DNA of 32,041 nucleotides. Origin: Prochlorococcus sp. AG-388-E21. GTDB lineage: Bacteria > Cyanobacteriota > Cyanobacteriia > PCC-6307 > Cyanobiaceae. Below are positions 1-32,041 of this stretch, in pieces. Under the pieces are notes generated by a model, which saw only the letters and a list, made by a program, of their open reading frames with translations, made no database searches and was not told the DNA's origin. Numbering within the stretch: position 1 is the stretch's first letter; each line of letters begins with the position of its first letter. A program made the position numbers and the translations under genes. Where the stretch lies: positions 1 to 32,041 of the forward strand of contig QCGO01000011.1 in the NCBI GenBank assembly GCA_003279855.1, in the 5' to 3' direction.

Positions 1-30
1 GAGGAATAATTAAACTTACTATGGTTCAGC

Positions 31-591
31 TTGGAGGTTGTAAATATAAAGGAAGGGCTTTCTGAAAAACCAAATACTATTAACAAAAATTCAGAAGATG
101 AAAACTTATTGAAAATAAAGAAAAAACACGCTATTTATGTATTAACTGATACTTTATTTATGGATTTGAAAAGATTTTATTCTTTAAATTTTCTTGGCAA
201 ACTTCTTTTAAGTGCGATTTTTGTAAATGCAATCCCTGGAAAAATCACAAATTTTGGTAGCCAAACACAATACATAGTTGGCAGAGGATTTCCAGAGCCA
301 TTGGCTAACATCATGTTATTTTTAGCAATAATTCTTTTAATCAGCGGTTCAGTCCTCTTGATTTTTTCAGAAAGAACTAAACTTGCTTGCACTCTTCTTC
401 TTATTTTTTTAGTCCCAACTACTATTATTTTTCACCTAGTACCATTCCAGTTAGTAGCAGTTTCTCGAAATCTATCATTAATTGGCGGATTACTAATCGT
501 AATAGATAAATCTAGAAATAATTACTTAAATGCATCTTCAAACCTAGAATCTAAAGAAATTGAATACTCTGATTTAAATGAAGATAATTAG
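31..591 (+). CDS. DoxX-like small membrane protein
   Basis: A 186-codon frame opening with TTG at 31. The part from Met44 (ATG at 160) onward looks like a DoxX/DoxD-type four-helix membrane protein: hydrophobic segments lie at about residues 53-70, 92-112, 118-138 and 140-158, with a QYIVGRGFPEP loop between the first two, as in many DoxX-like proteins. The first 43 residues are polar and Lys/Glu/Asn-rich. Either the family core carries an N-terminal extension, or translation really begins at ATG 160, which would give a length closer to the family norm of about 140 residues. It lies 33 bp upstream of the NRAMP-like gene on the same strand, so the two may be co-transcribed. Function is unknown; DoxX-like proteins are loosely linked to redox or small-molecule transport. 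The family call comes from hydrophobicity pattern and motif only. Confidence 0.65.
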   Translation: MEVVNIKEGLSEKPNTINKNSEDENLLKIKKKHAIYVLTDTLFMDLKRFYSLNFLGKLLLSAIFVNAIPGKITNFGSQTQYIVGRGFPEPLANIMLFLAIILLISGSVLLIFSERTKLACTLLLIFLVPTTIIFHLVPFQLVAVSRNLSLIGGLLIVIDKSRNNYLNASSNLESKEIEYSDLNEDN

Positions 592-624
592 TTAGTTAAA
601 AATATATTCTAAATAAAAATACTA

Positions 625-1935
625 ATGTATTTATCAAGGCAAGCTATACAAAAAAGTTTAGGACCAGGAATCTTATTAGCAGGGGCAGCTATAGGAGGTT
701 CACATCTATTATCATCCACGACTGCCGGAGCAAGGTTTGGTTTCGGATTGGTAGGGCTAATTTTAATAACAAATTTACTAAAGTATCCTTTTTTACTTGT
801 AGGGACGCGTTTTACTTCAAGTACTGGCAAATCTTTGCTGGAGGGTTTTAAAGAAAGAAATTCTGTTTATTTGCCAATATTCGTAATCGTTAGTTTAATA
901 ACTGGCACTTTCACAATAGCGGCGGTGAGTTTTGTCTCTGGGGTTCTTCTAACTAACATACCCTTATTTTCTGGTTTTCCTGCAATGGATTTGTCTATAG
1001 GAATTCTTATTGTTTGTGGTTTAATTCTCTTAGTTGGGGAATATAGAGCGCTAGATAGAATTTCTAAATTTCTTGTTGCTCTTCTAACCTTTCTAACTTT
1101 ATTCGCCGTTTTATCACTTTTAACCAAAGGTTCATTTAATGAATCCCTCCCCGTGAGTTGGATTGAACCAAAGATAAGTCCATGGAAATTATCAAATTTG
1201 AGTTTTTTAATACCATTGATGGGATGGATGCCATGTCCTGTGGAACTGTGTGTATGGCCCTCCTTATGGATGTTCTCCAGAGCAAAGGATTCAAATTACA
1301 AACCTAATGTTAGAGAATCAGAATTTGATTTTAATCTTGGTTACTTAATAACTGTTATCACAGCAGTTTTTTTTGTAACTCTTGGCGCGATAACAATGTA
1401 TGGAACTGGAGATGAAATGCTTTCTGGTAGTGGTGTTTTCTTCGCTCAAAATTTAATACGTTTATATACAAACTCTATTGGTGTTTGGTCTAAGTGGATA
1501 ATTATTCCAGCTTCATTTGCAGCAATGTTTAGTACAACATTAACTTGCCTTGATGCTTACCCAAGAAGTATTTCTTCAATACAAGGTTTATTAAAAGGTA
1601 CTGACAAGGGACGCATGGAATCAGCATCTGAGAAAACTCGTTTTCGTAACTGGATGATCATACATATATTTGCCTCATTGATCGCATTATTAATTGCAAA
1701 GTCTGGCGGAATAGGGGTTAAAGATTTTGTTTTCGGAGCAATGACAGGAAGTTTTTTGACAGCTCCAATTTTTGCATGGATGGCAATGGATACTATCAAC
1801 AGTAATTTAGTGCCTACTAAGCATAGATTTGGTTTGTTTTTAAGAAGTCTTTGCTGGATAGGATTAATCTTTTTAACTGCATTTAGTTTATTATTTATTG
1901 CTAATTCATTTTTTGGATTAGGTTCTGTAAATTAA
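625..1935 (+). CDS. Divergent NRAMP-family metal ion transporter
   Basis: A 436-residue polytopic inner-membrane protein with about 11 hydrophobic helices, the size and layout of NRAMP/MntH proton-coupled Mn2+/Fe2+ importers. The N-terminus has the family GPG..LAGAAIG entry into helix 1. The canonical DPGN metal-binding motif there is replaced by GGSH (residues 24-27). In helix 6 the canonical MPH is replaced by MPC (202-204). The two sites that coordinate metal in classical members are therefore both altered, so substrate and coupling cannot be assumed; distant NRAMP-related proteins with altered sites include Mg2+ transporters and proteins of unknown substrate. ATG 625 is a clean start with no better upstream choice. 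It probably shares a transcript with the DoxX-like gene. Family membership is likely; the substrate is inference. Confidence 0.75.
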   Translation: MYLSRQAIQKSLGPGILLAGAAIGGSHLLSSTTAGARFGFGLVGLILITNLLKYPFLLVGTRFTSSTGKSLLEGFKERNSVYLPIFVIVSLITGTFTIAAVSFVSGVLLTNIPLFSGFPAMDLSIGILIVCGLILLVGEYRALDRISKFLVALLTFLTLFAVLSLLTKGSFNESLPVSWIEPKISPWKLSNLSFLIPLMGWMPCPVELCVWPSLWMFSRAKDSNYKPNVRESEFDFNLGYLITVITAVFFVTLGAITMYGTGDEMLSGSGVFFAQNLIRLYTNSIGVWSKWIIIPASFAAMFSTTLTCLDAYPRSISSIQGLLKGTDKGRMESASEKTRFRNWMIIHIFASLIALLIAKSGGIGVKDFVFGAMTGSFLTAPIFAWMAMDTINSNLVPTKHRFGLFLRSLCWIGLIFLTAFSLLFIANSFFGLGSVN

Positions 1936-1948
1936 TTTTGATCCCTTA

Positions 1949-2101
1949 CTGAAAAGAATTGATCCCATAAGTAATTTTGAGAAATTCAATGGTAGTAATT
2001 TATATTTTTCCTTTAAATTAGATTTGGAAGTATTATCAGATATTAAAAATTGGATGGGTAATTTAATTCAGTCGTCATCAAGTAAAAGGTCCTGTGAATA
2101 A
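1949..2101 (+). pseudogene. Possible C-terminal gene remnant (50 codons)
   Basis: An open stretch just after the transporter encodes a protein-like sequence (for example NFEKFNGSNLYFSFKLDLEV and a following SDIKNWMGNLIQ) ending in TAA at 2099-2101. It has no ATG, GTG or TTG start in frame after the preceding in-frame stop; only CTG at 1949 could serve. The residue composition looks coding rather than random AT-rich DNA, so this may be the tail of a gene whose 5' part was lost when the neighbouring integration region was rearranged. No family was recognised. A fortuitous open frame is also possible. Confidence 0.25.
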
Positions 2102-2110
2102 ATGGTTTTT

Positions 2111-2128
2111 AACCTATTTAGGTTTTTT
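2111..2128 (+). terminator. Weak intrinsic terminator
   Basis: AACC-TATTTA-GGTT hairpin followed by a T run. It lies just after the possible gene remnant and about 180 bp after the NRAMP-like gene, so it may end that transcript. The stem is short. Confidence 0.4.
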
Positions 2129-2155
2129 ACTCATTACATATAAATAATTTTTAAA

Positions 2156-2227
2156 TTGAAAATTAATTCTCAGGGTTGGAGTTTAATTTTCAGTATTGGT
2201 ACTTTATTGATTATTTTATTTATTTAG
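2156..2227 (+). CDS. Micropeptide, SQGWSLI family (23 aa)
   Basis: A very short frame (TTG start, TAG stop) encodes a peptide of Lys-Ile-Asn-Ser-Gln-Gly-Trp-Ser-Leu followed by an almost wholly hydrophobic tail, i.e. a probable single membrane helix. The same peptide pattern recurs at 2729-2806: the KINSQGWSLI start and the SIG step are shared while many codons differ. Conservation of residues over divergent DNA suggests that the reading frame is real. It ends 25 bp before the repeat at 2253. No function is known to me and no ribosome-binding site is obvious. It could be a membrane-acting small protein or toxin-like peptide, but this is speculation. Confidence 0.4.
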   Translation: MKINSQGWSLIFSIGTLLIILFI

Positions 2228-2252
2228 AGGTTTAGTGAACCTTGTGATGGTT

Positions 2253-2310
2253 AGCGATTAACTGGACAAAGTTATACAAAGCTATACAAATAATCGCTAT
2301 TTAATCGCTA
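2253..2310. repeat. Island repeat R, copy 1
   Basis: Structure: AGCGATTA (2253-2260), two TATACAAA direct repeats (2273-2280 and 2283-2290), then TAATCGCT at 2291-2298 and 2302-2309, an 11-bp period. AGCGATTA is the inverse of TAATCGCT. Related copies lie at 5488, 6481 and 7743. This copy sits 76 bp before the tRNA-Pro fragment at 2386, the same spacing as copy 4 before the intact tRNA. The paired direct repeats at about one helical turn resemble arm-type recombinase binding sites; that role is inferred. Confidence 0.7.
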
Positions 2311-2335
2311 TTTAAATTATTGAGACTTCTGAGAA

Positions 2336-2361
2336 ATAAAAAAGCGAGTTGGGAGACTCGC
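2336..2361 (-). terminator. tRNA-Pro terminator, displaced copy
   Basis: Stem GCGAGT/ACTCGC (2344-2349 with 2356-2361). On the minus strand it is followed by a U-rich tract. It sits downstream of the tRNA-Pro 3' fragment, exactly as the terminator at 7826 does for the intact tRNA. Its stem sequence differs from the other two copies but stays fully paired. Confidence 0.7.
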
Positions 2362-2385
2362 CAGTATGACTTGGTTTTTAAATGG

Positions 2386-2431
2386 TCGGGGCGACAGGAT
2401 TCGAACCTGCGACCTAGTGCTCCCAAAGCAC
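2386..2431 (-). repeat. tRNA-Pro(TGG) 3' fragment, attachment site (outermost)
   Basis: 46 bp are identical to the 3' part of the tRNA-Pro gene at 7874-7950, running from the discriminator base through the T arm, variable loop, anticodon loop and most of the 3' anticodon stem. The match then stops abruptly (ACTGGG against ACCCGC). The trailing TGG (CCA on the minus strand) is also kept at 2383-2385. A tRNA cannot be made from it. Such a 3' duplicate is the expected footprint of site-specific integration into a tRNA gene and forms the distal end of element B. Confidence 0.9.
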
Positions 2432-2522
2432 TGGGCGTTATTTTTAAGAATTGCTTGAGAATCTAGTTATAGTCTTAACTAATAATAGATAGTGGAACGA
2501 GTTTGAGACAGCATATTGCATA

Positions 2523-2594
2523 ATCTTCGAAGGTTATCTAATCTTATCTTAGATGCTAGCTCCCCCTCTAGCTCCCCCCTAGTCAACCTAGTGC
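2523..2594. repeat. Element B left-end motif (TAGCTCCCC pair)
   Basis: ATCTTCGAAG (2523-2532), then TAGCTCCCC at 2557-2565 and 2569-2577 (12-bp period), then CAACCTAGTGC (2584-2594). The first two parts recur near the right end of the element (5223-5257). The CAACCTAGTGC 11-mer recurs beside the other element's left repeat (5532-5542) and differs by one base from the tRNA-Pro segment CGACCTAGTGC. A candidate recombinase arm site with an accessory core-like site. Confidence 0.6.
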
Positions 2595-2728
2595 CTAGTT
2601 TTAAATTGGTCGATCAAAGATAATATTTTAGTAAACTATATTAAAAATTAGAGGGATAAAACCTTTTCTTTTAATGCATAAGTTATTAATACCTTTTAAA
2701 GCTATACATAGTTTATTAACTCCTTTTA

Positions 2729-2806
2729 ATGAAGATTAACTCACAGGGGTGGAGCTTAATTTATAGTATTGGATCTGTAGTGGTAACTGTTTTTTATTTT
2801 GGATAA
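2729..2806 (+). CDS. Micropeptide, SQGWSLI family (25 aa)
   Basis: ATG at 2729 to TAA at 2804-2806. The peptide begins MKINSQGWSLIYSIG and continues as a hydrophobic, probably membrane-inserted tail ending in Phe-Gly. It is paralogous to the 23-residue peptide at 2156. Its end overlaps the TTG start of the next gene (2799) by 8 bp, which suggests translational coupling. An ATG start, a conserved N-terminus and recurrence beside another attachment repeat favour a genuine small gene. Function is unknown. It is too short for standard gene callers and will usually be missing from annotations. Confidence 0.5.
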   Translation: MKINSQGWSLIYSIGSVVVTVFYFG

Positions 2807-2996
2807 GGAAGAAAGAAGGAAAAAATATAAATCAATGTCTAGCCAAGAAAGACAAGGTCTGATTTTAAGGAAAATGAAAGCCAAAGGAATAGAAGTAGGA
2901 AGTGGAGTTTCAAATAAAATTTATGACAGCGAAGAAGTATATGAGTTGATTCATATTGCTAAATGCTTTCCAGAGTTAAGAGAAAAAGATAATTAA
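2799..2996 (+). CDS. Hypothetical small charged protein (65 aa)
   Basis: A 65-residue, Lys/Glu-rich soluble protein opening with TTG at 2799, inside the end of the preceding micropeptide. An alternative ATG at 2835 would give 53 residues starting MSSQERQG. The N-terminal half (KEERRKKYKSMSSQERQ) looks like a basic helix, and the middle has a KGIEVGSG turn. No family was recognised. It belongs to the cargo of element B and lies about 250 bp upstream of the surface-protein gene. The overlap with the micropeptide implies a two-gene unit. Expression is uncertain, since no clear ribosome-binding site is seen for either start. Confidence 0.5.
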   Translation: MDKEERRKKYKSMSSQERQGLILRKMKAKGIEVGSGVSNKIYDSEEVYELIHIAKCFPELREKDN

Positions 2997-3265
2997 TTAA
3001 GTTATTTATAATAAATAACAATAAAAATAAGCTATTAAATAATTAAAAAATATAATTAGTCTAGCAACCTAGAAGTATAAATAAGCACTTAAGTTTTCGA
3101 TAATTATAGTAATCTAGAAATCTATACTTGAATATAACCACTGGCTTCTATAGCTTTTCATTATTATATTTTAAGAGCATATCCTCATATATAAAAGAAG
3201 GAGGTTCAGAAGATTGATATAAGGGGGTAAGTATATTTACTTTCTAAGTGAAAAGATATAATTTT

Positions 3266-5176
3266 ATGAAAATTAGGTCGGGTAAATTTAAAGCAAAAAA
3301 AAGATTACTCCCCCTAATTTTATTGTTCGGTTTATCGACAGTACGAACCTATGCAGACATAAGTATAAATACTTTTCAAAATTGGAATGGTTCTACTTTT
3401 GGAAATAGCTGGGGACCTGATGGATCTAATGCATATGGACAATCTTTTACAACTTCCTCAAACCTACAACTAACTGATTTAACTTTTTATATAAAATCAA
3501 GTGATAGCTTTAGCTTTAAAGCATATATTTATTCTTTTGATGCTACTACAAGAAAGATTTCAGGTAGTCCTTTATATGAAACTAATGCACAAAGTTTTGT
3601 AGGTAATGGTAGTTTCCAAGCTGTCACAGTAGATAGTAATGATGCAGTTACTAATGAGACCCTTTCATCTGGAAATTTTGCAGCATTTTATTCAGTAAAT
3701 GAACCCGGAGGAAGTTACTCACCTAATCCAGCTGGGAATCCCATAGTTGCAAATGATTCTGGTGGCTCTCAATGGGGGAAGAATGCAAGTGATGTATATT
3801 CCGGAGGTACCTCTCTTTATTATCATACTGATGCTTTTAATAATGGTGCCTGGACCAATTGGGGTAATGATTTAGCTTTTATATTAAATCTTTCTACTCC
3901 TGATTCTGGAGATGCTACTTATTCAATAACAGGTCAAACATATGCAGGAAAGACCTTAACTGCTGGCGTATCTGCCAATGATCCAGACGGGAACGGATCA
4001 GTAACTTCTTATACCTGGCAATCCTCTTCTGACGGGAGTACTTGGAATAATATTACTGGTGCAACGAGTTCTGCTTTTACTGTAACTTCTTCAAAAGAAG
4101 GAAAATATATCAGAGTTACAGTTGCTTATACAGATGGCGGTGGGACAAGTGAATCAGTAACCTCTTCATCAATAACAATTAGCCAGCTACACACTGAGTG
4201 GATCCAACCTTATGCCGCGATACAGAATATTGGATTGGTATCAATAAAAAATAATAGGGATTTGGTTTTAGCAAAAGCAGGTGAATGTAATAACTATGGC
4301 TGGGTAATTGGAGATACTGATTATTGTGTCTATACCAATGCGAACAATACAACTGCTTCTGTTAATGGCAATAGCAGTTATGGAGGTTATGATTATGCAA
4401 AATTTAATACCTCAATAAATTTAGAGAAAACAATTAATGATAGATGGAAAGCTGGTGTTGCATATGGCGTTGGTTCTTCTAATTTAGATAATTACAACTT
4501 CTCCAGTACAACAGCTAGTTTGAGTTCCACTAACACTCACTATTCTATTTATGGAGTTAAGAAAGTAAGTGATAAATTCACCTTAAAAGGAATGATTGGG
4601 GGATCTGATTTTGATTACAAAGGTAATAGAAATTATTCAACTACATCGGCAACATCTGCCTACGATACTGATGGATATACTGCGGAGATAAATGGTATCT
4701 GGGATATAAAAAAGAATATAAAAAATATGAAAACCCCAATCCGTTTACAACCAATGGTAGGAGTTACTTATGCCGCCCATACTCAAGATGGATTCAGTGA
4801 ATCGGGTAGTGGAGATTTAATTACCATTGATCCAAATCAGGCGGAATCTCTTCTCTTAAAAACAGGAATTAGTGTAGACAAGCAAATCCCTATGGAGAGT
4901 GGCAAGTGGTTATTAGTTCCATCTATTGCTCTGAATTACGAAATGGACCCCTATGCGGATGAAGATCATAGAAGTATTAAAGGTGGATTAACAGAAAGCT
5001 CAACAGCACATAATAAAGTTTCTTCTAAAACACTTGGTCAACATAATGGCTCTATTAAAGTAGGAGCTGATTTTATCTGTACTAAAGATTTTATGTTTAA
5101 TTTAAATGCAGAATATGGCTTAGCAGAAGGAGGAGATGAACATTCCTATGGTGGTGGTTTTAGGTGGCAGTTTTAA
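3266..5176 (+). CDS. Autotransporter-like surface protein with Ig-like domain
   Basis: A large secreted protein (642 residues from GTG 3248, 636 from ATG 3266; residue numbers here use the longer form). Basic N-terminus and hydrophobic core (19-31), with probable signal cleavage after TYA (36). Residues 37-215 form a Gly/Ser/Asn-rich beta domain resembling the choice-of-anchor/lectin-like modules of surface proteins (NAYGQSFTTSSNLQLTDLTF). Residues 222-311 are a bacterial Ig-like repeat (SYTWQSSSDGSTWNNI, EGKYIRVTVAYTD). Residues 315-642 have alternating aromatic/hydrophobic strands and end in GGGFRWQF, with the terminal Phe typical of outer-membrane beta-barrels, as in type V autotransporters. 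Two Cys (in GECNN and DYCVY) could form a loop disulfide. Likely displayed on the outer membrane and involved in adhesion or surface variation. It is the main cargo of element B. The barrel assignment is by pattern only. Confidence 0.7.
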   Translation: MKIRSGKFKAKKRLLPLILLFGLSTVRTYADISINTFQNWNGSTFGNSWGPDGSNAYGQSFTTSSNLQLTDLTFYIKSSDSFSFKAYIYSFDATTRKISGSPLYETNAQSFVGNGSFQAVTVDSNDAVTNETLSSGNFAAFYSVNEPGGSYSPNPAGNPIVANDSGGSQWGKNASDVYSGGTSLYYHTDAFNNGAWTNWGNDLAFILNLSTPDSGDATYSITGQTYAGKTLTAGVSANDPDGNGSVTSYTWQSSSDGSTWNNITGATSSAFTVTSSKEGKYIRVTVAYTDGGGTSESVTSSSITISQLHTEWIQPYAAIQNIGLVSIKNNRDLVLAKAGECNNYGWVIGDTDYCVYTNANNTTASVNGNSSYGGYDYAKFNTSINLEKTINDRWKAGVAYGVGSSNLDNYNFSSTTASLSSTNTHYSIYGVKKVSDKFTLKGMIGGSDFDYKGNRNYSTTSATSAYDTDGYTAEINGIWDIKKNIKNMKTPIRLQPMVGVTYAAHTQDGFSESGSGDLITIDPNQAESLLLKTGISVDKQIPMESGKWLLVPSIALNYEMDPYADEDHRSIKGGLTESSTAHNKVSSKTLGQHNGSIKVGADFICTKDFMFNLNAEYGLAEGGDEHSYGGGFRWQF

Positions 5177-5222
5177 TCAACTAGTTATTATTTAATTCAA
5201 AAAAGTAGGCACCATTTAGGAG

Positions 5223-5257
5223 ATCTTCGAAGATACTAGCTCCCCTCCTAGCTCCCC
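5223..5257. repeat. Element B right-end motif (TAGCTCCCC pair)
   Basis: ATCTTCGAAG (5223-5232) then TAGCTCCCC at 5237-5245 and 5249-5257, with the same 12-bp period as the left-end copy at 2523-2577. The spacer after ATCTTCGAAG is 20 bp shorter here. It lies about 75 bp from the tRNA core at 5331, comparable to repeat R copies 1 and 4 relative to their cores. Confidence 0.6.
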
Positions 5258-5280
5258 TTTCTCATTTGAGATTGCAGACA

Positions 5281-5309
5281 ATAAAAAAGAGAGCTTGGGA
5301 AAACTCTCT
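5281..5309 (-). terminator. tRNA-Pro terminator, displaced copy
   Basis: Stem AGAGAG/CTCTCT (5288-5293 with 5304-5309) and an A-run at 5283-5288 that reads as U-rich on the minus strand. Same position relative to the tRNA 3' end as at 2336 and 7826. Confidence 0.7.
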
Positions 5310-5330
5310 ATATGACTTGGTTTTTAAGAG

Positions 5331-5378
5331 TCGGGGCGACAGGATTCGAACCTGCGACCTAGTGCTCCCAAAGCACCC
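5331..5378 (-). repeat. tRNA-Pro(TGG) 3' fragment, attachment site (middle)
   Basis: 48 bp are identical to the 3' part of the intact tRNA-Pro gene, from the discriminator base to the anticodon stem; the match ends at CACCC, followed by AGTACGC instead of GCGCTAC. The adjoining CCA-encoding bases are not kept (GAG replaces TGG). It is the boundary between elements B and A. It also creates a false 63-codon plus-strand frame. Confidence 0.9.
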
Positions 5379-5487
5379 AGTACGCAATTTGCGACAGTAC
5401 CCACAAGAAACAAGTGAGGCTATAGCTTATGAGTTGGTAATACTAGGATTTAGTTGAGTCTCAATATTTCTCCAATATGCAGCAATG

Positions 5488-5527
5488 TATAGCATGGTTA
5501 TGCAAATAATCGCTAAATAATCGCTAA
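5488..5527. repeat. Island repeat R, copy 2
   Basis: TATAGCA (5488-5494), TTATGCAAA (5498-5506), TAATCGCT (5507-5514) and TAATCGCT (5518-5525), again with an 11-bp period. It lies about 110 bp inside the left end of element A and is followed within 5 bp by CAACCTAGTGC. Confidence 0.7.
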
Positions 5528-5528
5528 G

Positions 5529-5554
5529 CTGCAACCTAGTGCTGCATAGGCACC
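5529..5554 (-). repeat. Degenerate tRNA-Pro anticodon-region sequence
   Basis: This 26-bp stretch matches the tRNA-Pro segment from T arm to anticodon stem at 21 of 26 positions. The anticodon-stem halves (GTGC/GCAC) are conserved and the changes cluster in the anticodon loop. It directly follows repeat R copy 2. Either an older, decayed attachment core or an element-borne core-like site. No complete tRNA can form. Confidence 0.45.
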
Positions 5555-5691
5555 AGGTCTCATGTATTTACAGTGGTTCAAGTTGACAGTCGATTCTTGC
5601 ATCTTCTAAAACATTTCAATATAAAGAATTTAATAATTCATATATTCTGAATTTTTTAATGCTAAAAGATAAATAAATTTAAATATAAAAA

Positions 5692-6288
5692 ATGTTGAGT
5701 AATTTTGAAGCTGCTGTTGAAGCAGCACTAATTAGAAAAGAGATTTCAAGCAAAGAAATAGCTGATGAGAATAGATCTGGACAAAGAGGGAATAATTTTG
5801 AATTAAAAAATTCAAATGGGAAAGTAGTTAGCAGAATATCTATGGAAAGAGTAGAGCAATTAAAAGATCCAGAAACATTAGAACAAGCAAAAGAAGCCGC
5901 AAAGCCAAAACCAGTAATACCAAAAGAAGAACTTGAGGCACAAGCTCAGGCGGAAAGAGAGGCCTTAATAGAAAAGAAAAAAGCAGAGGAAGCTGCCTTC
6001 CTCAATACGCTTAAGGAAAAAGGTATTAAGCGATGGGACTATAAACATTTAAGATTAGATTACAAAGGAAGAGGTATAACCCAAGAGATAAATTTACTTG
6101 ATATTGATGGAGAAAGAGTTAGAGGCTGGTCAGATAATTTCTCCTCCAAGGAAGTCCCATCATTGCCCGAAATCTTAAACAAATTAGGCGATGATGGTTG
6201 GGAAATGATTTCTCACGTAGTTAATCAAGATTTAGCTGCAAACGGAACTACGATGCATTACTACAACTTTAAAAGAGAAAAATTATGA
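5692..6288 (+). CDS. DUF4177-like C-terminal domain protein
   Basis: 198 residues in three parts. An N-terminal helical and polar segment (1-60) includes NSNGKVVSRISMERV. A Lys/Glu/Ala-rich probable coiled coil covers about 62-110. The C-terminal region (113-198) has the hallmarks of DUF4177-type small domains: a W-x-Y-K opening strand (RWDYKHLRL), a leucine helix leading to LGDDGWEMISHVV, and a terminal YNFKRE strand. DUF4177 has no established function. ATG 5692 is a plain start after an AT-rich leader. Its stop overlaps the start of the 48-aa gene by ATGA, which implies translational coupling. First cargo gene of element A. Function unknown; a defence accessory role is possible only from position. 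Confidence 0.6.
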   Translation: MLSNFEAAVEAALIRKEISSKEIADENRSGQRGNNFELKNSNGKVVSRISMERVEQLKDPETLEQAKEAAKPKPVIPKEELEAQAQAEREALIEKKKAEEAAFLNTLKEKGIKRWDYKHLRLDYKGRGITQEINLLDIDGERVRGWSDNFSSKEVPSLPEILNKLGDDGWEMISHVVNQDLAANGTTMHYYNFKREKL

Positions 6289-6431
6289 AGGACGATTTCA
6301 AAGAATTTGTAGATAATTACAAAAAAGATCCTGAAAAATCTAAACAACAAAAACAGGCAAAATTAAATAGAAAAAAAAATAAACCAAGTAAAAATTTCTT
6401 TAATTTCAGATTTTGGGAATGGATGGGCTAA
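6285..6431 (+). CDS. Hypothetical small basic protein (48 aa)
   Basis: ATG at 6285 overlaps the stop of the DUF4177-like gene as ATGA; TAA at 6429-6431. The protein starts MKDDFKEFVDNYKKD, continues with a very basic Lys/Gln/Asn stretch (20-36) and ends in an aromatic tail FFNFRFWEWMG. That looks like a membrane-surface or protein-docking tail, though this is inference. The overlap with the upstream gene and its ordered composition make it a likely real gene, probably working with its neighbour. No family recognised. It ends 49 bp before repeat R copy 3. Confidence 0.6.
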   Translation: MKDDFKEFVDNYKKDPEKSKQQKQAKLNRKKNKPSKNFFNFRFWEWMG

Positions 6432-6480
6432 ATGAAACGCTTACTACTTGCACAATTATGAGAGATGAGGCAGCAAGGTA

Positions 6481-6520
6481 GTTATGCAAGGTATATCAAA
6501 TAATCGTTCTATAATCGCTA
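6481..6520. repeat. Island repeat R, copy 3
   Basis: TTATGCAAGG and TATATCAAA direct repeats followed by TAATCGTT (6501-6508, one mismatch) and TAATCGCT (6512-6519), an 11-bp period. It lies inside element A between the 48-aa gene and the endonuclease gene, with no tRNA fragment beside it. This suggests that A is a fusion of two modules. Confidence 0.65.
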
Positions 6521-6613
6521 AGGCAAGAACTGGTTCTTTTAGGGTTTAAATGTAATTATTATCCTTTTCTTGATAGACAAACTAATATAGAAAGAGAAAT
6601 TTACCTTATAGGT

Positions 6614-7693
6614 TTGAAAAAGTTTTTAAGAAATCTTTTTTCTAGATATATTAAATTAAAGCCAGAAAAAAAAATAAAGAAAAAAAGAATTAAAAAGATA
6701 AGTATTCAAGAGATAAAAAAGCAAATGAAGAAAATAAGAACCTCAATGAAAAATCCTAAGAGTATAAGTCAATTAACAAAGGATATTAATTCTCATGAAA
6801 ATTGGAGACTAAAAGATGAAAATGAATCATCTCAAAAAATAATTGATAAATATAAAAAAGAAATCTATCAATTCAAGGAAAATGTTGGGCTTAAAGATAC
6901 TCTTGATTTAAATCAAGTCAATAAACGAACAATATGGAAAGAGGTCAGAAATAATATTAGAAAAATTAATTCAATTAAGGCGTTTGATTTGCCCAAAGAT
7001 TTAACTGTTGATGAAGCAAAAAAAGAAGTAAAAAAAATAATGGAATTTAAATTTAAGAAAATAATTGATGAAACATTAGATAAAAATAAATTTAATCTTG
7101 TTAAAGCAAAAAATAAATTAGTAAAGGTTGATTCATATGGAAATAAAAATTTAACTAAATGGGAAGATGAACGCTTTTATTTTTTTAAAACAACGATTTT
7201 GCCAAAGTTAAAATCAGCTGATAGGAATGTTTTAGGAACATTTAAATTGCCATTTAACCTTGCTAAGCACTTTAGATATGCGGTAAAGAAAATAGAAGTC
7301 TTAACGAAGGAAATTATTGATAAAAATATTTCAGAATGGGAATCTACCGAACGAGATGCCCCCGCTGGAATCAGGTATGAAAATATTTGCAAGAAAATCC
7401 TCGAGAAAGAAGGCTGGAAAGTTGAAACCACCCCTGTCACTGGAGATCAAGGTGTGGATCTAATTGGGTATATTGAAGATTTCAAAGTATGTATTCAATG
7501 CAAGGATTTTTCTAATGCTGTTGGTAACAAGGCATTGCAAGAAGTAATTGCAGGCAAAATCCATTATCAGGGAACTCATTCTGTTGTGGTAGCTAAATCA
7601 GGATTTACGAAAAAAGCTCATGAATTAGCAATTACTGCGAAAGTGATTCTTATAAGCGAAATAGAGCTTGAAAATTTAGAAAATTTGTTATGA
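6614..7693 (+). CDS. Mrr-type restriction endonuclease
   Basis: 359 residues. Residues 250-359 form an Mrr-like catalytic domain of the PD-(D/E)xK superfamily: GIRYENICKKILEKEGW (conserved Glu256), VTGDQGVDLIG (catalytic Asp282), IQCKDF (Q-x-K, Lys297), VGNKALQEVIAGK and SGFTKKAHELA. All expected catalytic residues are present. The N-terminal 245 residues are Lys-rich, mostly helical and unrecognised; they probably carry target recognition or oligomerisation. Mrr-family enzymes cleave modified or foreign DNA (type IV restriction) or act in phage defence. The TTG start at 6614 gives a basic MKKFLRNLFSRY opening; no ATG is close downstream. No methyltransferase is nearby, consistent with a modification-dependent or orphan nuclease. 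Cargo of element A, followed 50 bp later by repeat R copy 4. Confidence 0.8.
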   Translation: MKKFLRNLFSRYIKLKPEKKIKKKRIKKISIQEIKKQMKKIRTSMKNPKSISQLTKDINSHENWRLKDENESSQKIIDKYKKEIYQFKENVGLKDTLDLNQVNKRTIWKEVRNNIRKINSIKAFDLPKDLTVDEAKKEVKKIMEFKFKKIIDETLDKNKFNLVKAKNKLVKVDSYGNKNLTKWEDERFYFFKTTILPKLKSADRNVLGTFKLPFNLAKHFRYAVKKIEVLTKEIIDKNISEWESTERDAPAGIRYENICKKILEKEGWKVETTPVTGDQGVDLIGYIEDFKVCIQCKDFSNAVGNKALQEVIAGKIHYQGTHSVVVAKSGFTKKAHELAITAKVILISEIELENLENLL

Positions 7694-7742
7694 AGCTTGT
7701 TTCCTAGGATTTATTTAAGAGCAATCACCTTAGAGGTTATCT

Positions 7743-7800
7743 AGCGATTAAGTTGGCAGGGTTATGCAAGGTATAGCAGATAATCGCTATATAATCGCTA
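7743..7800. repeat. Island repeat R, copy 4
   Basis: AGCGATTA (7743-7750), TTATGCAAGG and TATAGCAGA direct repeats, TAATCGCT at 7781-7788 and 7792-7799. Closest in layout to copy 1, including the inverted AGCGATTA half. It lies 77 bp from the 3' end of the intact tRNA-Pro gene and marks the right end of element A. Confidence 0.7.
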
Positions 7801-7825
7801 AGTCTTATTTTTCTTATAGTTGGCA

Positions 7826-7853
7826 ATAAAAAAGAGAGTCTGGGAAACTCTCT
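7826..7853 (-). terminator. Terminator of tRNA-Pro
   Basis: Stem AGAGAGT/ACTCTCT (7833-7839 with 7847-7853), loop CTGGGAA, followed on the minus strand by a U-rich run. It starts about 20 bp after the tRNA 3' end and is the functional copy of the three related hairpins in this region. Confidence 0.8.
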
Positions 7854-7873
7854 TGTATGACTTGGTTTTTAAA

Positions 7874-7950
7874 TGGTCGGGGCGACAGGATTCGAACCTG
7901 CGACCTAGTGCTCCCAAAGCACCCGCGCTACCAAGCTGCGCCACGCCCCG
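7874..7950 (-). tRNA. tRNA-Pro (anticodon TGG)
   Basis: Complete cloverleaf on the minus strand: acceptor stem CGGGGCG/CGCCCCG, D arm with GGCGCAGCTTGGTAGCGC, anticodon loop TTTGGGA, and T arm GGTTCGAATCC. The 3' CCA is encoded (7874-7876), unlike the tRNA-Lys in this window. Without CCA the gene spans 7877-7950 (74 nt). Its 3' 46-48 bases plus terminator recur at 5331 and 2386, so the gene is the integration target of elements A and B; its current 3' half was probably supplied by element A. Confidence 0.97.
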
Positions 7951-8291
7951 CTAATAAGATCTTAGTTCATAACAGTCATCTATAAAAGAAAAAATTAATT
8001 AATTTTTTATAAAAAATATGTATTGGTATAAATTATGCTCCTCCTCTCTAATTTGGCACTAATTTTTAAAGCTTGATTTTGAGTGAATAACTAGGATGAT
8101 TTTGATCACAACGCTTCCGACTCTTAATTTATCTCTTTAATAGAAAGACCCTTTATATTTAGAGGTTAACTTTCATACATTTAATTAAATTCTTGTTATG
8201 AGGATTTAGAGAAGAAATTTCAAATTAGCTAGTAGAATTAAAACTAAATAGTTTGAAAGATCTTTAAAGCTAACACTAGAAAATAAAGATA
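7951..8291. other. Intergenic region between tRNA-Pro and apt
   Basis: 341 bp of AT-rich DNA between divergent genes. It should hold the tRNA-Pro promoter on the minus strand (a TATAGAT-like box lies about 30 bp upstream of the tRNA) and the apt promoter on the plus strand. No ORF, repeat or structured RNA was recognised. Confidence 0.5.
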
Positions 8292-8804
8292 ATGAAAAGT
8301 CTTGATGAATTAATTGACACCTATAAAGATTTTCCTAAAGAAGGAGTTGAGTTCAAAGATGTTCTAGGAATTATTCAAGAACCGAAGGTATTCAAGGAAC
8401 TTATTTTAAGGATGTCATCTAGTAAACTCATAAAAAAGGCTGAGGCAATAATTTCTATAGATGCTAGAGGTTTTATTTTTGGGTCTGCAATATCTTTGCA
8501 AGCTTCAAAACCAATGATTGTAGCTAGAAAGCCTGGAAAGCTTCCAGGAGAACTTTTTAAGGAACATTATAGTCTCGAGTATGGTGAAAATTCGCTCTCA
8601 GTTCAAAAAAAAGCTCTTCAAAAATTTAAGTCTTATACAATTATTGATGATTTGTTGGCTACAGGAGGAACAGTTAATTGTGTTTCTAAGTTACTTGAGA
8701 GTAATCATAAAGAAGTTGCTGGACTTTTAGTTGTAGTTGAATTGAGTAAGTTGGAAGGAAGATTAAAACTAGATTTTCCTATTGAATCTTACATAAAATA
8801 TTAA
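8292..8804 (+). CDS. apt: Adenine phosphoribosyltransferase
   Basis: Cytosolic purine-salvage enzyme converting adenine and PRPP to AMP and pyrophosphate. 170 residues, the normal family size. Signature stretches: DFPKEGVEFKDV at the N-terminus, SIDARGFIFG (55-64), ARKPGKLPG (78-86), and the PRPP-binding loop IIDDLLATGGT (117-127). ATG 8292 matches the usual start. It is the first ordinary chromosomal gene beyond the integration hotspot, on the other side of the tRNA-Pro promoter. Stand-alone transcription is likely, since the next gene starts 109 bp later. Confidence 0.95.
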   Translation: MKSLDELIDTYKDFPKEGVEFKDVLGIIQEPKVFKELILRMSSSKLIKKAEAIISIDARGFIFGSAISLQASKPMIVARKPGKLPGELFKEHYSLEYGENSLSVQKKALQKFKSYTIIDDLLATGGTVNCVSKLLESNHKEVAGLLVVVELSKLEGRLKLDFPIESYIKY

Positions 8805-8913
8805 ACATTATTTTGCACACTTTTCTAATAACCTCTAGGAAAATTAATCAGCAAGTTAAAACTTCCTGTAATGAAGTTAAGTTTTAAAGCAAAAAACCTT
8901 TATCATATTTTTT

Positions 8914-9957
8914 ATGAATGAATCCACTACTAATTGCTTAAGATGCGGGGCTCCTATGAACCCGCCAAAAAGCGGACACTATAATTGTGAATTTTGTGGG
9001 GCTCCATATTTTGCAGGAGGAATTCTTGCGAGAAGTGTTCATTATGTAAAAAGAATAACGCAAACTCAAGGATTTAATTCTTCAATAGTTATCCCAGTAG
9101 GTCTAGGGAGTATTTTATTGACATTACTTATTTTTAGGTATCCAACTTTTCAGAAAAATAAGGTTGAAAATATCCCCACACCTACAAAAGAAGAAACTAC
9201 TTTTGAAGAAGAAATTATAAAAGAAACTATTAAAATAATCCCATCACTGTTACTTCAAAAAAAAGAGAATATTGATATTCAGGAAAGCCAAAAAACAATT
9301 CAATTTGTTCCCAAGAAACCGGCCACTTTTCTCCCAGAAAAAAATAATAGAGAAAGTTCTCAGGAATTTATAACCGTTGAGAGAAACGATATAAATTCGT
9401 TAGCCTTCAGAATGAAAATTGCAGGTACAATAGGTTTTAGGCCAAGTATAAAGACAGTAGATTATATCTCTAGAAGAAACTCAATAAAAAAAATAAATCC
9501 AAAAGATAAGTCAAATTATTACTTTAAGCAAGGTTATGAAAAGAAAATAATGGGAGATTTTGACGGAGCTTTAGCCGATTACTCTAAAGCAATTGTTATT
9601 AATCCAAATGATCCTGATTATTATTATTTTAGAGGGTGGTTAAGAGCTAAACCTGAGATTAGAGATTTAGTTGGGGCGGCTAGTGATTTAGAGATACTAA
9701 ACAGATTGGAACCTAATAATGTTCAAAACATATTGGATTTAGCCACTGTATACTCAAGATCTTTATATCCCTTTGAAGCTTATAAACTTTTGGATATGGC
9801 TCAAAGGATTGAACCAGATAATGGAAATATTGTTTGGTGGAGAGGTATTTTTACAATAAAAAGTGGAAAACTTCCAACTGGATGTAAATTTGTGAGACAA
9901 GCAAGAAGAATGAAAGCTTCAGACTATAACCCCACAATGTTGAAAGCTTGTAATTAA
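8914..9957 (+). CDS. Zinc-ribbon, single-TM, TPR protein
   Basis: 347 residues. Residues 8-28 hold a zinc ribbon (CLRCG and CEFCG). Residues 57-75 are one membrane helix (SIVIPVGLGSILLTLLIF). A Glu/Lys-rich linker covers about 80-190. From 200 on there are TPR-like helical pairs (YFKQGYEKKIMGDFDGALAD, AIVINPNDPDYYYFRG and two weaker units), with further Cys at 324 and the penultimate position. The topology suggests a cytoplasmic zinc ribbon and an extracytoplasmic TPR domain, or the reverse. Its stop lies 5 bp before the ATG of the secreted metallopeptidase gene, so the two probably form an operon and may act together in envelope protein turnover. No named family was recognised for the whole protein. 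Confidence 0.7.
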   Translation: MNESTTNCLRCGAPMNPPKSGHYNCEFCGAPYFAGGILARSVHYVKRITQTQGFNSSIVIPVGLGSILLTLLIFRYPTFQKNKVENIPTPTKEETTFEEEIIKETIKIIPSLLLQKKENIDIQESQKTIQFVPKKPATFLPEKNNRESSQEFITVERNDINSLAFRMKIAGTIGFRPSIKTVDYISRRNSIKKINPKDKSNYYFKQGYEKKIMGDFDGALADYSKAIVINPNDPDYYYFRGWLRAKPEIRDLVGAASDLEILNRLEPNNVQNILDLATVYSRSLYPFEAYKLLDMAQRIEPDNGNIVWWRGIFTIKSGKLPTGCKFVRQARRMKASDYNPTMLKACN

Positions 9958-9962
9958 TTTTG

Positions 9963-10592
9963 ATGAACCTATTAAATTTTAAAAATAATATTTATAAAAA
10001 GATACTTTGCTTAATACCATTATCTTTATTATATTTCCCCCCTTCATATGCAGAATTAAAAATTGAGTTTGAAGACTCTGATTCTATGGTTAAAACTATT
10101 TTTAATGAGGCCTATAATACGATGGGCAAACGTGTTGGAGCAAAAAAAGTAAATTGGAGTTGGTGCGAAGGTCCTAGTTCTTATGACCCTTTAAGACATT
10201 TTATTTGTATAAATAATAATTTAAAAAATCAAGATTTAGCCTTGGCTTTCACTACAGCTCATGAGTATGCTCATCATATTCAAAAGACTATTTATGGTTA
10301 TCTTGATAGAGAAAAAATGAATATATTAAAAATTGAACTACAAGCTGATTGTTTCGCAGGTGTAATTCTTGCGAGTATCCCTAATTTTTATATTACTCCG
10401 GATGATGCTAATAAATTGTTGGAAATAGTATATGAAAATTATGGCGATGATGATTATGATGGTTGGGATCACCATGGTTCAGGACATAATAGACACCTTT
10501 CACTTAGATCAGGATTGACCTTTGGATCTTCAAAAGGAGCTAGAAAAGATAATTACTACAAAGTTTTTTGCGCAGGTGACCTTTTTAAATAA
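9963..10592 (+). CDS. Secreted neutral zinc metallopeptidase (YpfJ-like)
   Basis: 209 residues from ATG 9963; a TTG directly before it is a less likely start. A signal peptide (hydrophobic core LCLIPLSLLYFPPSYA) places the protein outside the cytoplasm. The zinc site is HEYAHH (HExxH, near residue 100), with the third ligand in ELQADCFAG, the pattern of the putative neutral zinc metallopeptidase family (YpfJ-like). The distal HGSGHNRHLSLRSGLTFG also fits that family. The substrate is unknown. Co-transcribed with the zinc-ribbon/TPR gene just upstream. Its end faces the convergent minus-strand gene at 10614 with only 21 bp between. Confidence 0.8.
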   Translation: MNLLNFKNNIYKKILCLIPLSLLYFPPSYAELKIEFEDSDSMVKTIFNEAYNTMGKRVGAKKVNWSWCEGPSSYDPLRHFICINNNLKNQDLALAFTTAHEYAHHIQKTIYGYLDREKMNILKIELQADCFAGVILASIPNFYITPDDANKLLEIVYENYGDDDYDGWDHHGSGHNRHLSLRSGLTFGSSKGARKDNYYKVFCAGDLFK

Positions 10593-10613
10593 TTAGATTA
10601 AAACTTTTAAAGT

Positions 10614-11291
10614 TCATTTGATTTGTTTAAATATTTTTTTTATGTAATTTAAATCATTTGATTTCTTAATTTTTTCTAAGTCTTCAAGAGAATCACTCTT
10701 CCTAAAATAAGAACTGTATTCAACAATATCCATTATTCTCTTTACTTCGAAAATATATGTTTCATCTTTTACATCATTTACTAACTCTTTTTTAAGGAAA
10801 GTTTTCCATCGATCTTTATTGGAAAAATGTATTTCTCTGTTGTTTGAATTTTCTTTAGATCTTTGAACTTGTTCCTCTTCGAGTTCTAGATTTTTTTTAT
10901 CCCATTGTTTTTTCCTTGTTACCAATTCTTTATTAGAAATAGACATAAATTCATTAATTATTAAATTTGCTACTAATGGAAGAACTATAGAAAATAAAGA
11001 TCTTTGAAAGTCTAATTTTCCGTAAATATAATAGAAAATAGAGATTGTAGAAATTAGAAAGCAGATAATTATAGAACTTGAGCTACTTAGCTTGGTAAAT
11101 AAGAATTCTTTTTTATCCTTTAATAAAAGACCATACTGTGCAGAAAAAATAAATGAAACGGGTATGTAAATTACTAGAGGAATGTAAAATTCAATATTAT
11201 CTACAGATAAATTTCTGAATAGAACAAAAATTATGGTCCATAGAGTTAATAATGGTAGCCATACAAAGGGAATAGATTGGATAGTCTTCAT
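10614..11291 (-). CDS. Hypothetical membrane protein (4 TM plus coiled coil)
   Basis: 225 residues. Four hydrophobic helices lie at about 8-26, 35-53, 72-90 and 96-116. They are followed by a charged, helical cytoplasmic tail with a Glu/Lys/Gln coiled-coil stretch (about 125-150) and a Lys-rich C-terminus. No family was recognised. It is the last gene of a minus-strand run and begins 25 bp after the stop of the SPFH-SHOCT gene, so the two are likely co-transcribed and may form a membrane assembly. That pairing is inferred from position only. Confidence 0.55.
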   Translation of the reverse strand: MKTIQSIPFVWLPLLTLWTIIFVLFRNLSVDNIEFYIPLVIYIPVSFIFSAQYGLLLKDKKEFLFTKLSSSSSIIICFLISTISIFYYIYGKLDFQRSLFSIVLPLVANLIINEFMSISNKELVTRKKQWDKKNLELEEEQVQRSKENSNNREIHFSNKDRWKTFLKKELVNDVKDETYIFEVKRIMDIVEYSSYFRKSDSLEDLEKIKKSNDLNYIKKIFKQIK

Positions 11292-11316
11292 GAGCTTAAA
11301 AAGGAAAAATTCATAT

Positions 11317-12330
11317 TTAAATTTGATCTAATAATTTAAATCGTTTCTTGTCATATTCAGCTTTAGTAATTAAACCAGAATCCAGCAACTCTCTTAAGTA
11401 TTCTAATTTATCTTTAAGATTTCCTCCTCCTTGTTTATTTTCTGATTGCTTTTCATTAGGTTTAGTATCAATAGCTTTGTTTATCTCTTTTGTCTGATTT
11501 TGTACTTCCTCCAATGATTTATTTAGAACGTCTAAATCTTTCTGATCCTTGTAGTACTGCTTAGCTTCGGAAGCGGCTTTTGCTCTGATTTTCAAACTGG
11601 TAGCATCAGCTTCAGAAGCGGCTTTTGATCTAATTTTTAGACTGGCAGCATCAGCCAAGCTTTCTTTGATTTTTTTATATTCGGGGCTCTCTCCCTGCAC
11701 TTGAATACCTTGAACAAAAAATTCAACTACTGTTAAACCATATTTCTCAAAAACTCCCTTTAATGAATCTTTAACATTATTAGAAGCCTTTCCTAAAACT
11801 GACTCTATGTTGAAAACATCAAGAATACCTTCTTTTATTTTCTCAGCGATATATTCTTTTAATCCCCTTTCGACGCATGGCAATATAAAGTTTTTCAGTT
11901 CCTCTTTTTTCAATCTTTCATTCTTTCCAACTACCTGAATGACAAATGAAGCAGGATCTTCAATCTTAAGTAATATAGATCCATAAGAACCTACTGGCAC
12001 TAAAAGCTGATGAAGATTGTCTTTAACTTGTAATTGAATACCCCATTTGTAGTCAGTAGAGACAACTTTATTTACAAACCATGTGTCAATTTTTATGATT
12101 GGGGTATTTCCTACTGATCTTCTAATTATTCCATCTAACCCAGGTATATTACCTGAAGAAATCTTATGTTTTCCCGCTTGAAGTATATGCAATAATTGAC
12201 CATTTTCAAATAATAAAGCCTCTTCACTTTCATTTACTATTATTTGAGAACCCATACTTAAATTTCTATTAGGGTGCTTCCAAATTAAATAGTTATTTTT
12301 ATTTTTACTTTCAATTGTAGTGATTGCCAA
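11317..12330 (-). CDS. SPFH-domain protein with C-terminal SHOCT motif (YdjI-like)
   Basis: 337 residues. The first 220 look like an SPFH/band-7-type domain of the YdjI (virion-core-like) branch: IVNESEEALLFENGQLLHIL, a Gly/Pro-rich LQAGKHKISSGNIPG, a beta-strand core, and a helical EKYGLTVVEFFVQGIQV end. There is no N-terminal membrane helix. Residues 226-255 are a tandem pair of 15-residue Ala/Ser/Lys units (ADAASLKIRSKAASE, ADATSLKIRAKAASE). A coiled-coil linker follows, then a SHOCT motif at 304-337 (LEYLRELLDSGLITKAEYDK). SPFH proteins form oligomeric membrane-associated scaffolds; YdjI-type members elsewhere take part in envelope stress. ATG 12330 is a clean start. The 15-aa repeat looks like a recent 45-bp duplication. 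Confidence 0.75.
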   Translation of the reverse strand: MAITTIESKNKNNYLIWKHPNRNLSMGSQIIVNESEEALLFENGQLLHILQAGKHKISSGNIPGLDGIIRRSVGNTPIIKIDTWFVNKVVSTDYKWGIQLQVKDNLHQLLVPVGSYGSILLKIEDPASFVIQVVGKNERLKKEELKNFILPCVERGLKEYIAEKIKEGILDVFNIESVLGKASNNVKDSLKGVFEKYGLTVVEFFVQGIQVQGESPEYKKIKESLADAASLKIRSKAASEADATSLKIRAKAASEAKQYYKDQKDLDVLNKSLEEVQNQTKEINKAIDTKPNEKQSENKQGGGNLKDKLEYLRELLDSGLITKAEYDKKRFKLLDQI

Positions 12331-12411
12331 TTTCTAATTAAATTTAATTATTCAAATGATTTACTCGACTATATCATTAGTGTCATATTTAATCATCACC
12401 AATATTATTTT

Positions 12412-13668
12412 TTATTCATCTTTTGACCTATATTTTAGTAATGTGTAACCGATTACTATTAAAGGGATAGGTATAAGAAAATAATAATTCTGAAAAAGAT
12501 TTTTAAGATCTCTGTTTAACTTTTCTGTTTCATAATTTTGCTTAATATTTTCTACTTTTCTAGTGCTCGAACTTTTGCATTCATCAATTAAGGATTTATC
12601 ATTTCCAGTAAATAGTTCATCCAGAAAAGAGTTTGATTGAGTATTTTCTTTTAAAAATTCAGAACTTGAATCTACTGCACCTAATGAAACGCCTTTAATT
12701 AAATCCTCGCAAGCATAATCTCTTTCTGTCCAGTAGGTTTCTAAGCCTCTTTGAAAATAGGCATCCCCATTTAATGGATTATTAATTATTTCCAAATCAA
12801 AATCTTTTTTTGCACCATTGGAATCTCCCAATTCACTTTTAGCTAATCCCCTTAAATAATAATAATTAGGATCAACTGGGTTAATTTCTTTATTAAATAA
12901 TTCCGTTGTTTCTTTACTTGATTTAAATTCTATTAAAGTTATAAGTTTGTTTAAATCAGAAATTACAGCCTGATAGTTATTAACTTTAAAATTTGCTCTG
13001 CTCCTCAAACTAAGAGAAAAAACATCTGATTTATCAATTTGTAAGGCATCCCCTAAGTCTTTAATTGATCCTAGATAGTCTTCTAAAATAAATTTTGAGT
13101 AACCTCGAATAGCATAAGCTTTTTGGTTACTATTATATTCAATTTCTTTATCAAAATATTTGATAGATAAGTCCCATCTTTTACTTTCAATCTGTTCAAG
13201 ACCTTTTTTATAATAAAATCCTTCTGGCCTTATACCAATTAATTTTTTCAGACTTTTATCTTTGCAAATTAATTTTCCCCTCTCTTTTTTTGCTTCGCAT
13301 GAATATTCAAAAAGTTCCTCATCATCTATTTTATATTCAGTTAATTCTCTAAAACGATTTGTCTTTGCTTTTGTCTTAGTTAAGTTTTTTTTGATTTCTT
13401 TTTTGACTTTTTCTTCAACTAATTGATCAAGCTTTAAGTCGATTTCGATCAAATTATCAAATTCATCATATTTTTTGATTATTCCATTATCCTTTAAACA
13501 ATATTTAAACTCTTTTGTATTGGGAGTAATAAAGTCAGGATTTTCAATACATTCTCTCCTTTCCTCAAAATAAGTACTAGGCGTAGCATGAGCAGTCTTG
13601 GGTATTAAAAATAATGATATTCCACCGAAAAAAGCAGAGTATAGTAATTTTTTATTTTTAAATTTCAA
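12412..13668 (-). CDS. Secreted, C-terminally anchored TPR protein
   Basis: 418 residues. The signal peptide (hydrophobic YSAFFGGISLFLIP, cleavage after AHA near 28) leads into a Cys-containing charged N-domain and then several TPR-like units from about 150 to 330 (for example YKKGLEQIESKRWDLSIKYF and YAIRGYSKFILEDYLGSIKD). A C-terminal hydrophobic helix (about 393-411, YYFLIPIPLIVIGYTLL) is followed by a basic tail RSKDE, giving a protein anchored in the inner membrane with its body in the periplasm. No enzymatic motif was seen. First gene of a minus-strand run with the SPFH protein (81-bp gap). TPR proteins usually scaffold complexes; partners are unknown. Confidence 0.65.
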   Translation of the reverse strand: MKFKNKKLLYSAFFGGISLFLIPKTAHATPSTYFEERRECIENPDFITPNTKEFKYCLKDNGIIKKYDEFDNLIEIDLKLDQLVEEKVKKEIKKNLTKTKAKTNRFRELTEYKIDDEELFEYSCEAKKERGKLICKDKSLKKLIGIRPEGFYYKKGLEQIESKRWDLSIKYFDKEIEYNSNQKAYAIRGYSKFILEDYLGSIKDLGDALQIDKSDVFSLSLRSRANFKVNNYQAVISDLNKLITLIEFKSSKETTELFNKEINPVDPNYYYLRGLAKSELGDSNGAKKDFDLEIINNPLNGDAYFQRGLETYWTERDYACEDLIKGVSLGAVDSSSEFLKENTQSNSFLDELFTGNDKSLIDECKSSSTRKVENIKQNYETEKLNRDLKNLFQNYYFLIPIPLIVIGYTLLKYRSKDE

Positions 13669-13781
13669 TGATCTTGTATTTATTATTATTATTATTCCAT
13701 ACTTAAAAAAAAAACGATAATAATTTAATCGTTTAATTTAAAGTTCTTAGGGATGAAAAAGAATTAAAAATTTACCTTACT

Positions 13782-13895
13782 ATGTTTTTCACAAATTATA
13801 CTAATCCCATCGAACCAGCAGTGAAACCCACAACTAAGAAAAAAGAAAATTCCAAAAGATCTCTGGGTAGAGAATTTATTATTAATTTAAAATGA
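13782..13895 (+). CDS. Possible small protein (37 aa)
   Basis: ATG 13782 to TGA 13893. The predicted peptide starts MFFTNYTNPIEPAVKPTTKK, is Pro/Thr/Lys-rich in the middle and ends in REFIINLK. Composition is more ordered than expected for intergenic AT-rich DNA, but there is no clear ribosome-binding site and no family. It may be one of the many strain-variable mini-genes of Prochlorococcus. Low certainty. Confidence 0.3.
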   Translation: MFFTNYTNPIEPAVKPTTKKKENSKRSLGREFIINLK

Positions 13896-14120
13896 GTCAT
13901 TTAAACCTTGTGCTCCTCAGGTATAAGTTTTTAAAAATTTAGCTAATAATTTTATTTGGTGAGAGTATTTCTTTTTTTTTTTCGTTTTTCTATAGATTTG
14001 ACTTTATAAATTAATCCTACAAGTTTATTACTAAGTTACTTAAAAAATTCGATTATTTACCAAACTATCGGTTCTTTTTTTTAATTTACTAGAAGTTTAG
14101 GTCCATCATTTCCTATTTGC

Positions 14121-14126
14121 TATACT
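14121..14126 (+). promoter_or_regulatory. -10 box upstream of 56-aa gene
   Basis: TATACT, one base from consensus, 22 bp before the ATG at 14148; no convincing -35 box, as is common in Prochlorococcus. Predicts a very short leader. Confidence 0.45.
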
Positions 14127-14147
14127 AATTTAGTACAGAAATTATTG

Positions 14148-14318
14148 ATGGACTACAAGAAAAAAAAATTAAAAAGTATCGATTCTAATAGGGATTATGA
14201 TGAAATTGATACTAGATTAGCCTCAGGTTGGTACGTTGATTCTATTGGGATTACCAAAAAGAAAAAGTATAAAACTGATAAGGTATCTTTTAAAGTATCT
14301 AAAAAAAATATCCCATAA
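14148..14318 (+). CDS. Hypothetical small basic protein (56 aa)
   Basis: ATG 14148 to TAA 14316-14318. The 56 residues begin MDYKKKKLKSID, have an acidic/aromatic centre (RDYDEIDTRLASGWYVDSIG) and a basic tail rich in Lys. The centre looks like a small folded unit, the ends like RNA- or ribosome-facing tails; no family was recognised. A good -10 box lies just upstream. It sits alone ahead of the porin pair on the same strand, 150 bp from the first porin start. Likely a genuine small gene missed by length cut-offs. Confidence 0.55.
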   Translation: MDYKKKKLKSIDSNRDYDEIDTRLASGWYVDSIGITKKKKYKTDKVSFKVSKKNIP

Positions 14319-14406
14319 TAGATTTAAAATTTAAATTTTTTATATTTTCATTGAATGTTTAAATTTATAAACTGGCACATAACTTTTAAAAAGTAATAAC
14401 CGACAC

Positions 14407-14436
14407 TTGATTTCGTATATAAAAATGTAGTAATAT
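14407..14436 (+). promoter_or_regulatory. Promoter of first porin gene
   Basis: TTGATT (14407-14412), 18-bp spacer, TAATAT (14431-14436). A transcript starting near 14443 would exclude the upstream GTG at 14440, supporting ATG 14470 as the true start. Confidence 0.5.
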
Positions 14437-14469
14437 TGGGTGTCCTTTAAATTTCGTGTGAGGAAATTT

Positions 14470-15606
14470 ATGAAGCTTTTCAAAAGCTTGCTTGTAGCTC
14501 CTGCAACATTAGGCCTTTTGGCACCAATGTCTGTAACAGCTAATGAGCTCAATATTAATGAAATTTCTGGTTATTCTTCTTCAGAAGAAATTCAGAACAT
14601 CAGTGAATTTTACCCAGAACAACTTGCTGTAACAAACAGCCGTGTTGATGGAATAGAAGCAAGATTGAATGATTTTGAAGCTGGTAGTTTCTCAGAAACA
14701 ACAACAGCATCATTCTCTGCAGATTTTGCTATCGGTGCAGTTGACGGTTTAACTGGTAACGAAGCTGTAACAGCTGGTTATTCATTCCAAATTGATCTAA
14801 ACACTAGTTTTACTGGTGAAGATTCACTAGACGTTTCACTTGACGCTGGTAATGCAGACGCAGGAAGTTTAGATGATTTAGATCTAAATGATGCTGGAGA
14901 TGGTCTAAAAGTTGATGGTGTTGCATACACCTTTCCTCTAGGCGATAAGACAACTGTTTTTGTTGGTGACAGCATGGACGGAAGTACTCTTTACAGCACT
15001 GCTTGTGTTTATGGTGGTCAAACTATTCAGCTAGATGATTGTGGTAACTCAGGTGCTGCATTTGCTGCTGGCTTAGGAACTGCAGCTGGAGCTAGTTATG
15101 ACTTCGGTAATGGTTTTACTGCAGCAGTAGGCTATGAAGGTCAAGGTGCTTCTACTAGTGGTTTACTTACTAAAGAAGGTACTGATGTTTTCGGTGGACA
15201 GGTAACTTACACTGGAGATTCATACGGCGTATCTGTAACTTATTCAGATTATGAAGGTACAAACGATACAGCTTACACAGCATTTAATGCTTACTACACT
15301 CCAGAAAGTGCTGGATCATTACCATCTATAAGTGCTGGTTATGAAGTTGGTGCAATTGATGATTCAAGTGATTCATCTCTATGGATGGTAGGTCTACAAT
15401 GGGATGAAGTTGGCGCAGGAACACTTGGTTTGGCATTAGGTACTGATGGTCACATAGTGGATGAAGCAACCTCTTACCATGTATATGAAGCTTTCTACAG
15501 CTACCCAATGAATGACGGAATGACTATTACTCCAGTTGTTTACTACAAAGAAACAGCTTCAACAGATCAAACAGGTGTAATGGTTAAGACATCTTTCAGC
15601 TTCTAA
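14470..15606 (+). CDS. som: Som-type outer-membrane porin, copy 1
   Basis: 378 residues from ATG 14470, preceded by GAGGAAA. Signal peptide MKLFKSLLVAPATLGLLAPM with cleavage after VTA (24). Residues 25-60 (ELNINEISGYSSSEEIQN) resemble the beginning of the SLH region of cyanobacterial Som/OprB-like porins, but the full SLH domain is absent. The rest is an acidic, Gly/Ser/Asp-rich series of amphipathic strands, ending in GVMVKTSFSF with the terminal Phe of outer-membrane barrels. One Cys pair (ACVYGG, DDCGN) could make a loop disulfide. It probably forms a general diffusion or nutrient channel in the outer membrane. Prochlorococcus genomes are known to carry duplicated som genes; the symbol is by resemblance. 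Own promoter and own strong terminator, so likely monocistronic and highly expressed. Confidence 0.8.
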   Translation: MKLFKSLLVAPATLGLLAPMSVTANELNINEISGYSSSEEIQNISEFYPEQLAVTNSRVDGIEARLNDFEAGSFSETTTASFSADFAIGAVDGLTGNEAVTAGYSFQIDLNTSFTGEDSLDVSLDAGNADAGSLDDLDLNDAGDGLKVDGVAYTFPLGDKTTVFVGDSMDGSTLYSTACVYGGQTIQLDDCGNSGAAFAAGLGTAAGASYDFGNGFTAAVGYEGQGASTSGLLTKEGTDVFGGQVTYTGDSYGVSVTYSDYEGTNDTAYTAFNAYYTPESAGSLPSISAGYEVGAIDDSSDSSLWMVGLQWDEVGAGTLGLALGTDGHIVDEATSYHVYEAFYSYPMNDGMTITPVVYYKETASTDQTGVMVKTSFSF

Positions 15607-15643
15607 ACTTTTAATTAAGATTAGAAAATCCTACACATTAAAT

Positions 15644-15676
15644 AAAGGTCTACTTTTTTGTAGACCTTTTTTTTTT
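15644..15676 (+). terminator. Strong terminator after porin copy 1
   Basis: AAAGGTCTAC-TTTTTT-GTAGACCTTT hairpin followed by a ten-T run. Confidence 0.93.
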
Positions 15677-15708
15677 ATCTGTGCCTGTCTACAATTTGGC
15701 CTACTACC

Positions 15709-15737
15709 TTAACTTCCTCTTTATTTTTTGTTAATAT
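15709..15737 (+). promoter_or_regulatory. Promoter of second porin gene
   Basis: TTAACT (15709-15714), 17-bp spacer, TAATAT (15732-15737), unrelated in its surroundings to the first porin's promoter. It lies after the terminator of copy 1, so copy 2 can be transcribed independently. Confidence 0.5.
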
Positions 15738-15765
15738 AGGAAAAATACTCTGTGTGAGGGAATTT

Positions 15766-16902
15766 ATGAAGCTTTTCAAAAGCTTGCTTGTAGCTCCTGC
15801 AACATTAGGCCTTTTGGCACCAATGTCTGTAACAGCTAATGAGCTCAATATTAATGAAATTTCTGGTTATTCTTCTTCAGAAGAAATTCAGAACATTAGT
15901 GAATTTTACCCAGAACAACTTGCTGTAACAAACAGCCGTGTTGATGGAATAGAAGCAAGATTGAATGATTTTGAAGCTGGTAGTTTCTCAGAAACAACAA
16001 CAGCATCATTCTCTGCAGATTTTGCTATCGGTGCAGTTGACGGTTTAACTGGTAACGAAGCTGTAACAGCTGGTTATTCATTCCAAATTGATCTAAACAC
16101 TAGTTTTACTGGTGAAGATTCACTAGACGTTTCACTTGACGCTGGTAATGCAGACGCAGGAAGTTTAGATGATTTAGATCTAAATGATGCTGGAGATGGT
16201 CTAAAAGTTGATGGTGTTGCATACACCTTTCCTCTAGGCGATAAGACAACTGTTTTTGTTGGTGACAGCATGGACGGAAGTACTCTTTACAGCACTGCTT
16301 GTGTTTATGGTGGTCAAACTATTCAGCTAGATGATTGTGGTAACTCAGGTGCTGCATTTGCTGCTGGCTTAGGAACTGCAGCTGGAGCTAGTTATGACTT
16401 CGGTAATGGTTTTACTGCAGCAGTAGGCTATGAAGGTCAAGGTGCTTCTACTAGTGGTTTACTTACTAAAGAAGGTACTGATGTTTTCGGTGGACAGGTA
16501 ACTTACACTGGAGATTCATACGGCGTATCTGTAACTTATTCAGATTATGAAGGTACAAACGATACAGCTTACACAGCATTTAATGCTTACTACACTCCAG
16601 AAAGTGCTGGATCATTACCATCTATAAGTGCTGGTTATGAAGTTGGTGCAATTGATGATTCAAGTGATTCATCTCTATGGATGGTAGGTCTACAATGGGA
16701 TGAAGTTGGCGCAGGAACACTTGGTTTGGCATTAGGTACTGATGGTCACATAGTGGATGAAGCAACCTCTTACCATGTATATGAAGCTTTCTACAGCTAC
16801 CCAATGAATGACGGAATGACTATTACTCCAGTTGTTTACTACAAAGAAACAGCTTCAACAGATCAAACAGGTGTAATGGTTAAGACATCTTTCAGCTTCT
16901 AA
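15766..16902 (+). CDS. som: Som-type outer-membrane porin, copy 2
   Basis: 378 residues from ATG 15766 (an upstream GTG at 15754 would add MREF and is less likely). The predicted protein is identical to that of the gene at 14470, with the same signal peptide, truncated SLH-like start, barrel strands and terminal Phe. Only a silent base change separates the coding sequences. Because the product is the same, the second copy must act through dosage or separate regulation: the promoters differ. Such identity means very recent duplication or continuing gene conversion. In related genomes the two som copies usually differ, so this pair may have been homogenised; assembly collapse or duplication should be excluded. 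Confidence 0.8.
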   Translation: MKLFKSLLVAPATLGLLAPMSVTANELNINEISGYSSSEEIQNISEFYPEQLAVTNSRVDGIEARLNDFEAGSFSETTTASFSADFAIGAVDGLTGNEAVTAGYSFQIDLNTSFTGEDSLDVSLDAGNADAGSLDDLDLNDAGDGLKVDGVAYTFPLGDKTTVFVGDSMDGSTLYSTACVYGGQTIQLDDCGNSGAAFAAGLGTAAGASYDFGNGFTAAVGYEGQGASTSGLLTKEGTDVFGGQVTYTGDSYGVSVTYSDYEGTNDTAYTAFNAYYTPESAGSLPSISAGYEVGAIDDSSDSSLWMVGLQWDEVGAGTLGLALGTDGHIVDEATSYHVYEAFYSYPMNDGMTITPVVYYKETASTDQTGVMVKTSFSF

Positions 16903-16939
16903 ACTTTTAATTAAGATTAGAAAATCCTACACATTAAAT

Positions 16940-16970
16940 AAAGGTCTACTTTTTTGTAGACCTTTTTTTT
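16940..16970 (+). terminator. Strong terminator after porin copy 2
   Basis: Same AAAGGTCTAC/GTAGACCTTT hairpin as copy 1, with an eight-T run instead of ten. Confidence 0.93.
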
Positions 16971-16990
16971 GATTAATTTTTAACAATTCA

Positions 16991-17131
16991 ATGCCGCCAA
17001 TTTTTAAATGTTTGATTTGTAAAAAGGATATAGAAAGATCGACCAGGACTTTTTGGGCTAAAAAAGGTCATTTGTTATGCTCTACCTGCCTTGATGATAT
17101 AGAAAAAAAAGCCAAAAAAAATTACCCATAA
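16991..17131 (+). CDS. Small CxxC zinc-binding-type protein (46 aa)
   Basis: ATG 16991 to TAA 17129-17131. The 46 residues hold two CxxC knuckles (CLICKK near residue 7 and CSTCLD near 30), separated by a basic/aromatic segment STRTFWAKKGHLL, and end in a Lys-rich helix. The four cysteines could bind one zinc ion, giving a mini zinc ribbon that may bind nucleic acid or protein. It follows the second porin terminator by 20 bp and thus needs its own promoter or read-through. No named family recognised; a conserved cysteine pattern makes a real gene likely. Confidence 0.6.
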   Translation: MPPIFKCLICKKDIERSTRTFWAKKGHLLCSTCLDDIEKKAKKNYP

Positions 17132-17362
17132 TGATTTATTACAGGTAAATATAATTTTTAAAATGATTTAAGTAAATGGAATGTTATTCATGTAATTACT
17201 CAGAAAAATTTCAATAGTGATAATACTAAAGTAGATAATTCCATGAATATTTCGGATTTCTGTGGATAATCTTCTTATGAAGAGTTTATGTCGAAATGAG
17301 TTAAGTCTCAAAATCAAAATATTCTATTATCCACTATTTTGTAACCCTTCTTTAATTAGGTT
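17132..17362. other. Intergenic region before hli
   Basis: 231 bp between the CxxC gene and the convergent hli gene. No ORF with coding character was seen and no strong hairpin terminator was recognised. Confidence 0.4.
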
Positions 17363-17470
17363 TTAGAACCAACCTGGAATGATTTGACCAGTTGTTACGT
17401 AAGCACCCACTGCTGCAACAAAACCTAACATTGCTGCCCAACCATTAAAACGTTCTGCTTCTGGAGTCAT
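17363..17470 (-). CDS. hli: High-light-inducible protein (HLIP)
   Basis: 35 residues on the minus strand (ATG at 17470-17468, TAA at 17365-17363): ERFNGWAAMLGFVAAVGAYV followed by TTGQIIPGWF. This is the one-helix chlorophyll-binding HLIP motif: E-R-x-N-G-x-A-A-M binds chlorophyll through Glu/Asn and allows helix pairing. HLIPs sit in the thylakoid membrane and protect photosystems and pigment assembly under excess light. The short form lacking an N-terminal extension is typical of the multicopy group in Prochlorococcus. A promoter with TTTACA and TACAAT boxes lies just upstream. Confidence 0.93.
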   Translation of the reverse strand: MTPEAERFNGWAAMLGFVAAVGAYVTTGQIIPGWF

Positions 17471-17498
17471 GTTAATAAGTGATGAATTTATGATAAGT

Positions 17499-17528
17499 AT
17501 TGTAACAGTAAACATGAAGGTTTGTAAA
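17499..17528 (-). promoter_or_regulatory. hli promoter
   Basis: On the minus strand: TTTACA (17528-17523), 18-bp spacer, TACAAT (17504-17499). Predicts a leader of about 20 nt before the hli ATG at 17470. Confidence 0.55.
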
Positions 17529-17649
17529 GGTGTTTAGCTAAATATGCGTGATCTTCTCTTTTCATAACCTAAATACATCAGGAAAGCAGTGGAAATGAGA
17601 CATATATGTGTTTGTTATGCGTCATAGTCATCATGAATATTGATTGTAT

Positions 17650-19641
17650 TTAAGTGGCCAAGTTACGATATTTTTCATTTTGTGTGATCAGATCAATCGC
17701 GGGTTGAAGTAATTTTTTATAATTTTTCCATGATCCAATTGAATTTGAATTAATAGGTGAACGAACTTGCACTACGCTTGCAGTAGTAACTGAACGTTTA
17801 TTGAGATGGGGATTTAGGTAAATATCATCCCATGTCCAACCTAAAAAACTAATTAAAGACTTAATTTCTCTCTTAGGATTGTTCACTAATAAATCGTAAT
17901 CTAAGTTATATATCATTGATGGAAATTCCGCCTTGTATTTATTCATTATGTATTCTTGATCTAGATATACTTTTGCGCAATCAATAAGAGAAGAAGAATA
18001 TTTATTTCTTTTTGTGAAATGTGTTCTATAAATTGAAAGTATATTATCTAGAGGATTTCTAAATGAATGAATAATTTTTACATTAGGTATTTGACTAGCA
18101 ATAATACCTGAATATTGATAATTATATAACCATTTATTAGTAGTAGTTTTCAATTTTTTCTTATTATTTTTTACTTTTTGCCAATATAAGTCTGCCAATG
18201 ATGAACCTTTAGAATGTTTACTTTGTTCTTCAAAAGATTCTTCTAGAATATTAATTTCTTCTAAATCCTGCACATTGGAATTCATTGAAAGGATGGATTC
18301 AATTAATGTAGATCCACTTCTAGGCATACCAACAATGAAAATACTTTGAGGATATTTTTCTTTTCCTTTTTCATAGATTCTGGTTTTCTTAGTTTCAATG
18401 AATAAATTTTTGGACTTTTCGATTAGTTCATCAGATTGAGATGGTGTAAGTGCAACTTTTAATTCATTAGCTTGCTTGAGATTTTTGGCACTTTCTCTAT
18501 AATTTTTATCTTTATGCAAAATATTTGCCCTAGCAAAGTAGATATTAATCTGATCTTTTTGTGAACTATTTTTTATAATTTTCTCAGAAAAGAGTTTATC
18601 CTTCCATTTTGTAATTTGATTTGGGGCGTTTAAAATAGATAACGAATAGTATGCTTTAAAAAGTTTAGGATTTAACTCAGTAGCTTTGAGAAGTGATAAT
18701 TCTGCCTCTTTGAATTGCCCAAGACCTATTAAAATAGATCCCATAGTTGAATGTGATTCTGGGAAGTTAGGGTTAAGTTGAATAGCTTTGAGAATAGAAG
18801 ATTCTGCCTCTTTCAATTTGCCGAGATTTTTTAATAATTTACCAAGATTTAAATGTGCTTCAGTGAACTTAGGATTAAGTTGAATTGCTTTTCTATATGA
18901 GATTTCTGCTTCTTTAAAATTACCAAGATTTTGTAGAATGTTACCAAGATTTAAATAAGCTTCAGCGAAATTGGGATTAAGTCGAATTGCTTTTTGAGTA
19001 GACGATTCTGCATTATGAAAATCCTCAAGCTCTAAAAGGATATTACCAAGATTTAAATGAGCTTCGGCGAAATTTGGATTAAGTTTTATAGCTTTGAGAA
19101 TGGAAGATTCTGCCTCTTTTAATTTGCCTTGAGATCTTAAAATATTGCTAAGATTTAAATAAGCTTCAGCGAAATTGGGATTAAGTTGAATTGCTTTGCG
19201 GTATGAGATTTCTGCTTCTTTAAATTTACCGAGAATTCGTAAGATATTACCAAGATTTAAATGTCCTTCTATTAAGTTAGGGTTTATTTGGGTTACTTTA
19301 CGATATGAGATTTCTGCTTCTTTAAATTTACCGAGAATTCGTAAGATATTACCAAGATTTAAATGTCCTTCTATTAAGTTAGGGTTTATTTGGGTTACTT
19401 TACGATATGAGATTTCTGCTTCTTTAAATTTGCCTTCACTTTGCAGTATTATCGCAAAATTTGAAAAAATTTTGTGGTCATTGAATCCTTTATCAATACA
19501 ATATTGATAATATTTTTTTGCTTCTTTAATTTTACCTTGTGAATGTAAATTAATTGCTAAATTAATGATCTGAATTCTCTGAGAACTAGTCTTCTCAATA
19601 TTTTTTTTAATTTGATGGGGATCTATACCAAATCCTTTCAT
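17650..19641 (-). CDS. TPR-repeat sulfotransferase
   Basis: 663 residues. Residues 25-335 are about nine TPR units of 34 residues, built on A-x-L-NLGNIL-x-x-x-GKFKEAEISYRKAIQLNPNF, with neighbours nearly identical. Residues 340-430 are a helical linker. Residues 432-663 are a sulfotransferase domain: the 5'-phosphosulfate loop is FIVGMPRSGSTLIES (436-449) and the 3'-phosphate region is KIIHSFRNPLDNILSIYRTH. Such proteins transfer sulfate from PAPS to a tyrosine, sugar or other hydroxyl acceptor; the TPR part probably binds the acceptor. The acceptor is unknown. Starts at ATG 19641. Units at 73-106 and 107-140 are identical. Isolated on the minus strand between hli and tRNA-Lys. Confidence 0.88.
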   Translation of the reverse strand: MKGFGIDPHQIKKNIEKTSSQRIQIINLAINLHSQGKIKEAKKYYQYCIDKGFNDHKIFSNFAIILQSEGKFKEAEISYRKVTQINPNLIEGHLNLGNILRILGKFKEAEISYRKVTQINPNLIEGHLNLGNILRILGKFKEAEISYRKAIQLNPNFAEAYLNLSNILRSQGKLKEAESSILKAIKLNPNFAEAHLNLGNILLELEDFHNAESSTQKAIRLNPNFAEAYLNLGNILQNLGNFKEAEISYRKAIQLNPKFTEAHLNLGKLLKNLGKLKEAESSILKAIQLNPNFPESHSTMGSILIGLGQFKEAELSLLKATELNPKLFKAYYSLSILNAPNQITKWKDKLFSEKIIKNSSQKDQINIYFARANILHKDKNYRESAKNLKQANELKVALTPSQSDELIEKSKNLFIETKKTRIYEKGKEKYPQSIFIVGMPRSGSTLIESILSMNSNVQDLEEINILEESFEEQSKHSKGSSLADLYWQKVKNNKKKLKTTTNKWLYNYQYSGIIASQIPNVKIIHSFRNPLDNILSIYRTHFTKRNKYSSSLIDCAKVYLDQEYIMNKYKAEFPSMIYNLDYDLLVNNPKREIKSLISFLGWTWDDIYLNPHLNKRSVTTASVVQVRSPINSNSIGSWKNYKKLLQPAIDLITQNEKYRNLAT
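19202..19405 (-). repeat. Two identical 102-bp TPR-coding units
   Basis: Units 19202-19303 and 19304-19405 are identical base for base, including third codon positions, and a third begins identically at 19406 for about 26 bp. Indicates a recent in-frame duplication by slippage or unequal recombination. Confidence 0.93.
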
Positions 19642-19834
19642 TAATAATTGTTATTTACTCTAAATGAAGCAATATTAATCGTTTTTTAGGAATTATTAGT
19701 AAAATTAGATACTATTAACGATGGATTTTTCTCTAATTTAATATATCAAAAGCTCAAAATATATACTTGCATTAATGCTTAGAGCATACTCTTTAGTATT
19801 TATCTATTGTTTATTTAACTCAATTTAGAAGATG

Positions 19835-19906
19835 TGGGTCGCCTGAGATTCGAACTCAGGACCAGCCGGTTAAAAGCCGGATGCTCTACCGCTGAGCTAG
19901 CGACCC
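19835..19906 (-). tRNA. tRNA-Lys (anticodon TTT)
   Basis: 72-nt cloverleaf on the minus strand: acceptor GGGTCGC/GCGACCC, D arm TAGCTCAGCGGTAGAGCA, anticodon loop CTTTTAA, T arm GAGTTCGAATCTC. CCA is not encoded (CAT follows). No duplicated fragments were found around it. Confidence 0.97.
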
Positions 19907-20081
19907 ATTTGTAAAATTGAGTACATATGAAATTATCCCTTTTTAAGGTAAAAAAAACAACTTAATATCCTAAGTTGAACAATTGAAATACAATTCTTAA
20001 CTTATGATATGAAAAATTAAAAATACTCTCTTTATCTGCAGATGATAGGTAAGATATTTAGGAAATAACTAATTTTTTAAA

Positions 20082-20198
20082 ATGTTAAGAGCAATTGTAG
20101 TTTTCGCACCAATTATTGCAGCATTAGCTTGGGTTGTCTTTAATATCCAAAAGCCAGCTAGGGAACAATTTAATAGAGATTTTTTGGGAAAGGAATAA
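20082..20198 (+). CDS. psbY: Photosystem II protein Y
   Basis: 38 residues (ATG 20082, TAA 20196). One transmembrane helix, [20 protein letters not shown], followed by [12 protein letters not shown] and GKE, matching the single-helix PsbY subunit at the edge of photosystem II near cytochrome b559 in the thylakoid membrane. It ends only 6 bp before the trmFO start codon, so the two are likely co-transcribed. Confidence 0.93.
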
Positions 20199-20204
20199 TT
20201 TGAT

Positions 20205-21617
20205 TTGTTAGATAAAGAAGTCATTGTAATAGGGGCAGGACTCGCGGGTTGTGAAGCTGCTTGGCAAATAGCTAATTCAGGGGTAGCAGTAAAACTTGTT
20301 GAAATGAGACCTCTCCATTCAACTCCAGCACACCATACAAGTGAATTTGCTGAATTAGTTTGCAGTAATAGTTTTGGAGCTTTGAGCCCTGACAGAGCAG
20401 CAGGTTTACTTCAAGAAGAATTGAGAACTTTTAATTCCTTAATAATACAGACAGCAGATAAATTCTCTGTCCCTGCAGGAGGAGCTTTAGCAGTAGATAG
20501 ATCAAAATTTAGCAAATCATTAACACGAATTTTATCTACTCATCCTCTTGTAGAGATAAAAAGGTTTGAACAACTTGATCTCCCAGACAAAAATAAAATC
20601 ACTGTAATTGCTACAGGACCACTAACATCCGATGTACTAGCTACTAAGGTTAGAAATTTTACAGGTATTGATTCCTGTCATTTTTTTGATGCGGCAAGTC
20701 CAATTATTTATGGCGATACTATCGATTATGAAATTGTTTTTAAGGCAAGTAGATACGATAAAGGAGATCCTGCATATTTAAATTGTCCAATTAATAAATT
20801 GGAGTATTTTAATTTTAGAAATGCATTGATAAATGGAGAACAATCTACTTTAAAAAATTTCGATAAAGAATCTGCAAATTTTTTTGAAGCTTGTTTACCA
20901 ATAGAGGAAATAGCTAGAAGGGGTATTGAAACTATGAGATATGGACCTTTGAAATCTATTGGCTTATGGAATCCGGATTGGGGGGATTTATTTGATAGGG
21001 AAAATAGATTAAAAAAAAGACCTCATGCAATTGTTCAATTAAGAAAGGAGGATCTTGAAGGTAAATTACTAAACATGGTTGGTTTTCAAACTAATCTCAA
21101 ATGGTCAGAGCAAAAAAGAATATTTAGAATGATACCAGGCCTAGAAAAAGCTGAGTTTGTACGTTTTGGAGTAATGCATAGAAATACATTTTTAGAATCC
21201 CCTAAATTACTTCTGCCAACACTTCAATTTTTGAAAAGAGAAACTCTTTTTGCCGCTGGTCAAATAACAGGTACTGAGGGATATGCCGCCGCTGCTGCTG
21301 GAGGTTTGTTGGCGGGAATCAACGCTTCCTTATTAGCCAAAAATAATAGTCTGGTGACTTTTCCTAACGAATCAATGATTGGGTCTCTAATGAACTTTAT
21401 TAGTAATAGAAATGAAATCATGTCTAATCAGAAAAAAAATAAATTTCAACCAATGCCTGCTTCATTTGGTTTAGTCCCAGAATTAACCAATAAAATAAAA
21501 GATAAAAAATTAAGATATAAAGCATATCAAGAAAGGTCACTAAAGGAATTGCAAGTATTTAAAAAAGTATTAGATGCATCTTTTAAAAATGATAAATTAC
21601 TTGTTGAGATTAATTAA
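20205..21617 (+). CDS. trmFO: Folate-dependent tRNA U54 methyltransferase TrmFO
   Basis: 470 residues, the usual length. Makes 5-methyluridine at position 54 of tRNA using methylenetetrahydrofolate and FADH2. FAD-binding Rossmann motif [13 protein letters not shown] at the N-terminus, then EMRP and the [15 protein letters not shown] block with catalytic Cys53. The second conserved block [18 protein letters not shown] carries the other functional Cys. A C-terminal [20 protein letters not shown] closes the FAD site. Starts with TTG at 20205, directly giving [10 protein letters not shown]; no ATG lies in a suitable place. It follows psbY by 6 bp and precedes crtH by 12 bp on the same strand. Confidence 0.96.
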
Positions 21618-21629
21618 AATGGATTATTA

Positions 21630-23186
21630 ATGAAATCAAAAATGAAATCAAATAAAGAAAATTTCGATGCAATTATTGTTGGTTCAGGTATAGGAGGTTT
21701 AGTAACAGCATCACAATTAGCTGCTAAGGGAGCCAAAGTTCTCGTGCTTGAAAAATATATTATTCCAGGGGGAAGTGGAGGTTCATTTAAAAGAAAGGGT
21801 TATACTTTCGATGTTGGGGCTTCAATGATTTTTGGGTTTGGAGAGAAAGGTTATACAAATTTGTTAACTCGTGCCCTGAAAGATGTGAATGAGAAATGTG
21901 AAACTATTCCCGATCCCGTTCAACTTGAATATCATCTCCCAAATAAACTTAGTATTTCTGTAGATAAAAGTTATCAAAAATTTATTAGTACATTATCAGC
22001 ACGTTTTCCTCATGAGAAGGAGGGTATAAACAAATTTTATGGAACTTGTAAAAAGGTTTTTAATTGTTTAGATTCCATGCCTCTCTTATCAATAGAGGAT
22101 CCTAGTTATCTTTTTAAGGTATTCTTTAAGGCGCCATTATCCTGCTTAGGGTTGGCTAGATGGCTTCCAGTAAATGCAGGAGATGTTGCAAGAAAGTTTA
22201 TTAAGGATCCTGAGCTTTTAAAATTTATTGATATTGAGTGTTTTTGTTGGTCAGTAATGCCAGCTCTTAAAACTCCTATGATCAATGCTGGAATGGTTTT
22301 TACTGATAGACATGCTGGAGGAATTAATTATCCAAAAGGTGGAGTTGGCAAGATTGCAGAAAAATTAGTTTCTGGGATGGAAAGACTTGGAAGTAAAATA
22401 CGTTACAGAGCTAATGTGACTGAGATACTATTAAAAGATGGAAAGGCAGTAGGAGTAAAGCTATTAAATGGAGAAGAAATTCACTCGAATATTGTTGTAT
22501 CCAATTCCACAAGATGGGATACTTTTGGGCTTAATAATCTTAAAAAAGGATTAATTAAAAGTGATCAAGTACCAAAAAGTGAAAATAAGTGGTCTGAAAA
22601 TTATAAGCCTTCTCCATCTTTCGTCTCAATTCATCTTGGAGTTACAAAAGATTTAATAAATAAAGACTTTAATTGTCATCATATAATTGTTGAGAATTGG
22701 GATGAGTTAGAAAATGAAAAAGGGGTAATTTTCATCTCTATACCTACATTACTAGATCCGTCCTTAGCTCCAGAAGGTAAACATATTATCCATGCATTTA
22801 CTCCTTCATCAATCGAAGAATGGGAGAACCTCTCACGAGAAGATTATCTTAAAAAGAAGCAAGTTTATTATTCATTACTTATAGAAAAAATTTCTAAAAT
22901 AATTCCTAAATTAGATCAAAATATTGATCATAAAGAGATAGGTACTCCAAGAACTCATAGAAAATTTCTTGGAAGATTCGAAGGAAGTTATGGACCAATA
23001 CCTAATAAAAAATTGCTTGGATTACTTCCTATGCCATTCAATACTACAAAAATTAAAAACCTTTATTGCGTTGGAGATTCATGTTTTCCAGGACAAGGTC
23101 TTAATGCAGTTGCTTTTAGTGGTTATGCTTGCGCTCATAAAATAGGATCAAAATTAAATATAAATAGTTTTAATTTGCCAGATTAA
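21630..23186 (+). CDS. crtH: Carotene isomerase CrtH (CrtISO)
   Basis: 518 residues of the phytoene-desaturase-like FAD oxidoreductase family. Converts poly-cis lycopene precursors to all-trans lycopene at the membrane, before cyclisation to beta- and alpha-carotene. The dinucleotide motif GSGIGGLVTA (18-27) is followed by the GGSGGSFKRKGYTFDVGAS block typical of CrtISO. The C-terminal FAD motif reads YCVGDSCFPGQGLNAVAFSG. Length and motifs fit CrtH better than the shorter CrtP/CrtQ desaturases. Start at ATG 21630; a second ATG at 21642 would remove four residues. Immediately followed by a small membrane protein gene (13-bp gap). Confidence 0.93.
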   Translation: MKSKMKSNKENFDAIIVGSGIGGLVTASQLAAKGAKVLVLEKYIIPGGSGGSFKRKGYTFDVGASMIFGFGEKGYTNLLTRALKDVNEKCETIPDPVQLEYHLPNKLSISVDKSYQKFISTLSARFPHEKEGINKFYGTCKKVFNCLDSMPLLSIEDPSYLFKVFFKAPLSCLGLARWLPVNAGDVARKFIKDPELLKFIDIECFCWSVMPALKTPMINAGMVFTDRHAGGINYPKGGVGKIAEKLVSGMERLGSKIRYRANVTEILLKDGKAVGVKLLNGEEIHSNIVVSNSTRWDTFGLNNLKKGLIKSDQVPKSENKWSENYKPSPSFVSIHLGVTKDLINKDFNCHHIIVENWDELENEKGVIFISIPTLLDPSLAPEGKHIIHAFTPSSIEEWENLSREDYLKKKQVYYSLLIEKISKIIPKLDQNIDHKEIGTPRTHRKFLGRFEGSYGPIPNKKLLGLLPMPFNTTKIKNLYCVGDSCFPGQGLNAVAFSGYACAHKIGSKLNINSFNLPD

Positions 23187-23199
23187 AAAGTTCAATCAG

Positions 23200-23706
23200 A
23201 TGGTAGAAAAGTTTAAAACTCTTTTTTTTGTTAAAAGTTCTTTGATTTCATTATATTTAGCACTTACATTTCCTATCCCGTTTATCGTAAGTGAAAAATT
23301 AAAAATATTCTCAATAATTACTTTTGTCTTTGGGTTACTTTTGATTATTAATATTACAGGTGATTATGTAGTTACCTGTGATAAAAAAATTTCTTATAAA
23401 ACAAGCTTTATTTCTAAAATAGTTGGAAAAAAAAATTGGGAAATTTTTTGGAAAGATATTAAATTAATTAAATCTTTGCCAACCAGCCAAGGAAGTAATG
23501 TACATTATTTCATTAGTAATAAAAATGAAAGTTTTCTTGTTCCGCAAAGGATTGAAAATTTCGAAAGGTTTGTATCTATAATTGAGGAAAAAACAAAATT
23601 AAATATCGATAAATTATCATACATTTCACCTTTATGGACATATAAACTACTAACTTACTTGTGTATATTTATGATTGTGGGTGAAATAATAGCTTTTACA
23701 ATTTAA
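23200..23706 (+). CDS. Conserved membrane protein, function unknown
   Basis: 168 residues. Two N-terminal hydrophobic helices (about 12-30 and 36-55) enter a beta-rich soluble domain (60-140: YVVTCDKKISYKTSF, WEIFWKDIKLIKSLPTSQG, SFLVPQRIENFERFVSII). The order fits a PH-like fold as in bacterial PH-domain membrane proteins. A last hydrophobic helix sits at the C-terminus (about 148-166). No specific family was recognised. It follows crtH by 13 bp, so it is probably part of that transcript. Its stop overlaps the stop of the convergent regulator gene by 4 bp. Confidence 0.6.
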   Translation: MVEKFKTLFFVKSSLISLYLALTFPIPFIVSEKLKIFSIITFVFGLLLIINITGDYVVTCDKKISYKTSFISKIVGKKNWEIFWKDIKLIKSLPTSQGSNVHYFISNKNESFLVPQRIENFERFVSIIEEKTKLNIDKLSYISPLWTYKLLTYLCIFMIVGEIIAFTI

Positions 23707-24440
23707 ATATTATCAATACTAAATCTATATCCTTGCTGTCGAACTGTGGTAATGCCTCCTCCTTCTCCTAATCCTGCTTGCTCTAATTTTCTACGCAATG
23801 TCAGAACTTGAGTATCTACAGATCTTGGACCTCCGCTAAATGGCGGCCATGCCAATCTTAGAAGCTCTTGGCGACTTCGAACCATACCAGGAGGCATAAG
23901 TAAAGCACAAAGCAAAGCAAACTCTCTAGGGCTCAACTCTACAGGCTTCTCGCTAAGAGTTACTTGCCTTAAAAGTAAATGAACTTCTAATGGACCTACT
24001 GCAACTTTCTCCTGTAAACCTATACGACCCCTCTTTAGTAGAGTTCTGCATCTTGCGGCTAACTCTTCTAATCCAAAAGGTTTTCTTAGAACATCATCAG
24101 CCCCCTCATCTAATAAGCTGACTAATGGTTCTACCCCAGATCTCGCGGTTAGAACTATAACCGAACAACCCAATTGTTGAGCTAATCTCATTGCAGTATT
24201 TTGTTCTAATATCTCAGCACTGACAAGTAAGTCAGGAGATTGCTCTCTGCATAAGTCAACAGCTTCAATAGCTGATCCTACGGCGGCTGCTAAATGACCG
24301 TCTTGACGAAGTCTTTGTACTAAGACTGTTCTTAGTGTGGGGTGAGGTTCAACAACAAGAACTCTCGAAGGTGTTTGAGAGGTCGAAGGCAATTGGGAGC
24401 TGCCAGGAGCTGAAGCTAAGATTTGCTCAGTTGATTGCAT
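23703..24440 (-). CDS. OmpR-type response regulator with degenerate receiver
   Basis: 245 residues. An N-terminal Ser/Pro/Gln tail (1-24) precedes a receiver domain (26-137) and a winged-helix DNA-binding domain (147-243: VELSPREFALLCALL, RSVDTQVLTLRRKLEQAG, TTVRQQGYRFSI). In the receiver, the acidic pocket reads VEPHP instead of VDDxP. The phosphoacceptor position in SPDLLVSAEIL is Ala75 rather than Asp. The switch Thr (VLTARSG, 98) and Lys (LRKPF, 120) remain. Normal His-Asp phosphorylation is thus unlikely; control may be by partner binding or redox, as in other atypical receivers (for example NblR-like). The gene is visibly richer in G and C than its neighbours. The target genes cannot be told from sequence. 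Confidence 0.88.
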   Translation of the reverse strand: MQSTEQILASAPGSSQLPSTSQTPSRVLVVEPHPTLRTVLVQRLRQDGHLAAAVGSAIEAVDLCREQSPDLLVSAEILEQNTAMRLAQQLGCSVIVLTARSGVEPLVSLLDEGADDVLRKPFGLEELAARCRTLLKRGRIGLQEKVAVGPLEVHLLLRQVTLSEKPVELSPREFALLCALLMPPGMVRSRQELLRLAWPPFSGGPRSVDTQVLTLRRKLEQAGLGEGGGITTVRQQGYRFSIDNI

Positions 24441-24526
24441 TCTTAATTACTGTTTGGCCAGGCAATTTTTAATCATCCTTAATAAGGTATAACAAATGCT
24501 AAATAAAAATCAGAATCTATCAAATT

Positions 24527-24796
24527 ATGACATCATTTGAAAATCCATTAGCAATTCGCCATTTTCAATCAATCTGCGATAGTTGCCAAGACCTAGTAAC
24601 TAGATTTCATACTCCCTCAGACTTGAAATTATATAGTGATGGTTATCTCCAAGCCTTAAGGAATTGCAATAGTTTAGAGCTAAAAGATCAAGAGAAATTA
24701 GAAAGATTAATTGAAAGATGGATATTAGATCCATCTAGTTTTATAAATCCAGATGGCGATGAAAATAAAGGTTTTTTTGATAAAAAAAAGATTTAA
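24527..24796 (+). CDS. Small conserved cyanobacterial protein (DUF6761-like)
   Basis: 89 residues, soluble and helical. AIRHFQSICDSCQDLVTRFH, then LKLYSDGYLQALRNCNSLE and LERLIERWILDPSSFINPDG follow the pattern I recall for the cyanobacterial DUF6761 family (H-F/Y-Q, L-Y-x-DGYL-x-ALR, RLxE..x-DPSxF). No biochemical function is established. Divergent from the regulator gene, with 86 bp of shared promoter region between them; co-regulation is possible. Confidence 0.65.
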   Translation: MTSFENPLAIRHFQSICDSCQDLVTRFHTPSDLKLYSDGYLQALRNCNSLELKDQEKLERLIERWILDPSSFINPDGDENKGFFDKKKI

Positions 24797-24845
24797 AATA
24801 TTAATTTTTATTAACTAAATTTAGTATTTATACTTAGTAAATATT

Positions 24846-25169
24846 TTAAGAAGCTAATGCAATTTCGATTTTTTCTTTCAATGTGCCTGAGTTGTACATC
24901 TCGATAAGAATATCTGAGCCACCTAAGAATTCTCCTTTTAAATAAACTTGAGGTATTGTTGGCCATTCCGAATACTCTTTAATACCTTCTCTTATTTCAA
25001 AATCACTTAGGACATCAAATGTATTAAATGCCACTCCGAGTGAATTAAGAATTTGGACTACATTATTAGAAAATCCACATTGAGGCATTAATTTAGTTCC
25101 TTTCATAAAAACCATAACTGGATTAGAGTCGATAAGGTTTTGAATTTTATTTTTAGTAGGGTTTTCCAT
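24846..25169 (-). CDS. grxD: Monothiol glutaredoxin (Grx4/CGFS type)
   Basis: 107 residues, normal for the family. Active-site stretch [20 protein letters not shown] with CGFS (Cys31), glutathione-binding [23 protein letters not shown] glutaredoxins hold a shared [2Fe-2S] cluster as homodimers or with BolA proteins, and act in Fe-S cluster transfer and iron sensing in the cytosol. The bolA gene lies 3 bp upstream in the same transcript, the well-known functional partner. The last gene of the minus-strand run; converges with the 89-aa gene. Confidence 0.96.
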
Positions 25170-25172
25170 AAT

Positions 25173-25403
25173 TTAATAAAGAGTTTCTGTTTTAAGTGCT
25201 AACGCATGGATAGCCTCTGAAGCTAATTCTTCTTTAAGCGCAGAATAGACTAGCTGATGTTGCTTAACTAATGATAATCCATTAAATTCAGATGAAATTA
25301 CAGTTACTTGCAAATGATCATCTCCTTTTAGACTCTCAACATAAACTTCAGAATCAACTATTTTTTGCTTTATTAAGTTAATTACTTCACTTTTAGTAGC
25401 CAT
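25173..25403 (-). CDS. bolA: BolA-family protein
   Basis: 76 residues. Family fold recognised by SEVINLIKQKIVDSEVYVES, the HLQVTVISSEFNGLSLVKQHQLVYSAL core with its conserved FxGxxxVxxHQxVY segment, and a C-terminal EAIHALALKT with the invariant His. BolA proteins pair with CGFS glutaredoxins to bind [2Fe-2S] clusters; the gene is 3 bp upstream of grxD here. The symbol is used for the family, since bacterial paralogues (bolA, ibaG) are hard to separate by eye. Follows the secreted helical protein gene by 9 bp. Confidence 0.93.
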   Translation of the reverse strand: MATKSEVINLIKQKIVDSEVYVESLKGDDHLQVTVISSEFNGLSLVKQHQLVYSALKEELASEAIHALALKTETLY

Positions 25404-25412
25404 TATTGATTC

Positions 25413-25976
25413 CTATAGTCCTTTGTAGGGTGTTTCAACAAAACCAAGTTGAACCAAATCTTTGTAAGCTTCTTTACCCTCTGAGCTAGTAGGCGACATT
25501 AATCTGATTATTTCTACAAGTAAAGGTACAGCGACTTCGGGTTGATTTTTACTTTTATATACCGCAGCTAATCTCCCATTTGATTCTGCCCAAATTTGTA
25601 ATGACTTCTTACCTTTTACTGCCATCTCTCTTGGGATCCTGGCATCTAACCCTTTAAACGAACCATTTAAATCCCCGTAAAATCCTGCTAGTTTTTTTGC
25701 TAAATCTCTTGCTTTATCAAAAGAATCTTTAGCTTTTTCAATCTCACCAGATTTTATTAGATTATCGCCTTCTCTTAAGAAGGCTTCTACGTTTGTAATT
25801 GAAAGACTTTTATTAGTGCTTGAAAGGACTTTGTAATTATTTGGATCATCACTTTCTGCATAAACAGTATTAGCAGAGGAAATTATTCCTAAAGATATAA
25901 AAATAATCGAAGTTAACTTTAATACTTTCATGTTGTCGTATTTGTTAATTTCAATACTAACTGATAATGGATTCAT
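25413..25976 (-). CDS. Secreted helical (TPR-like) protein
   Basis: 187 residues if started at the ATG (25976) that overlaps the plsC stop as ATGA; 172 if started at MKVLKLTS (ATG 25931), which gives a more usual signal peptide with cleavage after TVYA. The mature part is helical, with a TPR-like pair (FLREGDNLIKSGEIEKAKDSF) and later LAAVYKSKNQPEVAVPLLVE. It ends in a short LVQLGFVETPYKGL. Likely periplasmic or thylakoid-lumenal. No function is known; recognised only as the sort of lumenal TPR-like protein common in cyanobacteria. Operon position between plsC and bolA appears tight. Confidence 0.7.
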   Translation of the reverse strand: MNPLSVSIEINKYDNMKVLKLTSIIFISLGIISSANTVYAESDDPNNYKVLSSTNKSLSITNVEAFLREGDNLIKSGEIEKAKDSFDKARDLAKKLAGFYGDLNGSFKGLDARIPREMAVKGKKSLQIWAESNGRLAAVYKSKNQPEVAVPLLVEIIRLMSPTSSEGKEAYKDLVQLGFVETPYKGL

Positions 25977-26653
25977 CGACCGACTAATTTTAAAGCTTCG
26001 TTTTCAGCGGCTGTCATTTTTTCGTGTAATATTTCATTAAATTCATTTATAGAAAAGTTTATATTTTCACTAATGATTAAAGGTTCCCCAAAACATAGAG
26101 AAACATTACTTCTAAACTTTGGAGTTGACTCACTGTAAGCTATACCGATTGGAATTATAGTTATAAAGGTTGCTTTTTTTTTAGCTAATCGAGCTAATCT
26201 AAATAGTCCTTCTTTTAGGACAATTTTTTTTCCATATTTATTGATTTTTCCTTCAGGAAAAACAACTAACTGCCTTTTTTTGACGATTAGATCAACAGCA
26301 TATCGCAAGACAGCCAGGGAAGGAGATAATTGATTTATTGAAAAACAACCAAGTCTTTTTAAAAACCAACCCTGAATACCTCTCATCTCAGATTTTGTAA
26401 CCATAAATCTACAATCCTTTTTGGTGACTCTCCTACCCATCGCCATAGTAAGAATTAATCCATCCCACCTCGATCTATGGGTTGGGGCTAAAATAACTGA
26501 ACTGTTATGGGGGATAAGAAACTTATTATGAATTATTTTCTTTTTTTTAAAAAATATTTTCATAACGATATCTTGGGTTATGAACATTGCGATAACGCCC
26601 AAAAAAGGGTTAATTTCATGGCAAATATTAATAGTCTTATTTTTCAAATTCAA
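25973..26653 (-). CDS. plsC: 1-acyl-glycerol-3-phosphate acyltransferase
   Basis: 226 residues. Acylates lysophosphatidic acid to phosphatidic acid at the membrane, the second acyl step of glycerolipid synthesis. The catalytic H(x4)D motif is THRSRWDG (His59, Asp64), followed by the substrate-binding VVFPEGKI (131-138). Further support comes from KSEMRGIQGWFLKRLGCFSI and the later IIPIGIAY strand. Start at ATG 26653; later Met residues are possible. First gene of the minus-strand run with the secreted protein, bolA and grxD. Divergent from pdxJ across about 90 bp. Acyl donor (ACP or CoA) is not evident from sequence. Confidence 0.88.
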   Translation of the reverse strand: MNLKNKTINICHEINPFLGVIAMFITQDIVMKIFFKKKKIIHNKFLIPHNSSVILAPTHRSRWDGLILTMAMGRRVTKKDCRFMVTKSEMRGIQGWFLKRLGCFSINQLSPSLAVLRYAVDLIVKKRQLVVFPEGKINKYGKKIVLKEGLFRLARLAKKKATFITIIPIGIAYSESTPKFRSNVSLCFGEPLIISENINFSINEFNEILHEKMTAAENEALKLVGR

Positions 26654-26746
26654 TTTACTTTATATTAATAAATTATAGGATTGTAATTTTTTATTAGCTA
26701 GAATTAGGCGGTTAGTAAATTGTCTAGATCAAAGAGTTATCAATTT

Positions 26747-27463
26747 ATGGCAACATTAGGAGTAAATATAGATCATATTGCAAATGTCAGGCAGGCTAGG
26801 CAGACTGTAGAGCCAGATCCTGTTCAATTTGCTTTTTTAGCAGAATTAGGCGGAGCTGATTCTATAACAGTTCATTTAAGAGAAGATAGAAGGCACATTC
26901 AAGATCGAGATATATATATTTTGAAAGATACTATTAAAACGAAACTCAATCTAGAGATGGCAGCGACTGAAGAAATGTTGAGAATCTCAAAAAAGTTACT
27001 TCCAGATTACGTAACACTTGTACCCGAGAAAAGAAAGGAAATCACCACAGAGGGGGGGTTAGATGTCAAAAATAATGAGAAATACCTTAAAGACTACGTT
27101 AATAGTTTAAAAAGTTCCAATATTGAAGTAAGCGCATTTATAGATCCTGAAAATGATCAGATTAATTCTTCAGGAGAAATAGGATTTGATTTTATAGAAT
27201 TACACACTGGCAAATATGCTGATTTAAAAGGACAAGACCAATATGTAGAACTTCAAAAAATTATTGAATCTTCGTATTATGCCGTAGATATTGGATTAGT
27301 CGTTAATGCAGGGCATGGACTAAATTATCAGAATGTAAAAAAGATTGCATCAATTAACAATATGAATGAGTTAAACATTGGACATAGTATTGTTTCAAGG
27401 GCTTTAGCGGTAGGTCTAGAAAGAGCTGTACGCGAAATGAAGACTCTAATTTCAATAAATTAA
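26747..27463 (+). CDS. pdxJ: Pyridoxine 5'-phosphate synthase
   Basis: 238 residues from ATG 26747; a TTG at 26720 would add nine residues not expected for the family. Condenses 1-deoxyxylulose 5-phosphate with 1-amino-propan-2-one 3-phosphate to pyridoxine 5'-phosphate in DXP-dependent vitamin B6 synthesis. Signature blocks: LGVNIDHIANVRQARQT, GGADSITVHLREDRRHI, TLVPEKRKEITTEGGLD, IELHTGKYAD, VNAGHGLNYQNV, and ELNIGHSIVSRALAVGL. Catalytic Glu and His positions appear intact. Followed by ycf54 after 9 bp on the same strand. Confidence 0.97.
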   Translation: MATLGVNIDHIANVRQARQTVEPDPVQFAFLAELGGADSITVHLREDRRHIQDRDIYILKDTIKTKLNLEMAATEEMLRISKKLLPDYVTLVPEKRKEITTEGGLDVKNNEKYLKDYVNSLKSSNIEVSAFIDPENDQINSSGEIGFDFIELHTGKYADLKGQDQYVELQKIIESSYYAVDIGLVVNAGHGLNYQNVKKIASINNMNELNIGHSIVSRALAVGLERAVREMKTLISIN

Positions 27464-27472
27464 TTATTTAAA

Positions 27473-27790
27473 ATGACAACTTATTTTTTCATTGCAGCAA
27501 GTGAGAAATTTTTAACAGTTGAAGAACCTCTCGAAGAGATTTTAAAAGAAAGAATCCGAAACTATAAAGAAAACAAAAAGGAAATTGATTTTTGGTTTTT
27601 AAAGAATCCATCTTTTTTGAAATCTTCGGAATTTTTGGATTTATCTAAAAAAATTCCTAATACTCCCGCAGCCGTTATCTCTACAGATAAAAAATTTATT
27701 ACCTTCTTAAAGCTTCGCTTAGAATTTGTTGCTGTAGGAGAATTTGATTGTCCTAATAGCGAAATTAATGACGCTCTTAAAGTTGAGTAA
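27473..27790 (+). CDS. ycf54: Ycf54, Mg-protoporphyrin monomethyl ester cyclase subunit
   Basis: 105 residues. Matches the Ycf54 (DUF2488) family from MTTYFFIAASEKFL, EEPLEEILKERIRNY, KEIDFWFLKNPSFL, and PAAVISTDKKFITFLKLRLE. Ycf54 is needed for assembly or stability of the oxidative cyclase (with AcsF/CycI) that forms ring E of chlorophyll. The length equals the usual cyanobacterial form, and the protein is soluble, at the thylakoid surface. Located 9 bp after pdxJ and 17 bp before recC, so it may be transcribed with both, though no functional link to DNA repair is known. Confidence 0.92.
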   Translation: MTTYFFIAASEKFLTVEEPLEEILKERIRNYKENKKEIDFWFLKNPSFLKSSEFLDLSKKIPNTPAAVISTDKKFITFLKLRLEFVAVGEFDCPNSEINDALKVE

Positions 27791-27807
27791 AAAATAATAA
27801 AAGAAAA

Positions 27808-30800
27808 TTGCTTAATATTTATAAATCAAACAAAATTGAAGTTATTACTGAGCTATTAGCAAAAGAATTAATAATTAACCCCCCTTTTATAACAGAAAAA
27901 CTAGATGTAGCAGTTCCTAATTATTTTTTAGGGAAGTGGTTATGGGACCAAATAACAATAAGTAATCAAATAAGTGCTCTTTATGAATTTAAGACTATAT
28001 CAAGTTATACCGAAGCATTATTGACAAAAATTTTCCCGGCAATTGATATGGGTGTATGGAATTTTGATTCAATAAAATGGGGAATTATAGATTCATTTGA
28101 AGAATTAAACAGCTATAAAGAATCATTCCCGCTTAGTAATTGGATTAATAAATACTTAAACAATAAAAAGATAATTGATGGGGATATTCACAACTTAGCA
28201 AAAAAGATTGCAAATAATTTTATTGAGTATCTTATTTTCAGGCCTGAGATGATAGCTAATTGGCATAGATATGAGTTGAGTTCACGAAATCTTTTTAATA
28301 ATTTAAATTCAAATGAATATTGGCAACCCATTTTATATAAATTACTTGAGAAAAAAATGCCTGAGAAACCCCCATGTTTATTCATGATTGACATAATCAA
28401 TAATATTAAAAAATTACAAAATAAAAAAAATAAAATACCTAGACAAATATATATTATTTCTGATAACAATTTATCAAGATTACATGTTAGCTTTTATTCG
28501 AAATTAGCGGAATTTACTAAGGTTAATTTATACTTACTTTCTGCTGGAGGTGATTTATGGAATAGAATAAATTCTCTTGAGGGAGAGGTTGATTTTAGTT
28601 CTATTGAGAGCAAATTTAATTTAAATAGTTCAAATATCGAAAAAATTTTTGGCAAATTTGGAGCTAATTATCAGAAATTAATTGATGAAACTTCTAATAT
28701 TGAAAATATAAAAATAACCAATAATTCAATATATATTGATCCAACGTTTAGTTTTACAAGTAAAAAGGATATTCCACTAATTAATCAAATACAGAAAAGG
28801 CTAATTGATAATAGTCAAGATGATTTTATAATAAATGAAAAGGATGAGTCGATTATTTTTAGGGAGCATTTTAATCAATTAAGTCAATTAGAGTATTTAA
28901 GAAATAAAGTCATAGAAATATTAGAAACTTGCGATGATGTTGAATATAGTGATATCGCTATAGTATCTCCTAAAACTAGTTTAATAAAACCTTATCTTAG
29001 GTATATTTTTAATAATGAAGTAATTAACGGACAAAAGCTACCTTATTTATTTCTTGAAGAGAATTGTGAAGATTCTTCAAATGTATATAATTTCTTACTT
29101 GATATTGTTGAATTAGCAAATGAGAAAATTACGATTGAAAAAATAGAATATTTTCTTTCAAAAAAAGTTAATCAAAATATTTTTGATTTTAATATTGCTG
29201 AAAAAAATGAGATTATTTTAATATTAAATGAAGTTGGTTTTCATTGGGGCTTAGATACTAAAGAAAGGTTAGGTGATGAAAAAAATACTTTGGAGTGGTG
29301 TATAAATAGAATTACATTAGGTCTTATTTATGATAAAGAATTTTGCTTAAATAGTTCTAATCTTCAATCATTTAGCCCTGATAATACAAGCTTGGATTTG
29401 AATAAGTGGGTTAAAATATTACTTCAATTAAAACAATATATTAATTTACTTAGAGGATCTTTTGATTATAAAACCTGGGTTGAAAGGATTAAATTTATAC
29501 TTAATAACATCAGAAATTATAATGAGAATTTCAATTTAGATATATCTGAAATAAATAGAATACTTGATAATTATTTAATATCTTCAAAATCTGATCAAGC
29601 AATTGTTTTGAATGTTTTTAGAGAAATTTTAATTAAATGTATAAATAATTTTAAGTATAAAAATCAATCTTATATAAATAAGATATTAGTAAGTGATATT
29701 GAGAAGGTTAGGCTAATACCTCGTAAGATTATCTTCTTAATTAATATGAATAGTATTTATTATCCAAGATTATCGAGTAATGAAAATATAAATTTATTAA
29801 ATAAAAAATATCTTCTTGGGGACCCATCTATTTTTGATAGAGAAAAATATTTTTTCTTAGAGTTATTAATTTCCTGTAGAAAGCAAATTATAGTTTCTTG
29901 GATTAATAATGATAAAGATAATAAAATTTTAGATATTTCCTTCCCTATTAAGGAACTTATAAACTATTTCGAAAGTTTTTTATCTGTAAAGCAAAGAAAG
30001 TCTATAATCAAATACTTTGATCATAAGAAACAACAAGTAGTTAATCCTATCAATAGTAATTTTTTAAAAAGTAATTATTCTTTAATAAAAAAAATAGATT
30101 GGGAAGAGAAATTTTTTGATACTAAATACTTCAAATTATCTGAATTAATTTATTGGTTTAAAAGTCCTCAACTCTATTGGCTTAATAAAAAAAATATTTC
30201 CCCAAAAGGAATATTTATGCATCATCCAGATGAAGAGTATGTAAGTAATTTTCAGAAATTTCAATTAGTTACTAAAGTCATTCAGAAATTAGAAATTGAT
30301 AATTATGACATTATTGATGAATTAAAGAATTTGAATATAAACGAACAATTTCTTGAAAATGGAATTATTGCGCCAAGAAATAGTATTTTTACAAAAGAAA
30401 AAGAGATAAAAAATCTGTTAGGAAGTTTAGCTGAAAATTTAAGTAGAGAAAAAAAAATCAATAGAGTTTATGTTAAATCAAATTCAAATAAAGAAGAATA
30501 TTTCATTTCTGATAACTTGGTAATTGAATTGATTCATTCGAAACTTAGTTTAAAATGTTTATCAGAAGTTTGGATTAAATTACTCTTTATTTCTTCTTTA
30601 GAAAAGAGGATAACAAAGACTAAAATAATTTTTAGAAAAGAGAATCAATATAAATCAGAAATTCTCCAATCGCCGGGACAACTCCAATCAAAGAAAATAT
30701 TAGAAGAATATATACATATCTTTAAGAATTACTCTGATAGATGTTTACCTCTTCCTCCAGAAAGTACATATAAATATATAGAAGCAAAAATGCAACTGAA

Positions 30801-30993
30801 AAATGAGAAAAAAGCTTTTTCATCTAGATGGAAAGGAAATAAAACTTTTACTAAAGGTGAAAGAGATAATAGTGTAATTCAAATGTGTTTTGGAAATAAA
30901 AAAGAAGGAGATTTCTTTTTTGGAAATGATGAATTTGATGATTTATCATTCAGATTATATGGCCCTTTATTTGACGCATTAAAAAATAAATAA
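27808..30993 (+). CDS. recC: Exodeoxyribonuclease V subunit RecC
   Basis: 1061 residues, near the usual RecC size. RecC is the scaffold and Chi-recognition subunit of RecBCD, with inactive helicase- and nuclease-like domains. Support: the N-terminus LNIYKSNKIEVITELLAKEL followed by PFITEKLDVAVPNYFLGKWL, the RPEMIANWHR block, the central HFNQLSQLEYLRNKVIEIL, and the PRKIIFLINMNSIYYPR and DREKYFFLELLISCRKQIIV segments typical of RecC-type UvrD-like folds. TTG 27808 is the start, giving MLNIYKS. Overlaps the next gene by one base (TAATG). The recB start lies 486 bp after its end. Strongly A/T-biased codons and high Asn/Ile content, as usual for this organism type. Confidence 0.92.
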   Translation: MLNIYKSNKIEVITELLAKELIINPPFITEKLDVAVPNYFLGKWLWDQITISNQISALYEFKTISSYTEALLTKIFPAIDMGVWNFDSIKWGIIDSFEELNSYKESFPLSNWINKYLNNKKIIDGDIHNLAKKIANNFIEYLIFRPEMIANWHRYELSSRNLFNNLNSNEYWQPILYKLLEKKMPEKPPCLFMIDIINNIKKLQNKKNKIPRQIYIISDNNLSRLHVSFYSKLAEFTKVNLYLLSAGGDLWNRINSLEGEVDFSSIESKFNLNSSNIEKIFGKFGANYQKLIDETSNIENIKITNNSIYIDPTFSFTSKKDIPLINQIQKRLIDNSQDDFIINEKDESIIFREHFNQLSQLEYLRNKVIEILETCDDVEYSDIAIVSPKTSLIKPYLRYIFNNEVINGQKLPYLFLEENCEDSSNVYNFLLDIVELANEKITIEKIEYFLSKKVNQNIFDFNIAEKNEIILILNEVGFHWGLDTKERLGDEKNTLEWCINRITLGLIYDKEFCLNSSNLQSFSPDNTSLDLNKWVKILLQLKQYINLLRGSFDYKTWVERIKFILNNIRNYNENFNLDISEINRILDNYLISSKSDQAIVLNVFREILIKCINNFKYKNQSYINKILVSDIEKVRLIPRKIIFLINMNSIYYPRLSSNENINLLNKKYLLGDPSIFDREKYFFLELLISCRKQIIVSWINNDKDNKILDISFPIKELINYFESFLSVKQRKSIIKYFDHKKQQVVNPINSNFLKSNYSLIKKIDWEEKFFDTKYFKLSELIYWFKSPQLYWLNKKNISPKGIFMHHPDEEYVSNFQKFQLVTKVIQKLEIDNYDIIDELKNLNINEQFLENGIIAPRNSIFTKEKEIKNLLGSLAENLSREKKINRVYVKSNSNKEEYFISDNLVIELIHSKLSLKCLSEVWIKLLFISSLEKRITKTKIIFRKENQYKSEILQSPGQLQSKKILEEYIHIFKNYSDRCLPLPPESTYKYIEAKMQLKNEKKAFSSRWKGNKTFTKGERDNSVIQMCFGNKKEGDFFFGNDEFDDLSFRLYGPLFDALKNK

Positions 30994-31466
30994 TGTTTCA
31001 ATTTCAGTTGACTAGATTTCTTAAGACTACTTATGAATTTTTCCTTGTTATTTTACAGTTCCTAATCATCATTCTTCATTTTATTCAACTGGAATTTCTT
31101 CCTAAGAAAGAAATAATGCAAGTTAATTTTATTTTTAGTTTATTTGGATTCTTAATTATCATAATCTCATCAATTGTTATGTTAATTGCAATTAAAGACT
31201 TAGGTAGTAATTTATCCCCTTTCCCAAAACCTATAGTCAATGGCAATCTAATCACTTCAGGTATTTATCGTTTCATTAGACATCCCATGTACTATTCTTT
31301 AATATTTATTTCTTTTGGTTTCTTTATAACTAAATTATCTTTTTATCATTTAGGTTTAACATTAAGTCTTGCTTTAATAATCAAATTTAAGATTATTTTA
31401 GAAGAGAAATATCTAAATAAAAAATTTAAAAATTATTTTTTTTATACCGACAAGGTGAAATATTAA
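30993..31466 (+). CDS. Isoprenylcysteine methyltransferase-like membrane protein
   Basis: 157 residues with four to five hydrophobic helices. The C-terminal half shows the ICMT/PEMT-type pattern: a GNLITSGIYRFIRHPMYYS block (conserved R-x-x-RHPMY) that binds the methyl donor in this fold, followed by two helices and a basic tail near LEEKYLNKKF. ICMT-like bacterial proteins are membrane methyltransferases of mostly unknown substrates. The ATG overlaps the recC stop by one base, and recB starts 13 bp after its end, so it lies inside the recC-recB transcript. No role in recombination is known. Confidence 0.8.
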   Translation: MFQFQLTRFLKTTYEFFLVILQFLIIILHFIQLEFLPKKEIMQVNFIFSLFGFLIIIISSIVMLIAIKDLGSNLSPFPKPIVNGNLITSGIYRFIRHPMYYSLIFISFGFFITKLSFYHLGLTLSLALIIKFKIILEEKYLNKKFKNYFFYTDKVKY

Positions 31467-31478
31467 CTTAAAGAATAT

Positions 31479-32041
31479 ATGGATATAAATAAAATTAAAT
31501 TAGATAATAATTTTAAATTAATAGAAGCAAGTGCAGGTACAGGAAAAAGCTTTACTTTGGCTCACTTAGTTTTAAGAAATGTATTGGAAAATAAATTTTT
31601 ACCAGAAGAAATACTTTTATTAAGTTTCACAAAAAACACATGTTCAGAATTAAGAGATAAAATCATTTCAAGATTTTTTAAACTTAAACTATTTTTACAG
31701 AATCCCGAAGAAACTGAGTTGGATAATACTCTTTTAGAATGGTATAAGAACTATCAAAAGGAGGTAACCAATCCGAAAAAAATAATATTTGATATTGATA
31801 ATTTTATTAATGCTATATATAAACTAAAAGTAACTACGTTTCACTCTTTTTGTAAAAACATTTTAGATGAATTTAGTATAGATATTGGTTACTCACAAGA
31901 TCCATATATTGAAAACAATATAGATAATTTATACCAAGATATAATCGATGATTTATGGATTGATCAATTTCTAAATCTTGATCCAGAAATAATTTCTGCA
32001 GTTAATCAAAAAAAAATAAGTTCAAAATATGGGAGTAAAAT
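31479..32041 (+). CDS. recB: Exodeoxyribonuclease V subunit RecB (N-terminus, cut by window end)
   Basis: Open from ATG 31479 to the window edge (187 codons seen). The Walker A motif IEASAGTGKSFTLAHL at residues 15-30 is the RecB/UvrD superfamily-1 helicase ATP-binding loop. It is followed by motif Ia-like EEILLLSFTKNTCSELRDKI and the TFHSFCKNIL block typical of RecB. The catalytic nuclease domain would lie beyond the window. Forms RecBCD with RecC encoded just upstream; repairs double-strand breaks and degrades linear DNA. Confidence 0.93.
   Translation, partial: MDINKIKLDNNFKLIEASAGTGKSFTLAHLVLRNVLENKFLPEEILLLSFTKNTCSELRDKIISRFFKLKLFLQNPEETELDNTLLEWYKNYQKEVTNPKKIIFDIDNFINAIYKLKVTTFHSFCKNILDEFSIDIGYSQDPYIENNIDNLYQDIIDDLWIDQFLNLDPEIISAVNQKKISSKYGSK

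Follow-up and report, generated by a model that had tools for sequence, protein, structure and literature searches.

Concerted evolution of the barrel-coding segments in an old tandem pair of Som-type porin genes of Prochlorococcus

The porin pair and its product

The window, a stretch of 32,041 bp that forms the complete contig 11 of the 1.66-Mb, 17-contig draft genome of Prochlorococcus sp. AG-388-E21, a strain that we take to belong to the high-light group of the genus, carries two ORFs (14470-15606 and 15766-16902) that lie head to tail and code for the same 378-aa Som-type porin (Table 1). When the window is compared with itself by BLASTN, positions 14456-15674 match positions 15752-16970 over 1219 bp with two mismatches and no gaps, which bears out the near-identical copies, terminator included, of a preliminary description of this DNA. 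The mismatches are likewise the one leader and the one silent change that it had listed: an A/G difference at 14464/15760, immediately 3' of GTGTGAGG, and a C/T difference at 14601/15897, which leaves the two proteins identical. The edges of identity had been equated with those of the transcribed unit, and this holds only roughly: the 3' limit is the last base of the terminator T-run, but the 5' limit is GTGTGAGG itself, 14 nt upstream of the ATG and within the presumed 5' UTR, not the border between promoter and transcript. Upstream of the two 5' limits, promoter 1 and the sequence preceding gene 2 are as unlike as had been claimed, with a local score of 13 against 24 and 26 at the 99% shuffle level. 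The genome encodes three more porins at other sites, which reach only 39-44% identity even over their best-matching segments, so that a common family alone does not keep copies alike.

Table 1. Features of the porin pair and its surroundings in the window
Feature	Position	Strand	Remarks
NtcA-like half-site pair, promoter 1	14393..14406	+	GTA-N8-CAC, imperfect in the window
TAATAT, probable -10 box of gene 1	14431..14436	+	Putative, read from the sequence
GTGTGAGG, complement of the Yfr1/Yfr10 motif, gene-1 leader	14456..14463	+	Exact 5' edge of identity
Gene 1 signal peptide and N-terminal domain (NTD), class 1	14470..14688	+	Linker coiled-coil-like by eye
Gene 1 16-strand beta-barrel domain	14689..15606	+	FS.TT codons through the stop codon
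Gene 1 terminator hairpin and T-run	15647..15674	+	Read from the sequence
77-bp spacer with promoter 2	15675..15751	+	Resembles gene-2 promoters of some strains
TAATAT, probable -10 box of gene 2	15732..15737	+	Putative, read from the sequence
GTGTGAGG, predicted Yfr1/Yfr10 target, gene-2 leader	15752..15759	+	5' edge of identity
Gene 2 signal peptide and NTD	15766..15984	+	Here class 1, probably overwritten from gene 1
Gene 2 beta-barrel domain	15985..16902	+	Identical to the gene 1 barrel
Gene 2 terminator hairpin and T-run	16943..16970	+	3' edge of identity
TPR-sulfotransferase adjoining the porin pair	17650..19641	-	

The product is modelled by AlphaFold, with 49 relatives, as a barrel of 16 strands (mean pLDDT 78.5), the first of which spans residues 77-92, and residues 1-74 are modelled with low confidence. 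Foldseek assigns the model to the general porins, with Omp32 as the best match (E 2.8e-10, TM 0.55/0.62). By sequence, no relative of the porin was found in the PDB at E up to 1, no SLH domain was matched in Pfam at E up to 0.001, and the OprB family (PF04966) scored 19.7 bits, under its curated cut-off of 22.9. In 47 of the 49 aligned rows, with the side of each loop assumed, mean variability is 1.92 bits in the presumed outer loops (103 residues), 1.29 in the strands (168) and 0.96 in the inner turns (30). Loops are usually more variable than strands in porins, and the loop variability is not counted here as evidence for phage selection. A phage origin of the barrel was also considered, for which the matches are only remote: 23-25% identity on six IMG/VR contigs and 24% to cyanophage S-SRM01 in two records.

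The same locus in relatives

Most of the relatives examined also have a tandem porin pair at this locus. Specifically, 74 loci were scanned, window included, and yielded 36 distinct loci with at least two full-length tandem porins and 37 adjacent pairs; the pair counts cover loci that have, on one strand, two or more porin ORFs longer than 300 aa, with the duplicates L104 and L110 dropped. A trmFO-like gene lies downstream of the pair in 32/35 loci, as do a 35-aa ORF, which presumably resembles high-light-inducible proteins, and a 46-aa ORF (33/35 each), and a 56-aa ORF lies upstream in 32/35; these shared neighbours identify the locus as the same across the relatives. The spacer between the two porins is either short (126-173 bp in 22/37 adjacent pairs) or long (2023-2133 bp in 15/37), in the latter case with an ORF of 605-635 aa in 12 loci and of 364-365 aa in three, and all 15 of these ORFs are related to the TPR-sulfotransferase of the window (32-43% identical). 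Locus L098 holds a single porin in which a promoter and NTD of gene-1 type are joined to downstream sequence of gene-2 type; from this arrangement, it may be the product of a deletion between two barrels or the original single gene. L132 resembles it, but belongs to a 50-contig draft.

Across the 36 loci, the NTD and the promoter sort by position in the pair, whereas the barrel and the terminator sort by genome. In midpoint-rooted trees, the two barrels of a genome are sisters in 35/36 loci (the exception is L099), and the two NTDs in only two, one of which is the window. The NTD tree is split by position with a support of 0.997 and only two of 72 sequences misplaced (the second copies of the window and of L115), so that the NTDs are recognisable across genomes as class 1 at gene 1 and class 2 at gene 2; gene 2 carries the class-2 NTD in 34/36 loci. 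Conversely, the median nucleotide identity of the barrels is 1.000 within genomes versus 0.592 between them (at least 0.99 within the genome in 31/36), and the same is true of the four-fold sites (1.000 versus 0.565) and of the 60-nt 3' UTR (1.000 versus 0.583, with at least 0.95 within the genome in 30/36). Since four-fold sites and 3' UTR follow the barrel, selection at the protein level is not the whole cause of the likeness and, taken alone, is ruled out.

The near-identical tract starts at -8 to +16 nt from the FS.TT codons in 30/37 adjacent pairs and ends 44-76 nt past the stop, at or near the terminator, in 28/37. The start lies further upstream in the window and L115 and later in L048 and L042; the end lies near the stop in L100 and L064 and at 104-129 nt in the first pair of L103, L048 and L136; no long tract is present in L099, L043 and the second pair of L103. 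As the tract border falls at the first strand of the modelled barrel, it corresponds to a domain boundary. Homogenisation is not obligatory, because the barrels have clearly diverged in L099 (0.455), L043 (0.705), L199 (0.69), L200 (0.65) and the second pair of L103; they are also less alike in L042 (0.893), L064 (0.963) and L048 (0.975).

The flanks are orthologous by position, clearly for promoter 1 and weakly for promoter 2. Promoter 1 of the window exceeds the 99% shuffle score against 29/35 gene-1 promoters and 0/35 gene-2 promoters; the window spacer exceeds it against seven of the 35 gene-2 promoters of other strains, with 28 below, and against 0/35 gene-1 promoters. These matches by position indicate that both positions are old and that the duplication predates the strain.

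The two positions also differ in their putative control elements. The motif GTAN8TAC, which we take to be the NtcA consensus, is found 75-78 nt upstream of the ATG in 34/36 gene-1 promoters and in 0/36 gene-2 promoters, and promoter 1 of the window has GTAN8CAC in its place. Conversely, GTGTGAGG is shared by 36/36 gene-1 and 35/36 gene-2 leaders. The genome of the window has one Yfr1 and three Yfr10, and by complementarity both leaders are predicted Yfr1 targets, with duplexes of -26.0 and -21.0 kcal/mol over GTGTGAGG; two of the three Yfr10 pair best with the gene-2 leader mainly through another part of the sRNA (values computed without a shuffled control in both cases). In strain MED4, som-1 and som-2 are named as PMM1119 and PMM1121 (PMC3898218), PMM1119 and "PMM112" (so printed) are described as highly expressed porins inducible by P limitation (PMC3898218), and both porins are reported as Yfr1 targets (PMC6778093).

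The production of one protein from two promoters, as a dosage control of a dominant outer-membrane protein and candidate phage receptor, which the preliminary description had proposed, is conceivable for the window: the two promoters are distinct, an NtcA-like site is present in promoter 1 only, the Yfr1 target is found in both leaders, and the MED4 porins are highly expressed, inducible by P limitation and Yfr1 targets (PMC3898218, PMC6778093). However, the N-termini of the pair differ by class in 34/36 loci, so that the dosage of a single protein cannot be the general reason for the pair, and we regard this explanation as rather doubtful.

Gene conversion, exchange between strains and competing explanations

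Barrels are exchanged horizontally, and usually both copies change together. In the comparisons with the flanking gene, which cover the 28 or 27 loci with a nearly full-length neighbour, the similarity of the trmFO-like neighbours correlates with that of NTD 1 (r 0.74) and of promoter 1 (0.57); the correlation is weaker for the two barrels (0.40 and 0.45) and absent for NTD 2 (0.02) and promoter 2 (-0.13; 28 genomes). Moreover, nine of the 13 strong splits of the flanking gene are contradicted by a strong split in the barrel tree, in which three of the 13 are found (27 taxa). The window and L100 have trmFO-like neighbours that are 0.938 identical and barrels that are 0.43 identical; for L113 and L133, the values are 0.968 and 0.47, the latter for both copies. 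L099 has one differing copy, its barrel 1 being 0.62 and its barrel 2 0.30 identical to those of the window.

These data support the reading that an old tandem pair of Som-type porins is held alike by gene conversion, which we consider very probable. Homologous recombination between the direct repeats, probably by RecA-type conversion, would keep the two genes alike; the usual conversion unit in the genus would be the beta-barrel coding region with the terminator, while each position normally retains its own NTD and its own promoter. Within this genus-wide pattern, the window represents the less common case of a long tract: a longer tract would have copied the NTD and leader of gene 1 over gene 2 and halted at the predicted Yfr1 target beside the start codon, so that two promoters would now drive a single product, with the same sRNA acting on both leaders. 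New alleles of the barrel also arrive by the horizontal exchange described above. Of the two origins that the preliminary description had offered for the likeness, ongoing gene conversion is upheld, as the barrels sort by genome, silent and 3' UTR sites included, and the comparison of pairs within and between strains that it had called for favours concerted evolution.

The other proposed origin is a tandem duplication that occurred recently in this strain, a new promoter being inserted before the second copy. It would account for the near-identity over 1219 bp, leader and terminator included. However, relatives carry the pair at the corresponding locus, gene 2 is distinguished by an NTD class of its own in 34/36 loci, and the spacer of the window matches some gene-2 promoters (7/35) and no gene-1 promoter (0/35); with both positions old and the spacer scoring below shuffle level against promoter 1, this origin was rejected and is scarcely credible. 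A further explanation is that identity is maintained by the import of whole two-gene blocks from donors and not by conversion within the genome. This is clear in L100, where a block of barrel 1, 3' UTR 1, spacer gene, promoter 2, NTD 2 and barrel 2 has been imported: from barrel 1 to barrel 2, spacer gene included, it is 0.81-0.94 identical to L112/L113, and its NTD 1 is 0.80 identical to the window and L102 and 0.61-0.65 to L112/L113. The import of a block that already had two like barrels would also give the identity seen in L100. Across 28 genomes, however, the similarity of NTD 2 is not significantly coupled to that of barrel 1 (r 0.12, p 0.057) or barrel 2 (r 0.08, p 0.195), indicating that blocks are usually not moved whole; the likeness within the donors would itself have to be explained, and in the window the overwritten ends flank an old spacer. 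As a general cause, whole-block import is therefore unsupported, and it is an unlikely alternative to conversion.

Assembly bears on the same question, since a single gene, or two differing genes, could have been merged into identical copies. The window genome is a 17-contig draft in which an exact repeat of about 1.07 kb could conceal collapsed differences, and many of the loci come from short-read or single-cell assemblies, where one collapsed graph edge equalises the copies. Moreover, in 10 of the 12 genomes of the genus with 2-4 contigs, a porin match is cut at most 85 nt from a contig end; among these 12, G104 has a truncated porin match and only G182 has none. Among the tracts over 800 nt, 14/33 hold at least one difference and the rest none. 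Against an artefact, the two copies of the window are distinguished by two sites and by their unrelated flanks, and like barrels with different N-termini are found in the single-contig genomes L100, L101 and L195-L198. Since short-read assemblies may make repeats identical, single-contig genomes, several of which we take to be finished reference strains (e.g., L100 as MED4, with its pair as PMM1119/PMM1121), are the cleaner evidence. Ten of them were seen in the genus, and in six of the eight with an intact pair the barrels are homogenised, with five differences in a 906-nt tract in L100, two in 1039 nt in L101, one in 1044 nt in L195 and none in the tracts of L196, L197 and L198. The pairs of L099 and L199 are not homogenised, nor is that of the 5-contig draft L200; L098 has one gene and G332 broken matches only. 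An artefact as the source of the likeness is thus highly improbable, although assembly may have erased a small number of further differences in the window.

The reversed pattern in sister genera and its meaning

In four sister genera, tandem porins often show the mirror image, with a homogenised NTD and a diverged barrel that meet at the same junction. The clade test was performed on 15 genomes of these genera that were picked for their side-by-side matches and are not a random sample (14 were among the matches listed, to which L093, labelled Vulcanococcus, was added): the copies of a genome form an exclusive clade in 13/15 for the NTD and in 4/15 for the barrel. In the same 15 genomes, the identity at four-fold sites is 0.953 within versus 0.580 between genomes for the NTD, and 0.534 versus 0.473 for the barrel. 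Of 18 sister-genus pairs, counted without L189, L192, L079 and L194 (a repeat of L093), 12 combine an NTD identity of at least 0.90 with a barrel identity below 0.80, and the end of the tract falls 17-29 nt inside the barrel in 11; the tracts of L193 end at +49 and -79. Both segments are alike or nearly so in L183, L184 and L185, whereas L191 and the first L190 pair are alike in neither segment. The second L190 pair shares the promoter and the 3' UTR as well (0.89 each) and may therefore be a recent duplication. The SLH Som porins of the sister genera, presumably SLH as named from the motif, have an MKLF-type signal, an FS.TT barrel start and a similar linker, like the window pair; they keep an SLH-like N-terminus, often homogenised, whereas the window pair has no SLH match.

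Among the matches listed in open-licence PMC articles, no title or start of an abstract mentions a homogenised porin pair of Prochlorococcus or of cyanobacteria. The MED4 porins som-1 and som-2 are attributed to gene duplication and described as Yfr1 targets (PMC3898218, PMC6778093); the accessible parts of these accounts speak of duplication but mention no homogenisation, no NTD classes and no exchange of barrels. The fold matches of the window porin include PorB structures of Neisseria, of which, to our knowledge, no second co-evolving gene copy is known. PorB, likewise a porin of 16 strands, shows evidence of having been transferred horizontally (PMC10327514). A closer parallel is offered by babA/babB and homA/homB of H. 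pylori, for which concerted evolution with gene conversion is described and the 3' segments are alike within the strain while the 5' segments keep their identity (PMC3960876). Unlike in H. pylori, the border in Prochlorococcus is a genus-wide domain boundary at the first barrel strand (30/37 pairs), the terminator is usually included, the genes are in tandem with distinct promoters, and the sister genera often homogenise the opposite side. Segment-limited concerted evolution of outer-membrane paralogs is thus known from Helicobacter, and its strikingly regular form at the som locus is new.

One pore type, two promoters and usually two N-termini are what is found at the locus; why this arrangement is favoured we infer. 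Conversion may be of benefit, as a weaker part of the proposed mechanism, by keeping the pore or surface type uniform and allowing both genes to be switched in a single step. Judging from the sequences, the junction at the first barrel strand may, tentatively, split Som porins into two freely recombining modules, and the Prochlorococcus pair might act as a serotype-like system whose switch escapes phages or grazers. In such a system, a new barrel from another lineage would be copied into the second gene, and the dominant surface pore would be switched in both genes at once, escaping the phages or grazers that use the old one. With freely recombining modules, Prochlorococcus would homogenise the barrel and keep two anchors and two promoters, and the sister genera would often do the reverse, with two barrels and a homogenised SLH anchor.

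In practical terms, the barrel repeat can explain the assembly breaks at the porin pair in the genus, and short reads from the barrel are not assignable to one of the two genes. The porin pair of an abundant ocean phototroph behaves as a natural gene-conversion system with its border at a structural domain junction, and its occurrence in many strains makes this system measurable. It also lets one ask directly whether phage escape requires the two copies of a surface receptor to stay alike. Lastly, the reversed pattern of the sister genera means that conservation and diversification can each fall on either half of a som gene.

Porin promoters, motifs and contig ends

The NtcA-like half-site pair GTAN8TAC is missing from only two of the 36 gene-1 promoters compared, namely those of the window and of porin locus L115, and in both of them CAC replaces TAC (at 14404-14406 in the window); these are the same two loci in which the N-terminal domain of gene 2 has been overwritten, a coincidence that was seen post hoc. 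At another locus, L139, a Yfr1/Yfr10 sRNA motif (G000:C4:162358-162368) lies about 85 nt past the end of another porin match and may belong to a 3'-UTR-derived sRNA; Rfam at gathering scores returned no match for this site.

In 10 of 12 Prochlorococcus genomes assembled in 2-4 contigs (G004, G024, G039, G042, G060, G113, G120, G123, G155, and G188), a porin match is cut within 85 nt of a contig end.

A remote porin relative is carried by the Synechococcus phage S-SRM01 (MW015081.1, 185213-186388), where it is annotated as a porin and shares 24% identity across 90% of the query.

Repeats near tRNA-Pro

The repeats around the autotransporter and nuclease genes resemble the attachment-site repeats of a mobile island.

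Features of the repeat region in the window
Feature	Position	Strand	Remark
Repeats	2252-2431, 5276-5378, 7742-7924		Sequence similarity; mutual likeness 83-92%
Autotransporter gene	3248-5176		Flanked by the repeats
Mrr-type nuclease gene	6614-7693		Flanked by the repeats
tRNA-Pro	7874-7950	minus	Overlapped by one of the three repeats

TPR-sulfotransferase-like genes between or beside porins

In the window, a TPR-sulfotransferase-like gene (17650-19641), whose TPR part holds internal repeats (18681-19431) that are approximately 75-83% alike, adjoins the porin pair rather than separating its members. Such genes are sited between the porins at 15 long-spacer loci (e.g., L048, L100, and L101), and their position between or beside porins suggests a linked surface modification.
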